Below are positions 1-64,000 of a stretch of DNA of 64,000 nucleotides, piece by piece. The first letter of the stretch is position 1. Each line of letters starts with the position of its first letter. A model generated the notes under the pieces. It did no database searches, was not told the DNA's origin, and worked only from the letters and a program-made list of their open reading frames with translations. The translations under genes were made by a program, and so were the position numbers. The stretch comes from Spirochaetaceae bacterium (GTDB taxonomy: Bacteria; Spirochaetota; Spirochaetia; Treponematales; Treponemataceae): NCBI GenBank assembly GCA_017936665.1, contig JAGBFB010000006.1, positions 62,001 to 126,000 on the forward strand. Direction: 5' to 3'.

Positions 1-3
1 TCT

Positions 4-1113
4 ATGAAAAACAAATGGTTAAAACGATACTTTGTCGACTCTCTTGCGGGTATGGCTCTCGGTCTCTTTTCTACTTTGATTATTGGACTAATCATTAAAC
101 AAATTGGTTCTTTTTTTCCAGTTATTGATGCATCAATAGAAAACCCTGCCATACACTTGGTTGTCCTAAGTACAATAGGACAGTTCTTTGTAAAAATTGG
201 ACAAATCCTTACAGTATTAACAGGTGCTGGAATTGCTCTTGGTGTTGCAAATTCTCTTGGAGTTCCTAAACTTGTATTGTATGCAAGTGCACTTACAGGT
301 ACAATTGGTGCCTATGCTACAGGTTTTATTTCTGGTTCTATTGTTACACAAACAGGAGCAATTTTGCTTTCAGGACCAGGCGATCCACTTGGAGCTTTGG
401 TTGCTGCTTTAGCAGGAGCTGAAGTTGGCCGACTTGTTTCTGGAAAAACAAAAGTTGATATAATTATTACTCCTGCAGTTACAATTATTGTTGGTTGTAT
501 TTCAGCAGTAGTTTTTGGACCAATTCTTGCAGCTGGAGCAACTTGGCTTGGAGAAGGAATTAGAAAAGCAACTGAACTTCAACCGTTCTGGATGGGAATT
601 GTTATCAGCGTTTCTATGGGAATGATTTTAACTTTACCAATTAGTTCTGCTGCAATTGGAATAATTTTAGGTTTAAGTGGATTAGCTGGAGGAGCCGCTA
701 CAGCAGGATGTTGTGCACAAATGATTGGTTTTGCGGTTATCAGTTGGAAAGATAATGGTCTAAACGGATTTTTTGCCCAAGGATTAGGAACTTCTATGTT
801 ACAAATTCCAAATATTGTAAAAAATCCACGCATTTGGATTCCACCAACTTTAGCAAGTGCAATTACAGGACCAATCGCAACTGTCTTATTAAAAATGGAA
901 AACCTTCCTGCTGGAAGTGGAATGGGAACATCTGGACTTGTTGGTCCACTATTAACTTGGCAAGCAATGATTCCTAACGAAAGTGGTCTTTCTATTATTC
1001 TAAAAATTCTTTTTGTTGATGTTATTTTACCAGCAATTCTTTCTTATGGAATTTACTTTTTTATGTATAAAAAAGGCTGGATTAAAGACGGCGATATGAA
1101 ATTAGAAAATTAA
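4..1113 (+). CDS. PTS sugar transporter, EIIC component (PTS_EIIC_2 type)
   Basis: Integral membrane permease of 369 aa with about eight to ten hydrophobic segments and the Gly/Ala-rich stretches AGGAATAGCCAQMIGFAVIS and LPAGSGMGTSGLVGPLLT, which I recognise from the stand-alone PTS EIIC family PF13303. It would form the sugar channel of a phosphoenolpyruvate-dependent phosphotransferase system; EIIA/EIIB are not in the window. The first codon lies three bases from the window edge, and the N-terminus (charged residues, then a hydrophobic helix) looks complete. Only a terminator and the GH13 lipoprotein follow. The substrate cannot be told. HPr and HPr kinase are encoded at 61-62 kb, so PTS-type regulation exists in this genome. 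Confidence 0.85.
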   Translation: MKNKWLKRYFVDSLAGMALGLFSTLIIGLIIKQIGSFFPVIDASIENPAIHLVVLSTIGQFFVKIGQILTVLTGAGIALGVANSLGVPKLVLYASALTGTIGAYATGFISGSIVTQTGAILLSGPGDPLGALVAALAGAEVGRLVSGKTKVDIIITPAVTIIVGCISAVVFGPILAAGATWLGEGIRKATELQPFWMGIVISVSMGMILTLPISSAAIGIILGLSGLAGGAATAGCCAQMIGFAVISWKDNGLNGFFAQGLGTSMLQIPNIVKNPRIWIPPTLASAITGPIATVLLKMENLPAGSGMGTSGLVGPLLTWQAMIPNESGLSIILKILFVDVILPAILSYGIYFFMYKKGWIKDGDMKLEN

Positions 1114-1133
1114 CTTATATTCCCAAAGAATAT

Positions 1134-1180
1134 AAAAAGATGTTATTTGTACTTATTTTGATACAAATAACATCTTTTTT
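1134..1180 (+). terminator. Rho-independent terminator after the PTS EIIC gene
   Basis: An 18-bp perfect stem (1134-1151 with 1162-1179) has a 10-nt loop and runs into a T tract. The A tract at its other end would let it work in both directions. Confidence 0.85.
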
Positions 1181-1190
1181 TATACCTAAA

Positions 1191-1252
1191 AATGTGTTAC
1201 AATGTACAAAATGTCTGTTTGACATTATCATTCTTTTCTTAAAGGAAATCAA
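1191..1252 (+). promoter_or_regulatory. Upstream region of the GH13 gene with repeated AATGT and an inverted repeat
   Basis: AATGT occurs at 1191, 1201 and 1210, i.e. about one helical turn apart. The last copy is part of the inverted repeat AATGTC-N5-GACATT at 1210-1226. A Shine-Dalgarno AAAGGA precedes the ATG at 1253. I see no convincing -10 box, so an operator role is only a guess. Confidence 0.3.
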
Positions 1253-3001
1253 ATGAAAATCAAAAATCTTTTGATAACAAGCATTTTTCTTTTTAGCTTA
1301 ATGCTTTTTGTTGGATGTGCATCTACAGCAGGCTCATCTACCGTAGCAAATGTACCAGATCCAACTAATGGTGAACCACAATGGTGGCTCAATATGAAAG
1401 GACCTGCCTATCAAGTCTTAATTTATTCTTTTGCTGATTCAGATGGCGATGGTTACGGAGATTTTCAAGGTCTTATCAGTAAACTTGATTATTTAAATGA
1501 TGGAAATCCAGAAACATCAACAGATTTAGGTGTTGAACTTTTATGGCTTTCACCAATTCATCCTGCTGCATCATATCATGGTTACGATGTTAAAGATTAT
1601 ATGGCTGTTAATCCTAAATACGGAACAATGGCAGATTTTGATCAACTTATTGCTGAATGTGCAAAAAGAAATATCAAAGTTATTTTGGATTTAGTTTTCA
1701 ACCACTCTTCAACATCTCATCCTTGGTTTGAAGATATGTTAGCAAATCCTACTTCAAAATATCGCAACTACTATATCCATAAAGATAACTCAATCAACTA
1801 CGGAACTGGTGGAATGGGAAGTTTCCACACAGCCTACGGAGAAGAAGGTAAAATCGAATATTTTGGTGCATTTAGCCCAACAATGCCTGATTTAAACTGT
1901 GCTAACCCTGCTGTAAAAAGAGAATTTGTAAAAATTATGAAATTCTGGCTCGAAAGAGGTGTTGCAGGATTTAGATTTGATGCTGCAAAACATATTTTTG
2001 ACCAAAATGAATTACCAAATGGTACAGCAAATATGACACTTAATAAAGATTTCTGGGTTGAACTTAGAGAAGCTGCAAAAAAAATCAAACCTAATGTTTT
2101 CTTTATTGGAGAAGTTTTGAATAAACAAATTCCTTCTATTGGTCCTTATGCACCAGGATTTGATTCTTTATGGGATTTTGCAACAGAAGATATTTTAGCT
2201 GCCAGTGTTGGAAGTGGCGCAACTGCTTCATTACTTAGAACTCTAAAAAGAAATGTAGATGGACTTACAAAATACGATGATTTCGTACCTTCTTATCTCT
2301 TAAGCAATCACGATATGGATCGTTCAATGTCCGTTATTCTTTCAAAATGTGGCGTTCATAATACAGATGGATTAGCAGTTGCAGCAGGCGATCCTGTAGA
2401 AACTGTAGAAGCAAAGAAAACTGCATTAACAAGAGCAAAAACAGCTGCAAGTTTGTGTCACACATTACCTGGTTTACCATGGATTTACTACGGTGAAGAA
2501 ATTGGAATTACAGGTATTCGTTATGCAAACAATGATATTAGCCGTCGTGATTCAATGATTTGGACAAAAGATAGAAAAGATTCTCCAAAATGGCAAAACA
2601 AAAATCAAATGGTTAGAGGTCAAAATGATTTAACACTATCTGTACAAGAACAAGAAGCAGATCCTAATTCATTGTTAAATCACTACAAAAATCTTTCTGT
2701 TTTAAGAGCATCAAGCGAAGTAATCAGAAAAGGTTCTTACAAAGCATCAACTTGGCCAGGATATGGTGGAGCTTCTATGATGGCTTTCTTCCGTGTTCTT
2801 GAAAAAGAAGATGGAACAGAAGAATCAGTTTTTGTTGTTCACAGCACAAGTAATATTCAAGAAAAACGTGCTGTTCCAGAAGGTAAAGCAGTAACATTAT
2901 TGTGGTCATCTTTACCAGGAAAAAAAGCTTCAGAAGAAAAACTCAATCAAATTATTCTAGAACCTGGAGAAAGTGCTGTATTCAATGTAATTGAACTTTG
3001 A
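1253..3001 (+). CDS. GH13 alpha-amylase-family lipoprotein
   Basis: 582-aa glycoside hydrolase family 13 enzyme acting on alpha-glucans outside the cytoplasm. It has a lipoprotein signal with lipobox FVGC (Cys22). GH13 regions are all visible: the Ca-loop-like DSDGDGYGD (62-70), region I DLVFNH (146-151), region V MPDLN (211-215), region II GFRFDAAKH with nucleophile Asp243, region III FFIGEV with acid/base Glu287, and region IV SNHD with Asp354. MPDLN and the D-rich N-terminal loop resemble the oligo-1,6-glucosidase / neopullulanase branch. The ATG has the Shine-Dalgarno AAAGGA. The 3' end of the gene is partly repeated just after the stop, see 3021-3060. Exact substrate is unknown. Confidence 0.92.
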   Translation: MKIKNLLITSIFLFSLMLFVGCASTAGSSTVANVPDPTNGEPQWWLNMKGPAYQVLIYSFADSDGDGYGDFQGLISKLDYLNDGNPETSTDLGVELLWLSPIHPAASYHGYDVKDYMAVNPKYGTMADFDQLIAECAKRNIKVILDLVFNHSSTSHPWFEDMLANPTSKYRNYYIHKDNSINYGTGGMGSFHTAYGEEGKIEYFGAFSPTMPDLNCANPAVKREFVKIMKFWLERGVAGFRFDAAKHIFDQNELPNGTANMTLNKDFWVELREAAKKIKPNVFFIGEVLNKQIPSIGPYAPGFDSLWDFATEDILAASVGSGATASLLRTLKRNVDGLTKYDDFVPSYLLSNHDMDRSMSVILSKCGVHNTDGLAVAAGDPVETVEAKKTALTRAKTAASLCHTLPGLPWIYYGEEIGITGIRYANNDISRRDSMIWTKDRKDSPKWQNKNQMVRGQNDLTLSVQEQEADPNSLLNHYKNLSVLRASSEVIRKGSYKASTWPGYGGASMMAFFRVLEKEDGTEESVFVVHSTSNIQEKRAVPEGKAVTLLWSSLPGKKASEEKLNQIILEPGESAVFNVIEL

Positions 3002-3060
3002 TTTTGAAAACTTATCAGGTTCTAAAACCTGGAGAAAGCGCTGTATTCAATGTAATTGAA
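2956..3060 (+). repeat. Duplicated 3' end of the GH13 gene (two 40-bp copies)
   Basis: Bases 2956-2995 recur at 3021-3060 with 38 of 40 identical (differences at 2960/3025 and 2974/3039), 65 bp apart. The second copy still reads as the protein tail L-K-P-G-E-S-A-V-F-N-V-I-E followed by TAA, so it looks like the original gene end left behind after a small duplication or recombination with a paralogue. Confidence 0.85.
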
Positions 3061-3095
3061 TAAGCTTTTGTAAAAATAGTTGAAACGATAAAATT

Positions 3096-3155
3096 AAAAG
3101 GAACAGTTTTTATGACAAACACAAATGTCTATCATAAAATCCTGTTCCTTTTTTT
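3096..3155 (+). terminator. Terminator after the GH13 gene
   Basis: Stem 3096-3106 pairs with 3142-3152, followed by a run of T. The loop is long (about 35 nt) and holds a small inner GACA/TGTC hairpin. Confidence 0.75.
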
Positions 3156-3192
3156 ATGTCAGAATAAAATACTTAAAATAAACAGTTCTAAT

Positions 3193-3259
3193 ACAAAAAT
3201 AAAATGGAAGTTTTTGCGACTAGCGTAGCGTCAAGCTGAAACTTCCATTTTATTTTTGT
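3193..3259 (-). terminator. Long terminator hairpin with the shared GC-rich loop (copy A)
   Basis: A 21-bp perfect stem (3193-3213 with 3239-3259) lies just after the minus-strand HD gene. The loop contains CGACTAGCGTAGCGTCAAG at 3217-3235, which is repeated exactly inside another hairpin at 53799-53863 with an unrelated stem. It is likely the terminator of the HD gene. Confidence 0.7.
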
Positions 3260-3286
3260 GTAAACAAATCTTTATTTTAAAATATT

Positions 3287-3901
3287 CTATTCACTTATCC
3301 AACCTTTTTTTATGGCATCATTTATTTGTTCTTCCATCCAAGGTTTTAATGCAGGTAAAACTTCCATTGCTAAACCAGAACGTTTATAAACTTGTTCTTT
3401 TGTTACTTTTCCTAGAACCCAAGTATGACCTTCTGTACAAAGATTATGAATAAAAGGTTGCAATCTATCTAAAGCTGCAGCATATCGAGCCTCTGGTGTT
3501 TTTGCCTCGTCAAATTCTTCCCAAAGTTTTCTAAGTTGTTTTCCTTGATTAGAAGGTAATTGACCAAACAATTTATCAGCAGCTTGTTTTTCTTTATCTT
3601 CTTTTTCTAAATTTCCTTTTACATCAAAAGCAAAAGTATCCCCTGCGTAAATTTCTACCAAATCATGAACAATTACCATTTTTAAAACTTTATCTAAAGT
3701 AAAATTTTTATCATCAGCATATTCTGTTAAAAGCATCGCCATTATTGCTAAATGCCAAGAATGTTCTGCATCATTTTCTCGGCGACTTCCATCTATCAAT
3801 AGAGTTCTGCGCATTATATTTTTTATTTTATCAACTTCTACAATGAACGAAAGTATTTTTTGTAAATTATCATCTTTTATTTCTGAAAAAATATTACTCA
3901 T
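3287..3901 (-). CDS. HD-domain phosphohydrolase (HD_3 / YfbR-HDDC2 type)
   Basis: Cytoplasmic 204-aa protein of the HD superfamily, whose YfbR/HDDC2 relatives are 5'-deoxynucleotidases. The metal-binding pattern is visible: AEHSWH near residues 46-51, then IVHDLVEIYAGD with the HD pair. Length fits the family. There is no Shine-Dalgarno; a GATATT box lies about 8 nt before the ATG on the minus strand, so the mRNA may be leaderless. It is a single-gene unit between a terminator hairpin and a divergent gene. Nucleotidase activity is inferred from the family only. Confidence 0.85.
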   Translation of the reverse strand: MSNIFSEIKDDNLQKILSFIVEVDKIKNIMRRTLLIDGSRRENDAEHSWHLAIMAMLLTEYADDKNFTLDKVLKMVIVHDLVEIYAGDTFAFDVKGNLEKEDKEKQAADKLFGQLPSNQGKQLRKLWEEFDEAKTPEARYAAALDRLQPFIHNLCTEGHTWVLGKVTKEQVYKRSGLAMEVLPALKPWMEEQINDAIKKGWISE

Positions 3902-3945
3902 ATTTAAAGAATATCTTATTTTGTATTGAATTGCAATTATATTGT

Positions 3946-3974
3946 TTGACTTTTAAAATTTCTTTAATGATATT
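3946..3974 (+). promoter_or_regulatory. Promoter of the gene at 3982
   Basis: TTGACT (3946-3951), 17-bp spacer, GATATT (3969-3974), 7 nt to the ATG at 3982. No Shine-Dalgarno, hence a predicted leaderless start. Confidence 0.5.
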
Positions 3975-3981
3975 TTATATT

Positions 3982-6462
3982 ATGAAACATTTTTTTATTT
4001 TAATACTTACTTTCTTTACAACTTCTATGATTTTTGCAAATAACAGTCAAGATATAAAAACAAAAATTAGTCAAATAGGGAAATCTAATCCAAAATTATT
4101 TGATAGACCAGAAAAAGAAAATATAAATGGTTTTTTACCTAAAAAGATTTATATAAAAACTTTAACACAAACATTTTGTAAAGGATTTGAATTTTCTTTA
4201 ATCGATGGAAGAATTTATGTAAAAACTCCACAAAATAATACTTGGCAACTATTTCTAAAAACTGGACTTCCTTTTTCAAAAAAAGATAAATTTCCTACTC
4301 CAAAAAGAATTGTAGAAATTGCTGCCGATGACGATTGCCTTTTTGCCTTTGATAGCGATGGAAAAATGTATCATTGTTATTTAAGAAAAACTACTGTAGA
4401 AACTCCTATGAGATGGCTGAATGTTTTTGGTTGGCCTGACAAAGTTCAATTACAACAAAACGATTTAGTAAAAAATAAACGCTCTTGGGGAATGGCAGTT
4501 CGTCGGCAAGAAATTTTGTGGTACGAAGATATTTTTCAAAATCAACATCACTATGGAACAATGGGACTTGAAACACTTTATTTTCTTTCAGAAAATGGAC
4601 AAGAAATTAACTTTACAGATTCAGGGCTTCCAAGTGATTTTAGTCATTCAATCTTAGGTCCAGAGCGAGGAAGTTTTATTGCAAAAAATATTAGTACAAG
4701 TGGCTCAACTATTTTTTTAATAAACGAAAAAGGTGATATGTACACTCGTTTAATTGATTTTGATACAGTGGGTAGTGACCCTATGTTTTTCAAATACACC
4801 TATAAAAATGAAAGACAAAAATATTTAGGTTCGGACTATCGTTCTAACTTTACAAAATGGGCATTACCAAATGAAGATTGGAAAAAACATCCACCAATAA
4901 AATTGACTGGAAAAGCAAAAATTACAAGTTGCATTACGATTTTTCAAAATGGACAAGGAAACTTTGCTCGTGAAATGCGAGTTGCAGGAATTTCCCCAGA
5001 AGGAAAAATAGGCTATTACAAAAAACAGCTAAACGATAAATCTTGGGCTTTTGTAGAAGCACCTTTAGAAATTGATGAATCTTTTTTCTTAAATCCAAAT
5101 GCAGATATAAAACTTTCTTACGGTAAAAAAAATGAATTTAGTTATTCTGGCAAAATTATTTTTGATGGCAAAGAAGTTAAAAATTTACAAGTAAAAATTC
5201 CTAATTTTTCAATGGCAGAAGGATTTTGCAATTTAGAATTTATACTTGATAATAAAAAATTACAAATGAAATTACATCCTGTTGAAATGTGGACTTATCT
5301 TGTTCGCTACAATCCTGGACTTGATGGAACTTCAAAAAAATTTTTTGTAACACCTGAATTTAATTCAGAAATTTTTGAAATTGAAAATCCAGAAATAAAA
5401 AAAGTAATTGAAAATCTTTTTTTAGGCAAAAACAAAGAATTATTTTCATTTATTGCAGAAGCCACAGATGAATATTTTCAAATGATTCCAAATAAGAATA
5501 ATTCAAAATCTAATACAACAATCTTTTTAACAAAAGAAAATTCTAGAATCTCGATTCATCCTGAAGTATATAAAGCAACACTTTTGTATGAACAACCAAA
5601 TGTAAAAATGTTTTTAGATGAAAGCTTAGTTCTAGAACATAATAAAACTTATTCTATTCAAAACCGTAGTGAAATTGAAACCAAACTTGAACGAAATATC
5701 GCTTACAAAAATTATCTTCTAAAAGAGCTTGAAACTTTTAAAAAATATAAACACAAAACGAATTTTTCTCGTTGGGGATACAACATCGTAGATTTATTAA
5801 CATCAATTACATTTTTAAATAAAATTGATTTTCCAAAAATAAAAACAATTACTATGTTTGGAAACGAAATTATGACAACAAATGCAAATACAATGCAAAA
5901 TATATCAGACGCAAAAGAATGGACATATAAACATATTCTCGAGTTGTTAAATATGAGAATTTTTGCATATAATTCTTTAATAGAAAAATTTGATAATAAT
6001 ATTTTTTATTCTGAATTACCTGCTTATTTATTTGATAGTTATCCAGAATTTTTTGAAAGGATAGGAACACCAAATTCTATTAAAGGATTTTCACCTTTTT
6101 ATAAAAAAGATGCTGAATTAATTTCTAAAAGTAATATTCCATTTTTTCCAGGATTTATTTTAGGAATAGGTGATGAACAAGAGTTTCAACTTTATCTTGT
6201 TGAAATAAAAAATCCAACAAAAAATATTATAAAACTTTTTTCAACTAATAATATTTTGTATACAAAAGAAAATCCTTTAAAATTACCAATTATTTTATCT
6301 TTGCTTACAACAGAATCAGTGGACAAAAAAATTTATGACATAAATAAAGATATTAAAAAAATAAAAACTGACAATGGAACATTACAATGGGACGGAGAAA
6401 ATATTACTTTGATACAAAATGAACTTTTATCAAAAAAAACAATTTTCAAAACTCAAAAATAG
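3982..6462 (+). CDS. Large secreted protein of unknown function
   Basis: 826 aa from the ATG at 3982. An upstream in-frame ATG at 3931 would add 17 residues, but the start at 3982 gives a normal signal peptide (MKHFFILILTFF, cleavage likely after MIFA) and sits right behind a promoter. The mature chain is rich in Lys, Asn, aromatic residues and short beta-type stretches. Its first half holds repeated-looking segments of the type IDGRIYVKTPQNNTWQLF and SDGKMYHCYL, which suggest a beta-propeller-like fold. I recognise no domain and no catalytic motif. It is probably exported to the periplasm or surface. The downstream regulator starts 15 bp later but has its own promoter. Confidence 0.7.
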   Translation: MKHFFILILTFFTTSMIFANNSQDIKTKISQIGKSNPKLFDRPEKENINGFLPKKIYIKTLTQTFCKGFEFSLIDGRIYVKTPQNNTWQLFLKTGLPFSKKDKFPTPKRIVEIAADDDCLFAFDSDGKMYHCYLRKTTVETPMRWLNVFGWPDKVQLQQNDLVKNKRSWGMAVRRQEILWYEDIFQNQHHYGTMGLETLYFLSENGQEINFTDSGLPSDFSHSILGPERGSFIAKNISTSGSTIFLINEKGDMYTRLIDFDTVGSDPMFFKYTYKNERQKYLGSDYRSNFTKWALPNEDWKKHPPIKLTGKAKITSCITIFQNGQGNFAREMRVAGISPEGKIGYYKKQLNDKSWAFVEAPLEIDESFFLNPNADIKLSYGKKNEFSYSGKIIFDGKEVKNLQVKIPNFSMAEGFCNLEFILDNKKLQMKLHPVEMWTYLVRYNPGLDGTSKKFFVTPEFNSEIFEIENPEIKKVIENLFLGKNKELFSFIAEATDEYFQMIPNKNNSKSNTTIFLTKENSRISIHPEVYKATLLYEQPNVKMFLDESLVLEHNKTYSIQNRSEIETKLERNIAYKNYLLKELETFKKYKHKTNFSRWGYNIVDLLTSITFLNKIDFPKIKTITMFGNEIMTTNANTMQNISDAKEWTYKHILELLNMRIFAYNSLIEKFDNNIFYSELPAYLFDSYPEFFERIGTPNSIKGFSPFYKKDAELISKSNIPFFPGFILGIGDEQEFQLYLVEIKNPTKNIIKLFSTNNILYTKENPLKLPIILSLLTTESVDKKIYDINKDIKKIKTDNGTLQWDGENITLIQNELLSKKTIFKTQK

Positions 6463-6471
6463 TCATATAAT
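6443..6471 (+). promoter_or_regulatory. Promoter of the WYL-type regulator (leaderless)
   Basis: Perfect TATAAT at 6466-6471 with a weak -35 TTTTCA at 6443-6448 (17-bp spacer). The ATG at 6478 is 6 nt behind the -10 box and there is no Shine-Dalgarno. Confidence 0.55.
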
Positions 6472-6477
6472 AGTAAT

Positions 6478-7071
6478 ATGAATGAAAACGAAATTAAATT
6501 ATTAGAACTTTTAAAACAAAAAAATCCTCAAACTGCAACAGAACTTAGTTGTCAATTAAATGTGTCAAATAGGACAGTTTATCGTTGGGCAGAAAAGTTA
6601 GCAGAAAGAGGTCTAAAAATTGTGACAACAAAAGGTCGTAATGGTGGCATATTTTTAGAAGATGTCAACATAGATTTGTCAAGTTTAGATTCAAATACTT
6701 GTCAAAATAGTACAAATAATAAGACACGTTCCAAAACAAAAATAATTATCTCTGATTCTTGGTTAGAAATTTCTTTTAGTAAACAAGAAAAAGATGACAA
6801 TATTGACAAAAAATATGACATTTGTAAAAAGGCAATTTTTGAAAAAAAAGTAATTTCTTTTACATATTCATTACCAGAAGGAAAAATTCTAAACTGTACA
6901 ACAGAGCCTGTCAGACTTTATTTATCTGACAATCAATGGCATATTTTAGCTTGGATACGAAAAGCAGAAAAATTTAAATTATTTAAATTAAAAAACATTT
7001 CTAATTTAGAACTTCATAATGAAAGTTTTGACCGACAAGCTGATTTTATAATTCAAGATGTTTTAAATTAA
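6478..7071 (+). CDS. HTH-WYL-like transcriptional regulator
   Basis: 197 aa. Residues about 5-55 form an HTH_11-type winged helix (TATELSCQLNVSNRTVYRWA). Residues about 115-197 resemble a WYL domain (YSLPEGKILNCTTEPVRLYL, then NQWHILAWIR), but the signature W-Y-L reads W-H-I. It ends right after this domain, without the C-terminal WCX extension that many WYL regulators carry. WYL regulators bind nucleic-acid-type ligands and control stress or defence genes; no target is evident here. The gene follows the large secreted protein by 15 bp but has its own promoter. Confidence 0.75.
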   Translation: MNENEIKLLELLKQKNPQTATELSCQLNVSNRTVYRWAEKLAERGLKIVTTKGRNGGIFLEDVNIDLSSLDSNTCQNSTNNKTRSKTKIIISDSWLEISFSKQEKDDNIDKKYDICKKAIFEKKVISFTYSLPEGKILNCTTEPVRLYLSDNQWHILAWIRKAEKFKLFKLKNISNLELHNESFDRQADFIIQDVLN

Positions 7072-7076
7072 AAAAA

Positions 7077-7126
7077 GACTTGTAGAAGATTTTTAATTTT
7101 ACGAGGGTCTTTTTCTTCTACAAGTC
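7077..7126. terminator. Hairpin after the WYL regulator
   Basis: A 13-bp perfect stem (7077-7089 with 7114-7126) encloses a 24-nt loop with an internal T-rich stretch. The T tract after the stem is poor (CTTTC), so termination efficiency is uncertain. Confidence 0.55.
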
Positions 7127-7160
7127 CTTTCAATCCAAAATAAAAATACTTTATAAAAAA

Positions 7161-7180
7161 TAGTTAGTCATAACTAACTA
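7161..7180. promoter_or_regulatory. Inverted repeat upstream of pepF, operator-like
   Basis: TAGTTAGT-CATA-ACTAACTA is a perfect 8-bp inverted repeat with a 4-nt spacer, about 100 bp before the pepF start. It has the size and shape of a MarR/TetR-type operator. No matching regulator gene is adjacent other than the WYL protein. Confidence 0.4.
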
Positions 7181-7279
7181 AAATATACAATCTTCTTTTC
7201 CTTTTGTCAAGTAAGTATTTTATTTCAATATTTCTTTTTTTCTTCCGATAATAAATTATAATTATATGGGAGATCCTTT

Positions 7280-9115
7280 ATGAATAATAATGTTAATTTG
7301 CAAAAAAATACAATTCCACATTGGAATATGCAACAAATCTGGAAATCATTTTCAGATTCTGAATATAAAAAATCTATAGAAAAATTACAACAATTAATAA
7401 AACAAATTTCTTATCATGTAAAAAATCCAATAAAAGATTTTAATCAGTTCTTAAAAATATATTTATCCATGGATAATGAATTAGGCTCACTTTCTGAAAG
7501 TCTTTATGCCTATTCTTATTCAATATATGCAACAGATACAACAAATACAGATAGTTTGAATAACATGGCATTGTTGGAAGAACTTCAAGTTTCCATTGCT
7601 GATTATCAATTAGTTTTTAGACAAATCCTCAAAGAAAATCAAACTAAATTATCTTCTTTTTTTCATTCTTTTCCTGAATACAAAAAATATGAATTTATTT
7701 TAGAAGAAGAAATAAGTTATTTTAATCATCAGATGGAACGAAAAGAAGAATCTATTGCAAACGATTTACAACGATTTGGCGGAGATGCTTGGAGTAAACT
7801 TCACGAACAAATTATCTCAAATTTGGTAGATAAGGAAACAGGAAAAACTTTTAATCAGTTAAGAAATGATGCTTATTCTCCAGACAGAAATATACGAAAA
7901 GAATCTTATTACAAAGAAATTGCTTTATTAGAACAAAATCAAATTGCCATTTCTTCAGCCTTAAATAACATAAAAGGTGCAACAATTTCCTTAAATAAAA
8001 AACGAAATTGGGGAGATGGATTTGAAGGAGCAATAAATAGAAGTTTGTTTTCTTCAAGACTTTCAAGAAAATCCTTAGATGCTTTGATAAGTGCAATAGA
8101 AGATTCTATTCCAATGTGGCAAGAATATTTATTTGAAAAAGCAAAAGCTCTTAATCTGAAAGATGAAAAAGGAAATTCTGAAAAATGTTCTTTTTATGAT
8201 ATTTTTGCTCCTTTAATTACAGAAAGTTCAGATAAAGAAAAATATTGGACTTATCAAGAAGCAAAAGAATTTATCATAAATAAATTTAGTGAATTTTCAT
8301 CTCACATGGGTGATTTTGTAAAAACTGCTTTTGAAGAGAATTGGGTTGATGCTGAAATTCGTAAAGGAAAAGTAGGAGGAGCGTTTTGTATTGATTTTCC
8401 TTTACAAAAGGTTTCTAGAGTTTTAACAAATTTTTCTGGAACAACTTCTGATATTCTTACTTTGGCCCATGAATTAGGTCATGCTTATCATCATTTTTGT
8501 ATAAAAGATTTGGACTATAATCTTTGTTCTTATCCAATGACTTTAGCAGAAACAGCAAGTATTTTTGCAGAAACAATGGTTACTAATTCCATGTTAAAAA
8601 CTGCAAATCTTTCAGAAAAGATTAATTTATTAGAAATGCATTTAAGCGATAGTTGTCAAACTTTATTGGATATATTAAGTAGATTTTATTTTGAAAAATC
8701 TGTTTTTGAAGAAAGAGAAAATAAGGAATTAGTTGCAGAAGACTTTTGCAGACTTATGAAAGATGCTCAAAATAAAACTTATGGAAATTCTTTAACTGAA
8801 ACAAAACATCCTTATTTGTGGGCAGTTAAAACCCATTATTATAGTCCAAGTTTAGATTTTTATAATTTTCCTTATGCCTTTGGTCAACTTTTTGCTCTTG
8901 GGCTTTATTCACAATATAAAGAGAGTCCAAAAGAATTTCCTTCCCAATATCAAGAACTTCTTAAAAACACAGGAAGTATGACTTGCGAAGAAGTTTGTAA
9001 ATTAGCTGGATTTGATATTACAACAAAGGATTTTTGGCTTTCTGGAATAAAAGAATTAAAGTTAGAATTTGAAGAATGGAAAACATGTTTAAAAGTTACT
9101 AAAAAGGAATGTTAG
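7280..9115 (+). CDS. pepF: Oligoendopeptidase F family metallopeptidase (M3B)
   Basis: 611-aa cytoplasmic zinc peptidase that cleaves short peptides. The zincin motif HELGH is at residues 397-401, inside LTLAHELGHAYHHF, followed by the third-ligand region ETASIFAETM. The N-terminal helical half matches the PepF/M3 family in length and layout. A Shine-Dalgarno GGGAG precedes the ATG. tcdA starts 3 bp after its stop, so the two are probably co-transcribed. An operator-like inverted repeat lies upstream at 7161-7180. Confidence 0.92.
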   Translation: MNNNVNLQKNTIPHWNMQQIWKSFSDSEYKKSIEKLQQLIKQISYHVKNPIKDFNQFLKIYLSMDNELGSLSESLYAYSYSIYATDTTNTDSLNNMALLEELQVSIADYQLVFRQILKENQTKLSSFFHSFPEYKKYEFILEEEISYFNHQMERKEESIANDLQRFGGDAWSKLHEQIISNLVDKETGKTFNQLRNDAYSPDRNIRKESYYKEIALLEQNQIAISSALNNIKGATISLNKKRNWGDGFEGAINRSLFSSRLSRKSLDALISAIEDSIPMWQEYLFEKAKALNLKDEKGNSEKCSFYDIFAPLITESSDKEKYWTYQEAKEFIINKFSEFSSHMGDFVKTAFEENWVDAEIRKGKVGGAFCIDFPLQKVSRVLTNFSGTTSDILTLAHELGHAYHHFCIKDLDYNLCSYPMTLAETASIFAETMVTNSMLKTANLSEKINLLEMHLSDSCQTLLDILSRFYFEKSVFEERENKELVAEDFCRLMKDAQNKTYGNSLTETKHPYLWAVKTHYYSPSLDFYNFPYAFGQLFALGLYSQYKESPKEFPSQYQELLKNTGSMTCEEVCKLAGFDITTKDFWLSGIKELKLEFEEWKTCLKVTKKEC

Positions 9116-9118
9116 TTT

Positions 9119-9823
9119 ATGTTTGATATTCAAAGAACTTTTTCAAGAACAGAATTATTAATTGGCAAAGAAAACATAGAAAAACTCAGGGATAAAAAAG
9201 TTGCTATATTTGGACTTGGTGGAGTTGGTTCCTTTGTAACAGAAGGAATTATCCGTTGTGGCATTAAAAATCTTATTTTGGTTGATAATGATGAAATTTC
9301 GCCAAGTAACATAAATCGACAGTTATATGCCTTACAATCAACCATCGGAAAAAAGAAAACAGAGTTAGCAAAAGAACGATGCTTAGATATAAATCCTCTT
9401 GCAAATATTCAAACTTTCAATTTATTTTATTTAGAAGAAACGCAAAATCAAATTGATTTATCTGATTGCGATTATATCATTGATGCCATAGATACAGTAA
9501 GTGCAAAACTATTACTTATCGAAAATGCTAAAAAGCTTAATGTTCCAATAATTTCATCTATGGGAACAGGAAATAAATTAAATCCATTTGCTTTTCAAAT
9601 TTCTGATATTTTCAAAACTTCAGTTTGTCCTCTTGCAAGAACAATGCGTTACGAACTAAAAAAACGAGGATATAATTCAAAAACTCTTAAAAATCTGAAA
9701 GTACTATTTTCTACAGAAATTCCTGCTTCTAGTATTCGCCCACCAGCAAGTATTTCTTTTGTTCCTTCTGTAGCAGGTTTAATGATTGCAAGTGAAGTAA
9801 TAAAAGATTTGTGCAACAAATAA
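9119..9823 (+). CDS. tcdA: tRNA threonylcarbamoyladenosine dehydratase (TcdA, ThiF/E1 fold)
   Basis: 234 aa. ATP-dependent enzyme that cyclises t6A to ct6A at position 37 of ANN-decoding tRNAs. It shows the nucleotide-binding loop FGLGGVGSF (about 31-39), the acidic strand VDNDEISPSNINRQ and the E1-like DYIIDAIDT segment. The part MGTGNKLNPFAFQISDIFKT followed by CPLARTMRYELKKRG is typical of TcdA rather than MoeB or ThiF. It forms a unit with pepF and is followed immediately by a parS site. Confidence 0.9.
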   Translation: MFDIQRTFSRTELLIGKENIEKLRDKKVAIFGLGGVGSFVTEGIIRCGIKNLILVDNDEISPSNINRQLYALQSTIGKKKTELAKERCLDINPLANIQTFNLFYLEETQNQIDLSDCDYIIDAIDTVSAKLLLIENAKKLNVPIISSMGTGNKLNPFAFQISDIFKTSVCPLARTMRYELKKRGYNSKTLKNLKVLFSTEIPASSIRPPASISFVPSVAGLMIASEVIKDLCNK

Positions 9824-9826
9824 AAA

Positions 9827-9842
9827 TGTTTCACGTGAAACA
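9827..9842. promoter_or_regulatory. parS centromere site 1
   Basis: TGTTTCACGTGAAACA is a perfect 16-bp palindrome identical to the conserved bacterial parS consensus bound by ParB. It begins 4 bp after the tcdA stop, about 6 kb from dnaA. Confidence 0.9.
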
Positions 9843-9858
9843 AATAACACTAAAAATA

Positions 9859-9904
9859 AAAGAGGTGAATTTTAAACTTTATTTTGGTTAAAATTCATCT
9901 TTCT
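9859..9904 (+). terminator. Terminator-like hairpin after tcdA
   Basis: TGAATTTTAA pairs with TTAAAATTCA (9867-9876 with 9888-9897), extended by a G-T pair, and runs into a T/C-rich tract. It lies between the two parS sites. Confidence 0.55.
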
Positions 9905-9920
9905 CTAAATTACAAGAATA

Positions 9921-9936
9921 TGTTTCACGTGAAACA
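9921..9936. promoter_or_regulatory. parS centromere site 2
   Basis: A second perfect copy of the 16-bp parS palindrome TGTTTCACGTGAAACA, 94 bp from the first (start to start). Confidence 0.9.
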
Positions 9937-10091
9937 AATTCTATTGACATTTTATTAAATTATGTCAAAATTATATTCGGAATAATACATCTTATTTAAT
10001 ATACATAAGACAAAATATTTTAAACATCATCATCAAATTTTTTTAGAAATATACAACAATAAAAAAACTAAAAATAATAAACATTTTAAAA
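9937..10091. other. AT-rich intergenic region without a visible gene
   Basis: About 155 bp between parS site 2 and the next terminator. It holds the inverted repeat TTGACAT-N11-ATGTCAA (9944-9968) and short AT palindromes such as TATTC-G-GAATA. I see no ORF with a ribosome-binding site and no RNA gene. The inverted repeat contains -35-like boxes on both strands but no good -10. Confidence 0.5.
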
Positions 10092-10125
10092 TAAAAAAAG
10101 CTGACTAAGAAAATCTTAATCAGCC
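10092..10125 (-). terminator. Terminator of the small barrel-like protein gene
   Basis: On the minus strand GGCTGATTAAGATT folds onto the following TCTTAGTCAGC stem and runs into seven T. It lies 27 bp after the stop of the minus-strand gene. Confidence 0.85.
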
Positions 10126-10151
10126 TTGTAAGTAACTAAATTATTTCTAGA

Positions 10152-10622
10152 TTAGAACCAGAATCTAAATCCTGCATTGATTGGGAATGAAACCAAAACT
10201 GGTTTAATACCAGAAGCAATATAAAGACCTGGTTGCCATGCAGCTTGAAGATATAATTCTAAAAATTTATCTAATAAGAAAACATTTGTTCCTACTAATG
10301 CTCTACCATAAGCACCAAAGTGAAGAACATCACCGAGATACAAACTTCCTGCAAGACCTACACCATAGAACCAGCCCCATGTTCCTTCAATTTTTGGATT
10401 TTGGATCCACCAATCTGCTGTTACACCAACAGCGATTCCATTTCCAAATCCTAAATCTACAGCAAATACACATGGTAAACTGTCAAGTTTGAAAGTAAGT
10501 GCAGCACCAGCTCCACCACCTACTACATATCCACCTTGTAAACCAAGACCTGTTTTAGCAAAAACAGCACCTGTTGAAGCAAGAGCAACAACCAATAATA
10601 AAGCGATAATTTTTTTATTCAT
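10152..10622 (-). CDS. Small secreted outer-membrane beta-barrel-like protein
   Basis: 156 aa from the ATG at 10622, chosen because AGAGGAGTGA lies at the right distance. A start 10 codons upstream has no such site. The signal peptide is clear (MNKKIIALLLVVALASTGA, cleavage after VFA). The mature part is Gly-rich with alternating hydrophobic residues, typical of short beta strands, and ends in the aromatic FRFWF, a usual last-strand signal for Bam-dependent barrels. It resembles the small spirochaetal surface-barrel proteins (DUF3996-like in Borrelia), but I cannot confirm the family. It is monocistronic, with its own promoter and terminator. Confidence 0.75.
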   Translation of the reverse strand: MNKKIIALLLVVALASTGAVFAKTGLGLQGGYVVGGGAGAALTFKLDSLPCVFAVDLGFGNGIAVGVTADWWIQNPKIEGTWGWFYGVGLAGSLYLGDVLHFGAYGRALVGTNVFLLDKFLELYLQAAWQPGLYIASGIKPVLVSFPINAGFRFWF

Positions 10623-10699
10623 AAAAATCACTCCTCTAATTTTTTGTTTCAAAAAGAAACATATTTTACAGTTTGTTACACAAACTCTAGTTTTGTTAA

Positions 10700-10728
10700 A
10701 TGCTATACATTATATTTTGTTTTGTCAA
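10700..10728 (-). promoter_or_regulatory. Promoter of the small barrel-like protein
   Basis: On the minus strand: TTGACA (10728-10723), 17-bp spacer, TAGCAT (10705-10700). The predicted leader of about 70 nt contains GTTTGT-N3-ACAAAC (10671-10685) and a GTTTC/GAAAC hairpin, possible control sites. Confidence 0.5.
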
Positions 10729-10759
10729 TATTAAACAACATATAACAAATTGTTATATA

Positions 10760-13387
10760 CTATTCATCATCCTCTGCAACTTCGTCATCTATAACATCGT
10801 CTTCTTCGCTAATTGAAGAACTTTCATCTGTTTCAAATTCTATTGGTGTATCGTCTTCTTCTATGGTTTCTTCTTTTTCTTCGTTGTTTTTGGCAACTTT
10901 ATCTAAGCCGATAACCATATCAGGACTATCAATTTTGAACATGTGGATTCCACCAGCAGTTCTTGAACGAATAGGGATTTTTTTAGATTTTAAGCGTAAA
11001 GTTTTACCTTGGCTTGTAATACATACAATATCGTCTTCATCAGCGATTGAGATTGCACCAACAATTTCTCCTGATTTTTCTGAGATATTGTAAACTTTCA
11101 TTCCTCCAGTTCCTCGTCCATGTGGAGCAAAATTGTCAAACTCTACACGCTTTCCGTAACCAGATTCTGTGATAATAATCATCTTTGAATTTTTTTCTAT
11201 TCTTAACGCTGCTACAAGTTCATCATTAGTAGCAAGTTTAATTCCCTTTAATCCACTAGATGATCTTCCCATAACTCGTACTTTTTCTTCAGAATAGCGA
11301 AGAGCTTTTCCTCTACGAGTAATTAAAAGAAGTTCATCTTTTCCTGTTGTCAAAATAGCAGAAACAAGTTTATCACCATCTTTTAGACGAATAGCAAGAA
11401 CTCCTCGGGTTTTTGCATTTTGAAGTTCAGAAATAGCAATTTTCTTAATTGTTCCGTTTGCAGTTGCCATTACAAGATAATAATCTTGTCTAAATTCTTC
11501 CATGGTAACTACTGTTGTGATTTCTTCATTTGGTGAAAGTGAAAGTAATCCTTTTATGTGAGCTCCACGAGAATTTTTTGTAGCTTCTGGAATTTCATGT
11601 ATTTTTATCCAATATGCTCTACCTTCGTTTGTAATGAAAGTTACATAAGCATGTGTAGAAGCAATAAATATTTGATTGATAAAATCATCGTCTACAAGTT
11701 TTGTACTTGAAGAACCTTTGCCTCCCCTACCCTGAGATTTATAGGCAGAAAGTGGCATTCGTTTTATATATCCAAGATTAGAAATTAAAACAACAACTTC
11801 TTCTTTCTTGATTAAGTCTTCGATGTTAATTTCTTCAACTTCACTTGGAACGATATCTGTTCTTCTATCGTCGCCATATTTTTTTGCAATTTCAGAAATT
11901 TCATCTTTAATAAGTTTTAAGATTTTATCATGATTATCAAGCAATTCTTGAAGATAATCTATTTTTATTTGAAGTTCTCTAATTTCATTTTGTAAATCTT
12001 CAATTTGTAGATGTGTAAGACGTTTAAGTTGCATATCTACAATTGCTTGTGATTGTTCTGAATCAAAATTAAATCGTTTTTCCAAAGCAATTTTTGCAGT
12101 TTCTGTAGATTCACTTTCCTTGATAATTTTAATTACTTCATCAATATTATTGATTGCAGTAATTAAGGCTTGCAAAATGTGCATTCTGTGTTTTGCAATT
12201 TTTAAATCATGGATTGTTCTACGAGTTATAACTTCATCTCGGTGATTTACAAAATGTACAATAAGTTGTTTTAAAGTTAAAACTTCTGGTTTTAAATACT
12301 GAGGTTTTAATGTATAAATTCCAGGTTCATCATAACGAGGTTTTCCTTCTTTTTCTTGAGGAACCAAGGCAAGATTTATTACACCAAAATTTGATTGTAA
12401 ATCTGTTTTTGCAAAGAGTTGATTTAAAACTAGTTTTGTTATTGCACCTTTTTTTAAGTCAACAACGAGCCTCATTCCTGTTCTATCAGAAGACTCATCA
12501 TTTGCATTAACAACGCCCTCAATTTGTTTATCTCGAATTAATTCTTTAATTCTACGGATAACATTTGTGGTATTTATTCCGTAAGGTACTTCAGTGAATA
12601 CTATAGATTCCCTACCTGATTTATCAGTTTCTATTGTGAACTTAGAACGAATAGTTATTTTTCCGCGGCCTGTTGTATATGCTTTTTTAATTCCACCTGT
12701 TCCATAAATTATTCCACCTGTAGGAAAATCTGGACCTTTAATGTGTTCCATTAATCCATCAATAGATATTTCTGGATTATCGATATAAGCACAAATAGCA
12801 GAAGCAACTTCTCTTAGGTTATGACTTGGCATATTTGTTGCCATACCAACAGCAATACCAGTTGTTCCATTACATAAAAGAAAAGGAAAGTTTGCAGGAA
12901 GTACAGAAGGTTCTAAATGTTCGTCATCAAAGTTAGGAACCATATCAACTGTATCTTTTTTGATGTCTTCAACCATTTCTTCTGTGATTTTAGACATCTT
13001 TGCTTCGGTATAACGATAAGCAGCTGGAGGATCACCAGCAATTGTTCCGAAGTTTCCCTGAGGAGTTACAGTTGTATATCTTTGAGCAAAATCTTGTCCA
13101 AGACGAACAAGAGCATCATAAACAGAGGAATCTCCATGTGGATGATACTTTCCTAAAACTTCACCGACAATAGTAGCACATTTTTTTGTTTTTCCACCAG
13201 AAGAAAGATTGAGAGTATCCATTGCATACATAATTCTTCTGTGAACAGGTTTTAATCCATCACGAACATCTGGTAATGCACGTTGAACAATAACAGACAT
13301 AGAATAGTCTATATATGCTTGTTTTACTTCATCCTCAATTGGAATTTTTATAACTGATCCACCTTCTGGTGTAATAATTTCTTCCAT
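10760..13387 (-). CDS. gyrA: DNA gyrase subunit A
   Basis: 875 aa, type II topoisomerase breakage-reunion subunit, which introduces negative supercoils with GyrB. The catalytic Tyr is Y126 in PAAYRYTEAK. The quinolone-determining stretch HPHGDSSVYD has Ser87 and Asp91 at the places of E. coli Ser83 and Asp87, the usual sensitive residues. The GyrA box is present as QGRGGKG, which separates it from ParC, and six-bladed beta-pinwheel repeats follow. The tail is strongly acidic (about 40 residues rich in Glu/Asp). It starts 17 bp after gyrB, so they form one operon directed away from dnaA. Confidence 0.97.
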   Translation of the reverse strand: MEEIITPEGGSVIKIPIEDEVKQAYIDYSMSVIVQRALPDVRDGLKPVHRRIMYAMDTLNLSSGGKTKKCATIVGEVLGKYHPHGDSSVYDALVRLGQDFAQRYTTVTPQGNFGTIAGDPPAAYRYTEAKMSKITEEMVEDIKKDTVDMVPNFDDEHLEPSVLPANFPFLLCNGTTGIAVGMATNMPSHNLREVASAICAYIDNPEISIDGLMEHIKGPDFPTGGIIYGTGGIKKAYTTGRGKITIRSKFTIETDKSGRESIVFTEVPYGINTTNVIRRIKELIRDKQIEGVVNANDESSDRTGMRLVVDLKKGAITKLVLNQLFAKTDLQSNFGVINLALVPQEKEGKPRYDEPGIYTLKPQYLKPEVLTLKQLIVHFVNHRDEVITRRTIHDLKIAKHRMHILQALITAINNIDEVIKIIKESESTETAKIALEKRFNFDSEQSQAIVDMQLKRLTHLQIEDLQNEIRELQIKIDYLQELLDNHDKILKLIKDEISEIAKKYGDDRRTDIVPSEVEEINIEDLIKKEEVVVLISNLGYIKRMPLSAYKSQGRGGKGSSSTKLVDDDFINQIFIASTHAYVTFITNEGRAYWIKIHEIPEATKNSRGAHIKGLLSLSPNEEITTVVTMEEFRQDYYLVMATANGTIKKIAISELQNAKTRGVLAIRLKDGDKLVSAILTTGKDELLLITRRGKALRYSEEKVRVMGRSSSGLKGIKLATNDELVAALRIEKNSKMIIITESGYGKRVEFDNFAPHGRGTGGMKVYNISEKSGEIVGAISIADEDDIVCITSQGKTLRLKSKKIPIRSRTAGGIHMFKIDSPDMVIGLDKVAKNNEEKEETIEEDDTPIEFETDESSSISEEDDVIDDEVAEDDE

Positions 13388-13404
13388 CGTTTTTTCCTTA
13401 AAAA

Positions 13405-15366
13405 TTAGATATCTAAGTTAGCATAACTTGAATTTGATTCAATAAAGTTTCGTCTAGGCTCAACTTCTTCGCCCATGCAGATAGTAAAAATTCTATCTGC
13501 CTCAATAGCATCTGGAATTGTAACAACTCTCATTTTTCTTTGAGATGGATCCATAGTTGTTTCCCAAAGTTGTTTACCGTCCATTTCACCAAGACCTTTA
13601 TATCGCTGAACATCTGCACTATCTCTTTCTTCACCTAATGATTCAAGAGCTTTATCTCTTTCCGCATCAGAATAACAATATATTGGAGTTTTTCCTTTTC
13701 CTTTTGCTTGAACTTTAAATAAAGGTGGCATAGCTAAATAAATATGTCCATTTTCAATAAGTTGTGGCATATATCTAAAAAAGAAAGTTAGTAACAAAGT
13801 ACGAATGTGGCTTCCGTCAACATCGGCATCGGCCATAATAATGATTTTGTGATAACGCAATTTTTCGATGTTAAAATCTTTTCCAAAACCTGCACCTAAG
13901 GTTGCAATAACTGGTTCAAGTTTATCGTTGTTCATAACTTTTTCTGGACGAACTTTTTCTACATTAAGCATTTTTCCCCAAAGTGGAAGAATTGCTTGTG
14001 TTTTTGGGTCACGTCCTTTTTTGGCAGAACCACCAGCAGAGTCTCCTTCGACTATGTATACTTCACAAAGTTCAGGATTTTTTAATGAACAATCAGCAAG
14101 TTTTTCTGGAAGTCCAAAGCCATCAGACATTGTTTTTTTACGCATATTGTCTTTTGCTTTACGGGCAGCAATTCTGGCTTTTGCTTCGTCCATTGCTTTT
14201 TTAAGAATAATTTCTGTAACTTGAGGATTTTGTTCAAAATATAAAGTTAATTTTTCTTTTACAATTTGGTTTACAATTGTTCCTACTTCTGTATTTCCTA
14301 ATTTGTCTTTTGTCTGTCCAACAAATTCTGGTTCTGGAACTTTCATAGAAATTACACAAGTTAAACCTGAGCGAACATCCTCTCCCATGAGTTTTTCGCC
14401 TTTGTCATCACCTTTTTTGCTTTTATCACTTGTGTCTTTTTCAAATTGTTTTTTAAGTTTTTCATTATTTTCTAAACATTTATTTAAAACAAAGGTAAGT
14501 GCATTTTTAAATCCGTCTAAATGAGTACCACCATCACGAGTGTTAATATCATTTACATAAGTTCTAATATTTTCAGAAAAAGATGTATTATAGTGCATAG
14601 AAATTTCTGTAATTACATCATCTCTTGTTTCGTTGATGTAAATTGGTTCTGCAGGAATTACATTTTTTCCTTCATCAATATTTTTAACAAACTCGTTGAT
14701 ACCACCTTCATATCTTAAAACTTCTTCTTTTGGAGTTTCTAATCTTTCGTCACGGAAAATGATAGTAACTCCGCTATTTAAGAATGCAAGTTCTCTTAAT
14801 CTATCTTTTAGAACATCAAAATTATAAGTTGTAGTTTCTGTAAAAATTGTTTTATCAGCTTTCCAACGAATTGTTGTTCCATGTTTTTCTGTTTCACCAA
14901 CTATTTCTACTTTTGTTTTTGGAATACCTTTTTCATATTTTTGTTTATGAATATGACCATCTCTATAAATTGTTGCTTCAAGCCAATCAGAAAGAGCATT
15001 TACACAAGAAACACCAACACCATGTAAACCACCAGAAACTTTATAAGAACCTTTATCAAATTTTCCACCAGCATGAAGACGTGTTAAAACAAGTTCTAAA
15101 GCACTGATTTTTTCAGTTGGGTGAATATCTACAGGAATACCTCGTCCATTATCTTCAACACGAACGATATCATCTTTTTCAAGGGCAATAACAACTGTAT
15201 CACAAAAACCTGCCATTGCTTCGTCTATTGAGTTATCTACTGTTTCATAAACTAAGTGATGTAATCCGTTTGGACCTGTTGAACCTATGTACATACCAGG
15301 TCTTTTTCGAACTGCTTCTAGTCCTTTTAAAACCTGAATATTACTGGCTGAATAAGCTGTTCCCAT
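13405..15366 (-). CDS. gyrB: DNA gyrase subunit B
   Basis: 653-aa ATPase subunit of gyrase. GHKL ATPase motifs are DNSIDEAMAG, VEDNGRGIPVDIHP and GGLHGVGVSCVNALS. The TOPRIM domain has EGDSAGGSAKKGRD and DADVDGSHIRTLLL. The C-terminal IEADRIFTICMGEEVEPRR block is typical of gyrB. The start codon follows AGGGAAAATA. It heads the gyrB-gyrA operon and is divergent from dnaA across a 111-bp gap. Confidence 0.97.
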   Translation of the reverse strand: MGTAYSASNIQVLKGLEAVRKRPGMYIGSTGPNGLHHLVYETVDNSIDEAMAGFCDTVVIALEKDDIVRVEDNGRGIPVDIHPTEKISALELVLTRLHAGGKFDKGSYKVSGGLHGVGVSCVNALSDWLEATIYRDGHIHKQKYEKGIPKTKVEIVGETEKHGTTIRWKADKTIFTETTTYNFDVLKDRLRELAFLNSGVTIIFRDERLETPKEEVLRYEGGINEFVKNIDEGKNVIPAEPIYINETRDDVITEISMHYNTSFSENIRTYVNDINTRDGGTHLDGFKNALTFVLNKCLENNEKLKKQFEKDTSDKSKKGDDKGEKLMGEDVRSGLTCVISMKVPEPEFVGQTKDKLGNTEVGTIVNQIVKEKLTLYFEQNPQVTEIILKKAMDEAKARIAARKAKDNMRKKTMSDGFGLPEKLADCSLKNPELCEVYIVEGDSAGGSAKKGRDPKTQAILPLWGKMLNVEKVRPEKVMNNDKLEPVIATLGAGFGKDFNIEKLRYHKIIIMADADVDGSHIRTLLLTFFFRYMPQLIENGHIYLAMPPLFKVQAKGKGKTPIYCYSDAERDKALESLGEERDSADVQRYKGLGEMDGKQLWETTMDPSQRKMRVVTIPDAIEADRIFTICMGEEVEPRRNFIESNSSYANLDI

Positions 15367-15397
15367 TATTTTCCCTATTTTTAAGTTGAAATGATAC

Positions 15398-15413
15398 TTT
15401 ACTTTATAGTAAA
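15398..15413. promoter_or_regulatory. Inverted repeat in the gyrB-dnaA gap
   Basis: TTTACT-TTAT-AGTAAA lies about 32 bp upstream of gyrB and about 30 bp before the dnaA -35 box. On the minus strand it includes a TATAAA element that could be the gyrB -10. A control role is possible but unproven. Confidence 0.3.
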
Positions 15414-15440
15414 AATTTAGTGAATTTTAGTATATCTATA

Positions 15441-15483
15441 TTGCTAAAAAAAGTAAAGGTAGTTTATAATATCCCACATGGGA
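15441..15483 (+). promoter_or_regulatory. dnaA promoter, leaderless, with palindrome over the start codon
   Basis: TTGCTA (15441-15446), 18-bp spacer, perfect TATAAT (15465-15470), then 7 nt to the ATG at 15478. No Shine-Dalgarno. The start codon sits inside the inverted repeat TCCCA-CA-TGGGA (15472-15483). Confidence 0.65.
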
Positions 15484-16848
15484 ACATTTAATTATAATAT
15501 TTTCTTAAACGAAGTACTTTCACAAATAAAACAAGAATTTGAAGCAAATAATAAAGAAACAGAATATATTTTATGGTTTAGTAATATAAAATATGTTGAA
15601 TCTGAAGAATTAAAAATTATAGTTTCTATTCCCTCCAATATGGTAAAAGATAAATTAATTACTTCTGGATATTTAAATCTTATAGAATCTAAATTACTTG
15701 AAATTTCAGGATATAAAATAAAAGTAGATTTAACTGTAAAAAATATAACAAATAATTCACCAAAAAAAGAAAATATTATTAATGAATTACCAGTAAAACC
15801 AAAAGTAGAAGTAAAAAAACATCCTCAATTAAATGAAAGATATACTTTTGAAAATTTTGTAAAAGGTGATAATAACTCTTTTGCTTATAATGCTTCTATA
15901 GCTGTATCAAAAAATCCAGGAAAAGCATATAATCCAATGCTTATTTATGGTGGAGTTGGTCTTGGTAAAACTCACCTTATGGAATCAATAGGAAATGCAA
16001 TATATAACGAAAAACAAAATAATGTTATTTATGTAACAGCTGAAACTTTTACAAACGAATTTATTCAATCTATAAATACAAATAGTGTAAATAAATTTAA
16101 AAACAAATATCGTAATGCTGATATTCTTTTGCTTGATGATATTCACTTTCTTATGGGAAAAAAAGAAACTCAAGAAGAACTTTTTAATACATTTGAAGCT
16201 TTGTATAACAGTAATAAACAATTAGTTTTTACTTGTGACCGCCCTGTTACAGAATTAAAAGATATGAATGAACGTCTTATTTCTAGATTTGGTCGTGGTC
16301 TTTCTGTTGATTTACAAGCACCTCAATATGAAACACGCTTAGCAATTTTACAAAAAAAAGCAGAAATAGAAAAAATAGATGTAAAATTAGAAGTTATAGA
16401 ACTTATTGCTAAAAATGTTTGTAGTAACGTTCGTGACTTAGAAGCTGCTCTTACAAAAATAAAAGCATTTGCAGAACTTATGGAGCAAGAAATAACTTTA
16501 GAAACAGCTCAACATCTTTTAAGAGATTCTTTTAGTGATCCAAAACAAGGTAATATTTCAATAGAAATTATACAAAAAGTTGTTGCAGATAAATATGGTA
16601 TATCAGTTTCAGATTTAAAAGGCAAAAAACGTAATAAAAACGTTGTAATTCCAAGACAATTTGCTATGTTTATTGCAAGAGAATTAACAGAATATTCTAC
16701 AACTGATATTGGAACAGAATTTGGAGGAAGAGATCATACAACAGTTATGCATTCATGTCAAAAAGTTGATGAATTATTAATTTCAGATCCTACAGTACAT
16801 ACAACAATTGAAATGTTAAAAAGAGCTATAAAAGATTATAAAAAATAA
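15478..16848 (+). CDS. dnaA: Chromosomal replication initiator protein DnaA
   Basis: 456 aa, binds DnaA boxes and opens the origin. Domain I is residues 1-80, followed by a Lys-rich linker. The AAA+ domain has Walker A YGGVGLGKTH (157-166) and Walker B LLLDDIHFL. The C-terminal domain IV carries the DnaA signature GGRDHTTVMHSC. The start is set by the promoter only 7 nt upstream. It is divergent from gyrB and followed by the DnaA-box cluster and dnaN. Confidence 0.98.
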   Translation: MGTFNYNIFLNEVLSQIKQEFEANNKETEYILWFSNIKYVESEELKIIVSIPSNMVKDKLITSGYLNLIESKLLEISGYKIKVDLTVKNITNNSPKKENIINELPVKPKVEVKKHPQLNERYTFENFVKGDNNSFAYNASIAVSKNPGKAYNPMLIYGGVGLGKTHLMESIGNAIYNEKQNNVIYVTAETFTNEFIQSINTNSVNKFKNKYRNADILLLDDIHFLMGKKETQEELFNTFEALYNSNKQLVFTCDRPVTELKDMNERLISRFGRGLSVDLQAPQYETRLAILQKKAEIEKIDVKLEVIELIAKNVCSNVRDLEAALTKIKAFAELMEQEITLETAQHLLRDSFSDPKQGNISIEIIQKVVADKYGISVSDLKGKKRNKNVVIPRQFAMFIARELTEYSTTDIGTEFGGRDHTTVMHSCQKVDELLISDPTVHTTIEMLKRAIKDYKK

Positions 16849-16865
16849 AAATTTATTTAAAAATA

Positions 16866-17075
16866 TGTTGATAATATGATATAATTATGTGTAAAACTTG
16901 TGCAATATTGTGCATAAAAATTAAATAATGTTGAAATGTGGAAAACTAAAAGCTAAATAAACTTTAGTTATTAGTTTAATAATTTCTTGCAATATAAAGA
17001 AATAAATTAGTTTTCCAGATTTCCACAGACACTATTATTACTAATACTTATTTAAATATATATATTATAATAAGT
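16866..17075. other. Probable origin of replication (oriC), DnaA-box cluster
   Basis: The 242-bp dnaA-dnaN gap holds DnaA boxes, compared with TTWTNCACA. On the minus strand: TTTTACACA (16888-16896), TTATGCACA (16909-16917) and TTTTCCACA (16937-16945), all full matches, plus TTATCAACA (16866-16874) and TATTGCACA (16899-16907), each 8 of 9. On the plus strand: ATTTCCACA (17019-17027), 8 of 9. The stretch 17048-17075 is nearly pure A/T and could be the unwinding element. Position next to dnaA with gyrase facing away fits an origin. Confidence 0.8.
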
Positions 17076-17090
17076 ATAATTGGAGGAAAA

Positions 17091-18203
17091 ATGAAATTTA
17101 CATTTGATAAAGATTCTATGATGAAAGAAATTGCAATTGCACAAGAAATAATTGCAACAAAAAATGTTACATCAATTCTTTCTAATGTCTTATTCATTGC
17201 AGAAGATGATACTCTTACTATAAAAGCAACTGATATAAAAGTTAATTTTGAAACTAAAATACCAGTTGAAGTTCAAGAAAACGGAACAACAACAGTTTTT
17301 TGTGATAAATTTATTAGTATTCTTAATTCATTACCATCAGGTGAAATTGAATTTATTCAAAATGATACAACAGTTACAATTAAACCTATTTCTAAAAAAG
17401 TAAAATTTCAATTAAAAAGTATGGCAAGTGATAAGTTTCCTGAATTTGCTTCTACAGAAAATGTACCATATTTTGAAATTCCAGTTTTAGAACTTAAAGA
17501 AATGATAAATCAAACTATATTTGCTGTTTCTGATGATGAAAAAAGATTATTTATGAATGGTATTCTTTTTGAAAAGAAAGGCGAAAATCTTGTAATGGTT
17601 GGAACAGATGGAAGACGTCTTTCAATAATTCAAAAACCTATTTGTCAAGGAATAGCAGATTTTGAAAGTGCTATTGTTCCACCAAAAATATTTAATATTA
17701 TATTAAAAAGAGCACCATCTGAAGGAAATATTTCTGTTGCTGTAGTTGATAAAATGATTTTCTTTAAATTTGGAACTTTTAACTTCACTTCAGTATTGAT
17801 AGATGGACAATTTCCTAATTATCAAAGAGTTATTCCAGAAACTCAAGAATCATTTTTTGAAGTTGAAAAGAAAGATTTAGTAGATGCATTAAAACGTGTT
17901 AGTTTGTTTGTTGAACAAAAATCCCATAGAGTATATTTTAAAATTGCTTCTGGAATGCTTACAATTACATCTCAAGAATCTGAACTTGGTGTTGCAAATG
18001 AAGAAATTCCATGTATGTATGATGGTCCAGAAGTTGAAATGGCTTTTAACTATATTTACATTGAAGAACCTGTAAAAGTAATTAATACTGAAAGACTTAG
18101 ATTTGAATTTACTCCTTCTGAAAATGGAATGAAAGCTATTACTTTAAAATCTGAACCTGTTTCTGATTTCTTTCATATCATTATGCCTATGCAAATGGAG
18201 TAA
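17091..18203 (+). CDS. dnaN: DNA polymerase III sliding clamp (beta subunit)
   Basis: 370 aa, three repeated clamp folds forming a ring that tethers the replicative polymerase to DNA. Typical segments are KFPEFASTENVPYFEIPVLE, GTDGRRLSIIQKPI and the C-terminal FHIIMPMQM. Length matches the family. The ATG follows a strong GGAGG, and TATAAT at 17075-17080 could supply a local promoter. recF starts 3 bp after its stop. Confidence 0.97.
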   Translation: MKFTFDKDSMMKEIAIAQEIIATKNVTSILSNVLFIAEDDTLTIKATDIKVNFETKIPVEVQENGTTTVFCDKFISILNSLPSGEIEFIQNDTTVTIKPISKKVKFQLKSMASDKFPEFASTENVPYFEIPVLELKEMINQTIFAVSDDEKRLFMNGILFEKKGENLVMVGTDGRRLSIIQKPICQGIADFESAIVPPKIFNIILKRAPSEGNISVAVVDKMIFFKFGTFNFTSVLIDGQFPNYQRVIPETQESFFEVEKKDLVDALKRVSLFVEQKSHRVYFKIASGMLTITSQESELGVANEEIPCMYDGPEVEMAFNYIYIEEPVKVINTERLRFEFTPSENGMKAITLKSEPVSDFFHIIMPMQME

Positions 18204-18206
18204 TTA

Positions 18207-19298
18207 TTGCCTATTCTTTCTTTATCTCTTAATAATTTTAGGAATCTTGAAAATAAAACAATAGACCTTCTTTCAAAGGAGGTCTATTTTGTTGGTGAAA
18301 ATGGACAAGGTAAAAGTAACTTATTAGAAGCCATATATATGTCTTCTTATGGAAATTCATTTAAAACCCATGCAGATAGTGAAATTGTTAGATATAATGA
18401 ATCTAGTTTTTTTATAAAATGTTTTTTTAGAGAAGAAAATGGAAATTCTCATACAATAAATACATATTATGATTCATCAAAACCTATAAAAAAAATTATA
18501 GAAAAAAATGGAAAGAAAATAAAAGATAAAAAAGATATTATAAATACTATTCCCTGTGTTCTTTTTTGTCATGAAGATTTAGATTTTGTAATTGGTGAAC
18601 CAGAGAGAAAAAGATTTTTTTTAGATCAATCTTTAACAATGTATGATATTTTTTACATTGATTATTTAAGAAAATACAAAAAAATATTAAAAAATAGAAA
18701 TATTTTACTAAAAGAAAAAAAATATGAAACATTAGATGTATTTGATATTCAATTAGCTGAAAATGGAAAAGAAATAATTTCTAAAAGAAAAAATGCGGTT
18801 TATCAATTTAACCGAATTTTTGGTAATTTGTTTGAAGAAATAACTGGTATAAATGGAGTTTCTATTTCGTATAAACCTTCTTGGAATACAACTGAGATGG
18901 AAAAAATAATTGAAATTTTAAAAGAAAAAAGAGATATGGATAAAATAATGGGGACAACAATGTCAGGTCCTCATAGGGATAAGATTTATTTTGTTAGAGA
19001 AGGAAAACAATATATACCTTCTGCTTCTACAGGACAAAGAAGATTAATTTCAATTATTTTAAGAATAGCACAAGCTAAATATTTTTCAGAAATTACTCAT
19101 AAAAAACCAATTTTGTTAATGGATGATGTATTATTAGAGTTAGATCCTGATAAAAGACAAAAAGTAACTACTTTTTTACCAGAATATGATCAATTGTTTT
19201 GTACTTTTTTACCAGGTGAACCTTATGAAAGATATAAAAAAACTACAACAAAAATTTATCATATAGAAAAAGGAAGTTGGAATGAATCAAAAATATAG
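18207..19298 (+). CDS. recF: DNA replication and repair protein RecF
   Basis: 363-aa SMC-like ATPase that loads RecA at gaps. Walker A is GENGQGKSNLLEAIYM near residue 32. The ABC signature region reads SASTGQRRLISIILRIAQA and Walker B LLMDDVLLELDPDKR. It starts with TTG at 18207, since the family N-terminus (LSLNNFRNLE) begins there and GGAG lies just upstream. It overlaps the next gene by 17 nt. Confidence 0.95.
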   Translation: MPILSLSLNNFRNLENKTIDLLSKEVYFVGENGQGKSNLLEAIYMSSYGNSFKTHADSEIVRYNESSFFIKCFFREENGNSHTINTYYDSSKPIKKIIEKNGKKIKDKKDIINTIPCVLFCHEDLDFVIGEPERKRFFLDQSLTMYDIFYIDYLRKYKKILKNRNILLKEKKYETLDVFDIQLAENGKEIISKRKNAVYQFNRIFGNLFEEITGINGVSISYKPSWNTTEMEKIIEILKEKRDMDKIMGTTMSGPHRDKIYFVREGKQYIPSASTGQRRLISIILRIAQAKYFSEITHKKPILLMDDVLLELDPDKRQKVTTFLPEYDQLFCTFLPGEPYERYKKTTTKIYHIEKGSWNESKI

Positions 19299-19788
19299 AA
19301 AAGCAAGCGAAATCATAGAAAAATATTTTGAAAATATTTCTGTAGATAAAATGAAAAATGCAATAAATATAAAAAATACGTGGCAACAAATTTTGTGTTC
19401 AATAAAATCTAGAAAAAATGCTGAAATTGGAGAACTTTTAGCAGCTCATACTAAAATAATTGATTTAAAAAATGGATTATTGTTAGTAGAAACTGATCAT
19501 TCTGTTTATATTCAAACTTTGCAAATGTATAATTCATATATATTAAAAGGTCTTAAAATGAAAATTCCAGAACTAGAAATAAATACTATCTCTTATAGGT
19601 TAAAAGGTAGTAATATTAATTTAAAAAATGTAGAAAAATTTGAAGAAAATAAAAAAGAAGTACAAAAACATAGTGAATCAGAAATAAATGAAAAAATGAC
19701 TATAAAAAATGACTTACCAGAGGAATTAAAAGAAAAATTTAAGCAATTAAAAGATGAAATTAAAAAAAGATATATTGACCAAACTTGA
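19282..19788 (+). CDS. DciA-like protein (DUF721)
   Basis: 168 aa. Residues about 20-115 match the DUF721/DciA pattern (NTWQQILCSIKSRKNAEIGE, then AAHTKIIDLKNGLLLVETDH), a family of replicative-helicase (DnaB) loaders or operators that often sits beside recF. The C-terminal 50 residues are charged and low in complexity. The start codon lies inside recF, preceded by AGGAAG, so translation is probably coupled. No dnaC-type loader is present in the window. Function is inferred from family and position. Confidence 0.8.
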   Translation: MNQKYRKASEIIEKYFENISVDKMKNAINIKNTWQQILCSIKSRKNAEIGELLAAHTKIIDLKNGLLLVETDHSVYIQTLQMYNSYILKGLKMKIPELEINTISYRLKGSNINLKNVEKFEENKKEVQKHSESEINEKMTIKNDLPEELKEKFKQLKDEIKKRYIDQT

Positions 19789-19860
19789 ATAAATATGATA
19801 ATGTTAAAAACCTATAATCAAATTTATTAGCAAAATTCAAGACTTAGTAAAATAAGTCTT
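19775..19860 (+). promoter_or_regulatory. rpmH promoter region and leader hairpin
   Basis: TTGACC (19775-19780) with GATAAT (19797-19802, 16-bp spacer), and a separate TATAAT at 19813-19818, are candidate promoters. The leader then has an 8-bp hairpin AAGACTTA/TAAGTCTT (19839-19860) about 20 nt before the rpmH start, without a T tract. Confidence 0.4.
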
Positions 19861-19881
19861 AACATAAAGGAGACGTGTTCT

Positions 19882-20037
19882 ATGTTACGAACATATCAAC
19901 CAAGTAAAGTTAAACGCAATAGAAAATTTGGATTTCGTGCAAGAATGAAGACTCGTGGTGGTCGCTTGGTATTAAAAAGAAGAAGAGCTAAAGGACGCAA
20001 AAAGCTTTCTGTTTCTGACGAAAAGAAACCATACTAA
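19882..20037 (+). CDS. rpmH: 50S ribosomal protein L34
   Basis: 51-aa basic protein, too short for usual ORF cut-offs. It begins [18 protein letters not shown] and continues [20 protein letters not shown], the full L34 signature. The C-terminal [12 protein letters not shown] is slightly longer than in most L34. AAAGGAGACG is a good ribosome-binding site. It sits in its conserved position between the dnaA cluster and rnpA. Confidence 0.98.
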
Positions 20038-20053
20038 TTATTAACAGAAAGGA

Positions 20054-20416
20054 ATGGGAACAAGCTTATTTAAAACCGGACGTTTTACTCGTTTAGAACG
20101 AGTAAAACGCTCTTCAGATATTAAGAAGTTGTTCAAAAATGGGAATAAAGTAAGCACAAAAGGTGCAAAATTCTTTTATTTACCTAATCAACTTGGTATA
20201 AATAGAATTGCTTTTGCTATCCCTCGAGGTTATGGAAACGCCGTTCAAAGAAACAAGTCTAAACGCATTAGTCGTGAAATTTACAGACATTTTAAAATGA
20301 GTATGAAATTAGGATATGATATGATACTTTTAGTATATCCTGGTTATGATGATTTTTATCAAAGAAGTGCTCAGTTTCGTACATTATGCCTTAAAGCTGG
20401 AATTCTACAAGTATGA
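20054..20416 (+). CDS. rnpA: Ribonuclease P protein component
   Basis: 120-aa basic protein that helps the RNase P RNA cleave 5' leaders from pre-tRNAs. The family signature is visible as [16 protein letters not shown], with the preceding strand [16 protein letters not shown]. It follows rpmH by 16 bp and its stop overlaps the yidD start (ATGA). The ribosome-binding site AGAAAGG lies very close to the ATG, so the exact start is a little uncertain. Confidence 0.95.
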
Positions 20417-20634
20417 GAAATTTTATTAAAAAGTTTTGCTTTTGTATAATACGGTTTTATCAAGTTTGTATATCTCCCCTTTTTCCTCCATGTTGTAGGT
20501 TTTACCCTACATGTTCTAATTATGCTTTACAAGCAATAGAAAAGTATGGTCCTTTCAAAGGAATGTATCTTTCAATTAAAAGAATCTTAAGGTGTCATCC
20601 TTTTTCAAAAGGAGGATATGACCCAGTTCCGTAA
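20413..20634 (+). CDS. yidD: Membrane protein insertion efficiency factor YidD
   Basis: 73 aa with the YidD pattern: amphipathic N-terminus, then [37 protein letters not shown]. It assists YidC-dependent membrane insertion. Its start overlaps rnpA by 4 nt and yidC follows after 14 bp, the standard order. Confidence 0.95.
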
Positions 20635-20648
20635 TTTAGGAGTAAATA

Positions 20649-22424
20649 ATGGAAAAAAATACCATTTGGGCTATAGTTCTTTCTTCAATCGTATTAATTG
20701 GTTCATTGTTATTACAAAATTATTTCTTTCCCCCTCAAAAAGCAGTTGTAACAGAACAAGAAGTTGCAAATTCAAATACTGAAGTTGTAATAGAACAAGA
20801 AATTCCAGAAGAAAAAACAATTCAAACTGTAGTTAATGCTACAGATAACATTCCAGAAGAACAAATTACTGTAAATACTGGAAAAGCAAAAATCATCCTT
20901 ACAAATAAGGGTGGAGATATAATAAGCTATGAACTTTTAGAACATAATGATAAAGATGGATATGTTCAAATGGCTGATTCAATTTCTGAAATGAATAGAG
21001 CTTGTTCAGTTTCTTTTGGAAACGCTGTAAACAATATTATCAACGAAAATTTTGTTGTAACAAAAATTAGTGATTTAATTTATAGTTTTTCTAAAGAATT
21101 TACAGTAAAAAATGTTGATGGTTCAAGTAGTACTTTTGTATTAACAAAAAAATATACTTTTAATGAAAATGATTATCTTTTTAAATTGGATATTTCAATT
21201 GATGGCAATGATCAAATGCAATATCTTGATTTTAATCAATCAGCTTATACTTTAAGAACTTCACCTCAAATCGGTCCATATTTTGATAGAAAAAAAGATA
21301 AATATGAAAACCGAACTTTTATGTCATTTACTAATAACAAACAGAAAAAACAAGTTCTTGGTAATAATCAAATGAAAACTTATGACAAAGATTATTCTTG
21401 GACAGGTGTAGCTGGTAAATATTTTACTTTCCTTGTAGTTCCAGAAACTCCAATTAATATGGGAGATGTTACATATTCGACACAACTTGATAAAAATGAT
21501 TATGCCAATGCTCAAGTTATGTTAACTAGAAATCCTATAATGCAAAATAGTGTAACAGATACATATTATATTTATGTAGGACCAAGAACTGAACAAGATT
21601 TAAGAATTTATAATAGAAGTACAGATAATGAATGGAAACTTTCTGGTTTAAGATTGAATGATAGTTTAAATACATCTGGACTTTTGTCATGGCTTGAAAT
21701 TGCAATGAAATGGATTATGGAGATGATATATAAGGTAATTCCTAACTGGGGTGTTGCTATTATTATCATGACAATTTTATTGCGTTTGGTAATTTATCCA
21801 TTAACAAAGAAAAGTTCAGAATCAACTTTGAAAATGCAAGAATTTCAACCAAAAATTCAAGAACTTCAAACAAAGTATAAAGATAATCCAGAAAAAATGA
21901 ATGTTGAAATGGCAAAATTGTATAAAGAAACAGGATATAATCCACTTATGGGTTGTTTGCCATTGTTAATTCAATTTCCTTTGATTATTGCAATGTTTAA
22001 TTTGTTTAATAATTATTTTGAATTTAGAGGTGCAATGTTTATTCCTGGTTGGATTCCAGATCTTTCAGTTGGAGATAGTATTTATACTCTAAAATTCAAT
22101 CTTCCTTTACTTGGTAATCAAATTAGACTTTTACCTGTAATCTATTTGGTATCTCAGTTGTTTTATGGAAAGATGACAAGTGCAAGTACACCAACACAAA
22201 GTAATGGACAGATGAAGTTTATGATGTATGGTATGCCAATCATTTTCTTCTTTATCTTTTATAATTCACCATCTGGGTTGTTGTTGTATTGGACAGTAAG
22301 TAATATTTTAACAATGGTACAACAAATTTTTATCAATAGAATGATGAAAGCAAAGAAAGCAGAAATGGAAAAATCAAAAGAAAATGAAATTCCTGTTTTT
22401 GTGCCAAGAAAAAAGAAAAAATAA
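20649..22424 (+). CDS. yidC: Membrane protein insertase YidC
   Basis: 591 aa. An N-terminal membrane helix (residues about 7-26) is followed by a large periplasmic domain up to about residue 350, as in Gram-negative YidC. The conserved insertase core has about five helices from IEMIYKVIPNWGVAIIIMTI onward, with GCLPLLIQFPLIIAMFNLF and PSGLLLYWTVSNILTMVQQ. It ends in a Lys-rich tail. It inserts inner-membrane proteins alone or with SecYEG. AGGAG lies before the ATG. Confidence 0.97.
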   Translation: MEKNTIWAIVLSSIVLIGSLLLQNYFFPPQKAVVTEQEVANSNTEVVIEQEIPEEKTIQTVVNATDNIPEEQITVNTGKAKIILTNKGGDIISYELLEHNDKDGYVQMADSISEMNRACSVSFGNAVNNIINENFVVTKISDLIYSFSKEFTVKNVDGSSSTFVLTKKYTFNENDYLFKLDISIDGNDQMQYLDFNQSAYTLRTSPQIGPYFDRKKDKYENRTFMSFTNNKQKKQVLGNNQMKTYDKDYSWTGVAGKYFTFLVVPETPINMGDVTYSTQLDKNDYANAQVMLTRNPIMQNSVTDTYYIYVGPRTEQDLRIYNRSTDNEWKLSGLRLNDSLNTSGLLSWLEIAMKWIMEMIYKVIPNWGVAIIIMTILLRLVIYPLTKKSSESTLKMQEFQPKIQELQTKYKDNPEKMNVEMAKLYKETGYNPLMGCLPLLIQFPLIIAMFNLFNNYFEFRGAMFIPGWIPDLSVGDSIYTLKFNLPLLGNQIRLLPVIYLVSQLFYGKMTSASTPTQSNGQMKFMMYGMPIIFFFIFYNSPSGLLLYWTVSNILTMVQQIFINRMMKAKKAEMEKSKENEIPVFVPRKKKK

Positions 22425-22475
22425 TTTGCAAAATTTTTTTGGATAGATAAAACTTATATTGCTAGGAGCGATTTA

Positions 22476-23174
22476 ATGATATACGAATTTGAAGGAAAAA
22501 ACGAAAAAGATGCTATTGAAATAGCTGCTGCAGAATTAGGTCTTGAAAAAGATCAATTTGATGTTGAAATCCTTGAATCTCAAAAAAATAGCCTTTTCAA
22601 AAAAGGTTATGTAAAGATTAGAGTTCATACTCAAGAAAAAGAAAGAAATGATAATTCTGAATTTGATGGACATATTCCACATTCAGAAAGACTTTTTGCA
22701 AATCCTGTTCCACAAGATGAATTTGAGGAAAAACTTGTTGAATTTATTGAAACTATCATAAATAAGATGGGATACAAAGCAACTGTTGATATCATGTTTA
22801 GAGAAGAACATAAAATTGGATTAAAATTAAATTCTTCTTATTCATCAATTTTAATTGGTAGAAAAGGTAAAAATCTTGATGCTTTACAACTTCTTGCAAA
22901 TGTTTATGCAGGAAAGTTAGGTAGAGCAGATGATAGAATTATCCTTGATACAGAAAATTATAGAATTCGTAGAGAAGAATCATTGGTAAGATTAGCTTAC
23001 ACAACAGCTGATAAAGTAAGAATGCATAGAAATTCAATTTTACTTGAACCAATGAATCCTTTTGAAAGACGCCTAATTCATACAACACTTAATGATATAA
23101 GTGATGTAGAAACAAAAAGCGAAGGCGACGGACTTTACAAACAAGTTCGTGTAATTTACAAGGGAATTTTGTGA
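22476..23174 (+). CDS. jag: Jag/KhpB RNA-binding protein (Jag_N, KH, R3H)
   Basis: 232 aa. The N-terminal Jag domain is about residues 1-50 (AIEIAAAELGLEKDQFDVEI). The KH domain, about 90-160, contains the loop IGRKGKNLDALQ. The C-terminal R3H domain contains PFERRLIHTTLNDISDVETK. KhpB-type proteins bind RNA and affect division and envelope growth. It follows yidC as usual, with a good AGGAG. Its stop overlaps the GTG of the next gene by 4 nt. Confidence 0.93.
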   Translation: MIYEFEGKNEKDAIEIAAAELGLEKDQFDVEILESQKNSLFKKGYVKIRVHTQEKERNDNSEFDGHIPHSERLFANPVPQDEFEEKLVEFIETIINKMGYKATVDIMFREEHKIGLKLNSSYSSILIGRKGKNLDALQLLANVYAGKLGRADDRIILDTENYRIRREESLVRLAYTTADKVRMHRNSILLEPMNPFERRLIHTTLNDISDVETKSEGDGLYKQVRVIYKGIL

Positions 23175-23977
23175 TAAATAATACAAAAAAGGCATGGATT
23201 TTACTCTTATGCCTTTTTTCATTTTTAATTAATATTTTTTCACAAGAAATTAAAGGTGAATATCCTAAACTTGAGGATATAATTGATAAAGAATATGTTT
23301 CATCTTTAAGAGAAAATAACAAAATAGATAGATTTTTTACAGATAAAGATAATTCAGATTTTAAATTTTTTCCAAAATTAGAACTTGCTGAAAAAGCTAT
23401 AAAAAAATGGCAATCTTCAAGAAATGATATTCCAAACTACACAATAGAATCAATTTATAGATTAGAAAAAACATCTTTTGCTGATAAAAAAACAGAAGAT
23501 GAAAAAATCAAGAAGATTTTGCGTTCAGTTTCAAAAATGGAAGGAATACAATATTATTCTAACTCAAGACGCAGAATAGAAACTTTGTATTCAAAAGCTT
23601 ATACAGTAAATAATCCAACAGAACGAAAAAAAATACCAGATAATTTTAACTTTAATGAAAATCCAATTTATGTTTTGCTAGATGATAAATCTTTTGGTGA
23701 ATATGTAAGCGAAATAACAAATGATTCAAAAGATTTTGAAAATTGTTTTGAGTACATTAATGTAGATAATATAAATTATGGTTTTATAAAAGCAGTTGAT
23801 CCATATAACATGCAAGTTTTTCTTGATGTAATAAATTGTGAAAAAGAAATTATAGTTTATGTTTATATACAATCAAAAATGGATGTTCCTGCATTGTTTA
23901 AGAACAAAATTTATGATTCTTTTATAGCAAGAACAGATGCATTATTTGACTGGTTCAAAAAATCTTGGAGGAACTAA
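23171..23977 (+). CDS. Secreted protein of unknown function
   Basis: 268 aa starting with GTG at 23171; no in-frame ATG occurs before the signal peptide. The signal peptide runs to about INIFSQ. The rest is hydrophilic, Lys/Asp/Asn-rich, and ends in an aromatic segment (ALFDWFKKSWRN). I recognise no domain. Its start overlaps the jag stop (GTGA) and the next lipoprotein starts directly after its stop, so translation is coupled to both. Confidence 0.7.
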   Translation: MINNTKKAWILLLCLFSFLINIFSQEIKGEYPKLEDIIDKEYVSSLRENNKIDRFFTDKDNSDFKFFPKLELAEKAIKKWQSSRNDIPNYTIESIYRLEKTSFADKKTEDEKIKKILRSVSKMEGIQYYSNSRRRIETLYSKAYTVNNPTERKKIPDNFNFNENPIYVLLDDKSFGEYVSEITNDSKDFENCFEYINVDNINYGFIKAVDPYNMQVFLDVINCEKEIIVYVYIQSKMDVPALFKNKIYDSFIARTDALFDWFKKSWRN

Positions 23978-25045
23978 ATGAATAAAAAATTAATTTGCAT
24001 TCTATTGTGTGCAAGTATTTTAATTACAATTGGAGGATGTTCACCTATGAGTGAGAGCTTAAAAGCAATTGAAGGAAAAGATGGTGTATTTGCAATAATG
24101 GAAACATCACAAGGAAATATTGTGTTAGAACTTCATTACAAACAAACACCTTTAACAGTTACAAACTTTGTAGGTTTAGCAGAAGGAACTTTAGATGCCG
24201 CTAAAGGAAAACCTTTTTATGATGGATTAAATTTTCATCGTGTAATTAGTAAAGCTAACGGTGATGGACAAGATTTTATGATTCAAGGTGGAGATCCAGC
24301 TGGAAATGGTACTGGTGGACCTGGATATAAATTCCCAGACGAAATTGTTGAAGAATTAAGACACACTGGACCTGGAATTTTGTCTATGGCAAATGCTGGA
24401 CCTGGACCAAATGGTTCTGGAACAAACGGAAGTCAATTCTTTATTACACATGTTGCTACACCATGGTTGGATGGAAAACATACAGTTTTTGGAAAAGTTG
24501 TTGCTGGACAAGAAATTGTAAACAAAACAAAACAAGGTGATAAAATCAAGAAAGTTACTATTGTTAGACAAGGTGAAGATGCAAAAGCATTTACAGCAAC
24601 ACAAGAAGATTTTAATACTAGATTAAATGAACTTAAAGAAAAAAATAGAAAAGCAAAAGAAGAAGCTTTCAAAAAAACAATAGAACTTGTTGAAAAGAAA
24701 TTTGCTGGAAGTACAAAAACTAGCGATGGAATTTATTTTACAACTACAAAAGAAGGCAAAGGCGAAAAAATTGGTGCTGGAAAAACTGTTACTGTAAAAT
24801 ATAAAGGTTACTTAATGAATGACCAAGTATTTGATAGTAGTGATTTTCATGAACCACTTACCTTTAGAACAGCTGGTGGTCAGATGATTCCAGGATTTGA
24901 TATCATGGTTCAAGATATGAAGTTGAACGAAAAAAGAACTATGGTACTTCCGCCAGATTTAGCTTATGGTGAAGCTGGTGCAGGTGGAGTTATTCCAGGA
25001 AATGCATATATTGCTTTTGATGTAGAAGTAATTTCAGTTAAATAA
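23978..25045 (+). CDS. Dual-family immunophilin lipoprotein (cyclophilin-FKBP fusion)
   Basis: 355 aa with a lipobox ITIGGC. Residues about 40-195 are a cyclophilin-type peptidyl-prolyl isomerase ([51 protein letters not shown]). A Lys/Glu-rich helical linker follows. Residues about 255-355 are an FKBP domain ([58 protein letters not shown]). Fusions of this order are known as CFBPs and have been reported from treponemes. It probably folds periplasmic or surface proteins at a membrane. It follows the upstream gene without a gap and is closed by a terminator. Confidence 0.93.
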
Positions 25046-25057
25046 GATACAAACAAT

Positions 25058-25102
25058 AAAGGCTGTCTTAAGAAAATTTATTCCAAAAGACAGCCTTTTT
25101 TA
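25058..25102. terminator. Bidirectional terminator between immunophilin and Rrf2 genes
   Basis: AAAGGCTGTCTT (25058-25069) pairs with AAGACAGCCTTT (25088-25099) and continues into T's. The A tract on the other side serves the converging Rrf2 gene. Confidence 0.9.
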
Positions 25103-25118
25103 TTAAGAGTGAAAGAAA

Positions 25119-25529
25119 TTATAAGTTGTTGTCTAAAACATCTTTCAAAGTAATTCTATCTAGATAATCATCAATGTTTTTTTGTAGACTTCTCCAGAAG
25201 TTTTGGGATAAACAATTTGGTTTTGGATTTCTACAAAATTCAGGATTGCTAAGACAATCAACAGGAATGATAGGACCTTCTGTTGCTCTTATAATTTCAC
25301 CAATAGAATATTCTTCAGGTTTTTTGGCAAGTTTATATCCACCTAGAGTACCTCTATTGCTTACTAAAAATTTTTGTTTATTTAACATAGAAGTAATTTG
25401 TTCAAGATATTTCATAGAAATGTGTTGTCTTTCAGAAATATCTTTTAAGGGTGTAAAAACAGAATTATCTTGTTGTGCTATATCTAGCATCATTTTTAAG
25501 GCATATCTACCTTTTGTTGAAATTTTCAT
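25119..25529 (-). CDS. Rrf2-family transcriptional regulator, IscR-like
   Basis: 136 aa. The N-terminal winged helix is typical of Rrf2 (MKISTKGRYALKMMLDIAQ, ISMKYLEQITSMLNKQKFLV, NRGTLGGYKLAK). The segment DCLSNPEFCRNPKPNCLS gives three Cys spaced C-x6-C-x6-C, close to the CX5CX5C Fe-S site of IscR, so it may sense iron-sulfur status, oxidants or NO. No isc/suf genes are adjacent. The start lies 6 nt behind a perfect -10 box, so its mRNA is predicted to be leaderless. Confidence 0.88.
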   Translation of the reverse strand: MKISTKGRYALKMMLDIAQQDNSVFTPLKDISERQHISMKYLEQITSMLNKQKFLVSNRGTLGGYKLAKKPEEYSIGEIIRATEGPIIPVDCLSNPEFCRNPKPNCLSQNFWRSLQKNIDDYLDRITLKDVLDNNL

Positions 25530-25535
25530 ACTATA

Positions 25536-25564
25536 ATTATATTATAATAATTAGAAGAATTCAA
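25536..25564 (-). promoter_or_regulatory. Promoter of the Rrf2 regulator (leaderless)
   Basis: On the minus strand: TTGAAT (25564-25559), 17-bp spacer, perfect TATAAT (25541-25536), then 6 nt to the ATG at 25529. Confidence 0.6.
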
Positions 25565-25590
25565 TAAATATAACAAAGGATTATAATTTT

Positions 25591-26433
25591 ATGAATTGCA
25601 AAAAAAATTTATTTTTTCTAGTATTAATTTTATTTGTAAATTTTACTTTTGCTCAGAATTTAAATAATGAAAAATCAAATTCTCCTTTTGAACTTTCATT
25701 AGCCGTAGATATTCCTTTAGGAATTACTAGTTTAACTACATTTGTATTGTCACAATTTATTGAACCAGAACAAATAACTTATAACCCAAATGAAATTAGG
25801 AATTTAAATTCTGTAAATCCTTTTGATAGGTGGATGGCTCAACCTTATTCAAAAAATGTAGATATTACAAGTGATGTATTAATGTATCTAACATTATGTA
25901 CTCCATTTACATTGTTTGCTACAAACTCTAGTGAATATTTAACTTGGGGAACGATGTATTTAGAAGCATTTACTTTAGCTTTTGGTTTAAAAGATTTAAT
26001 AAAGTTAGGTGTATACAGAGAGCGACCTTATATGTATTTTGAAAATAAGCCAATGGAAGAAATAACAGAAGGTGATTATCATAATTCATTTTTATCAGGA
26101 CACACTACCCTTTCTTTTATGGGGGCAAGTTTTGGTAGCTATGTTTTTTCAAAATATTTTCCAGAGTCTAAATGGAAAGTTCCAGTGATTATGGGAAGTT
26201 TTTCATTAGCAGCAATAACATCAAGTTTAAGAATGATAGGAGGATGTCATTTTCTTAGTGATGTTTTAGCGGGAGCAACTTTAGGCACAGTAGTAGGAAT
26301 AGGTGTTCCATTTTTACACGAGCTAAATTCTATAATTAATAGAGAAATCAACAATAAAATTGATAACAACAAAATGGAACAAGCGAGTATAAATTTATTA
26401 CCAAATTCAATTTATTGTGTAATAAAACTATAA
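25591..26433 (+). CDS. PAP2-family membrane phosphatase
   Basis: 280 aa with a signal-like N-terminus ending near TFAQ, then several membrane segments. The three phosphatase motifs are present: KLGVYRERP (KX6RP), FLSGHTTLSF (PSGH-like) and RMIGGCHFLSDV (SRX5HX3D-like). Such enzymes dephosphorylate lipid phosphates such as phosphatidate, PGP or undecaprenyl diphosphate; which one cannot be told. Translation starts after AAGGA. It converges on the CDF gene with only 6 bp between the stops. Confidence 0.85.
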   Translation: MNCKKNLFFLVLILFVNFTFAQNLNNEKSNSPFELSLAVDIPLGITSLTTFVLSQFIEPEQITYNPNEIRNLNSVNPFDRWMAQPYSKNVDITSDVLMYLTLCTPFTLFATNSSEYLTWGTMYLEAFTLAFGLKDLIKLGVYRERPYMYFENKPMEEITEGDYHNSFLSGHTTLSFMGASFGSYVFSKYFPESKWKVPVIMGSFSLAAITSSLRMIGGCHFLSDVLAGATLGTVVGIGVPFLHELNSIINREINNKIDNNKMEQASINLLPNSIYCVIKL

Positions 26434-26439
26434 ATAAAA

Positions 26440-27630
26440 TTAAACATATTTTAAATCAAATTTTATTACACAATTGTATTCTGGATTTGTTTCTTTTATT
26501 TTTGAGCAAATTAAATTTCTAAGATCTTCTTCTTTTCCAATAAAAGAAGATTCTAAAACAATGTCAAAAATTAAATTTGTATGTGTATTTCCTGGAACAA
26601 ATCTAAAATCATGAATTGATAATTCTGAATTGATACTTTGCACAACTTCTTTAACAAAATTTTTCATTTGGTTTAATTGTTCATTATCTGTTTCGATTGG
26701 GTCCATGTGAATTACACAGTCGCATGAAAATTTATTTGCAATTTCAACTTCGATATTATCAATTACATCATGAATTTCAAAAAAATCATTTTTTGAAGAA
26801 ACTTCTGCGTGTAAAGAAATCATCATTCTTCCTGGGCCGTAATCATGAATGATTAAATCGTGTATACCAATAATTTGTTCGTGATTCATAACGGTAGCTT
26901 CAATATTATTAACTAGTTCTTTTGAAGGCACTGAACCAAGTAAAGGTTCTAAAGTTTCTTTTGCAGAAGAAAAGCCTGAATAAAAAATAAAAATAGAAAC
27001 TGCTAAACCTGCAAATCCGTCTAAAGAAAATTTAAGTTGTGTGTTAAAATATTTTTCTAAAATAACAGTTACTAAAACTGTGAGTAAAACAACACAACTT
27101 GAAATTACATCAGATAAACTATCAGCAGCTGTTGCTTTCATTGTTGGAGAAGAAATTTTATTTCCGATATTTTTATTGTAAATAATCATGTAGATTTTTA
27201 CTAAAATTGAAACGCAAAGAATAATCAATGAAAGATGACTAAATTCTGTTTTTTCTGGATTAATAATATTTGTGATGGAAGAAGAAGCAAGTTCAAAACC
27301 CATAAGAATAATTAACATAGAAACGATAAGTCCAGAAATATATTCGATTCTTCCATGACCAAAAGGATGTTCGGCATCAGGTTTTTTTCCTGCCATCTTA
27401 AAACCAATCATTGAAATAATTGAAGAACCTGCGTCAGAAAGATTGTTAAAAGCGTCGGCAGTAATTGCAACTGATTTTGCAATAAATCCTGCAAAAAGTT
27501 TTCCACAGAAAAGTAAAATATTTAAAATGATTCCAACTGCACCACATAAAATTCCGTAATGTCTTCTTACTTGTGGATTTGTAAAATCATCTTTGTTTTT
27601 AATAAAAATTGATGCTAAAAGTTTTATCAT
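26440..27630 (-). CDS. Cation diffusion facilitator (CDF) metal transporter
   Basis: 396 aa, six membrane helices then a cytoplasmic domain. The TM2 metal site reads ADAFNNLSDAGSS, followed by the typical PDAEHPFGHGRIEYIS loop; the TM5 site reads AADSLSDVISS. It would export Zn2+, Fe2+, Mn2+ or similar by proton antiport. The cytoplasmic part has about 180 residues, longer than in short CDFs. It is the last gene of a minus-strand row with MATE and GtrA; AAGGA lies before the ATG. Confidence 0.92.
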   Translation of the reverse strand: MIKLLASIFIKNKDDFTNPQVRRHYGILCGAVGIILNILLFCGKLFAGFIAKSVAITADAFNNLSDAGSSIISMIGFKMAGKKPDAEHPFGHGRIEYISGLIVSMLIILMGFELASSSITNIINPEKTEFSHLSLIILCVSILVKIYMIIYNKNIGNKISSPTMKATAADSLSDVISSCVVLLTVLVTVILEKYFNTQLKFSLDGFAGLAVSIFIFYSGFSSAKETLEPLLGSVPSKELVNNIEATVMNHEQIIGIHDLIIHDYGPGRMMISLHAEVSSKNDFFEIHDVIDNIEVEIANKFSCDCVIHMDPIETDNEQLNQMKNFVKEVVQSINSELSIHDFRFVPGNTHTNLIFDIVLESSFIGKEEDLRNLICSKIKETNPEYNCVIKFDLKYV

Positions 27631-27649
27631 AAAAATTCCTTAGTAATAA

Positions 27650-29023
27650 TTAATTTTCTATTGTAAGGTTTTTAACCCATCTTTCTTTTTTTAGTTGCCA
27701 TTCTGCAATAATTACTTTTACAAAATCGGTAAGTTTTAAAACTGCAAACATTAAAACAGGTCCCCAATTTGTAAATCTTGCAACAAGTAAAATTCCAGGC
27801 AAAAATAACAATGTATTTACGGTTACATCAGTTACTGTTCCCATTATTGCATCTCCACCAGCACGAGCAGTAGAAAATTGTGCATTTAAATAAGTCCAAA
27901 CAGGTAAGTATAATCCTATAATTAAAAGCATATTTTGTGCAATATCAATTGCATCTGGACTAATGTTTCTAAAAACGAATTTTAATAAACCACCAGAAGC
28001 AATTAATGCAATTCCAAAAACTGCTCCTGAAACTAAAGCTCCAGATTTCATCCATCGTGAATGTAGTTTGCCTTCTTCAAGTTTTCCTTGACCTAAAGTT
28101 CCACCGATAATTACTGCTGTGGCACAGGCAACTCCGTTTATTATAAGCTGGAAAAGATTTGCAATTGACCAAGCAGCAGACATTCCTGCAACAACTTCTG
28201 AACCACCACGCCCATTATATACTCGATTCATAATTGTTTCTGTCAAAATCCAAGACATTTCTGAAAGAATAACAAATAAAAATTTTCGTAAAATTTCACA
28301 AAATAAGGAAAATTTAATTTTGAAAATATCTTTCCATTTTGAAAAGAATAATGGTTTTTTAACATAACAATAAATTAGATAAGTTGCCAACTCCACAAGA
28401 CGTGCAATCAATGTTGCAATGGCAGCACCTTTTACTTCTAAACGAGGAGCACCTAAATTTCCGTAAATAAAAACCCAGTTAAAAAAAGTATTTACTAAAG
28501 TAGCAATTATTGAAACATATAAAGGAGTTTTTACATTTTCAGATTCTCGCATACTTGAACCTATGCAAGTAGAAACTACAATTGGAACCCAAGTAAAAGC
28601 GACAATTTTTAAATATTTAATTCCTTCAATAGTTATTTCATGTTGATTTAGATTTCCTTTAAGCATAAAATCCATCATAAATCTTGGTAAGAAATAACAG
28701 CATGCTGTATATAAAATTCCTACTGAAACTCCAATGATTATTTTGAAGCGGTATGCTTGCTTCATTCCCTCCCCATCTTTTTTTCCGTTGTATTGGGAGA
28801 TGTAAATTCCACCAGCAGTTGTAATGGAGTTGATTAAAATAAAGATAACCATGTTCAACTGGTTTGCAACATTTATAGAACTGTATTTTATGTTTCCTAA
28901 ATCAGAAACCATAAAATTATCTATCAATGAAATTAAACTCTGAATCAAAAGTTGAAACATTATTGGCAAAGCAATATTTAATGCTTTTTTATAAAAACTA
29001 ATGGGACCAAAAAGAGAATTCAT
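27650..29023 (-). CDS. MATE-family multidrug/sodium efflux transporter
   Basis: 457 aa with about twelve membrane helices in two halves. MATE features include the N-terminal ALPIMFQLLIQSLISLIDNF, the conserved Gly-rich loops and the segment NAQFSTARAGGDAIMGTVTD in the second half. It would export cationic compounds by Na+ or H+ antiport; the substrate is unknown. The CDF gene follows after 19 bp and GtrA lies 28 bp upstream, so an operon is likely. Confidence 0.9.
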   Translation of the reverse strand: MNSLFGPISFYKKALNIALPIMFQLLIQSLISLIDNFMVSDLGNIKYSSINVANQLNMVIFILINSITTAGGIYISQYNGKKDGEGMKQAYRFKIIIGVSVGILYTACCYFLPRFMMDFMLKGNLNQHEITIEGIKYLKIVAFTWVPIVVSTCIGSSMRESENVKTPLYVSIIATLVNTFFNWVFIYGNLGAPRLEVKGAAIATLIARLVELATYLIYCYVKKPLFFSKWKDIFKIKFSLFCEILRKFLFVILSEMSWILTETIMNRVYNGRGGSEVVAGMSAAWSIANLFQLIINGVACATAVIIGGTLGQGKLEEGKLHSRWMKSGALVSGAVFGIALIASGGLLKFVFRNISPDAIDIAQNMLLIIGLYLPVWTYLNAQFSTARAGGDAIMGTVTDVTVNTLLFLPGILLVARFTNWGPVLMFAVLKLTDFVKVIIAEWQLKKERWVKNLTIEN

Positions 29024-29051
29024 AAATTTTCCTAAAATAAATATTTTGTAA

Positions 29052-29453
29052 TTAGTTTTTAGGTTTCTTAAAAATTAAGAATTTTCCTAAAAGGTAATTG
29101 ATAAATCCAAAAAAAGCTGATGAAAAAACTTTTATAGGAATATCTGGTAATTTCTGTTTATCAACAAAAAAGAACATTGTCAATACATCACCAAGACCAC
29201 TTATTAAACGAGAAAAGAGGAAAATTAGTAAAGCTAATATCAATTGCAAAAATTTTTTATTTGCCCCTGGGAATACAAAAATTTGATTACAGAAGAATGC
29301 AAAAACATTTGCCAATAACCAAGCAAATGCTGTTGAAATGACAGTAGAAAACTCAAAAATTCTTGTAAATAAAGCATATAAAAGTGTGTTAATTAAGGCA
29401 GCAATAACTCCATAAAAAACATATTTTATAAACTGTGTAAAATTTTTATTCAT
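29052..29453 (-). CDS. GtrA-family membrane protein
   Basis: 133 aa with four membrane helices and the GtrA pattern (FIKYVFYGVIAALINTLLYA, then WLLANVFAFFCNQIFVFPG). GtrA-type proteins help move lipid-linked sugars across the membrane or are linked to glycosylation. I place the start at the ATG at 29453; a TTG one codon earlier also exists. It follows the upstream gene by 6 bp. Confidence 0.88.
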   Translation of the reverse strand: MNKNFTQFIKYVFYGVIAALINTLLYALFTRIFEFSTVISTAFAWLLANVFAFFCNQIFVFPGANKKFLQLILALLIFLFSRLISGLGDVLTMFFFVDKQKLPDIPIKVFSSAFFGFINYLLGKFLIFKKPKN

Positions 29454-29459
29454 CAAATT

Positions 29460-31124
29460 TTAATAACCATCAGACATTGCACGATTAAGGTCTCTTTGAT
29501 AAAGTTCTTGATAAATAAGAGCACGAGTTTTCAATTTTTCTTTTATTTCTTGTGCAAAAGGAATATGTCTCCAGAAAATTCCACGAACTTCTTTATCAAG
29601 TTTTTGAAGACCTTCACTTTCTTTTGTCATCCAGAGAATATAATCGTTTATAAAGAATTCTTTTACATCACCTTTAATTTTTTGAGAAGAAAACCATTGA
29701 TAGTACTGACCTGTAAGACCTTCTTCCATCCAATAATAAGATGCTTTTTCTTTTGCAACTTGCCAACGTAAATCAGCAACAGCTAATAAAACAGAAATTT
29801 GTAAATTTTTTGGATACATTGGAACAACAATTCTTCCACGGCTTGTAACACGATTATATTTATCAAAAGGTTCCCAACAAAAACCAAAATCTCCATAAGT
29901 TGGAACTAAAATAACATAAGGAACAATTCTGTTTTGAACATTTTTGTGAATACGACAAAAAGCCCCTGGGTCTAAAGACTCAACCCATGCAAGTTGCTCT
30001 AAAACATTTTCTCTAAAACCTGTTCCTTTTGGTAATGAATGATAAAATTCTCTTGTGAAAATTGGAAAGTGATTTCCTCTACGACCAATAGTCATTTTTG
30101 CCATTTGTCTAACAGTATCAAATTCCGTCATAAAGTCGGCACTATTTACTTCAGTATCTGAAGTTGGTAAATTTTGCAATCTTGATTCAAGTGAACGTGC
30201 CGTATTATTTGCTTCATCAAGTTCTCTTGTATATCCTGCAATTTCTCTATCGATTTTAAGAAGAGTTTTCAGTTTATCTGTAATTTCAGTAGCGAGTTTT
30301 TTTTGACCTTCAGATAAACATTCTCTATGACCATTTTTTCCAGGATTTATTGGATGATCGCAAAAACGGTCAACTCGAGATTTTAATTCTGCTTCAATCA
30401 TATTGCGTTCATTTTCTTTAGCACTAAGCATATTTTCTGCATTTTGCAATTTACCATTATTTTTAGTTTGAAGTTGCATCAATCGAGTTGCTTCTTCTTG
30501 ATTGCCACCTTTTCCATTCCTTGCGTTTTTTGGTTTTGCTTCGTCTGTTGCAGAAAGTGTAATTTTACCTGATGAAATTCCTTGAAACCATTCATCAAGA
30601 TAATAAATTGGTTCTCCAAGATTATTTTCTAATATTGCTTTAGAAAAAAGTTCCTTTTGCTCAGCAGTAAAGAGAGAAGGTAAAACAACGCCATAACGTA
30701 AAACCATTCTTTTACATAAAGGAGTTCTTGCGGAATTCATTTTTAGTGCAACAGATTTCAAAAATTCCCAATAAATAGGTACGATTTGTTGTCTAAAAAC
30801 AGTTTTATCTTTTACATCTTTACAAGTAAGATATTTTGTAAGCATATTATGCAATCTTTGAGAAGCTTCATTTTCTCCAGAAAGAGCAGTTTTATAATAT
30901 GCAGCATCTGTAAAAACAGGATTAGGTGTATCTAAAAAATATTTTTCTATTGGTTTAAATGTTTTTTTGCTTAAATCAACAGATGCCTGGTTTGAAGGTT
31001 TATTAGAAGATTTACTCTCAACAGGAACTTCTGGAATATCATCTAAAGATGGCAAATTTGAGTTAGGCAAACTATCTGTGTCAGCTAATAAAGCAGCAAT
31101 ATCTGGTGAAATATCATCGTTCAT
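29460..31124 (-). CDS. Cytoplasmic coiled-coil protein of unknown function
   Basis: 554 aa without signal peptide or membrane helix. The N-terminus is acidic and Pro/Ser-rich. Residues about 205-315 are a likely coiled coil (many Glu/Lys/Leu, with an Arg/Cys-containing break). The C-terminal 200 residues are rich in Tyr/Trp and look globular (RIVPYVILVPTYGDFGFCWE). I do not recognise a family. It heads the row leading to gtrA, MATE and CDF and is divergent from the gene at 31254. Confidence 0.65.
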   Translation of the reverse strand: MNDDISPDIAALLADTDSLPNSNLPSLDDIPEVPVESKSSNKPSNQASVDLSKKTFKPIEKYFLDTPNPVFTDAAYYKTALSGENEASQRLHNMLTKYLTCKDVKDKTVFRQQIVPIYWEFLKSVALKMNSARTPLCKRMVLRYGVVLPSLFTAEQKELFSKAILENNLGEPIYYLDEWFQGISSGKITLSATDEAKPKNARNGKGGNQEEATRLMQLQTKNNGKLQNAENMLSAKENERNMIEAELKSRVDRFCDHPINPGKNGHRECLSEGQKKLATEITDKLKTLLKIDREIAGYTRELDEANNTARSLESRLQNLPTSDTEVNSADFMTEFDTVRQMAKMTIGRRGNHFPIFTREFYHSLPKGTGFRENVLEQLAWVESLDPGAFCRIHKNVQNRIVPYVILVPTYGDFGFCWEPFDKYNRVTSRGRIVVPMYPKNLQISVLLAVADLRWQVAKEKASYYWMEEGLTGQYYQWFSSQKIKGDVKEFFINDYILWMTKESEGLQKLDKEVRGIFWRHIPFAQEIKEKLKTRALIYQELYQRDLNRAMSDGY

Positions 31125-31253
31125 AATACATATATTTTATCACTTGAAACGATAAATAGCAAATATTTTTTCTCCATAATAGAATAATTGAAACTTAATT
31201 TTTACTTGACGGTTGATAAATCCTTCTATAAACTATTACACATGGAGGATAAT

Positions 31254-33917
31254 ATGGAAAAAAGTTCTAAAAAAAAGAAAAATCCCATAGTTAAATTTTT
31301 ATTAGGTATTTTAATTTTCCTTTTAGTAATTATTTTAGTTCTATCTGTTTGGTTTATTTATTCCGCTTTAGATAAACAAAATTCACTTTCGATGTTGCCT
31401 GTAGGCTATTCTACTTATTTGCGCACAGATTCCGCTTGGGATGCTATTGACCCTCTTATAGACTTACAAGCAGCAGATATATTGCTTTCATCTCCGGAAT
31501 TTTCTCAATTTAGAGAACCTTTTATGGCATTTAGAAGTTCAACTTTAAGAACTAATAAACTTTTTACAACTTTGCTTTCTCGTAGAGTTGATGGTGCTTT
31601 ATATTCCGATGAAAACTCAAATCAATATTTTACTGCATTAATCGATTTAGGATTTTTATCAGGAATTACTCGTCCTTCAAAATACTTTATTCAATTTGTA
31701 ATTGATAAAATTGGTCTTGAAGGTTTTTCTGTAAAAGAAAATCACTATGAATATAAAAATGGAAATTCAATATATTATATTAAACCTGTAAAAAATCTTG
31801 TTTTGGTAAGTAGTAGCAAAGAACTTTTTGATCAAGCATTAACTTGTAAAAATGATGAAAATTACACAGAAGAAGAAAAAGAAATGCTACTGGCAAAACC
31901 AACGCAACCAATAAAAGTTGTTGTAGATGCCAGACAATTAGCTCTTTCTTTAACAGAACAAATACCAGTATTTAATAAAATTGCTTCTATGCTAAGTAGA
32001 GAAAGTTTAAGTGTACTTTCTTTTGGAATTACAGATGAACAAATAAATATCAATGCAGATTTTCCTTTTGCAATTTCTGATGAACTAGAAAAAATGCCAG
32101 GCTTTTCAGGATTAAGTAAAATTCTTGAAAAAAATTCTACAATGCCAAAACTTATTTCATCTTTAAGTGATGATGTTCAGTATTACACAATTATAAAAGC
32201 AGGTTCTATACAAGAATTAAAAACAGCAGTGTTTCCTTTAATGCCAACAGAAATGAATTTAAATTCACTTTGGATGATGGGAAATACTTTGTGTTCAACA
32301 ATTTTTGGTGCAACTATAGATGAAATAATTTGTTCGTGGACAGGTGATGAATTTGCAGTTGTTGGAATAGAAGGATTAAATGATCCAGTTTTTGTAATGC
32401 AAATTTCCGATGAAAAACAACGAAAGAAAATTTTTGATAAAATAATTTCTTCGATAATCATTAATGACGATACAAGTTTAATTTTAGATGGAGTAAGATT
32501 ACCTCGTTTAGAATTTCCTGGATTTTTGCAAGGTTTATTAAAAAGTTTTGACATAAATTTACCAAATCCATATTATATGATTAAAGATGGATTTATTTAT
32601 TTTTCAACGGCACCAGAAACTTTATCATCAATTCATACTTCATTAGCAAATGGAAATAAAATTTCTAAAAATGAAAATTGGAAAGTTGTTTCCACAAATC
32701 AAAAAAACAATGCCACGATAAGTTTGTTTTATGATTTGGCAAGAAGTATTCCTTTCTTTTTAAGAGGAAATAATTATGTTTCAAAAATTTTGCAACTGTA
32801 TACAATCGGAAGATGTGATATTAGAATTGAAGATTCAGTTTTAAAATGTCAGTTGCAAGCAAATTCAAAACGCACAGGTTCGTTAAAAGAAATTCCAGGT
32901 TATCCAATTAGTTTATCAGGAACTTCTGATTACAAACTTTATCTTTCACCAATAAAAAATTCTAATAAAATTTTTTGGATAGAAGATAATAATAAAATTA
33001 AAATGATGAACATTTCTTCAATGGAAGTTACAGAAAGAAAAATTGATTCATCAAAAATAAATATTTGTACAGCAAAAAAAGAATTATCTTCTGGTGGAGT
33101 TTTGTGGGTAACAACTTCAGAAGGAAATATTTTCTTGTTAAATGAAAATTTAGAAGACGTTGCAAATTTTCCAATAATGATTTCTGGAATACCATCAGGA
33201 GATTCTTCAAGTTTTGATGAGGGGTTAATAATTCCCTTAGAAAAAAAATTGTGCTATGTTTACCTAGATGGAAAAGAAAAAATTATTGACTTACCAATAA
33301 CAGGATCAATAAAATCAAATCCAACTGTGTTAAATAAAAATGTTGCAATTTACGATAAAAGTTTTGCAGGAAAAATTTTTGTTTTAGAAAATGATGTTTG
33401 TATAAATCAAGAAAATCCTTTTATGATTTCTGGAATTGCTTTTGGTAGTCCATCACTTTTAAAATCAAAATCAATTTTGTATACAGGTTTTATAAATCAA
33501 GCTGGTAATTTGTACATCTGGTCTGAAAAAAATTTAAGAGATGAATTTCCAAAAAAATTAAATGGAGTTTTTTATTCTAATCTTGTAAATAACGGAAAAT
33601 ATTTTTATGCAGTTTCTTCAGTTGGTGAAATTTTTAGAATTGATGTAAACGGAAATTATATTTCTGTAAAAATTCCTAACATCAGTGTAAAAGAAGGTTA
33701 CATAACTGTTGCAAGTCAAGATAACGGAGTGAACAATATTTATCTAACAACAGATGGAAATGTTATTTATGGTTTTAATGAAAACTTAGAATTACTTTCA
33801 GGCTTTCCTTTAGCTGGATGTGGAGCACCAATTTTTACAGATGTAAATGGTGATAGGATTTTAGATTGTCTTGTTCAAACAATCGATAAAAAAATTAATG
33901 CTTGGAATTTGCGATAA
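31254..33917 (+). CDS. Membrane-anchored protein with C-terminal propeller-like repeats
   Basis: 887 aa. I use the ATG at 31254 because GGAGG lies right before it; in-frame ATGs upstream overlap that site. A Lys-rich N-terminus and one membrane helix (about residues 10-36) anchor a large outside domain. Residues about 40-540 recall DUF3352-type proteins (VGYSTYLRTDSAWDAIDPLI). From about 560 on there are beta-propeller-like repeats, ending in an FG-GAP-like motif (FTDVNGDRILDCLVQTIDKK). Function is unknown, perhaps envelope assembly. A lipoprotein gene follows after 18 bp. Confidence 0.65.
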   Translation: MEKSSKKKKNPIVKFLLGILIFLLVIILVLSVWFIYSALDKQNSLSMLPVGYSTYLRTDSAWDAIDPLIDLQAADILLSSPEFSQFREPFMAFRSSTLRTNKLFTTLLSRRVDGALYSDENSNQYFTALIDLGFLSGITRPSKYFIQFVIDKIGLEGFSVKENHYEYKNGNSIYYIKPVKNLVLVSSSKELFDQALTCKNDENYTEEEKEMLLAKPTQPIKVVVDARQLALSLTEQIPVFNKIASMLSRESLSVLSFGITDEQININADFPFAISDELEKMPGFSGLSKILEKNSTMPKLISSLSDDVQYYTIIKAGSIQELKTAVFPLMPTEMNLNSLWMMGNTLCSTIFGATIDEIICSWTGDEFAVVGIEGLNDPVFVMQISDEKQRKKIFDKIISSIIINDDTSLILDGVRLPRLEFPGFLQGLLKSFDINLPNPYYMIKDGFIYFSTAPETLSSIHTSLANGNKISKNENWKVVSTNQKNNATISLFYDLARSIPFFLRGNNYVSKILQLYTIGRCDIRIEDSVLKCQLQANSKRTGSLKEIPGYPISLSGTSDYKLYLSPIKNSNKIFWIEDNNKIKMMNISSMEVTERKIDSSKINICTAKKELSSGGVLWVTTSEGNIFLLNENLEDVANFPIMISGIPSGDSSSFDEGLIIPLEKKLCYVYLDGKEKIIDLPITGSIKSNPTVLNKNVAIYDKSFAGKIFVLENDVCINQENPFMISGIAFGSPSLLKSKSILYTGFINQAGNLYIWSEKNLRDEFPKKLNGVFYSNLVNNGKYFYAVSSVGEIFRIDVNGNYISVKIPNISVKEGYITVASQDNGVNNIYLTTDGNVIYGFNENLELLSGFPLAGCGAPIFTDVNGDRILDCLVQTIDKKINAWNLR

Positions 33918-33935
33918 TATAAAAGGATAATTAAA

Positions 33936-35045
33936 ATGAAAAAAAATATTTTTACACAATTACTAATTTTTTTAATTTTGGTTTTAAGTTTTTCTTGTAC
34001 ATCTTTACAACAGGATGTAATGATTTCTTCAGTTGATGCAGAAAATATAGAAGAGTTTCAAGAAATTGAAAGTCAAGTTGCACTTCTTGATGCTTCATTT
34101 TGTCTTGGTGAAAAAAATTCTGTAACTACAAAACTTACAGAAGATACTATAAAGCAAATTGATATTTTACTTTTAGAAAGTGGTTTAGAAAAAGAAGCTC
34201 AATCTAGGCTTTGGGCATTGAAGGGAATTATCTTTTTTACAGAAGGAAAAAAAATAAAAGCAAGTGAATGTTTTGACTTTGCAAATGATTTGTACAAAGG
34301 CGAAGTTTTTACAATGATTTTAGGAAGCCGACTTGAATTAGTAAAATTAACAGAAGATGAAAAAATTGCAAGTGCAGATAAAAAATTGCTTCTTCTTGAA
34401 AAAGCAATAAATGATTTTAAGGAAGCAAAATATTTAGATGCAGTTGCAAAATTTGATGAAGCATTTATTTCATTACCTAGTTATTATCATTATGCTTATT
34501 CAAAATTAAGAAACAAAGCTTGGGAATTAAAAAGTATAAATACAGATTCCGAAAAAACTGATGTAAATCTTTTGCAAATAAATGAAATTACAATTGGTCA
34601 GATGTTAATGATTGCACAAAATGAATCAGACCTTTTGTATAATTATAATGCAGGAAAAAATTTATCAGAAAATGAATTGTACAAAAAAATAAATTCTTAT
34701 GGCTTATTAAATTCTGCAAACGAATTTATGCAAGGAACTTTTGTTGATACAAAAAATAAAATTTCTAAGAATCAAAAAATTAATAGATATATGTGTGCAA
34801 GATTTTTGTGGAATTTATACAACGGAAATAAAAACACAAAAGAAAATTTATCAAATTATTCTGTAATGTTTGCTGGCCAAAAAGAATCTCCTATTCCGGA
34901 TGTTCCAATTAATTCACAAGATTTTGATGCTGTTCTAGGTTGTATAGAATTAGAATTTATGAATCTTACAGATGGAATAAATTTTGAAGGTGAAAAATCA
35001 GTTAGTGGAATTGAATTTAGCGAAAGTTTGAAAAAGGTTCAATGA
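33936..35045 (+). CDS. Lipoprotein with TPR-like and SLH-like segments
   Basis: 369 aa with a lipoprotein signal (lipobox LSFSC). The middle part is helical and repeat-like (ALKGIIFFTEGKKIKASECF, AKYLDAVAKFDEAFISLPSY), similar to TPR units. The last 60 residues, with SPIPDVPINSQDFDAVLGCI and a later DGINFEGEKSVSGIEF, resemble an S-layer homology motif. It could be a periplasmic cell-wall-binding lipoprotein. It starts 18 bp after the upstream envelope gene (AAAGGA site) and is likely co-transcribed. No precise family is recognised. Confidence 0.65.
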   Translation: MKKNIFTQLLIFLILVLSFSCTSLQQDVMISSVDAENIEEFQEIESQVALLDASFCLGEKNSVTTKLTEDTIKQIDILLLESGLEKEAQSRLWALKGIIFFTEGKKIKASECFDFANDLYKGEVFTMILGSRLELVKLTEDEKIASADKKLLLLEKAINDFKEAKYLDAVAKFDEAFISLPSYYHYAYSKLRNKAWELKSINTDSEKTDVNLLQINEITIGQMLMIAQNESDLLYNYNAGKNLSENELYKKINSYGLLNSANEFMQGTFVDTKNKISKNQKINRYMCARFLWNLYNGNKNTKENLSNYSVMFAGQKESPIPDVPINSQDFDAVLGCIELEFMNLTDGINFEGEKSVSGIEFSESLKKVQ

Positions 35046-35066
35046 TTTTTTTGAAAGAAATATTTT

Positions 35067-35408
35067 ATGAAGATTAATTTTAAATTATTATTTCTTTGTG
35101 TCATTGTTGTGTTCGTTGTATTGTTTTGTTTGGCAGTTATGATTCATACAAAAAATAAAAATGAAGAAAAAAATAAGACAATGCAAATCGTAAATCCAAT
35201 GAAAAAATCTACACCACAAGAAATTATTGAAACTATTGGTGTAAAATTTAATGAACCAAAAAATGTAAGTGAAATAAAATATTTTATTATTTCAAATCAA
35301 GTTGCTCAAATGAATTTTATTAAAGATGGAATTTCTTTTACAGCAAGAATAAAACCAGCAAAACAATTTGAAGATATTTCTGGAATGTATTTTAATTGGA
35401 ACAATTAA
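35067..35408 (+). CDS. Short membrane-anchored protein, probably C-terminally truncated
   Basis: 113 aa: one N-terminal membrane helix (residues about 5-27), then an outside domain TPQEIIETIGVKFNEPKNVS up to QFEDISGMYFNWNN. This resembles the N-terminal two thirds of DUF4367-like proteins, in which the DISG-x-Y motif is normally followed by 50 or more residues of beta sheet. Here the frame stops directly after it. The next gene is of another kind, so I suspect a recombination end point. No strong ribosome-binding site is visible. Confidence 0.55.
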   Translation: MKINFKLLFLCVIVVFVVLFCLAVMIHTKNKNEEKNKTMQIVNPMKKSTPQEIIETIGVKFNEPKNVSEIKYFIISNQVAQMNFIKDGISFTARIKPAKQFEDISGMYFNWNN

Positions 35409-35445
35409 ATAAAAATATGTATATTGATTAAACAGAGGGTAAATA

Positions 35446-35817
35446 ATGAAGTATTTTGTTGATATAATTTTACAAGGAAAAAAATTTAATCCAGAAGAGG
35501 TATCAAGTATTCTAGGAATAAATTTTAGAAAATTTCATAAGTCTGGTGATTATAATAAACGATTACATTGTAATGAAATAGAAGGATATGGAATATTATC
35601 TTCTAGAGAAGAACTAACAACAGAAGATGTAATTGACAAGACTATTTTTGAGTATGAAAAAATTTACAAACTAGGTGAAGAAAATTTAGGTATAGAAAGG
35701 AAGATATTCCATCTTTATGTTGAATGTTTGCAAAACTCATTTTCTTTAAAAACTAAATATATAAAAAAAATATGTAATTATTTTTCTGAAATGGAGATTA
35801 CTATTTTGGAGGAGTAA
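35446..35817 (+). CDS. DUF4279-like protein
   Basis: 123-aa cytoplasmic protein. The N-terminal YFVDIILQGKKFNPEEVSSI and LGINFRKFHKSGDY match the opening of DUF4279 proteins (F-x-P-x-x-x-x-x-x-L-G-I). These are small proteins of unknown role often found near immunity genes. It has AGAGGG before its ATG and the Imm26-like gene follows 3 bp after its stop, so they form a pair. Family call is moderate. Confidence 0.55.
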   Translation: MKYFVDIILQGKKFNPEEVSSILGINFRKFHKSGDYNKRLHCNEIEGYGILSSREELTTEDVIDKTIFEYEKIYKLGEENLGIERKIFHLYVECLQNSFSLKTKYIKKICNYFSEMEITILEE

Positions 35818-35820
35818 TAT

Positions 35821-36279
35821 ATGGCACGACGAAAAAAGATTGGTGATATATATAGATTTGATTTTGATGAAAAATATCATTGTTATTGTCAAATTCTAAA
35901 GGAAAACGACGTTTGTTTTTTTGATTTTTATTCTGATAATGAGAACGATAATATAAATGAAATATTAAATAAAAATGAAATATTTCGAATTTGGTTAGAT
36001 AGAGATTGTTTTAAAAGTTCAAAATGGAAATTTATTTGTAATAAAGAACTTTTTGATTCAAGAAAAAATATAACAAAGAAATATAATAAACCTATTGGAA
36101 ATGATTATTATCAAATATATGAAGAAGGTAAATTTGTTAAAGCAACAAGAGAAGAGTGTAAAGGATTAGAATACACAGCTGCATGGACGGAGTTAGGTGT
36201 AATTCAGAGATTAAATTATTATTTTTTTGGAAAAGAATTACCCCAAAATATAAAAAAAGATATACCATTTTATGAGTAA
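35821..36279 (+). CDS. Imm26-like immunity protein
   Basis: 152 aa. The N-terminal KIGDIYRFDFDEKYHCYCQI matches the start of immunity protein 26 (G-D-x-x-x-x-P/D-...-K-Y-x-Y-x-x-V), a cytoplasmic antidote of polymorphic toxins and bacteriocin-like systems. It has a strong GGAGGAG site. No toxin gene lies in the neighbourhood, so it would be an orphan immunity gene acquired against toxins of other cells. This role is inferred from the family. Confidence 0.6.
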   Translation: MARRKKIGDIYRFDFDEKYHCYCQILKENDVCFFDFYSDNENDNINEILNKNEIFRIWLDRDCFKSSKWKFICNKELFDSRKNITKKYNKPIGNDYYQIYEEGKFVKATREECKGLEYTAAWTELGVIQRLNYYFFGKELPQNIKKDIPFYE

Positions 36280-36341
36280 AAAAAACGGAAAGGACAAGTT
36301 AAAACATAGTATTTTCTAGTTGTTCTAATTGTATTTCCAAT

Positions 36342-36358
36342 TCCCATCAATAAAAATT
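36342..36358. repeat. 17-bp direct repeat, left copy
   Basis: TCCCATCAATAAAAATT here and again at 37931-37947, on the two sides of the DUF4143 ATPase gene. Weaker similarity extends about 12 bp to the left of both copies. Confidence 0.75.
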
Positions 36359-36389
36359 TGTAGAAAGAAAGGATTTAGACCTACAAATT
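36355..36389. repeat. Hairpin overlapping the left direct repeat
   Basis: AATTTGTAG (36355-36363) pairs perfectly with CTACAAATT (36381-36389) around a 17-nt purine-rich loop. The rest of the 36280-36549 gap holds no gene. Confidence 0.45.
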
Positions 36390-36492
36390 CAGGTAGTATT
36401 GGACTCATTTTGTTCGTTCAAGTTCTTTACGCAACTATGTTGATATGGTTGTTAAGCAAGTTTCTTAAAATAGTATATTTGCATAAAAGATA

Positions 36493-36542
36493 AGGGGATT
36501 TTGAATATTTTCCTTGATATCCTTCAGGGGATTTTGTATAAT
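36493..36542 (+). promoter_or_regulatory. Promoter of the DUF4143 ATPase with repeated AGGGGATTTTG
   Basis: TTGATA (36514-36519), 17-bp spacer, perfect TATAAT (36537-36542), 7 nt to the ATG, no Shine-Dalgarno. The 11-mer AGGGGATTTTG occurs at 36493-36503 and again at 36526-36536 inside the spacer, 33 bp apart, a possible repressor site pair. Confidence 0.6.
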
Positions 36543-36549
36543 TTAAGGC

Positions 36550-37884
36550 ATGGAAACATTTAAGAGAAAAATCTGGGAAAAATTTAAGGCGTGGAAGGAA
36601 GAGTCTGATGGTCATACAGCCTTACTTGTAGAAGGGGCTAGACGAATTGGAAAGTCTACAGCTGTCGAAGAATTTGCAAAAAAGGAATATGAAACATATA
36701 TTCTAATTGATTTTGCATTTGCATCTCAGAATATCAAAAATCTTTTTAATGATCTTTCTGATTTAGATTCCTTTTTTCGAATGTTACAGTATTACACAGG
36801 AAAAGAACTGAAAGAACGCAAATCGCTTATTATTTTTGATGAAGTTCAACTTTTCCCATTGGCTCGTCAGGCTATAAAACTTTTAGTTAAAGATCACCGT
36901 TATGATTATATGGAAACGGGTTCTCTTCTTTCTATTAAAGAAAATGTAAAGAACATTCTTATTCCAAGTGAAGAGAGAACCATTCAAATGCATCCGATGG
37001 ATTATGAGGAATTTTGCTGGGCTATAGGACAAACAAATTCTTTTGAAATTGGACGTACTATCTGGCAAGAAAAGAAGTCTTTAGGAGATGACGTAAATAG
37101 GGATCTGATGAAAAAGTTCCGTTTATATATGATTGTTGGAGGAATGCCACAAGCCGTAGAAGCATTTATTAAAACTAACAATTTTAGCAAAGTTGACCTT
37201 GTTAAGCGCGATATTTTGAAGCTCTATAAAAATGATTTTATGAAGTTTGATTCATCAGGACGTTCTTCTTTGATTTTTGATCATATACCTGCAGAACTTC
37301 AAAAGAATGCTTCTCGCTATCAGATTTCGAGTGTAATAGAAAATGCAAGAGCAGGAACTATGCTTGAACGCATTGCTAAACTTCAGGATTCAAAAACTGT
37401 GAATATTGCTTATCATGCTAATGCACCGGAAGCAGGTCTTTCTCAAAACATTGATTTGGAAAAGTTTAAACTTTTTCTCTGTGATACAGGGCTCTTCGTA
37501 ACTCTTTGTTTTAAAGACAAAGAGTTTACTGAAAATATTATTTATGAAAAATTGCTTTCAGATAAGATTCAAGCAAATCTTGGATATGTTTATGAAAATG
37601 TAGTTGCTCAAATGTTGGTAGCAAAAGGAGATGAGCTTTATTATCATACTTTCCCAAGCAAAACTTCTAATCATAATTACGAGATAGATTTTGTTCTTTC
37701 CCGAAAGAATAAAGTCTGCCCAATTGAAGCAAAATCATCAGATTATCATCGTCATAAATCTATGGATATTTTTACTGAGAAGTTTTCAAAACATATTGGA
37801 AGTCGCTTTCTGGTTTACACAAAAGAATATCGCAAGGATGCTGATATTTTCTGTATTCCAATGTATCTTGTACCATTCATTTAG
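36550..37884 (+). CDS. AAA_14 / DUF4143 ATPase
   Basis: 444 aa. Residues about 22-150 form an ATPase core with Walker A VEGARRIGKSTAVEEF and Walker B SLIIFDEVQLFP, then the GSLLSIKE sensor region. The C-terminal DUF4143 part has a nuclease-like strand pair (NYEIDFVLSRKNKVCPIEAK), resembling a PD-(D/E)XK core (E..D..E-x-K). The family is common on mobile and frequently exchanged DNA; cellular function is unresolved. Codon use looks less AT-biased than its neighbours (more CGT/CGC, CTT). It is flanked by 17-bp direct repeats, suggesting transfer as a cassette. Confidence 0.88.
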   Translation: METFKRKIWEKFKAWKEESDGHTALLVEGARRIGKSTAVEEFAKKEYETYILIDFAFASQNIKNLFNDLSDLDSFFRMLQYYTGKELKERKSLIIFDEVQLFPLARQAIKLLVKDHRYDYMETGSLLSIKENVKNILIPSEERTIQMHPMDYEEFCWAIGQTNSFEIGRTIWQEKKSLGDDVNRDLMKKFRLYMIVGGMPQAVEAFIKTNNFSKVDLVKRDILKLYKNDFMKFDSSGRSSLIFDHIPAELQKNASRYQISSVIENARAGTMLERIAKLQDSKTVNIAYHANAPEAGLSQNIDLEKFKLFLCDTGLFVTLCFKDKEFTENIIYEKLLSDKIQANLGYVYENVVAQMLVAKGDELYYHTFPSKTSNHNYEIDFVLSRKNKVCPIEAKSSDYHRHKSMDIFTEKFSKHIGSRFLVYTKEYRKDADIFCIPMYLVPFI

Positions 37885-37930
37885 TTGAAGAATCTTTCTT
37901 AAAATATTTTGTAGGTAATTTCCCTCAATC

Positions 37931-37947
37931 TCCCATCAATAAAAATT
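37931..37947. repeat. 17-bp direct repeat, right copy
   Basis: TCCCATCAATAAAAATT, identical to 36342-36358. Confidence 0.75.
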
Positions 37948-37969
37948 GATGTTACATACTTTAAAACAA

Positions 37970-38014
37970 AAATCCAGTAGAAAAGTTTTTTACACAAATC
38001 TACTGGATTTTTTT
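37970..38014 (+). terminator. Terminator after the DUF4143 ATPase
   Basis: AAATCCAGTAGA (37970-37981) pairs with TCTACTGGATTT (37999-38010) and is followed by T's. Confidence 0.85.
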
Positions 38015-38015
38015 T

Positions 38016-38039
38016 ATTCTGAAAAAAATTCGGAATGAC
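38016..38039. repeat. REP-like half element
   Basis: ATTCTGAA-N5-TTCGGAAT-GAC. It matches one arm and the closing GAC of the twin-hairpin element at 57079-57132. Confidence 0.55.
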
Positions 38040-38098
38040 AGTTCTTTTTAGTCGACCTCGACTATTTTATATTTTAATAAATGGATTTCTTTTAAAAT

Positions 38099-39841
38099 TT
38101 ATTCTGCTTCTACAATTTCAACGTATTCAGAAGCTTTGTCGCCTGCGATTTTTCCAAAAACTGTGATGTCAGCAACGGCGTTTCCTCCAAGGCGGTTTGC
38201 ACCATGAACACCACCTGTAACTTCACCTGCGGCATAAAGCCCTGGAATTACATTTCCGTCTTTGTTTAAAACTTCTGTATCAGCATTGATTTTGATACCA
38301 CCCATTGTGTGATGAACTGCAGGACCTACTTCAACTGCATAAAATGGACCGATTTCTATTTTGCGTGGCATTTCACTTGCTTTTCTTCCAAATTCTTCAT
38401 CAAGACCTTTTTCTACAGCATCGTTGTATTTCTTTACAGATTTTTCAAATTCACCTGCATCAATTTTTAGTTTTTCAGCAAGCTCTTTTAAATCTTTTCC
38501 AACAGTAAGTAATCCTTGTTTTGCGTAACCTTCGATGGCTTTTAAAGAATCTCTTACTCCTTGGTCAAAAACTAAGAAAGCAGTTTTTCCTTTTTGTTTA
38601 AGAATTGCATCAGACATTACATCACGAGTTGCCATTTCGCTACCAAATCTTTTTCCGTCACGATTTATCATGATAGCACCATTACCACGAACAGCTTCTG
38701 TTATCATAATGTTTTTTTCTGGTATTACAGTTGGATGAGTTTGAATTTGTTCCATATCAACAACATCACCATCAAAAACTTTAATCCATTCAAGAGCATC
38801 TCCTGTTGCACCAGAATGATTTGTTGTTCCAAATCCTTCTAATTCAGGTTTATATGAAACAATAATTTCTGGATTTGCACCAAATCCACCAGTTGCAATA
38901 ATTACTGCTTTAGAATTGATTTTGTAATTTCCTTCTGGTGTTTCAACAATAACTCCAGCAACTTTTCCATCTTGGTCAATTAAACCTGTCACTTCATTAT
39001 TGTATCGAATATCAATACCACGATTTTTTACTTGGTTTTCTAAAACTTGTACTAGATGAGAACCAACAGCCGCTCCTCCTGCTGGGCGATGTGTTCTGCT
39101 ATTTGTGGAACCAGCCATTTTTCCAACATCTGTTAAATCAACTCCCATTTCTAAAAGCCAATCAACTGTATCGCTAGAATTTTCAACCATGGTTTCAACT
39201 AAAACAGGGTCGTTTATGTTTTTTCCACCAATCATTGTATCTTGAATGTATTGTTCGTTTGAATCTTCAATACCAAGTTTTTTTTGAACAGAAGTTTCAC
39301 TTGCGTTTAATCCACCTGTAGCGTAATTTGTGTTTCCACCAGCAATGGGCATTTTTTCAAGAATGATAACATCCATACCATCAGCGTTTGCTTCTAAGGC
39401 TGCACTTAAACCTGCTCCTCCTGCTCCAATTACAACTATATCTGTTTCTGTGTCTGAATAAGAAACTTTAGGTGTGTCATTTTTTCCACTTGCTTTATCA
39501 ATGGCATTTTTAAAAGCATCAAGAACACCCTTTGTTGTGTAAGTTGCACTTGAAATTGCATCCACGCCCTTAATTGTTCCCTTTTCTACAACTTGATTTA
39601 CAATTTGTTGAGCATATTCCTTTGCAAAATCACTATCTTGAATAGAAGTAAGTTCTGCATCAACAATTTTTCCATCTTTTGTAGTTATTTCAACAGAAAG
39701 TTTTCCCTTAAAACCTTCTCCATCTCCAGACCAAGTTCCGTCTTGAATTGTTGGAGCTTTTGAACATGTTGTAATTGCTATAATACAAGCAATACTTAAT
39801 AAAATAAAAATTATTGTAGCAATTATATTAGATTTCTTCAT
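38099..39841 (-). CDS. FMN-binding / FAD fumarate-reductase-like lipoprotein
   Basis: 580 aa from the ATG at 39841, placed behind GGAGG (a start 4 codons earlier overlaps that site). A hydrophobic N-terminus ends in a relaxed lipobox ITTC (Cys26). Residues about 35-115 are an FMN-binding domain with the covalent-flavin motif DAISSAT (Thr100), a target of ApbE. The FAD part begins VVIGAGGAGLSAALEANADG. Catalytic-type residues of the fumarate/urocanate reductase family are kept: the THPT His, the SEMATRD Arg, HHTMGGI and GANRLGGNAVAD. It would reduce fumarate or a similar enoate outside the membrane. Single-gene unit. Confidence 0.88.
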   Translation of the reverse strand: MKKSNIIATIIFILLSIACIIAITTCSKAPTIQDGTWSGDGEGFKGKLSVEITTKDGKIVDAELTSIQDSDFAKEYAQQIVNQVVEKGTIKGVDAISSATYTTKGVLDAFKNAIDKASGKNDTPKVSYSDTETDIVVIGAGGAGLSAALEANADGMDVIILEKMPIAGGNTNYATGGLNASETSVQKKLGIEDSNEQYIQDTMIGGKNINDPVLVETMVENSSDTVDWLLEMGVDLTDVGKMAGSTNSRTHRPAGGAAVGSHLVQVLENQVKNRGIDIRYNNEVTGLIDQDGKVAGVIVETPEGNYKINSKAVIIATGGFGANPEIIVSYKPELEGFGTTNHSGATGDALEWIKVFDGDVVDMEQIQTHPTVIPEKNIMITEAVRGNGAIMINRDGKRFGSEMATRDVMSDAILKQKGKTAFLVFDQGVRDSLKAIEGYAKQGLLTVGKDLKELAEKLKIDAGEFEKSVKKYNDAVEKGLDEEFGRKASEMPRKIEIGPFYAVEVGPAVHHTMGGIKINADTEVLNKDGNVIPGLYAAGEVTGGVHGANRLGGNAVADITVFGKIAGDKASEYVEIVEAE

Positions 39842-39880
39842 AAAATCCTCCATAGTTAATTATAAACAATTTTTTTCGTC

Positions 39881-39909
39881 TTGTGTATACAAACAAAAAT
39901 TATTATACT
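39881..39909 (+). promoter_or_regulatory. argA promoter (leaderless)
   Basis: TATACT at 39904-39909 is followed by 6 nt and the ATG at 39916, with no Shine-Dalgarno. The -35 region (39881-39886) is only T-rich. Confidence 0.5.
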
Positions 39910-39915
39910 GATTTC

Positions 39916-41250
39916 ATGACAATATCAAATAATGATCTTTTTACACAAAATGCACAAAGAATACGAGATGTTATTCGATACATCAAACGATTTAAAAACG
40001 CAACAGTTGTAATTCATATCGATGATAGAGTTTTAGAATCTTCTCTTTTTACAAGTCATATCAGTGATATTGCAATGATGCACGATGCAGGATTAAAAGT
40101 AGTGATTGTTCCTGGAGCAAAAAAACGAATAGATGATGTTTTAAAACTAAATAATGTAGATTGGCAATTAAAAGACGGCTTTAGAATAACAGAAGAAAAT
40201 TCAATTCCTTTGATAAAAATGGCCGCCTTTGATGTTTCAAACAAAATAATGACAGCCCTTTCTGGAAATGGATTAACTGCTTTAATAGGGAACTGGGTTC
40301 GTTCTAGAGCAAAAGGAATTATTGAGGGTTTTGACTACGGAATTTGTGGTGAAATTGATAAAATCCATATAGAAGCATTAAATAAAGTTTTAGATGATGG
40401 ATTTATTCCGATTTTTCCTTGTATTGGTTGGAGTGCGAGTGGAAAACCATATAATATTTCTTCTATAAAACTTGCTTGTGAAACTGCAATAAAACTTAAT
40501 GCAGATAAATTATTTTTCTTAACACCAGATTGTTCTATAACTTCAAGTGAATTTAATATTTCTTCAGAAATGCCACTTTCACCAGAAGGTTGTGTTCCTG
40601 CTCTTAATCTTGAAGAGCTTGATAAATTCCTGTTGGATAACAAAGATAATTCAAGTCCTGTAATCAATTTATTAAAGAATGGGTTAGAAACTTGTAAAAA
40701 AGGAGTTTCTAGGGTTCATATTCTTAATGGTCAAATCGATGGAACTTTACCTTGCGAAATTTTTTCTGATTTGGGTTCAGGAACAATGATTTATAAGAGT
40801 AATTATGGTGGAATTAGAAAAATGCAGATAGATGATACATCTTCAGTTTTAACTTTAATGCGACCTTTTATTGAAAAAGGAATTCTACTTAATCGTACAG
40901 AACAAGATTTACAAGATACTTTTTCTGATTTCATTGTTTACGAACTTGATGGGGCAATTAGAGCTTGTGCTTCTCTTCATTTATATGATGATTTACAAGG
41001 GGAAATTGCGGCAATCGCAGTTGATAAAAATTGTTCTCATATGGGAATTGGCCCAAAATTAGTTTCTTATCTGATTGAAGAAGCAAAAAAAGAAAGTGCA
41101 AAATCTGTTTTTGTTTTAACAACTCAAACTTCTGATTGGTTTGAAAAGTTAGGTTTTATTCCTGATGATATTGAAACTTTACCAGAAAAAAGAAAAGCAC
41201 TATGGACAAAAAAGCGTAATTCAAAACTATTAAGATTAAATTTATCTTAG
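39916..41250 (+). CDS. argA: N-acetylglutamate synthase (ArgA)
   Basis: 444 aa, first step of arginine synthesis: acetyl-CoA plus glutamate. Residues about 15-280 are an amino-acid-kinase fold (VVIVPGAKKRIDDVL, LSGNGLTALIGNWVRSRAKG, FIPIFPCIGWSASGKPYNIS). Residues about 305-440 are a GNAT acetyltransferase (AAIAVDKNCSHMGIGPKLVS). This two-domain order is the classical ArgA. I start at 39916 rather than 11 codons earlier because of the promoter position. Its end overlaps the converging birA by 4 nt. Confidence 0.93.
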   Translation: MTISNNDLFTQNAQRIRDVIRYIKRFKNATVVIHIDDRVLESSLFTSHISDIAMMHDAGLKVVIVPGAKKRIDDVLKLNNVDWQLKDGFRITEENSIPLIKMAAFDVSNKIMTALSGNGLTALIGNWVRSRAKGIIEGFDYGICGEIDKIHIEALNKVLDDGFIPIFPCIGWSASGKPYNISSIKLACETAIKLNADKLFFLTPDCSITSSEFNISSEMPLSPEGCVPALNLEELDKFLLDNKDNSSPVINLLKNGLETCKKGVSRVHILNGQIDGTLPCEIFSDLGSGTMIYKSNYGGIRKMQIDDTSSVLTLMRPFIEKGILLNRTEQDLQDTFSDFIVYELDGAIRACASLHLYDDLQGEIAAIAVDKNCSHMGIGPKLVSYLIEEAKKESAKSVFVLTTQTSDWFEKLGFIPDDIETLPEKRKALWTKKRNSKLLRLNLS

Positions 41251-42053
41251 AATTTTATACTGACCTCGCCAGTAAAGATTTCTGTTATTTTTTCTTCAAA
41301 GGAATTTTGTAGTTTTTTCTTTACAAGTAGATGGCCTTTATCTGTAATATCAATTACTTTTGCTTGGTAGGTTTCACCTGTAAAAGTGTTTTCGATTACA
41401 TTTACAACTTTTCCAATAAGGTTTGAACGATTTTTGTATTCACCCATAACTAAATTATGATTTTCATTTTTCAAATCCAACAAAATTTCTTGCAAGAGGA
41501 AATTTATAACTTCATCTTTTTTTTCAAAATTGATATTTGCACTTGTTGCAATTTTAGAAAGCTCTTCTGGAAATCCATTTTTATCTTCTTGTAGATTTAT
41601 TCCAATTCCAATTATTGCAGGATTTATTTTATTTTTTTGTGTTTTGGATAAAATTCCTTCTGTTAAAATTCCACAAACTTTTTTTTCTTCAATAAAGATG
41701 TCATTTACCCATTTGATTTTGCAGTTTTTACAACCAAATTTTTCTAGGGTTTTACAAACACTAACTGCAACTTTTGGCGTGATAAGTGTAACATCATTTT
41801 CGTATTCTAAAAAATCTGTGTTATAAACTATCGAAAGATAAATTCCACAATTTTTGGGCGAAAAAAAACTTCTTCCTAACCTTCCTTTACCATTTGTTTG
41901 TGAATTTGCCACAAATATTGCTGATATGGGTAAATTATTTTTTGGATTTTGCTCATTTTGAGGTTCAGTTTTTGAACAAAGGAATTCTTTTGCTCGTGTA
42001 TTTGTAGAATCCGTTTGTTCATAAAAGAATTTATTTATAGCAGTTAAATCCAT
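41247..42053 (-). CDS. birA: Biotin--[acetyl-CoA-carboxylase] ligase
   Basis: 268 aa when started at the ATG at 42053; the frame is open further upstream only because it runs antisense-free through luxS in another frame. It activates biotin with ATP and attaches it to biotin carboxyl carrier proteins. Motifs: QTDSTNTRAKEF, GKGRLGRSFFSPKNCGIYLS, IKWVNDIFIEEKKVCGILTE. There is no N-terminal DNA-binding domain, so it is a non-regulatory enzyme. It overlaps the end of luxS by 23 nt and is the last gene of mtnN-luxS-birA. Confidence 0.92.
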   Translation of the reverse strand: MDLTAINKFFYEQTDSTNTRAKEFLCSKTEPQNEQNPKNNLPISAIFVANSQTNGKGRLGRSFFSPKNCGIYLSIVYNTDFLEYENDVTLITPKVAVSVCKTLEKFGCKNCKIKWVNDIFIEEKKVCGILTEGILSKTQKNKINPAIIGIGINLQEDKNGFPEELSKIATSANINFEKKDEVINFLLQEILLDLKNENHNLVMGEYKNRSNLIGKVVNVIENTFTGETYQAKVIDITDKGHLLVKKKLQNSFEEKITEIFTGEVSIKF

Positions 42054-42510
42054 GTTGTTCAATTCCGTCAACCCATTTTTTTGCCCAAAGTTTTGCAGCT
42101 GGTAAATCGTGTTCTTTATAATTTCCACATTCTTTAGGGTCTCTTCCTGGAATTTCTTTATCATCTTGCCAAGAAGCAACTTGTTTTAGAACATTCATCA
42201 TTTTATTTGCAATTTCTTCTTCTGTATGTTCTCCAAAAATTGTTAGATAAAAACCTGTTCTACATCCCATTGGAGAAAAATCAATTATGCCATTTAATTC
42301 ATTACGGATATATTCAGCAACTAAATGTTCTAGGGTATGAATTCCTGCTATTGGCATAAATTCTTCATTTGGTTGACAAAAGCGAATGTCATATTTAGAA
42401 ACAATATCTCCCTTTGTTCCAGTTTTTTTTGCAGCTTGTCTTACATAAGGCGCTGTAACTTTTGTGTGGTCAAGATTAAAGCTTTCTACATTGTATTTTT
42501 GATTTTCCAT
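42031..42510 (-). CDS. luxS: S-ribosylhomocysteine lyase (LuxS, AI-2 synthesis)
   Basis: 159 aa from the ATG at 42510; AAGGA lies 8 nt before it, while the ATG three codons upstream is too close. It splits S-ribosylhomocysteine into homocysteine and the AI-2 precursor DPD. The zinc site HTLEH (with GIHTLEHLVAEY) and a later Cys are in place, as is MGCRTGFYLTIFGEH. It lies 24 bp behind mtnN, which makes its substrate, so both steps of the activated-methyl recycling pathway are together. Confidence 0.96.
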   Translation of the reverse strand: MENQKYNVESFNLDHTKVTAPYVRQAAKKTGTKGDIVSKYDIRFCQPNEEFMPIAGIHTLEHLVAEYIRNELNGIIDFSPMGCRTGFYLTIFGEHTEEEIANKMMNVLKQVASWQDDKEIPGRDPKECGNYKEHDLPAAKLWAKKWVDGIEQHGFNCYK

Positions 42511-42534
42511 AATTTCCATCCTTGAATTAATGTA

Positions 42535-43239
42535 TTAAAAATTTTCTAACATATTGATAACTGTTTGTCCACTGATTTTTGCAGCAGTTTCTTTGTTAAA
42601 AAAATATTCGCCTTCTACGCCGTCATCAGCAGAATCTGAAATTGAACGAATTATTACAAATGGTATTTTGTGTAAAAAACAAGTGTGTGCAATAGCTGTT
42701 CCTTCCATTTCAACGCAAAAAGGATTACAGTTTGAAATAATTTTTTGTTTTATGGTTTTATCAGAAACAAAAACATCCCCAGAAGCAACTCTTCCTTTGA
42801 AAACATTAGAATTATTTTCTGAAACAAAAGATTTTTCTGCTAAATTGATTAAATTTTCATCAGCATTAAAGAAAGTTGGCATTCCAGGAATTGTACAGAT
42901 AGGATCTCCAAAAGAACTTGCGTCAGCATCGTGATAAACACAATCTGTAGAAATTACTATATCGAGAGGTTTTAATTCTTTTGCCATGGCTCCTGCAATT
43001 CCTGTATTGATAATATGAGTAACATCAAATTTAACAATCAAAAGTTGTGCACAAAGGGCAGCATTTACTTTTCCAATTCCGCTTTGCACAACAACACAGT
43101 CTTTGCCATTTATGCTTCCTTCAAAAAAGATTAGATGTGAAAATTCTGTTTCTTTTTTATTTTTCATTAAAGAGCAAAGATTTTGAATTTCTATATCCAT
43201 TGCTCCAATTATACCGAATTTTACTTTGTTTTGATTCAT
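42535..43239 (-). CDS. mtnN: 5'-methylthioadenosine/S-adenosylhomocysteine nucleosidase
   Basis: 234 aa, removes adenine from S-adenosylhomocysteine and methylthioadenosine. Family segments: FGIIGAMDIEIQNL, CVVVQSGIGKVNAALCAQLL, INTGIAGAMAKELKPLDIVI, and FCVEMEGTAIAHTC with the catalytic Glu, then IRSISDSADD with the catalytic Asp. AGGAG lies before the ATG. It is the first gene of mtnN-luxS-birA. Confidence 0.95.
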   Translation of the reverse strand: MNQNKVKFGIIGAMDIEIQNLCSLMKNKKETEFSHLIFFEGSINGKDCVVVQSGIGKVNAALCAQLLIVKFDVTHIINTGIAGAMAKELKPLDIVISTDCVYHDADASSFGDPICTIPGMPTFFNADENLINLAEKSFVSENNSNVFKGRVASGDVFVSDKTIKQKIISNCNPFCVEMEGTAIAHTCFLHKIPFVIIRSISDSADDGVEGEYFFNKETAAKISGQTVINMLENF

Positions 43240-43325
43240 GATTTTCTCCTATACGCTTAATTTTTCATATAAATGTAAATTATGTCAATATTTGCAAAAA
43301 AATACATTAAATGCAACATTTTTTA

Positions 43326-43419
43326 TTGACATTATTATCACTTTTTGTTAGTATAACCATAACAATATTGTATTACAAAGAGCCGCTTTTTTCTCCTCCT
43401 TTTGCGGCTCTTTTTTTTT
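43326..43419 (+). ncRNA. Predicted small RNA with anti-Shine-Dalgarno terminator loop
   Basis: TTGACA (43326-43331), 17-bp spacer and TAGTAT (43349-43354) predict a start near 43361. A terminator follows at once: AAAGAGCCGC pairs with GCGGCTCTTT (stem core 43380-43386 with 43404-43410) and then nine T (43411-43419). The transcript would be about 60 nt. Its 17-nt loop contains CTCCTCC (43393-43399), able to pair with GGAGG ribosome-binding sites. The 5' part has the palindrome ACAATATTGT. No plus-strand gene lies upstream that would need this terminator. Family unknown. Confidence 0.55.
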
Positions 43420-43426
43420 GTCTTTA

Positions 43427-44167
43427 TCATTCTAGCATATCTTTAAGTTTTTCTCTCTCTTTTTCAATATATTTTTTAAGATTTTCTGTTAAAGGTGTTT
43501 TTTCAGACTTTAGAAAAAAGAAAAAATTTATTCTATCTTTTATTTCTTCGTTTCGATTTCTTATAGAATTTTTTAATGCTTCATATTTTATAACAATTTT
43601 ATGTTCATCAGCAAATTTTTTAATTTTTGATAAAATGTGTATTGAATAAAACAAATCAATTGTAAAAATTCCGTAATAAAAGCCTACTAAAAAAGTAAAA
43701 CTCAAATTTTTAGAAAGCCAGGATACTGCATCATTTATATAAGGTTCTATAAAGATATAATAAAAAACACTTAATAAAAACCAAAAAAAAGTAAATTGTG
43801 GACAAATTATACCTTGAATATTGCCTTTTAGTTTTGAATAATCCCAAAGTTTTACCTTCATACCTTTTATAAAAATTATTCCTGCTATATATTCTACAAA
43901 GGTAATAACTATAGCCATAATTCCAAATAAAACAAAATGCTGTATTGTCAAATTTGGGATAAAATTAAGATTAATTTTTGATAAAAAATATAGAATGCAA
44001 AGTACAAATCCATACAAGGGAAGATATGGACCTCGCAAAAATCCAGGATTTATCCATTTATGATTAGGATTAGAAGATGAAAAATATTTTCTAAAAAAAA
44101 GTTCTATTATCCATCCTATAATGCTACCAACATAAAATAAAAATGCTAAAGTTATAAATAAATTCAT
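43427..44167 (-). CDS. CmpB-type membrane protein (putative ABC-transporter type IV, PF06541)
   Basis: 246 aa with about six membrane helices. Family pattern: GSIIGWIIELFFRKYF, then NPGFLRGPYLPLYGFVLCIL, and LWDYSKLKGNIQGIICPQFT. A basic cytoplasmic tail of about 55 residues follows. The family is annotated as a putative ABC transporter permease but its role is not established. No ATPase gene is adjacent. The gene has a predicted leaderless start. Confidence 0.8.
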   Translation of the reverse strand: MNLFITLAFLFYVGSIIGWIIELFFRKYFSSSNPNHKWINPGFLRGPYLPLYGFVLCILYFLSKINLNFIPNLTIQHFVLFGIMAIVITFVEYIAGIIFIKGMKVKLWDYSKLKGNIQGIICPQFTFFWFLLSVFYYIFIEPYINDAVSWLSKNLSFTFLVGFYYGIFTIDLFYSIHILSKIKKFADEHKIVIKYEALKNSIRNRNEEIKDRINFFFFLKSEKTPLTENLKKYIEKEREKLKDMLE

Positions 44168-44173
44168 AATAAA

Positions 44174-44224
44174 AATATAATTGCTTTTGTTATAATTGAC
44201 AAAAAAATGAATATAAGATATTTA
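44174..44224. promoter_or_regulatory. Divergent promoters with overlapping -35 boxes
   Basis: Minus strand: TTGTCA (44202-44197), 17 bp, TATATT (44179-44174), 6 nt to the ATG at 44167. Plus strand: TTGACA (44196-44201), 17 bp, TATTTA (44219-44224, weak), 8 nt to the ATG at 44233. The two -35 boxes lie on the same six bases, so polymerase can only occupy one direction at a time. Confidence 0.5.
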
Positions 44225-44232
44225 AATTCATT

Positions 44233-45411
44233 ATGTTTGGACTTCTACTTGCTTTAATTTATCTATCTTTTATTAGTTTAGGTTTACCAGATGCCTTGTT
44301 AGGTTCTGCTTGGCCAATTATCCACGAAGAATTAAATGTTCCAATTTCTTATGCTGGAATAATTTCTATGATTATTACTGCTGGAACAATTGTTTCTAGC
44401 TTTTTTAGCGATAAAGTAATTAGAAAATTTGGAACAGGATTAGTTACTGCAATAAGTGTTGCAATGACTGCTTTTGCGATTTTAGGATTTTCCATTTCTT
44501 CAAAATTTTGGATGCTTTGTCTTTTGAGTATTCCTTTTGGATTAGGTGCAGGTTCTGTTGATGCTGCTTTGAACAACTTTGTTGCATTGCACTATAAAGC
44601 TCATCATATGAGTTGGCTTCATTGTTTTTGGGGGATTGGTGCAACTTTAGGTCCTGTAATAATGGGGCAATGTTTAGTAAATGGCAAACATTGGACAACT
44701 GGATACGAAATTGTAGGCTTTTTACAGATAGGATTAGCTGTAATTCTTTTTTGCAGTTTATTTCTATGGAAAAAATTTGATTCAGATAATAAAGATAAGC
44801 AAGAAAATCATAAAACTTTATCATTTATAGAATTGTTAAAATTACCTAAGGCAAAATCTGCTTTAATCGGATTTTTTTGCTACTGTGGATTAGAATTTTC
44901 AACTGGATTATGGGGAGCAAGTTACATGGTTCTTCAAAGACAGGTTGAACCAGAAATTGCAGCAAAGTGGATTTCATTGTTTTATTTTGGAATTACTTTT
45001 GGAAGATTTCTCAGTGGATTTATAACGATGAAACTTTCTTCAAAAAATATGGTTCGTTTGGGGCAATTTGTTTTACTTTGTGGAATTGTCATTGTTATTT
45101 TATCTTTACAAAATTATCTTTTACCAATTGGATTTTTTCTAATTGGGTTGGGATGTGCTCCAATTTATCCAAGTATGCTTCATTCTACTCCAGAAAACTT
45201 TGGGAAAGATGTATCCCAATCAATTATGGGAAAACAAATGGCAGCCGCTTATGTAGGTTCAACTTTTATGCCTCCAATAATAGGATTTTTTGTAGATAAT
45301 ATTACTCCAAAACTTTTCCCAGTGATTTTATTTATTATTCTTGGATTAATGTTTTTTATGACAGAGAGTCTTTACAGATTTTCCTCCAAAAAGGAAAAGA
45401 TTTCAGAATAG
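44233..45411 (+). CDS. MFS transporter
   Basis: 392 aa with twelve membrane helices in two halves. The N-terminus LSFISLGLPDALLGSAWPII and the loop FSDKVIRKFGTG are typical of the sugar/FucP-like branch of the major facilitator superfamily. The second half starts after the hydrophilic loop around DNKDKQENHK. Substrate unknown. Its last 40 bp overlap the end of the converging hydrolase gene. Confidence 0.85.
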   Translation: MFGLLLALIYLSFISLGLPDALLGSAWPIIHEELNVPISYAGIISMIITAGTIVSSFFSDKVIRKFGTGLVTAISVAMTAFAILGFSISSKFWMLCLLSIPFGLGAGSVDAALNNFVALHYKAHHMSWLHCFWGIGATLGPVIMGQCLVNGKHWTTGYEIVGFLQIGLAVILFCSLFLWKKFDSDNKDKQENHKTLSFIELLKLPKAKSALIGFFCYCGLEFSTGLWGASYMVLQRQVEPEIAAKWISLFYFGITFGRFLSGFITMKLSSKNMVRLGQFVLLCGIVIVILSLQNYLLPIGFFLIGLGCAPIYPSMLHSTPENFGKDVSQSIMGKQMAAAYVGSTFMPPIIGFFVDNITPKLFPVILFIILGLMFFMTESLYRFSSKKEKISE

Positions 45412-46487
45412 TATGCTTCTAAAAAAGTATCTTTGCTATTAAAAGTATCATGTTCTAGGTGAGGCATAAAAATTATTTTTGTATTTCCTGTTCGTTTTGC
45501 AAATCTTTCTTGTTCTTTTGGACTTACTAAATTATCTTTTTCTGCCTGAAAAATTAATATTGGAATGTTTACTTTTTTTAGTTGCTTTGGTTTAAAAATA
45601 TCGCTTGTGGCTTGGAGGGCTGCATCTACCCAAGAAAATGTTGCTCCGTTTGTTTGATAATAAATATTTTCATTTCGTAAATCTGAAACATACTGGTATC
45701 TTGCTTTGGATTTTGTAGAAGTTTTTTTAATATCAACTTTTTCATTTGGGATAAATTCTTGATGGTCAAAAGCAAATGAAGCTCCTTTGTTAAATCCGAT
45801 GGCTGTATTTACAAATGCTTTTATTATAGGTTTTGGAATTCCTAAAAGATTTATTCCCATCATTGGGGCATTCAAAATTGCTCCATCAAAATATTCTGGG
45901 TAAGATTCAATTAAAAGAGAGGCAACGCATCCGCCCATAGAATGTGCAAAAAGAAAAATAGGTTTATTTTCAGAATTTGGAATAAGAATTTCTTTGTAAA
46001 TTAAAGAAGCATCTTCGATGTAAGTTTCAAAATTGTCAATATGAACTTTTGATAAACTATCTTTTATTTCTCTTGAAGAAAAACCATGCCCCCGTTGGTC
46101 GTAACGAACAACATTATATCCTTGTGTTAAAAAATAATAAGTAATCTCATCAAATTTTTTTGTAAAGCCAGTAAAGCCGTGAATCAATAAAATCGTTCCT
46201 TTGGTTTCTGGTAGAAAAAAAGTTTCGTAATAAATTTGATTTTGGTCAGGAGTTTTTATAAATCCAGTTTTAATGCAAGAATCCAAAAAAGGTTGTGCAA
46301 CATTTTGCATTTGAATATAAAAAAGTTCTTCTCTAAAAATATTTAGGTTTTTATTATTCTTTTCATAATCTATTGTTACTTTATTTAAAGGTTTACTTGC
46401 AAAACAAGAAGAAAAAGTAAAAAAGATTGCGACGGAAAGAAAAATTGCTTTGTATAATTTTATAGAAAAATGTGTATTTTGAAACAT
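45372..46487 (-). CDS. Alpha/beta hydrolase, lysophospholipase-like, probable lipoprotein
   Basis: 371 aa. The N-terminal hydrophobic stretch ends in FSSC, a plausible spirochaetal lipobox. The hydrolase core shows GTILLIHGFTGFTKKFDE (oxyanion region), VVRYDQRGHGFSS and the nucleophile elbow FAHSMGGCVASLL; the late MPHLEHDTF would supply the catalytic His. It resembles monoacylglycerol lipases / lysophospholipases. GAGGA lies before the start. Its tail overlaps the MFS gene by 40 bp on the opposite strand. Confidence 0.87.
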   Translation of the reverse strand: MFQNTHFSIKLYKAIFLSVAIFFTFSSCFASKPLNKVTIDYEKNNKNLNIFREELFYIQMQNVAQPFLDSCIKTGFIKTPDQNQIYYETFFLPETKGTILLIHGFTGFTKKFDEITYYFLTQGYNVVRYDQRGHGFSSREIKDSLSKVHIDNFETYIEDASLIYKEILIPNSENKPIFLFAHSMGGCVASLLIESYPEYFDGAILNAPMMGINLLGIPKPIIKAFVNTAIGFNKGASFAFDHQEFIPNEKVDIKKTSTKSKARYQYVSDLRNENIYYQTNGATFSWVDAALQATSDIFKPKQLKKVNIPILIFQAEKDNLVSPKEQERFAKRTGNTKIIFMPHLEHDTFNSKDTFLEAYYSEIFSFLEENL

Positions 46488-46550
46488 GATTATCCTCGAA
46501 TAAAAAAGTCTATTCTAAGGATAATGCAGGAAATTTAAAAAAACAAAAAA

Positions 46551-46623
46551 AGCCAACTGTCGGACTTGAACCGACTACCTGCACGTTACGAGGGTGCTGC
46601 TCTACCTGGTGAGCTAAGTTGGC
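46551..46623 (-). tRNA. tRNA-Thr (anticodon CGT)
   Basis: 73-nt cloverleaf on the minus strand: acceptor GCCAACT/AGTTGGC, D stem GCTC/GAGC, anticodon loop CTCGTAA, T arm GTCGG-TTCAAGT-CCGAC. The anticodon CGT reads ACG (Thr). The innermost anticodon-stem pair (31-39) is C-C, a mismatch. The CCA end is not encoded. Confidence 0.92.
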
Positions 46624-46646
46624 AAAATGTAATTAGTGTAAAAATT

Positions 46647-47894
46647 TTATCTTTGTTGACAACGAGAATCAACAAAACGTTTCATATCGATGATGTTATT
46701 TACAATTACATAATTTGTAAAAATTTCTACTTTGTGTTTTTCTACAAATTTGTTCATTTCGTCTTTTACTTGGTCGATAGAAAGTCCTGTCCAATGTGCA
46801 ATATCTTGCATTGTCAAATTGAAACGACGAGAACGTTCATTTGGATTTGGGCAAGGATTCATCTCATCAAACATTAAGAAAACATCACCTATTTTTGCTT
46901 GTGGGTCGGCAATAACCAAAGTTTTAAATCTGCGCTTTTGGTCATAAATTCTTTTACAGAAAAGTTTAATAAGAATCATTGCAATTTGTGGATTTCCTGT
47001 GATTAAAAGTTCAAAATTTTGTTTATTAAATTCAAGAACTTCTACTTTATCAATTGCCACACAAGTTGCAGACCGAGGAGAATTTTCAAGAATTGCCATT
47101 TCTCCAAAAAATTCTCCTGGCATTAAGATATCAAGATTTTTCTTTTTACCGTTTACGCATTTTACAAGTTGAACTTTTCCAGACTGAATTAAATAAAAAC
47201 AATCTCCAGGTTCATATTCTGAAATAATAACAGAACCACTTTCAAAAGTTTTTGCAAATCGAGAAAAAGCAGGTAAAGAAAATTGTTTTAATCCAGATGA
47301 AACTGTACTTTGAGAAAAGTCCTCTGAATAGTTCATTGTTTTTTCTCTTGTCTGTTGCAATTCCATTCGTTTTTTTGAAGCCAAATATATCTGTTTAACT
47401 TGCATTGCATTTGGAGCATTTGGAAAGCGTGTAAAAAATTTAATACATACGTCACAACAGGCCTTATATTGATTATCATCGTAAAAACAATGTGCTACAG
47501 ATTGCATTCCTGTAAATTGAGAAATTTCTTCATGGCTGTTAAGAATTGATTCTGTTTTTTTATGGATATTTCTTAATTGTTTAGAGAAAACTTTTAGCAT
47601 TTTAAGAATAACAGCTTTATTGGTACTGAAAAGTTGTTCAAATTCAGAGAGAGACATCGCCACAGTAACTGAATCTGTAGTAACAGTAGCTGTTTCTTCA
47701 CGAGGGAATCGTCCAAAAGCAGATTTTACACCGAAAAACTCACCTTCTCTAATATGTTCTACAACAGAACTTCCTGTTTCAATGTCAACACTTGTGAGTA
47801 AAATACTGCCTTTTTGCAAAATAAAAATTCGTTCGTCTCTATCACCAGCAAAGTAGATAATAGAACCTTTTGTATATTGCATTGTTTTTGGCAT
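46647..47894 (-). CDS. Dual cyclic-nucleotide-binding-domain regulator (Crp-like)
   Basis: 415 aa. Two CNB domains: about residues 8-115 (IIYFAGDRDERIFILQKGSI, EGEFFGVKSAFGRFPREETA) and about 215-325 (ISEYEPGDCFYLIQSGKVQL, MPGEFFGEMAILENSPRSAT). The second has the full phosphate-binding cassette with Glu and Arg (GEMAILENSPRSAT). The last 80 residues look like a Crp-type winged helix (LTMQDIAHWTGLSIDQVKDE). It may be a transcription regulator answering cyclic mono- or dinucleotides. GAGAGG lies before the ATG. The ligand is not known. Confidence 0.85.
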   Translation of the reverse strand: MPKTMQYTKGSIIYFAGDRDERIFILQKGSILLTSVDIETGSSVVEHIREGEFFGVKSAFGRFPREETATVTTDSVTVAMSLSEFEQLFSTNKAVILKMLKVFSKQLRNIHKKTESILNSHEEISQFTGMQSVAHCFYDDNQYKACCDVCIKFFTRFPNAPNAMQVKQIYLASKKRMELQQTREKTMNYSEDFSQSTVSSGLKQFSLPAFSRFAKTFESGSVIISEYEPGDCFYLIQSGKVQLVKCVNGKKKNLDILMPGEFFGEMAILENSPRSATCVAIDKVEVLEFNKQNFELLITGNPQIAMILIKLFCKRIYDQKRRFKTLVIADPQAKIGDVFLMFDEMNPCPNPNERSRRFNLTMQDIAHWTGLSIDQVKDEMNKFVEKHKVEIFTNYVIVNNIIDMKRFVDSRCQQR

Positions 47895-47982
47895 ATTGGC
47901 CTCTCTAAAAATAACAATAAATTTATATAAATCTCAAAAATATTCTAACATAATCTTTAAAAATATGCTATCCTTTTTTACA

Positions 47983-48837
47983 ATGATAGATTTACATACT
48001 CATTCAAATTGTTCAGATGGAGATTTATCTCCTGAAAATCTTGTAGAATATGCTGTTTCAAAAAATATTTCTGTTTTGGCTTTAACAGATCATGATACAA
48101 TTTCTGGTTTAGATATAGCAGAAAAAACTGCACAAAAATATGGAATCGAATTTGTAAGAGGAATTGAACTTGGAATAGAGTGGCCTTCAGGTGAATTTCA
48201 TCTTTTAGGCTATGGACTTTCTGATATTTCTGAAAGTTTACTTGATTTAATTTCAACTCTTCAAAAAAATCGTGAAGAAAGAAATTTAAGAATTATCGAA
48301 AAATTAAAAGATATAAACATAAATACTTCTCTTGAAGAATTATACGAAATCTTTAACACAAAAAATATTTGTCGTCCTCATATTGCCGATTTTTTAGTTC
48401 AAAAAAAGAAAGTGAAGAATCGTCAAAAGGCCTTTGATTTGTATCTTGCAAAAGGTCGTCCAATTTATGAAAAAAAAGTTGGAATGAATTTAGATGTTGC
48501 AATTCAAGCAATAAGAGATTCAGGAGGAATTCCTGTTTTAGCGCATCCTCTTTCTCTTTATGTTTCTTGGGGAAAAATGGAAGGAGTTTTGACTGATTTA
48601 TACGAACGAGGAATTTGCGGTTTAGAAGCATGGCATTCTGGAGTTAGATTAAGTGAAGCAAAACGTCTTGAAGAACTTGCAAGAAAACTAGGATTTTTTG
48701 TAACTGCAGGAAGTGATTTTCATGGTGAAAAGGTGAGAGCAGACAGAAAAATTGGTCATACTGCTGGTGGAACAAAAATTGATGAGAGATTTTGGAGATT
48801 TGAATTAAAATCTGCACTAGAAAGCAAAAAAAATTAA
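47983..48837 (+). CDS. PHP-domain phosphoesterase
   Basis: 284 aa from the ATG at 47983, where the PHP fold begins (MIDLHTHSNCSDGDLSPENL); alternative starts upstream would add nonhomologous residues. The metal-binding His/Asp sets are visible: DLHTHSNCSDG, LTDHDTISG, IPVLAHPLS and AGSDFHGE near the end. It resembles RNase AM / 3',5'-nucleoside bisphosphate phosphatase (TrpH-like) proteins. There is no clear ribosome-binding site, so the start may be leaderless. It is divergent from the CNB regulator. Confidence 0.88.
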   Translation: MIDLHTHSNCSDGDLSPENLVEYAVSKNISVLALTDHDTISGLDIAEKTAQKYGIEFVRGIELGIEWPSGEFHLLGYGLSDISESLLDLISTLQKNREERNLRIIEKLKDININTSLEELYEIFNTKNICRPHIADFLVQKKKVKNRQKAFDLYLAKGRPIYEKKVGMNLDVAIQAIRDSGGIPVLAHPLSLYVSWGKMEGVLTDLYERGICGLEAWHSGVRLSEAKRLEELARKLGFFVTAGSDFHGEKVRADRKIGHTAGGTKIDERFWRFELKSALESKKN

Positions 48838-48925
48838 AACAAAACAAAACAAATTTTAAAACAGAGATTTATTTTTGAATTTTGAACACATAATGACTAT
48901 GAAGATATTCTGGAGCGAGGGAAAT

Positions 48926-50482
48926 ATGCACATAGTCAGTTTTTCGCCTTTCGGATACGAAGGCAATATTGTTTCTGTAGAGGTAGATTTACGTAGAGGG
49001 ATTCCTGCTGTTGATTTAGTAGGTTTAGCTGATAATGCAGTAAAAGAGGCTAGAGAAAGAATGCGGTCAGCTATAATCAATTCAGGATTTGAATTTCCGA
49101 AAGAGCGAGTTCTTATAAGTTTGTCGCCAGCAGACTTAAAAAAAGAAGGCGCTGGATTTGATTTAGCCATGGCTTTAGCAGTTTTAATAAACCCGATAGA
49201 AGATAATTTATTAAAAACAACTGTTCTTGTTATGGGTGAATTAGAACTTTCTGGAAAATTGCGTCCCGTAAGAGGAGTTCATGCAGCAGTATCTACAGCA
49301 GTTTCTCTAGGAATTAAAACATGTATTGTTTGTTCTGAAAACGCTCCAGAGGCTTCAGGGATTAAAGGAATGAATGTAATTTCTTGTAATACTTTAAGAG
49401 AAGCCTATGAATCAATTATTTGTCTACAAGAAAAATCATTAAATAAAAATGAGGATAGTTTTCCACAAGATAATGATGAATTAGAATTTTCTCCAATTGA
49501 TTTATCTCAAGATTTTTCTTTAATAAAAGGAATGCCATTTTTAGTACGGGGTTTACAAATTGCTGCTAGTGGTGGGCATAATGTAATTACTTATGGACCT
49601 CCAGGATGTGGAAAAACTTTAGCAATGCAAAGATTTTCATCTTTACTTCCTTATTTATCAAATGAAGAATCTCAAAGCGTAACGCGTATTTACAGTTTGG
49701 CAGGATTATTACCACCAAAATCATCTTTGATAAAAACAAGACCTTTTAGAATGCCTCACCAAAGTGCTAGTTTAGAAGGAATGATAGGGGGCGGAATAAA
49801 TTGTCGTCCTGGAGAAATTTCTTTGGCACATAACGGCATTTTATTTTTAGATGAAGCGGCTGAATTTAGAAGTTCTGTTTTACAATCCTTACGGGTGCCT
49901 CTTGAATCAGGAAAAGTAACTCTAAGTAGAGCAGGGCGACATACGGTTTTTCCTGCGCAGTTTCAACTTTTAATTGCAACAAATCCATGTCCTTGTGGAA
50001 ATTTTGGAAGCGATAATAAAATTTGTGTTTGTTCTGCTCATTCCGTAGAGCAATATTGGAAAAAATTTTCTGGTCCCCTTTTAGATAGAATCGATATACG
50101 AATTCCAGTTTTTAGTTCTTCAAAAGATTTATTGACTGACGATAAAACAGATTTATCCACAGAAAAAAAATCTTTTTCTACAGAATTTTTAAGGCAAGAT
50201 ATTGCAACGGCAATCAAAGTACAAAAAAGTCGTCAAGGAAAATTAAACGCCTATTTAAATCCTGAAGAAATAAATTATTTTTGTAAGCTTGATTCAGAAT
50301 GTACTGATTATTTAAACGAACAAATTGAAAAAAATGATTTCTCTGCAAGAGCTACACATAGTTGCATAAAACTTGCTCGCACTATCGCCGATATGAAAGA
50401 ATCTTATAACATCGAATTACAAGATTTAAAAGAGGCCGTTTCATATCGCAAAAACGAAGGAGGCATCAATTATTGCTTTTAA
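48926..50482 (+). CDS. comM: YifB/ComM family Mg-chelatase-like AAA+ ATPase
   Basis: 518 aa from the ATG at 48926, placed behind GCGAGGG; the family usually begins within MHIVSFSPFGYEGN. Domains: ChlI N-terminal fold (residues about 20-140), Mg-chelatase AAA+ with Walker A YGPPGCGKTLAMQRFS and GILFLDEAAEF, then a C-terminal domain with a CPCGNFGSDNKICVCS zinc-like Cys cluster. ComM is a hexameric helicase that widens heteroduplexes during natural transformation; in many bacteria the role is undefined. Single gene. Confidence 0.92.
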   Translation: MHIVSFSPFGYEGNIVSVEVDLRRGIPAVDLVGLADNAVKEARERMRSAIINSGFEFPKERVLISLSPADLKKEGAGFDLAMALAVLINPIEDNLLKTTVLVMGELELSGKLRPVRGVHAAVSTAVSLGIKTCIVCSENAPEASGIKGMNVISCNTLREAYESIICLQEKSLNKNEDSFPQDNDELEFSPIDLSQDFSLIKGMPFLVRGLQIAASGGHNVITYGPPGCGKTLAMQRFSSLLPYLSNEESQSVTRIYSLAGLLPPKSSLIKTRPFRMPHQSASLEGMIGGGINCRPGEISLAHNGILFLDEAAEFRSSVLQSLRVPLESGKVTLSRAGRHTVFPAQFQLLIATNPCPCGNFGSDNKICVCSAHSVEQYWKKFSGPLLDRIDIRIPVFSSSKDLLTDDKTDLSTEKKSFSTEFLRQDIATAIKVQKSRQGKLNAYLNPEEINYFCKLDSECTDYLNEQIEKNDFSARATHSCIKLARTIADMKESYNIELQDLKEAVSYRKNEGGINYCF

Positions 50483-50489
50483 GTTATGA

Positions 50490-50516
50490 TTTACAAATGC
50501 TGTAAAATGCTTTACA
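50490..50516. promoter_or_regulatory. Overlapping palindromes at the toxin-antitoxin promoter
   Basis: TTTACA-N5-TGTAAA-N4-TTTACA (50490-50495, 50501-50506, 50511-50516) makes two overlapping inverted repeats about one helical turn apart. With TACATT at 50513-50518 the first TTTACA can act as a -35 (17-bp spacer), so the palindromes cover the promoter. This fits autoregulation by the antitoxin. Confidence 0.5.
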
Positions 50517-50545
50517 TTATAAATATAAATTTTATGGAGGATTTT

Positions 50546-50806
50546 ATGGCGCAAACAATGATTAATTTTAGAATGGATTTAGATGATAAAATTTCTTTAG
50601 AAGCTGTTTGTGAAAAACTTGGAATGTCTGTTTCTACAGCATTCAAAATATTTGCTAAAAAAATGATAAGAGAACAAAGAATACCTTTTGATGTTTCAGT
50701 AGATAATTTTTACTCTCAAGAAAATATTAAATATCTTGAAAAAATAACATCAGAAATTGATTCTGGAAAGGCTATCTTATCAAAACATGAACTTATCGAG
50801 GATTAG
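50546..50806 (+). CDS. relB: RelB/DinJ-family antitoxin
   Basis: 86 aa from the ATG at 50546, which has GGAGG before it. The N-terminal ribbon-helix-helix (MINFRMDLDDKISLEAVCEK, LGMSVSTAFKIFAKKMIREQ) is typical of RelB/DinJ, as is RIPFDVS. The C-terminal tail would wrap the toxin. It lies 3 bp before the YoeB-type toxin gene and probably represses the operon through the palindromes at 50490-50516. YoeB toxins more often pair with a YefM/Phd antitoxin; this combination is the RelB/YoeB type. Confidence 0.88.
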   Translation: MAQTMINFRMDLDDKISLEAVCEKLGMSVSTAFKIFAKKMIREQRIPFDVSVDNFYSQENIKYLEKITSEIDSGKAILSKHELIED

Positions 50807-50809
50807 TGG

Positions 50810-51067
50810 TTGAATATTCTATGGCACGATAATGCTTGGAACGATTATTGTTACTGGCAAGAAAGAGATAAAAAAGTATTAAAAAAAATAAATACATTGA
50901 TAAAAGATATTCAAAGAAATTGTTTTGAAGGAATAGGAAAGCCAGAACCACTAAAACATAAACTGTCTGGATGGTGGAGTCGTAGAATAGATGACTCAAA
51001 TAGAATTGTTTATAAACAAGTTGATGATTCTATAATTATTGCTTCTTGTAAAGGACATTATGATTAA
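50810..51067 (+). CDS. yoeB: YoeB/Txe-type mRNA-interferase toxin
   Basis: 85 aa starting with TTG at 50810; the alignment with E. coli YoeB begins at this codon. The line-up is close over the full length (YWQERDKKVLKKINTLIKDI, GKPEPLKHKLSGWWSRRI). Catalytic residues fall at identical numbers: Glu46, Arg65, His83, Tyr84. YoeB cleaves mRNA at the ribosomal A site after activation of the pair under stress. All key residues are kept, so it is probably active. It overlaps the converging XRE gene by 4 nt. Confidence 0.93.
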   Translation: MNILWHDNAWNDYCYWQERDKKVLKKINTLIKDIQRNCFEGIGKPEPLKHKLSGWWSRRIDDSNRIVYKQVDDSIIIASCKGHYD

Positions 51068-51402
51068 ACAATTGCCCTAGAAACTTCTTCTGTGATTCGT
51101 GTGTGTAAATCTTGGCAAAGTTTTTTGTAAATTTCGTCTGATAAATCTGCGATAAGTTCGCTTTTGTTAAGTACGGGGATGTTATTTTCTTTATGTTCTT
51201 GTTCAAAAAGGTTACTAGGTTCAATTTTTAGAGTTTCTGCAATTAAGTCTATTGTTTCAGGCTTTGGAAATTTGTGTCGACTTTCAATTTCTGTAATGTA
51301 AGTATATCCATAACCGATTTTTTCGGATAATTCTTCTTGTGTAAAACCAGCCTTTTTTCTATAAAATTTTAAATTTTCTCTAAAAATTTCTCTTGTACCC
51401 AT
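51064..51402 (-). CDS. XRE-family transcriptional regulator
   Basis: 112 aa. Residues about 8-65 form a Cro/C1-type HTH (NLKFYRKKAGFTQEELSEKI, GYTYITEIESRHKFPKPETI). The rest is a short acidic helical tail. It is divergent from the cysteine-rich lipoprotein gene at 51566, and three GACTATA heptamers lie in the shared gap, one overlapping its own start, which suggests autoregulation and control of that lipoprotein. It could also be independent of both neighbours. Confidence 0.85.
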   Translation of the reverse strand: MGTREIFRENLKFYRKKAGFTQEELSEKIGYGYTYITEIESRHKFPKPETIDLIAETLKIEPSNLFEQEHKENNIPVLNKSELIADLSDEIYKKLCQDLHTRITEEVSRAIV

Positions 51403-51403
51403 A

Positions 51404-51496
51404 GACTATATGATACTCTTAATATTACTAATTTTTTATAGTCAATAAGCCTTGATAAATTTATACTGTAATGATAAAATGTACTTAAAGACTATA
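51404..51496. promoter_or_regulatory. Three GACTATA sites, likely operators
   Basis: GACTATA occurs at 51404-51410 (plus), 51437-51443 (minus) and 51490-51496 (plus) in the gap between the XRE regulator and the Cys-rich lipoprotein. Binding by the XRE protein is an inference. Confidence 0.45.
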
Positions 51497-51524
51497 TAAA
51501 GTATAGTTGATAAGTACATTTTAT
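51474..51524. repeat. Nested inverted repeat upstream of the Cys-rich lipoprotein
   Basis: A 14-bp perfect outer stem (ATAAAATGTACTTA at 51474-51487 with 51511-51524) encloses an inner 6-bp stem ACTATA/TATAGT (51491-51496 with 51502-51507). No T tract follows, so it is not a standard terminator. Confidence 0.6.
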
Positions 51525-51565
51525 GAAGTCTGCAATGACTCTAATCTACGAAAGGAAGGTTTTTT

Positions 51566-51778
51566 ATGAAAAAACTAATTTTTGGACTCTTGTTTGTATT
51601 GATGTTGTTTGTATTTGTTGGTTGTTCAGTTTCTACCATATGTACAATTTGTCAAGGCTCAGGAGTATGTAATGGTTGCTACGGTACAGGCACAGACTCA
51701 TTTAACGATGAATGTTATAAATGTAGTGGTTCTGGTACTTGTTTTAAATGTATGGGAACAGGTTTGTATACTAGGTAA
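51566..51778 (+). CDS. Small lipoprotein with four DnaJ-type CxxCxGxG knuckles
   Basis: 70 aa. Signal with lipobox VFVGC (Cys20), then only about 50 mature residues. These hold four CxxCxGxG motifs: Cys26/29, Cys35/38, Cys50/53 and Cys59/62, i.e. the cysteine pattern of the DnaJ zinc domain without any J domain. It would bind two zinc ions or act as a thiol carrier on the periplasmic side. AAGGAAGG is a strong ribosome-binding site. It is divergent from the XRE regulator, ends in its own terminator, and the TlpA gene begins 126 bp later. Function unknown. Confidence 0.8.
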   Translation: MKKLIFGLLFVLMLFVFVGCSVSTICTICQGSGVCNGCYGTGTDSFNDECYKCSGSGTCFKCMGTGLYTR

Positions 51779-51788
51779 TATACATTAG

Positions 51789-51825
51789 AAAAGATAACTT
51801 CTAAAAAGAGGTTATCTTTTTTTTT
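51789..51825 (+). terminator. Terminator after the Cys-rich lipoprotein
   Basis: AAAAGATAAC (51789-51798) pairs with GTTATCTTTT (51811-51820), followed by more T's. Confidence 0.85.
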
Positions 51826-51904
51826 GTCTACCATTCCCCACTTTGCATTTTCCAAAATTTCGATATATAATAAAAATATATTTTGTTAGGTATGGTAACT
51901 ATAA

Positions 51905-52423
51905 ATGAAAAAAACACATAAACTAATTTTACTTTCATTTCTCGTTCTACTTCTTTCACTTCCAGTTTTCTCACAATCACTTAAAGTTGGTTCAAATGCA
52001 CCAGATTTTTCTTTGCAACTTCAACAGGATGGAAAGGCTAGTGACAAAACTGTAACGCTCAATTCCTACAAAGGAAAAGTTTTGTTTTTGCACTTTTGGG
52101 CAACTTGGTGTCCGCCATGTAAGGTGGAACTTCCACACATGGAAAGTTTGGCAAAAAAACTTGCTAGTCAAGGCGATAAAGCCAAGATGGAATTTTTGGC
52201 AGTTTGCATTTCTGATAGTCAAAAAGCTCTTACTTCCTTTATGCAAAAAAATGGATATACTTTTCCATCGGCACTTGATGAACCAGGACTTGTTGCAATG
52301 AAGTACGGTATTCAAGGTGTTCCAACTTCGATTTTAATTTCGCCAGAAGGTAAAATCTTAAAAATTCAAGTTGGAATGATGAATCAAAAACAATTAGAAA
52401 ATTTTGTTGCCGATTATATGTAA
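51905..52423 (+). CDS. TlpA/ResA-like thiol-disulfide oxidoreductase
   Basis: 172 aa with a signal peptide (cleavage near VFSQ). The thioredoxin fold shows VLFLHFWATWCPPCKVELPH with the redox pair Cys69-Pro-Pro-Cys72, a GVPTS cis-Pro loop and the N-terminal APDFSL of the TlpA/AhpC-TSA group. It would act outside the cytoplasm as a reductase or isomerase for cysteines in exported proteins or cytochromes. The next two genes, a small CXXC protein and a NapH-like Fe-S protein, follow closely and are probably co-transcribed. No DsbD or CcdA is seen nearby. Confidence 0.92.
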   Translation: MKKTHKLILLSFLVLLLSLPVFSQSLKVGSNAPDFSLQLQQDGKASDKTVTLNSYKGKVLFLHFWATWCPPCKVELPHMESLAKKLASQGDKAKMEFLAVCISDSQKALTSFMQKNGYTFPSALDEPGLVAMKYGIQGVPTSILISPEGKILKIQVGMMNQKQLENFVADYM

Positions 52424-52425
52424 GT

Positions 52426-52587
52426 ATGAAAGAAAAAAATAATTTTCTTAAAAATATGAAACTTTCTCAGTGGATTTTGCTTTCGATTGGTATAATTTTT
52501 TTACTTACAGGAATATTTCTAGGTAACCCAATAGATATTTACCGAAAAGCAATTTTTATCTGTATGGAGTGCATCGGAATTGGCTAA
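52426..52587 (+). CDS. 53-aa CXXC-motif membrane protein (CD1871A family)
   Basis: Small gene starting 2 bp after the tlpA stop and overlapping the Fe-S gene by 8 nt. It has a Lys-rich N-terminus, one membrane helix (residues about 15-32) and the C-terminal YRKAIFICMECIGIG, with Cys46-Met-Glu-Cys49. This C-terminal KA-x-x-IC-x-ECIGIG signature is that of the CD1871A CXXC family of clostridia, where the gene also sits between a TlpA-like and a 4Fe-4S protein. By the positive-inside rule the CXXC lies outside. A role as electron relay is my inference. Confidence 0.85.
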   Translation: MKEKNNFLKNMKLSQWILLSIGIIFLLTGIFLGNPIDIYRKAIFICMECIGIG

Positions 52588-53470
52588 TTTGCAATCAGAA
52601 TCCACTCAACAAGAAAATAAAAAATTTGAAAATCAAAAATCTTTTACTCAAAAAAATTCCACGCTAAAAAGACGGCTTATCCAAGTAATTTCTGCTTTAA
52701 TTTACAATGCAGATGTAACTCATTGGTTTAATGGCACAATTTCTCAAACTGGCTTAAAAAAAGTCTGTGTTCCGGGGCTAAATTGTTATTCATGCCCAGG
52801 AGCAATTTCTTCTTGTCCTTTGGGAGCATTACAAAATACTTTAGCCAGTGGAAAATTCCCTTTTTTTATTACAGGTTTTTTCTTACTGATTGGAACATTG
52901 TTTGGTAGATTAATTTGTTCTTTTTTGTGTCCCTTTGGATTATTTCAAGAATTACTTTTTAAGATTCCAACACCAAAAATTTATCACACAAAAAAATTAC
53001 GCCCAATTACCCGTAAATTATCACTTTTAAAATATGTAATATTAGCTGTAATGTGTATTGCACTTCCTTTAGCATTTTATTTCAAAGATGGATTTGCGTC
53101 TCCTTTCTTTTGCAAATGGCTTTGTCCAGAAGGAACAATTTTTGCAGGTTGGCCCTTAGTCATAATTAATGAAACTTTGCGTAGTGCCATAGGATTTTTA
53201 TTTTCTTGGAAAACGATTTTAGCAATAGCATTTATTTTGTGGTCAGTTTTTATGTTTCGGCCTTTTTGTAGATTTTTTTGTCCACTAGGCGCAATTTATT
53301 CTTTCTTTAATAAAAAAGCAGTCTTTGGAATAAAAGTGGATAGCACAAAATGTATACATTGTAACGCCTGTGTAAACTCTTGCAAAATGGATACTCTTGA
53401 AATTAATGATAGAGAGTGTATTCGCTGTGGAGAATGTAAGTCAAAATGTCACTTTGGTGCTATAAAATGA
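52580..53470 (+). CDS. NapH/MauN-like membrane 4Fe-4S protein
   Basis: 296 aa, starting with TTG at 52580 (GGAG 10 nt upstream). About four membrane helices carry the CXXXCP pairs of the NapH/YccM group: Cys113/117, Cys178/182 and Cys230/234, plus an N-terminal cluster Cys69-x2-Cys72-x6-Cys79. Two ferredoxin-type 4Fe-4S sites end the protein (Cys258, 261, 264, 268 and Cys280, 283, 286, 290). It would pass electrons across or along the membrane. It is the last gene of the tlpA set and is followed by a terminator. Confidence 0.88.
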   Translation: MANLQSESTQQENKKFENQKSFTQKNSTLKRRLIQVISALIYNADVTHWFNGTISQTGLKKVCVPGLNCYSCPGAISSCPLGALQNTLASGKFPFFITGFFLLIGTLFGRLICSFLCPFGLFQELLFKIPTPKIYHTKKLRPITRKLSLLKYVILAVMCIALPLAFYFKDGFASPFFCKWLCPEGTIFAGWPLVIINETLRSAIGFLFSWKTILAIAFILWSVFMFRPFCRFFCPLGAIYSFFNKKAVFGIKVDSTKCIHCNACVNSCKMDTLEINDRECIRCGECKSKCHFGAIK

Positions 53471-53509
53471 AATAAAACACAATTGTGTCAGTTTAATAAT
53501 GATGAAAAA

Positions 53510-53565
53510 AAAAGACCTAATCAAAACAACTTCATTTTGAAGAAATCTTGATTAGGTCTTTTTTT
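53510..53565 (+). terminator. Terminator after the Fe-S gene
   Basis: AAGACCTAATCAA pairs with TTGATTAGGTCTT (53512-53524 with 53548-53560) and ends in T's that abut the 3' end of tRNA-Leu on the other strand. Confidence 0.85.
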
Positions 53566-53647
53566 GCCGGCGAAGAGACTTGAACTCTTACGCAGTCGCC
53601 CGCATTAGATTTTGAGTCTAACGTGTCTACCATTCCACCACGCCGGC
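53565..53647 (-). tRNA. tRNA-Leu (anticodon CAA)
   Basis: 83-nt class II tRNA on the minus strand: acceptor GCCGGCG/CGCCGGC, anticodon stem TTAGA/TCTAA with loop CTCAAAA, long variable arm, T arm GAGTT-CAAGTCT pattern, discriminator A. The anticodon CAA reads UUG. The CCA end is not encoded. Confidence 0.93.
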
Positions 53648-53798
53648 TTGCTTTTAAAAAATATCATATTTGAAATAAAAAATCAAGTAGTTTAGTACTA
53701 TATAAAAAAAGAAGAAAGTTGTTGTTAACAAAAAGAGAGTGGAAATTTACCTCTTTTTTCCTTTTCTACCCAAAAAAGTAAGAGATAAGCTTATAATA
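53648..53798. other. Intergenic stretch between tRNA-Leu and the hisG terminator
   Basis: About 150 bp of AT-rich DNA. A weak AAAAAGAG/CTCTTTTT hairpin lies near 53730-53758. I see no ORF with a ribosome-binding site and no clear promoter for the tRNA. Confidence 0.5.
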
Positions 53799-53863
53799 AA
53801 AAAAAGGAAGGTAAAAATGACCGACTAGCGTAGCGTCAAGGTCATTTTTGCCTTCCTTTTTTT
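53799..53863 (-). terminator. hisG terminator hairpin with the shared GC-rich loop (copy B)
   Basis: A 24-bp stem with one G-T pair (53799-53822 with 53840-53863) directly follows hisG and ends in T's on the minus strand. The loop and closing base pair are CGACTAGCGTAGCGTCAAG (53822-53840), identical to 3217-3235 although the stems are unrelated. Confidence 0.85.
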
Positions 53864-53876
53864 GTAGTTAATAAGT

Positions 53877-54731
53877 TTAGTTCATTACTTTTCTTAGTTG
53901 ATATTCAAGAATATCTGTAGCACCAAGTTCTTTTAGTTTTGGTAAAAGATTTGGAACTTCGCCTTTTTTTACAGCAATTTTTACAGCAAAACCATCATCA
54001 CCATAAAGTGGAGAAACTGTAGGGCTTCTCATAGAAGGCAATCCTTTTACAAGGGCATCAAAGTTTTCTTTAGTTACATTCATTTCTAACATAACTCTAT
54101 CACGTGCATCTAATACAGCTTCAAAAAGCATTTTAAGTTCAAGAATTTTCTTTTTCTTTTCTGGATCTTTCATTGCTTCTTTTGATGCAAACATACGTGT
54201 AGAACTTGTCATAATTGTATCAACAATTCTTAATCCATTTTCTACAAGTGTTCTTCCAGTGGCTGTGTTGTCGATAATCATATCTGCGTCATCTGGTGGA
54301 AAAACTTCTGTTGCACCATAAGTTCTTACAACAAGTGAATCAATTTTTTCTGAATCTAACCAGCGTTTAGAAATATTTTCGTATTCAGTGGCAACAATAA
54401 CTCGCTTTGATTTTAATTGTTTATCATCAATAGCATTTGGAACAGCTGCAACAATTCGTACTTTGTCAAAACCTAAATCCATAATTTCTTCAACATCGGC
54501 ACTTGTTTCCTCAATCCAGTCACGACCTGTAAAACCAACATCGTGAGCTCCTAGTTCCAAAAGTTTTCCGATATTTTGTGGCTTCATAACTTTTGCTTCT
54601 AAATCATCTTGATTTACAGTTGGTCGATAAGCGCGCTCTGGTAATTTAATGCTAATTCCAGCTCCATTAAAAAGTTCAACTACATTGTCATAAATTCGAC
54701 CTTTAGGTAATAGAATTTTCAATTTATCCAT
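53877..54731 (-). CDS. hisG: ATP phosphoribosyltransferase (long form)
   Basis: 284 aa, first step of histidine synthesis: ATP plus PRPP. Typical parts: KILLPKGRIYDNVVELFNGA, GAHDVGFTGRDWIEETSADV and the PRPP-type strand DADMIIDNTATGRTLVENGL. The length and the C-terminal regulatory domain show the long form, which is inhibited by histidine and needs no HisZ. AGAGG lies before the start. Other his genes are not adjacent; hisB lies 2.4 kb away. Confidence 0.95.
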   Translation of the reverse strand: MDKLKILLPKGRIYDNVVELFNGAGISIKLPERAYRPTVNQDDLEAKVMKPQNIGKLLELGAHDVGFTGRDWIEETSADVEEIMDLGFDKVRIVAAVPNAIDDKQLKSKRVIVATEYENISKRWLDSEKIDSLVVRTYGATEVFPPDDADMIIDNTATGRTLVENGLRIVDTIMTSSTRMFASKEAMKDPEKKKKILELKMLFEAVLDARDRVMLEMNVTKENFDALVKGLPSMRSPTVSPLYGDDGFAVKIAVKKGEVPNLLPKLKELGATDILEYQLRKVMN

Positions 54732-54785
54732 ATAAATCCTCTATCTTTTTACTATTTTATATCATTATAAAATATTTTACTTGCC

Positions 54786-54814
54786 TTTACAAGTATTCAA
54801 AAAAATGAGATATT
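54786..54814 (+). promoter_or_regulatory. gph promoter (leaderless)
   Basis: TTTACA (54786-54791), 17-bp spacer, GATATT (54809-54814), 6 nt to the ATG at 54821. No Shine-Dalgarno. Confidence 0.5.
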
Positions 54815-54820
54815 AATACT

Positions 54821-55591
54821 ATGAATTTGTCAATTAAAGCAATAATTTTTGATTTAGATGGAGTAATTATTGATTCTGCTCCAGATATGGCGCAAAGTAT
54901 AAATAAAACATTAACTCATTTTGGTTTTTCTTCTATTGATAATTCATTAATTACAAATTTTATTGGAAATGGTGCGAGAGTTTTACTTGCTCGTTCTCTT
55001 GCTACTTCATTAGGATATTCTGATGTCTTGAAAATCACAGAAGTTGTTTCCTCCGATAATAAACGGATGGAAGTAAAAAATCTTCCTAATGATTTTCCTG
55101 TAAATGATGAAGATTTTGCAAAAATGCTTTCTTGGTACATTGAATATTATAAAGCACATTCTATCGAAAATACAAAACTATATCCAAGGGTTTTAGATTT
55201 ACTTGAATTTTGTAAAAATAAAAAAATTAGGTTAAGCGTAGTTTCAAACAAGCCAGCAATTCTTTCAAAAAAGATTTTAACTTTATTTAAAATTGATTCT
55301 TTTTTTGATTGTGTAATTGGTCCTGAAGATACAGGAAAAACAAAACCTGCTCCAGATGGTTTAGCTTTAGCAGTTAATTTGATGGAAAAAACTTGTGAAC
55401 AAAAAATTCCTTTAACCAAAACTTTGATGGTTGGCGATTCTTACTACGATATTCAAGCAGGTAAAAATTTAGGATGTCTTACTTGTGGAATTATTGGTGG
55501 ATATGGAAAAATAAAAAAAGATACACTTCAAGAATTGTCTCCAGATTTTTATTTAGATTTTGCAGGAGAATTAAAAGAATTTTTATGCTGA
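54821..55591 (+). CDS. gph: HAD hydrolase, phosphoglycolate-phosphatase-like
   Basis: 256 aa. HAD motifs: IIFDLDGVIIDSAPDM (motif I, nucleophile Asp), LSVVSNKP (motif II), TGKTKPAPDG (motif III Lys) and TLMVGDSYYDIQAGKNLG (motif IV). The cap and sequence resemble Gph, which removes phosphate from 2-phosphoglycolate; related sugar-phosphate phosphatases cannot be excluded. An insert around residues 75-95 is somewhat longer than usual. Its stop overlaps the start of the MocR-type gene by 7 nt. Confidence 0.85.
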   Translation: MNLSIKAIIFDLDGVIIDSAPDMAQSINKTLTHFGFSSIDNSLITNFIGNGARVLLARSLATSLGYSDVLKITEVVSSDNKRMEVKNLPNDFPVNDEDFAKMLSWYIEYYKAHSIENTKLYPRVLDLLEFCKNKKIRLSVVSNKPAILSKKILTLFKIDSFFDCVIGPEDTGKTKPAPDGLALAVNLMEKTCEQKIPLTKTLMVGDSYYDIQAGKNLGCLTCGIIGGYGKIKKDTLQELSPDFYLDFAGELKEFLC

Positions 55592-57051
55592 CATTAAATC
55601 TTTCTAAATCAGCAAAAGTTCCTCTTTATAAACAAATTTATGAATATTATGCAAATGAAATTAGAAATGGAATTTTAAAAGAAAAAACAAAACTTCCTTC
55701 TGTAAGAGAACTAACAAAAAAATTAGGGGTAAGTAAAAATACAGTTGAATCAGCTTATCAACAACTTTGTGCAGAAGGCTATGTTGTGTCAGTTCCAAAA
55801 AGTGGATTTGTTGTTACAAAAGTACAAGAAGTTTTTTATCATGCAGAAAAAAATTTACAACAAAAAATAAAAGAAACAAATTTAAAAACAAATGAAGATT
55901 TAAAATCAAATGTGATAGATGTTTCTTCTAGCCAAGTTGATGAAAGTATTTTTCCTTCAAGCGTTTTAAAAACTTTATACCGAGAAGCTGTAAGTGGAAA
56001 TAATTCTAAAAAATTTCTTTGTAGAGGAAATTCACTTGGAGAAGAGGATTTTAGAAAAACTTTGGCAAATCATCTTTATGAATCTAGAGGAGTAAAATGT
56101 TCTTATGAACAAATTATCATTGGAGCAGGAACTGAATATTTACTTTCTTTAGCTGTAAAAATTATAGAAAAATATGTAAGCACAACAAAAAAAAATAACG
56201 AAAATAAAAAATTAATTTTTGCAGTTGAAAATCCAGGATATGAAAAAACAGAATCGATAATTTCTGACAATGGTGCTATCGTAAAAAAAATAAATCTTGA
56301 TAAAGATGGAATTTCTGTAAAAGAAATAAATGAAACTGAAATTGATTGTGTTTACTGTACACCTTCTCATGAATATCCCATGGGAATTACAATGCCAATT
56401 TCAAGACGAAGTGAACTTTTATCTTGGGCTTATGAGTTATCTAATTATGACATTAAATATGACACAAAAAATATGACAAATTGTCGTTTCATAATTGAAG
56501 ATGATTATGATAGTGATTATCGCTACCAAGGAAATTCTATTCCTGCTTTACAAGGTTTTGATACAAAAGATTGTGTTTTATATATTGGTACTTTTTCTAG
56601 ATCTTTAAGTCCTTCAATGAGAGTTGGATATTTAGTTTTGCCAAAACGATTGATGAAAGTATTTTGTCAAGATTTGTCATATTATTCTAATACGGTGTCA
56701 AGAATTGAACAATTTGTCTTAAATAAATTTATATGTGACAAACATTTTGAGCGTCATATTAATCGTACAAGAAAGTTATATGAACAACGCAGAAATGTCT
56801 TAATTAAAGAATTAAAGTTGACAATACCTGACATAAAAATTTTTGGTGAAGAAGCAGGGTTACATTTTATTGCAAAAATAGATGACATAAAATATGACAA
56901 TTTATATATGACAATAATAAAAAAAGCTTCCGATAAAAACCTCCTTATTGGCGGTACCGAAAGCTTCTTAATTTTTTGCTATGCTCATATTGATGAAGTT
57001 CAAGCAAAACAAATTGCAGATATTTTATGTCAAATTATTCAAGAAATATGA
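55585..57051 (+). CDS. MocR-type regulator (GntR HTH plus aminotransferase-like domain)
   Basis: 488 aa from the ATG at 55585. Residues about 10-75 are a GntR winged helix (VPLYKQIYEYYANEIRNGIL, KLPSVRELTKKLGVSKNTVE). Residues about 110-488 are a fold-type I aminotransferase domain (FIIEDDYDSDYRYQG). The Schiff-base site, normally GTFSK-x-L-x-P-x-x-R-x-G-Y, reads GTFSRSLSPSMRVGY, so the PLP lysine is Arg. It may bind another ligand or PLP non-covalently. MocR proteins often control vitamin B6 or amino-acid genes. It overlaps gph by 7 nt, so both are translated together. Confidence 0.87.
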   Translation: MLTLNLSKSAKVPLYKQIYEYYANEIRNGILKEKTKLPSVRELTKKLGVSKNTVESAYQQLCAEGYVVSVPKSGFVVTKVQEVFYHAEKNLQQKIKETNLKTNEDLKSNVIDVSSSQVDESIFPSSVLKTLYREAVSGNNSKKFLCRGNSLGEEDFRKTLANHLYESRGVKCSYEQIIIGAGTEYLLSLAVKIIEKYVSTTKKNNENKKLIFAVENPGYEKTESIISDNGAIVKKINLDKDGISVKEINETEIDCVYCTPSHEYPMGITMPISRRSELLSWAYELSNYDIKYDTKNMTNCRFIIEDDYDSDYRYQGNSIPALQGFDTKDCVLYIGTFSRSLSPSMRVGYLVLPKRLMKVFCQDLSYYSNTVSRIEQFVLNKFICDKHFERHINRTRKLYEQRRNVLIKELKLTIPDIKIFGEEAGLHFIAKIDDIKYDNLYMTIIKKASDKNLLIGGTESFLIFCYAHIDEVQAKQIADILCQIIQEI

Positions 57052-57078
57052 CAAATTAAATGTCATATTTAACCGTCT

Positions 57079-57132
57079 GTCATTCCGAATTTATTTCGGA
57101 ATCTAGAGATTCTGAATCAAGTTCAGAATGAC
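57079..57132. repeat. REP-like twin-hairpin element
   Basis: GTC, hairpin ATTCCGAA-N5-TTCGGAAT (57082-57102), CTAGAG linker, hairpin ATTCTGAA-N5-TTCAGAAT (57109-57129), GAC. The outer GTC/GAC can close a three-way junction. A related half copy lies at 38016-38039. Confidence 0.7.
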
Positions 57133-57168
57133 GCTAGGATTATAGGTTTACTCATTTTCCACAAGAAA

Positions 57169-57795
57169 TTAAACTATGACACCTTTTGTTGAAGGAATTT
57201 CACCTTGTCGTCTTGAATCAATTTCTATGGCTTGTCTAATTGCTCTAGATGCAGCTTTGAATAAACCTTCCATTTTGTGATGGTCGCTTCTTCCTCGTAA
57301 AGTGTCTAAGTGTAAGTTACATCTTGCAGAACTTACAAATCCTTGCCAAAAATCTTCAAAGCAGTCTGTTTGAAAACTTGATTCTTTTCCTTCTTGATTT
57401 ATTGATACAAGAGGAATTCCAGTAAGTTCAGCATTGCAAACTAAAAAACTTCTTCCACCAAAATCTACAGCGGCACGACACAAGGCTTCATCCATGGGAT
57501 AAAGACAAGAACCACTTCTATAAATTCCTGCACAGTTTCCTAGTGCTTTATAAAAAGCAGAACCAAGAGCAATTCCTGTGTCTTCAATTAAGTGATGTTG
57601 GTCTACTTCTAAATCACCTTCTAATGAACCAGATAAATCAAAAAGTCCATGTTTACAAAATGAACGCAACATGTGATCAAAAAAACCGATTGGATTTTTT
57701 ACGTTGTATTTTCCAGTTCCATCAAGATTTAATGAAAGTGAAATTTTTGTTTCGTTTGTTTTTCGTTCGATATTTGCTGTTCTTGCTGTTATCAT
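57169..57795 (-). CDS. hisB: Imidazoleglycerol-phosphate dehydratase
   Basis: 208 aa, histidine pathway, dehydrates imidazole-glycerol phosphate to the acetol phosphate. Mn-binding motifs are all present: GFFDHMLRSF, DQHHLIEDTGIALG, YPMDEALCRAAVDFGGR, RGRSDHHKMEGLFKAASRAI. This is the single-function form without a phosphatase domain. AAGGGA lies before the start. The neighbours (DUF1015, MocR) are not histidine genes. Confidence 0.96.
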   Translation of the reverse strand: MITARTANIERKTNETKISLSLNLDGTGKYNVKNPIGFFDHMLRSFCKHGLFDLSGSLEGDLEVDQHHLIEDTGIALGSAFYKALGNCAGIYRSGSCLYPMDEALCRAAVDFGGRSFLVCNAELTGIPLVSINQEGKESSFQTDCFEDFWQGFVSSARCNLHLDTLRGRSDHHKMEGLFKAASRAIRQAIEIDSRRQGEIPSTKGVIV

Positions 57796-57820
57796 TTTTC
57801 ATCCCTTAAAAATTTAAATT

Positions 57821-59179
57821 TTATAATTGACGACATTCCATGTAAAATCTTTTTTCGCTTGCTTCTCCCATAGAAAAACTTTTTCTTGGAAGTGGTCCTG
57901 AATTTGCTATTGTGGCAAAGAAAGTATCTTTTGCAATTGGTGGTAGTAAAATTGTAGTTGCGTTATTTTTTCCACCAAGTCTAAAAACTTCTTCAGTTCC
58001 GTGAATGTAATCAATTTCGCAATCAATATTTTCTTTTTTGCAATCTGCAAGAATTTCATCAAGTGCAGGTTGAAGTTTGCTAACAGCTAATTCTTGAATA
58101 TTTGTTTTTAAAACTTTGTAAGTAACTTTTCCGTTTTCTTCAAAAACAAAACCAAAATCTGCATTTGAGTTTTCCACAGCATTTGCTAAATCTTTTCCTG
58201 AAGAAACTTCTTCTATTCCAACAAAACAATTTATTTTTTTAAATTGCTCTGCAACTTTTTCTAAAAGATTTTCAACATTGAATAAAACTCTGTGAATTGG
58301 TTCAAAAGTTAATCCTTCATCATAAATATTTACAATTTCGATTAGTGCAAATCTTGCGTTATGATTTTCCATTCCTTGTGGAATTGAAATTGAACCATCT
58401 GAATTTTTTGTTCCACCGTTTTTAGTTTTTAATTCGTCCCAAATTGCTTTTGCAGTTGCTAAAGAGTGATTTCCGTCGCCTACAGCAAACATAAAAATAG
58501 AGTCGTCTTTTTGGGTTTGTTTTTTTGCAATTTGATTAAGAGCATTTTCTACATTTGCAATTTCATCTTTATCAGAAACTTGCCAACCTGTAATATGCCC
58601 AGAATTCATCATTAAGTCTGTGTCGTATAGGGCTGATTTAGATTTTGCTAATTCTCCAGTTTTTTCTACAAGAGATTTTTCGCTATCGTTTACAAGAAGC
58701 ATAATGTGAGGAAGTTCAATAGGAGCATCCCTACGGATTTCCATTCTTGGTGGAATTCTATCTAAAATTGTTGCTTCTGTTGCACGAATTAATGCTGTAC
58801 TAAAAGGTTTCCAATCGTAAGTTTCAAGGTCAATTGCAGTAACTAAACCTTTTCGCATTCTACCGTAACCTGTAGTTCTTTCAATATAAATCATAGCTTC
58901 TACAGGAGAAGAAAAAATATTGTTACTTAAATATTCTTTCATTGTTTTATTGATGTTATTGATTCTGTCTTGTTTATCAGAATCTCCAAGGTAAACTTCT
59001 GGAAGTGTGATTTTTAAAGTTGATGGAAAATCTGCAACTTCTTGTTCAACTTTTTTCCAGTAATCTTTGTCTTGTGTGTACTGGTCGCATGCGATAACTG
59101 ACCATTTTTTTAAGTTTGCTTTGTCTTTTGGCAAAAGTATCTGCGGAATTTTTAATCCGTAAGTTTCAAGTAAATTCAT
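57821..59179 (-). CDS. DUF1015 family protein
   Basis: 452 aa, soluble. Family segments: SVIACDQYTQDKDYWKKVEQ, the mid-region MIYIERTTGYGRMRKGLVTA and AVGDGNHSLATAKAIWDELK, the last a conserved GDGNHS motif. DUF1015 proteins lack an assigned function; some are linked to amino-acid or glycerate metabolism by gene context only. The start codon is 6 nt behind TATACT, without a ribosome-binding site, so the mRNA is predicted to be leaderless. It is divergent from rpoN. Confidence 0.88.
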   Translation of the reverse strand: MNLLETYGLKIPQILLPKDKANLKKWSVIACDQYTQDKDYWKKVEQEVADFPSTLKITLPEVYLGDSDKQDRINNINKTMKEYLSNNIFSSPVEAMIYIERTTGYGRMRKGLVTAIDLETYDWKPFSTALIRATEATILDRIPPRMEIRRDAPIELPHIMLLVNDSEKSLVEKTGELAKSKSALYDTDLMMNSGHITGWQVSDKDEIANVENALNQIAKKQTQKDDSIFMFAVGDGNHSLATAKAIWDELKTKNGGTKNSDGSISIPQGMENHNARFALIEIVNIYDEGLTFEPIHRVLFNVENLLEKVAEQFKKINCFVGIEEVSSGKDLANAVENSNADFGFVFEENGKVTYKVLKTNIQELAVSKLQPALDEILADCKKENIDCEIDYIHGTEEVFRLGGKNNATTILLPPIAKDTFFATIANSGPLPRKSFSMGEASEKRFYMECRQL

Positions 59180-59185
59180 ATTTTT

Positions 59186-59218
59186 AGTATACAGAAGTGT
59201 GAAAAAATATGCTATACT
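59186..59218. promoter_or_regulatory. Back-to-back -10 boxes of DUF1015 and rpoN
   Basis: Minus strand: TATACT (59191-59186), 6 nt to the DUF1015 start. Plus strand: TATACT (59213-59218), 23 nt to the rpoN start. The -35 elements of both are weak. Confidence 0.45.
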
Positions 59219-59241
59219 ACATTAAGTGGTAAGAAAAGAAT

Positions 59242-60648
59242 ATGGAACAAAATTTAGGATTTAAACAACAACTTTCTCAACAACAAAAACTTTCTTATCA
59301 AATGATACAATCAATTTCTTTGTTAAATCTTCCTTCTGTAGAACTTTGTGAAGCAATTTACAATGAAGTTGAAAAAAATCCTGCTTTAGAAATTGAAAAA
59401 GATGTTTCCTTTGAAAATGCAGAAGTAAGGGTTAAATCTACAAATAATGAATTATTAGCTAAAAATGCAAATTCTTCTGATTCTCGCTCTGATAATTTTC
59501 AGGCGTTTTTAGAAAATACACTATACCAAGAAGAAACTTTACAAGAATATCTTTTGCAACAATTGAGTTTTTCTAATTTAAGTGATGATGAAAAGGAAAT
59601 TGCAGCAAAAATAATTCAATCTTTAGACGATAGAGGTTTTTTTATTACTTCTTTGGAAGAAATTTTTGCTCAAAATAAATTAGAATATGAAAAAGCCCTT
59701 TTAGTTTTACCAAAAATTCAAAAATTTGATCCGATTGGTGTAATTTGTAAAAATTTACAGGAAAGTTTGGAAATACAAGCAAAAGAAAAAATCGAAAAAG
59801 CAGATGATATAAAATTAGAAAAAGAAATTAATTTGTTAGTTTTAGATATTTTACATAATCATTTTGAACTTTTAGAAAAACCCAGAGCAAATTTAATTCA
59901 TAAAAAATTGAATGATTTAGGTGTAGTTTGTTCACTAAATCAAATAGAACTTGCTATAGAATTTATCCGTTCTCTTGACCCATATCCTGCAAGAAATTTC
60001 TCAACAGAAAAATCAATTTATATTCGTCCTGATGTTTTTGTAAGTCGTCTTTCTGAACAAGAACTGTTGCAAGAAACTGATGAAGAAACAAAAAAATATC
60101 CTTTCAAAGTTGAATTAGTAAAAACAAATTTACCTACTGTAAAAATTTCTAATGATTTTTTAGATTATCAGGAAAATAATCCTCAAATAAAAAAAGCAGT
60201 AAACGATGCAAAAAACTTTTTAAATGCAGTTGAACAAAGAAATTCTACTTTGCTAAAAGTTTCTGTTGAGATTGTAAAATATCAAAAAGATTTTTTTGAA
60301 AAAGGTTCTTTGTATTTAAAACCATTACGTTTAAAAGATATTGCAAATAAAATTGGTGTTCATGAAACAACTGTTTCTAGAATCTCTAACGGAAAATATC
60401 TTCAATGTGAATGGGGATTATTTGAATTAAAATACTTTTTTTCTAATTCTGTGAACGAAAATAACGATTCACAGAGTAAAGAGAGTATTAAACAAGAATT
60501 GTTACAAATTCTAAAATCTTCTGGTGAAAAAAAATTATCAGATCAAAAACTATCAGAAAAATTGTCAGAAAAAGGCATAAATATTGCTCGCCGTACTGTG
60601 GCAAAGTATCGTAAAGAATTAAATTTTGACTCATCTTATGATAGATAA
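59242..60648 (+). CDS. rpoN: RNA polymerase sigma-54 factor
   Basis: 468 aa. Region I is Gln/Leu-rich (LSQQQKLSYQMIQSISLLNL), followed by an acidic region II and the core-binding domain. The HTH reads LKDIANKIGVHETTVSRISN, and the RpoN box near the end is ARRTVAKYRKEL. Sigma-54 directs transcription that depends on AAA+ activators, often for motility, nitrogen or stress genes. hpf, hprK and ptsH follow, an order comparable to the rpoN cluster of proteobacteria. Confidence 0.96.
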   Translation: MEQNLGFKQQLSQQQKLSYQMIQSISLLNLPSVELCEAIYNEVEKNPALEIEKDVSFENAEVRVKSTNNELLAKNANSSDSRSDNFQAFLENTLYQEETLQEYLLQQLSFSNLSDDEKEIAAKIIQSLDDRGFFITSLEEIFAQNKLEYEKALLVLPKIQKFDPIGVICKNLQESLEIQAKEKIEKADDIKLEKEINLLVLDILHNHFELLEKPRANLIHKKLNDLGVVCSLNQIELAIEFIRSLDPYPARNFSTEKSIYIRPDVFVSRLSEQELLQETDEETKKYPFKVELVKTNLPTVKISNDFLDYQENNPQIKKAVNDAKNFLNAVEQRNSTLLKVSVEIVKYQKDFFEKGSLYLKPLRLKDIANKIGVHETTVSRISNGKYLQCEWGLFELKYFFSNSVNENNDSQSKESIKQELLQILKSSGEKKLSDQKLSEKLSEKGINIARRTVAKYRKELNFDSSYDR

Positions 60649-60724
60649 ATTTTACATATAAAAAAGTTTCTTTTTTGTAAAAGTGGGTGTATACTAATTG
60701 TATAAACTTTTTTTTGGAGGAAAT

Positions 60725-61015
60725 ATGAACACATCAATTAATGCTGTAGGATTTAACTTATCAGAAGATCAACAAACTCTTATTGAAAAAAAATTGGAAA
60801 GAGTAAAATATGCTGATGATTTGATAGTGGATTTAGCATTCAAAGTAAAAGAAGATAAAAAATTTATTTTTGATACAACAATAAATTTCCGTTGGGGAGC
60901 ATCTTGTCATGTTTCATCTGATGATTATGATTTTGCTGCTGGTTTGAATAAACTGATGGATGTTATGGATCAAAAGATAAAAAAAGAAAAGGACAAAATT
61001 CAACAAAAAGGATAG
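60725..61015 (+). CDS. hpf: Ribosome hibernation promoting factor (HPF/RaiA), short form
   Basis: 96 aa from the ATG at 60725, which follows GGAGG. The fold pattern fits HPF: MNTSINAVGFNLSEDQQTLI, then IEKKLERVKYADDLIVDLAF and DDYDFAAGLNKLMDVMDQKI. It lacks the C-terminal extension of long HPF, so it would act like the short form that helps make inactive 70S/100S ribosomes in stationary phase. Placement after rpoN supports the call. A TATACT at 60690-60695 may be its own promoter. Confidence 0.82.
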   Translation: MNTSINAVGFNLSEDQQTLIEKKLERVKYADDLIVDLAFKVKEDKKFIFDTTINFRWGASCHVSSDDYDFAAGLNKLMDVMDQKIKKEKDKIQQKG

Positions 61016-61044
61016 TTGAACATTGTTCTATATAGGTGTATAGT
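61016..61044 (+). promoter_or_regulatory. hprK promoter (leaderless)
   Basis: TTGAAC (61016-61021), 17-bp spacer, TATAGT (61039-61044), 5 nt to the ATG at 61050. No Shine-Dalgarno. Confidence 0.6.
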
Positions 61045-61049
61045 TTGGT

Positions 61050-62039
61050 ATGGCTGGAAAAGATTTTACCGTTCTAGATTTGCTGGATTTAGACTTAAAG
61101 GGTCACAACTCCTTGAATTTACGCTGTATTAGTGGACGTAGTGGTTTAGTTCGTAAAATCACCATACCAGATTTAAATAGACCAGGATTAGCTTTATCTG
61201 GTTTTTATGAATCTTTTGCGTATCAAAGGTGTCAACTTTTTGGTCGTGGCGAACTTGCGTATTTGAATAAATTGCTTCAGGAACATAACGAAAGTTATAT
61301 TCAACAATTATTTACTTACGAAATTCCTTGTTGTATTTTTACTAGAAACTTGGAGCCACCAAAAGAGTTTATTGATATGGCAGATGAAGCAGGGTGTCCA
61401 ATTCTATTAACGGATTTGGATTCTACAGATTTTTCAACAAGGTTGTTACGCGTTCTTTCAAATGTATTTGCTCCTATAAAAGCAATGCATGGAGTTTTAG
61501 TTGAAGTATATGGTCTAGGAATTATCATTTTTGGTGATTCTGGAGTAGGAAAAAGTGAAACTGCACTAGAATTGATAGAGCGAGGTCATCGTCTTGTTGC
61601 AGATGATATTATCGAATTAAGATGTGTTAACGGTAATACATTACTTGGTAAAGGTGCAAATCAAATTATTAGTCATCATATGGAAGTTAGAGGGCTAGGA
61701 ATTATCAATATTGCACAACTTTACGGTGTTGGTGCTATTAGGGATCAAAAAGAGGTTCAGTTAATAGTACAATTAGAAGAATGGGATTCTAATAAGATTT
61801 ATGATAGATTAGGAACAGAAAGTACTACAATGGAAATTTTAGGGGTAAAAATTCCTAAACTTGAAATTCCTGTAAAACCAGGAAGAAACGTTCCGATTAT
61901 CATAGAAACAGCAGCTATGAACGAAAGATTAAAGTCAATGGGATATTTCTCTGCAAAAGAGTTTAATCAGAAAGTTCTTAAATGGATTGAAACTGGTGAA
62001 GCAAAAACTGCTTATTATAGCAGTGATGATATATATTAA
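61050..62039 (+). CDS. hprK: HPr kinase/phosphorylase
   Basis: 329 aa. The N-terminal domain is about residues 1-135. The C-terminal kinase has the P-loop IIFGDSGVGKSETALELIER (about 154-173) with HRLVADDIIE, then the signature MEVRGLGIINIAQLYGVGAI. It phosphorylates HPr on a serine and removes the phosphate again, linking sugar status to transport and gene control. The target gene ptsH follows after 24 bp and has the matching Ser46. Confidence 0.95.
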   Translation: MAGKDFTVLDLLDLDLKGHNSLNLRCISGRSGLVRKITIPDLNRPGLALSGFYESFAYQRCQLFGRGELAYLNKLLQEHNESYIQQLFTYEIPCCIFTRNLEPPKEFIDMADEAGCPILLTDLDSTDFSTRLLRVLSNVFAPIKAMHGVLVEVYGLGIIIFGDSGVGKSETALELIERGHRLVADDIIELRCVNGNTLLGKGANQIISHHMEVRGLGIINIAQLYGVGAIRDQKEVQLIVQLEEWDSNKIYDRLGTESTTMEILGVKIPKLEIPVKPGRNVPIIIETAAMNERLKSMGYFSAKEFNQKVLKWIETGEAKTAYYSSDDIY

Positions 62040-62063
62040 AACATAGTTTAATGGGAGTAAAAT

Positions 62064-62330
62064 GTGGCAGAAAAAACAGTAACAGTAAGAAACAGAGCAG
62101 GAATTCATGCACGGCCTGCAGCGTTAATTGCACAAACAGCAAACAAATTTTCATCAGAAATAACTATAGAAAAAGATTCTACAGTTATAAATGCAAAGTC
62201 AATTATGGGTGTAATTACTATGGCAGCCGGATATAATACAGAACTTATTGTTAAAGCAGTAGGTTCAGATGAAGAAGCTGCTGTAGAAGCAATTTTTTCG
62301 CTTTTTGAAAATAAATTTGAAGAGGAATAG
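62064..62330 (+). CDS. ptsH: Phosphocarrier protein HPr
   Basis: 88 aa starting with GTG at 62064, behind GGGAG. The active-site His15 lies in RAGIHARPAALIA. The regulatory Ser46 lies in NAKSIMGVITMAAG and is the site HPr kinase uses. So it can carry phosphate from enzyme I to PTS permeases and also be Ser-phosphorylated. It is coded between hprK and lexA. Enzyme I is not in the window. Confidence 0.95.
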   Translation: MAEKTVTVRNRAGIHARPAALIAQTANKFSSEITIEKDSTVINAKSIMGVITMAAGYNTELIVKAVGSDEEAAVEAIFSLFENKFEEE

Positions 62331-62339
62331 TTTCATTCT

Positions 62340-62948
62340 ATGAAAGAGTTGACGTCTCGACAACGAGAAATTTTGCAATTTATAAGTGATTATATTGAAA
62401 ACAATTCTTTTCCTCCAACAGTAAGAGAAACAGCTGCACATTTTTCTGTTTCTATAAAAGCAATTCAGGATCATTTTACTGCTCTCTCAAAAAAAGGTTA
62501 TTTATTTAAAGATGAAAAGCGTTCACGTTCATTAAAGGTACTAGGTAATGTAAATAAAAAAACAAGGGAAGGTTATAAAATTCCTGTTTTAGGTTCTGTT
62601 GCTGCAGGAAAGCCAATTTTCTGTGAAGAAAATTACGAAGACACAATTTATCTTTCAGAGCCTTTTATTAAGCCAGGAAATTCATATTTTGCACTTCATG
62701 TTAGAGGAACAAGTATGATAAATGCTGGTATAAATGATGGAGATTTAGCAATAATCAAACAGCAATCTACAGCAAATGATGGAGATATTATTGTTGCTAT
62801 AATTGACGATTCTGTAACTTTAAAACGATTTTATAAAGAGTCTACAAGAATAAGATTACAGGCAGAAAATCCTGATTTCAATCCTATCTATAGCCAAGAT
62901 GTAAAAGTTTTAGGAAAATTATCCCATATAATAAGGGAATATAAATAA
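62340..62948 (+). CDS. lexA: LexA repressor
   Basis: 202 aa, SOS repressor. The N-terminal winged helix is QREILQFISDYIENNSFPPT, VRETAAHFSVSIKAIQDH. The autocleavage site is Ala89-Gly90 in VLGSVAAGKPIF. Catalytic Ser125 lies in RGTSMINAGI and Lys162 in VTLKRFY. RecA-bound cleavage should therefore be possible. It follows ptsH by 9 bp and precedes holA by 4 bp, so it belongs to the same transcript unless an internal promoter exists. I found no clear LexA box at its own start. Confidence 0.93.
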   Translation: MKELTSRQREILQFISDYIENNSFPPTVRETAAHFSVSIKAIQDHFTALSKKGYLFKDEKRSRSLKVLGNVNKKTREGYKIPVLGSVAAGKPIFCEENYEDTIYLSEPFIKPGNSYFALHVRGTSMINAGINDGDLAIIKQQSTANDGDIIVAIIDDSVTLKRFYKESTRIRLQAENPDFNPIYSQDVKVLGKLSHIIREYK

Positions 62949-62952
62949 GTAA

Positions 62953-63993
62953 ATGGCATATACTTTACCTTTTTATCTTTTTACAGGACCAGAATTTGGC
63001 GAAAAAAACGATGCTTTACAAAATTTACGCGCAAAAAATGAAAAAAAGTTTGGACAATTAGATTTTCATACTTTTTATGCAAATGAAACAAAACTTGGGG
63101 ATATAATGGCAATCCTCACAAATGGAAGTTTATTTTCTGATGCTAGATTTGTGGTTGTAAAAAATTCTGAAGTTATAAAGAAAAAAGATGAATTACAGTT
63201 AATATCTGATTGGGTAAATGCTTCTATCCAACAACAAATTGAAGATTCAATTTTAGTTTTAATTTCTGATGAAAATTCTGTAGATAAAAAATTAGAAAAT
63301 CTTGTTCCAAAAGAAAATAAAAAAATGTTCTGGGAAATGTTCGAAGATAGAAAAATTCCCTGGTTAAAAAACTTTTTTTCTAAGAATGGATACAAAATAG
63401 AAGAAGATGCTTGTGAGACAATTTTAAATCTTATTGAAAACAATACTGAAGCATTGAGAACAGAATGTTCTAGATTTTTCTTATGTTTTGATAATACACA
63501 TTTAATAACTTCAGATGATGTAGATAAAATCTTAGCACACAATAGAGAGGAATCATCTTTTACTCTCTTTGATGCCATGGCAGATAGTGATTTATCAACA
63601 TCTAAACGCTTAGAAAAATCCTTAGAGATTTTACAGAAAATTAGACAATCAAAAGATTCTTCCTATGTTCCTTTGATTGCAGGCCTTTTATACTGTTTTA
63701 GACAATTAAAATTGTGGATTTCTTTGCATGAAAAAAATTATCCAACAGAGTTTGATTTAAAAATTAATGGATTTTCTAGCAAGAAAGTACAATCTCGAAA
63801 TAGAAAAGCTGCAACTTTGTGGAATTTACACCAAACCCAAAGTTGTATATCATTGCTTTCTGCAACAGATATGCAACTTCGTTCTTCTGGAACAATTCTT
63901 GAAGAAACAATAATTCAAACGATGATATACGAAATTATTACAAAAAAAGGTTCAAAGATTACTGAATATCAATCGAATTTAGAAGTTCTTTAA
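62953..63993 (+). CDS. holA: DNA polymerase III delta subunit (clamp loader)
   Basis: 346 aa. Pattern of HolA: LPFYLFTGPEFGEKNDALQN, GSLFSDARFVVVKNSEVIKK in the AAA-like domain, then LPWLKNFF-like and LRTECSRFFLCFDN of the middle domain, and a helical C-terminal part with VPLIAGLLYCFRQL. The delta subunit opens the clamp encoded by dnaN. It lacks a functional P-loop as usual. It ends just inside the window and is complete. Confidence 0.88.
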   Translation: MAYTLPFYLFTGPEFGEKNDALQNLRAKNEKKFGQLDFHTFYANETKLGDIMAILTNGSLFSDARFVVVKNSEVIKKKDELQLISDWVNASIQQQIEDSILVLISDENSVDKKLENLVPKENKKMFWEMFEDRKIPWLKNFFSKNGYKIEEDACETILNLIENNTEALRTECSRFFLCFDNTHLITSDDVDKILAHNREESSFTLFDAMADSDLSTSKRLEKSLEILQKIRQSKDSSYVPLIAGLLYCFRQLKLWISLHEKNYPTEFDLKINGFSSKKVQSRNRKAATLWNLHQTQSCISLLSATDMQLRSSGTILEETIIQTMIYEIITKKGSKITEYQSNLEVL

Positions 63994-64000
63994 GAGAAAT

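Follow-up and report, generated by a model that had tools for sequence, protein, structure and literature searches.

The locus examined here raises the question of whether a promoter-like sequence and an intrinsic terminator, placed together in a gap between two genes, encode a small RNA (sRNA), or whether a chance promoter merely adjoins an ordinary terminator. The window (the whole stretch of DNA that was analysed, 64,000 nt) lies in a Treponemataceae genome of 2.58 Mb in 43 contigs. Within it, a gap of 187 nt separates two minus-strand genes: the divergent neighbour pfs (MTA/SAH nucleosidase; 42535..43239; Pfam PF01048), which is followed by luxS and a biotin-ligase-family gene, and a convergent gene (43427..44167) that belongs to the ABC_trans_CmpB family (Pfam PF06541). 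The predicted sRNA unit is on the plus strand of this gap.

Layout of the unit and comparison with chance

Two TGCAA boxes, 19 nt apart (43293..43317), constitute an upstream element that is kept in type I relatives, and are followed by a sigma-70-type promoter (43326..43354) with a -35 box (TTGACA, 43326-43331), a 17-nt spacer, and a -10 box (TAGTAT, 43349-43354); relatives of several genera have a promoter at the equivalent position. The predicted sRNA (~59 nt, or ~60 nt in round figures; 43361..43419) has a start inferred from this promoter and an end inferred from the T run. It would comprise a short unstructured leader (~16 nt, 43361..43376), in which the (C)AGCAGCAA motif of relatives is degenerate, and a 10-bp terminator stem-loop (43377..43413), supported by the fold, a terminator survey, and covariation. 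The stem arms AAAGAGCCGC (43377-43386) and GCGGCTCTTT (43404-43413) enclose a 17-nt loop, TTTTTTCTCCTCCTTTT (43387..43403; also given as UUUUUUCUCCUCCUUUU), with the core CTCCTCC (43393-43399), where UCCUCCUUU is the conserved motif. The nine-T run occupies 43411..43419, and its first three T are able to pair with the AAA of the stem. The sequence-only reading had described a TTGACA/TAGTAT promoter and a strong terminator with nine T, and the sequence is as described. Its statement that no upstream plus-strand gene needs the terminator also held, because the upstream neighbour, pfs, is divergent. A small peptide was considered as the product and rejected: the short RNA has no ATG, and a 112-aa open reading frame (ORF) across the site starts upstream of the promoter.

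The 59-mer has a predicted folding energy of -16.0 kcal/mol, compared with a shuffle mean of -4.8 (z -5.3; 0 of 200 shuffles equally good), and the 17-nt loop is wholly unpaired in the predicted fold. The promoter matches the consensus at 10 of 12 positions, which is not significant by itself (p ~0.13 for the 95 nt upstream, by shuffling); a 14-kb scan found 56 promoter-like sites against 63 expected. The DNA is AT-rich, and the promoter match alone is therefore within chance. CCTCC (CCUCC in RNA) occurs in the loop of only one of 39 intrinsic terminators, the window's own, in the 402 kb of this genome that were scanned (loci L160-L179 plus the window, to which all own-genome statistics refer, rather than the whole genome). 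The promoter alone is thus unremarkable and the loop unusual, and it is the comparative evidence that decides that the site is more than chance: conservation of the whole promoter-hairpin unit in relatives is not given by chance.

Conservation of the unit in the Treponema order

Used as a DNA query against 59 related genomes, the 187-nt gap identified matching units in its own genus and in genus g9, each made up of a promoter, a short leader, and a hairpin that has another stem sequence but the identical loop (TTTTCTCCTCCTTT). In two genomes (G001 and G002) the unit is flanked by a GMP-synthase-like and a DUF523-like gene, as judged by ORF reading, and in a third (G029) it has the window's arrangement, with a divergent pfs. 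A pattern search turned up many further hairpins of this kind. A covariance model was seeded with five hairpins from genera g3, g4, and g15, with the window excluded. The window site is the sole match to this model in its genome (37.6 bits, E 5.7e-6). At E <1e-5 the model has 97 matches, which are spread over 90 of the 274 Treponemataceae genomes; with E up to 0.1, there are matches in 201 of the 274. Across the order, 253 of 394 genomes and 77 of 92 genera are matched at E up to 1e-3. A phylum-wide scan gave few matches outside the order, and these were weak apart from a handful.

The seeds were picked by their loop, such that loop conservation among model matches is partly built in; the promoter, the synteny, and a scrambled-loop control are free of this bias. 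The control model had identical stems and a scrambled pyrimidine loop; it was substituted for a reversed-loop control, discarded because CCTCCTC still includes the motif. The control gave only four matches at <1e-5, all at true members, and none of its own. At 1e-3 it matched 41 genomes, mostly at the same places with ~27 bits less. Because the control finds generic terminators in the range of E 1e-4 to 1e-3, counts in that range are upper bounds; model matches are trusted from ~36 bits upward, and weaker ones are a mixture. There is no model match in 73 of the 274 Treponemataceae genomes, and a reduced genome of 1.1 Mb (G021) lacks a convincing copy, its weak matches not being CCUCC hairpins. 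On these grounds, the RNA may be dispensable in some genomes, or copies may have been missed by the model.

Across 89 distinct rows, 99.7% of cells are paired, and two-sided changes occur in all nine pairs. The covariation score is 0.986, vs. 0.195 when shuffled and <=0.19 with the partner slid; the alignment was fitted to the tested structure and hence leans toward it, but the slid controls use identical rows. There are 48 distinct inner stem words among the 89 members, and their loops carry TCCTCCTTT in 79 cases and CCTCC in 87. Selection preserves both the stem pairing and the loop letters, and the anti-Shine-Dalgarno (anti-SD) loop is the best conserved part of the unit.

The loop copies the anti-SD tail of 16S rRNA (UUUUCUCCUCCUUUU). 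The 16S rRNA 3' end used for comparison (GGAUCACCUCCUUU) was taken from eight relatives, the window's own 16S end being missing from its assembly. The Treponemataceae loop stays UCCUCCUUU, and other families of the order carry UCACCUCCUUU; in family f5, loops of this latter type have an 11-nt identity with the 16S rRNA tail. The earlier claim that the loop has CUCCUCC, complementary to GGAGG, is thereby upheld and extended to a match with the 16S tail in other families.

Gene context was compared in 86 members, of which 67 have a divergent gene upstream, and thus read-through does not account for the hairpin; in 39 of the 86 the divergent gene is pfs. The strand of the downstream gene is mixed (54 vs. 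32), and the convergent ABC_trans_CmpB gene is not kept at the equivalent place in relatives. Because the downstream gene varies, the unit is not an mRNA leader, and it is more than the terminator of a convergent gene. The latter alternative holds that the hairpin is only a (bidirectional) terminator of the convergent gene at 43427..44167, with the promoter present by chance. In its favour, the convergent stop codon is 8 nt from the hairpin, several relatives have a convergent gene ending at or inside the hairpin, and the promoter by itself is within chance. Against it, the long T run faces the plus direction, and only TTTG follows the stem in the minus direction; the convergent gene varies between genera (it belongs to ABC_trans_CmpB here and codes for a Hydrolase_4 protein in ten others) whereas promoter and loop persist; a co-directional gene replaces the convergent one in 18 members; ordinary terminators of this genome are without such a loop; and termination requires no particular loop letters. 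We consider this alternative unlikely, although weak termination of the convergent gene could be an additional function of the hairpin.

A second alternative, that the RNA is the leader or attenuator of a downstream plus-strand gene and the hairpin a regulated terminator, finds some support in genus g4: there, an alpha/beta hydrolase gene on the hairpin's own strand is often present, with its start 3-220 nt further on (18 members). However, the gene that follows the hairpin is oriented against it in the window, as it is in 31 further members, and no downstream family is common to all genera; the gene orientation in the window already contradicts this reading, which is accordingly rated very unlikely. 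The window also has a hydrolase gene (45372-46487), and its synteny with the hydrolase beside relatives' hairpins is too weak to claim. The sequence-only reading would have been refuted had the hairpin been conserved only as a minus-strand terminator without the promoter. This was not seen: promoter and hairpin travel together across many genera, while the 3' gene changes identity and strand. The reading of a ~60-nt sRNA is therefore supported by comparison, its transcription being inferred.

Predicted mode of action and relation to known RNAs

We infer that the unit probably specifies a free-standing, Hfq-independent sRNA that blocks Shine-Dalgarno (SD) sites in the manner of the cuckoo/αr14 RNAs and RepG. 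The sequence, its conservation and covariation, the 16S mimicry, and the lack of a detectable Hfq are shown; its transcription, the ends of the transcript, the binding of targets, and the sign of the regulation are inferred. In the proposed mechanism, RNA polymerase would start near 43361 and stop in the T run at 43419, producing a ~59-nt RNA that is hardly more than its own terminator hairpin. This hairpin would display the copy of the 16S anti-SD as an open 17-nt loop, which would pair with SD sequences of the AAAGGAGGAG type in competition with the 30S subunit. Translation initiation would be lowered on mRNAs with strong SDs, and hence on a subset of mRNAs only, and the action would proceed without Hfq.

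For three SDs of this genome that are strong or good (from pfs, an ftsZ-like gene, and a lipoprotein gene), predicted duplexes with the loop have energies of -11 to -17 kcal/mol and are stronger than those of the 16S tail at the same sites. GGAGG leaders precede 28 of 283 called genes (~10%); consequently, the set of sRNA targets would be a subset of genes. Signal-like genes (secreted or lipoprotein) account for 10 of the 28 genes with GGAGG leaders vs. 21 of the 255 others (p 2e-4). This enrichment is exploratory: it covers the 402 kb of this genome, and the gene starts and signal-peptide/lipobox-like calls are heuristic. Hfq was not detected in any of 12 genomes, in searches for which the positive controls worked; this agrees with the withdrawal of the name hfq from a Borrelia gene (PMC10319736). 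Given the open loop, the duplex energies, the ~10% of genes with GGAGG leaders, and the lack of a detected Hfq, the RNA is read as an Hfq-independent ribosome competitor at strong SDs. Earlier it had been suggested that such an RNA could broadly block mRNAs with strong ribosome-binding sites, and that leaderless mRNAs would escape. The first claim is narrowed to a subset of mRNAs, the block itself being inferred, and the second remains an inference; there are no expression or target data for either.

It might instead be argued that the RNA acts as a decoy, drawing off a protein that binds the 16S 3' tail (e.g., the 16S maturation factors Era or YbeY), rather than as an sRNA that pairs with mRNA. 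The loops are indeed copies of the 16S tail, and those of the order's other families (UCACCUCCUUU) are exact ones. Era reads the 16S GAUCACC; however, the Treponemataceae letters upstream of CCUCC (UCUCCUCC) differ from that sequence, whereas the SD-pairing part (CCUCCUUU) is retained, and many leaders carry extra copies of CCUCC, as pairing would predict. A decoy is thus improbable, and pairing with mRNA remains the preferred reading.

Two known systems offer parallels. The αr14/cuckoo RNAs of Alphaproteobacteria (SmelA075/099, NfeR1) have an invariant anti-SD loop, freely varying stems, and three or more CCUCCUCCC hairpins (PMC3927594; PMC10746234); the CcsR1-4 RNAs of Rhodobacter are placed near this family. 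The Treponema RNA is alike in that its stems vary between members and its hairpin loop, which is unpaired, holds an anti-SD motif. One relative (locus L012, around 1430-1560; G027) also has two tandem hairpins of this kind, with the loops CTCTCCTCCTTT and TTTCTCCTCCTTT, an arrangement that resembles a multi-hairpin cuckoo RNA. Unlike the αr14 RNAs with their three or more hairpins, the window has a single CUCCUCC hairpin that is the terminator itself; the Treponema loops are (U)CUCCUCCUUU or UCACCUCCUUU rather than CCUCCUCCC; the phylum is another, with no sign of shared descent; and an Rfam scan of the window site gave no match related to αr14/cuckoo. The RepG RNA of Helicobacter pylori has a C/U-rich terminator loop by which it pairs with G-rich sequence in its target leader (PMC8295292). 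The setting is Hfq-free in H. pylori and, as far as detected, in the 12 genomes examined here. The Treponema RNA shares the C/U-rich loop on an intrinsic terminator, for which the role of pairing site is inferred and energies are computed only. RepG differs in targeting a homopolymeric G repeat in one leader, whereas the Treponema loop, as an anti-SD copy, would reach many leaders, and in having an additional stem-loop. C-rich-loop sRNAs of Firmicutes (RsaE/RoxS, csRNAs, LhrC) block SD sites via unpaired UCCC/CCUCC motifs, but they are longer RNAs that differ in sequence and structure, and no Rfam match ties them to the window site. By analogy, the Treponema RNA most likely resembles αr14/cuckoo and RepG in its working but belongs to neither, having one hairpin, another loop, and another phylum.

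At the window site, every Rfam 15 family stays below its gathering cut-off, and nothing credible was found at E up to 10 (best score: Yfr10, 21.5 bits vs. 43 needed), and there is no Rfam 15 match at the hairpins of twelve relatives' loci. Within the open-licence literature, searches on Treponema sRNAs and on anti-SD terminator loops yielded no account of this RNA. We therefore favour the view that this is an unreported sRNA family, widely conserved in the Treponema order, with its transcription inferred. A spirochete transcriptome paper names a single experimentally characterised Treponema riboregulator, a TPP riboswitch (PMC10319736). If most genera of the order share a conserved sRNA family that is simple to spot, it would open a way into post-transcriptional control there, and would provide a natural test case for how a minimal hairpin that copies the mRNA-reading tail of the ribosome could select targets.

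Promoter classes and neighbouring elements

In the short-leader, pfs-linked class, which spans many genera, TTGAC(A/T)-N17-TATAAT-like elements occur ~19-27 nt before the hairpin. TGCRAA boxes precede the -35 box, with spacings of 9, 10, or 19 nt, and GCRA words are abundant upstream of 25 relatives (55 observed vs. 6 expected). In the 402 kb of its own genome, the two-box array of the window is the only such array followed by a promoter. With their 9/10- or 19-nt spacing, the boxes, which lie shortly before the -35 box, are one or two turns of the helix apart. These boxes might bind a regulator or serve as an UP-like element for both the sRNA and pfs. The motif AGCAGCAA is near the expected 5' end in the leaders of 32 of the 39 pfs-linked members (e.g., L006, L035, and L101); its possible roles include a second seed, a stability element, or a feature of the start site. 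A dedicated circuit with pfs was considered and is unsupported: the SD of the window's pfs pairs with the loop at -11.2 kcal/mol, but across 24 linked relatives the median is -8.5 for the loop vs. -8.6 for the 16S tail.

In a second class, seen in genera that include g3, g15, and g20, the TTGAC-type promoter is replaced by TGTAAC, which stands ~60-90 nt ahead of the hairpin and is followed after a 17-nt spacing by a GTT/TTT stretch. This promoter is likely of ECF type, an inference from sequence alone. The leader often contains a further CCUCC copy (ACCUCCUUU), and some members are divergent from an OmpA-family gene. Loci of this class include L023, L049, L053, L058, L074, L080, and L084, among others. 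Some genomes, such as G016 and G032, have both classes. A bolder reading, which we offer only as a possibility, is that Treponematales possess a network of sRNAs that mimic the 16S tail and compete globally with the 30S subunit, without Hfq; one class, divergent from pfs, would be under the housekeeping sigma factor, and another, with doubled anti-SD motifs, under a stress (ECF-like) promoter, and jointly they would tune mRNAs with strong SDs, many of them for envelope proteins. At one relative's locus (L021, 840-960), the Rfam TD-2 RNA is ~500 nt upstream of the family member, close to its hairpin, and is a separate element.
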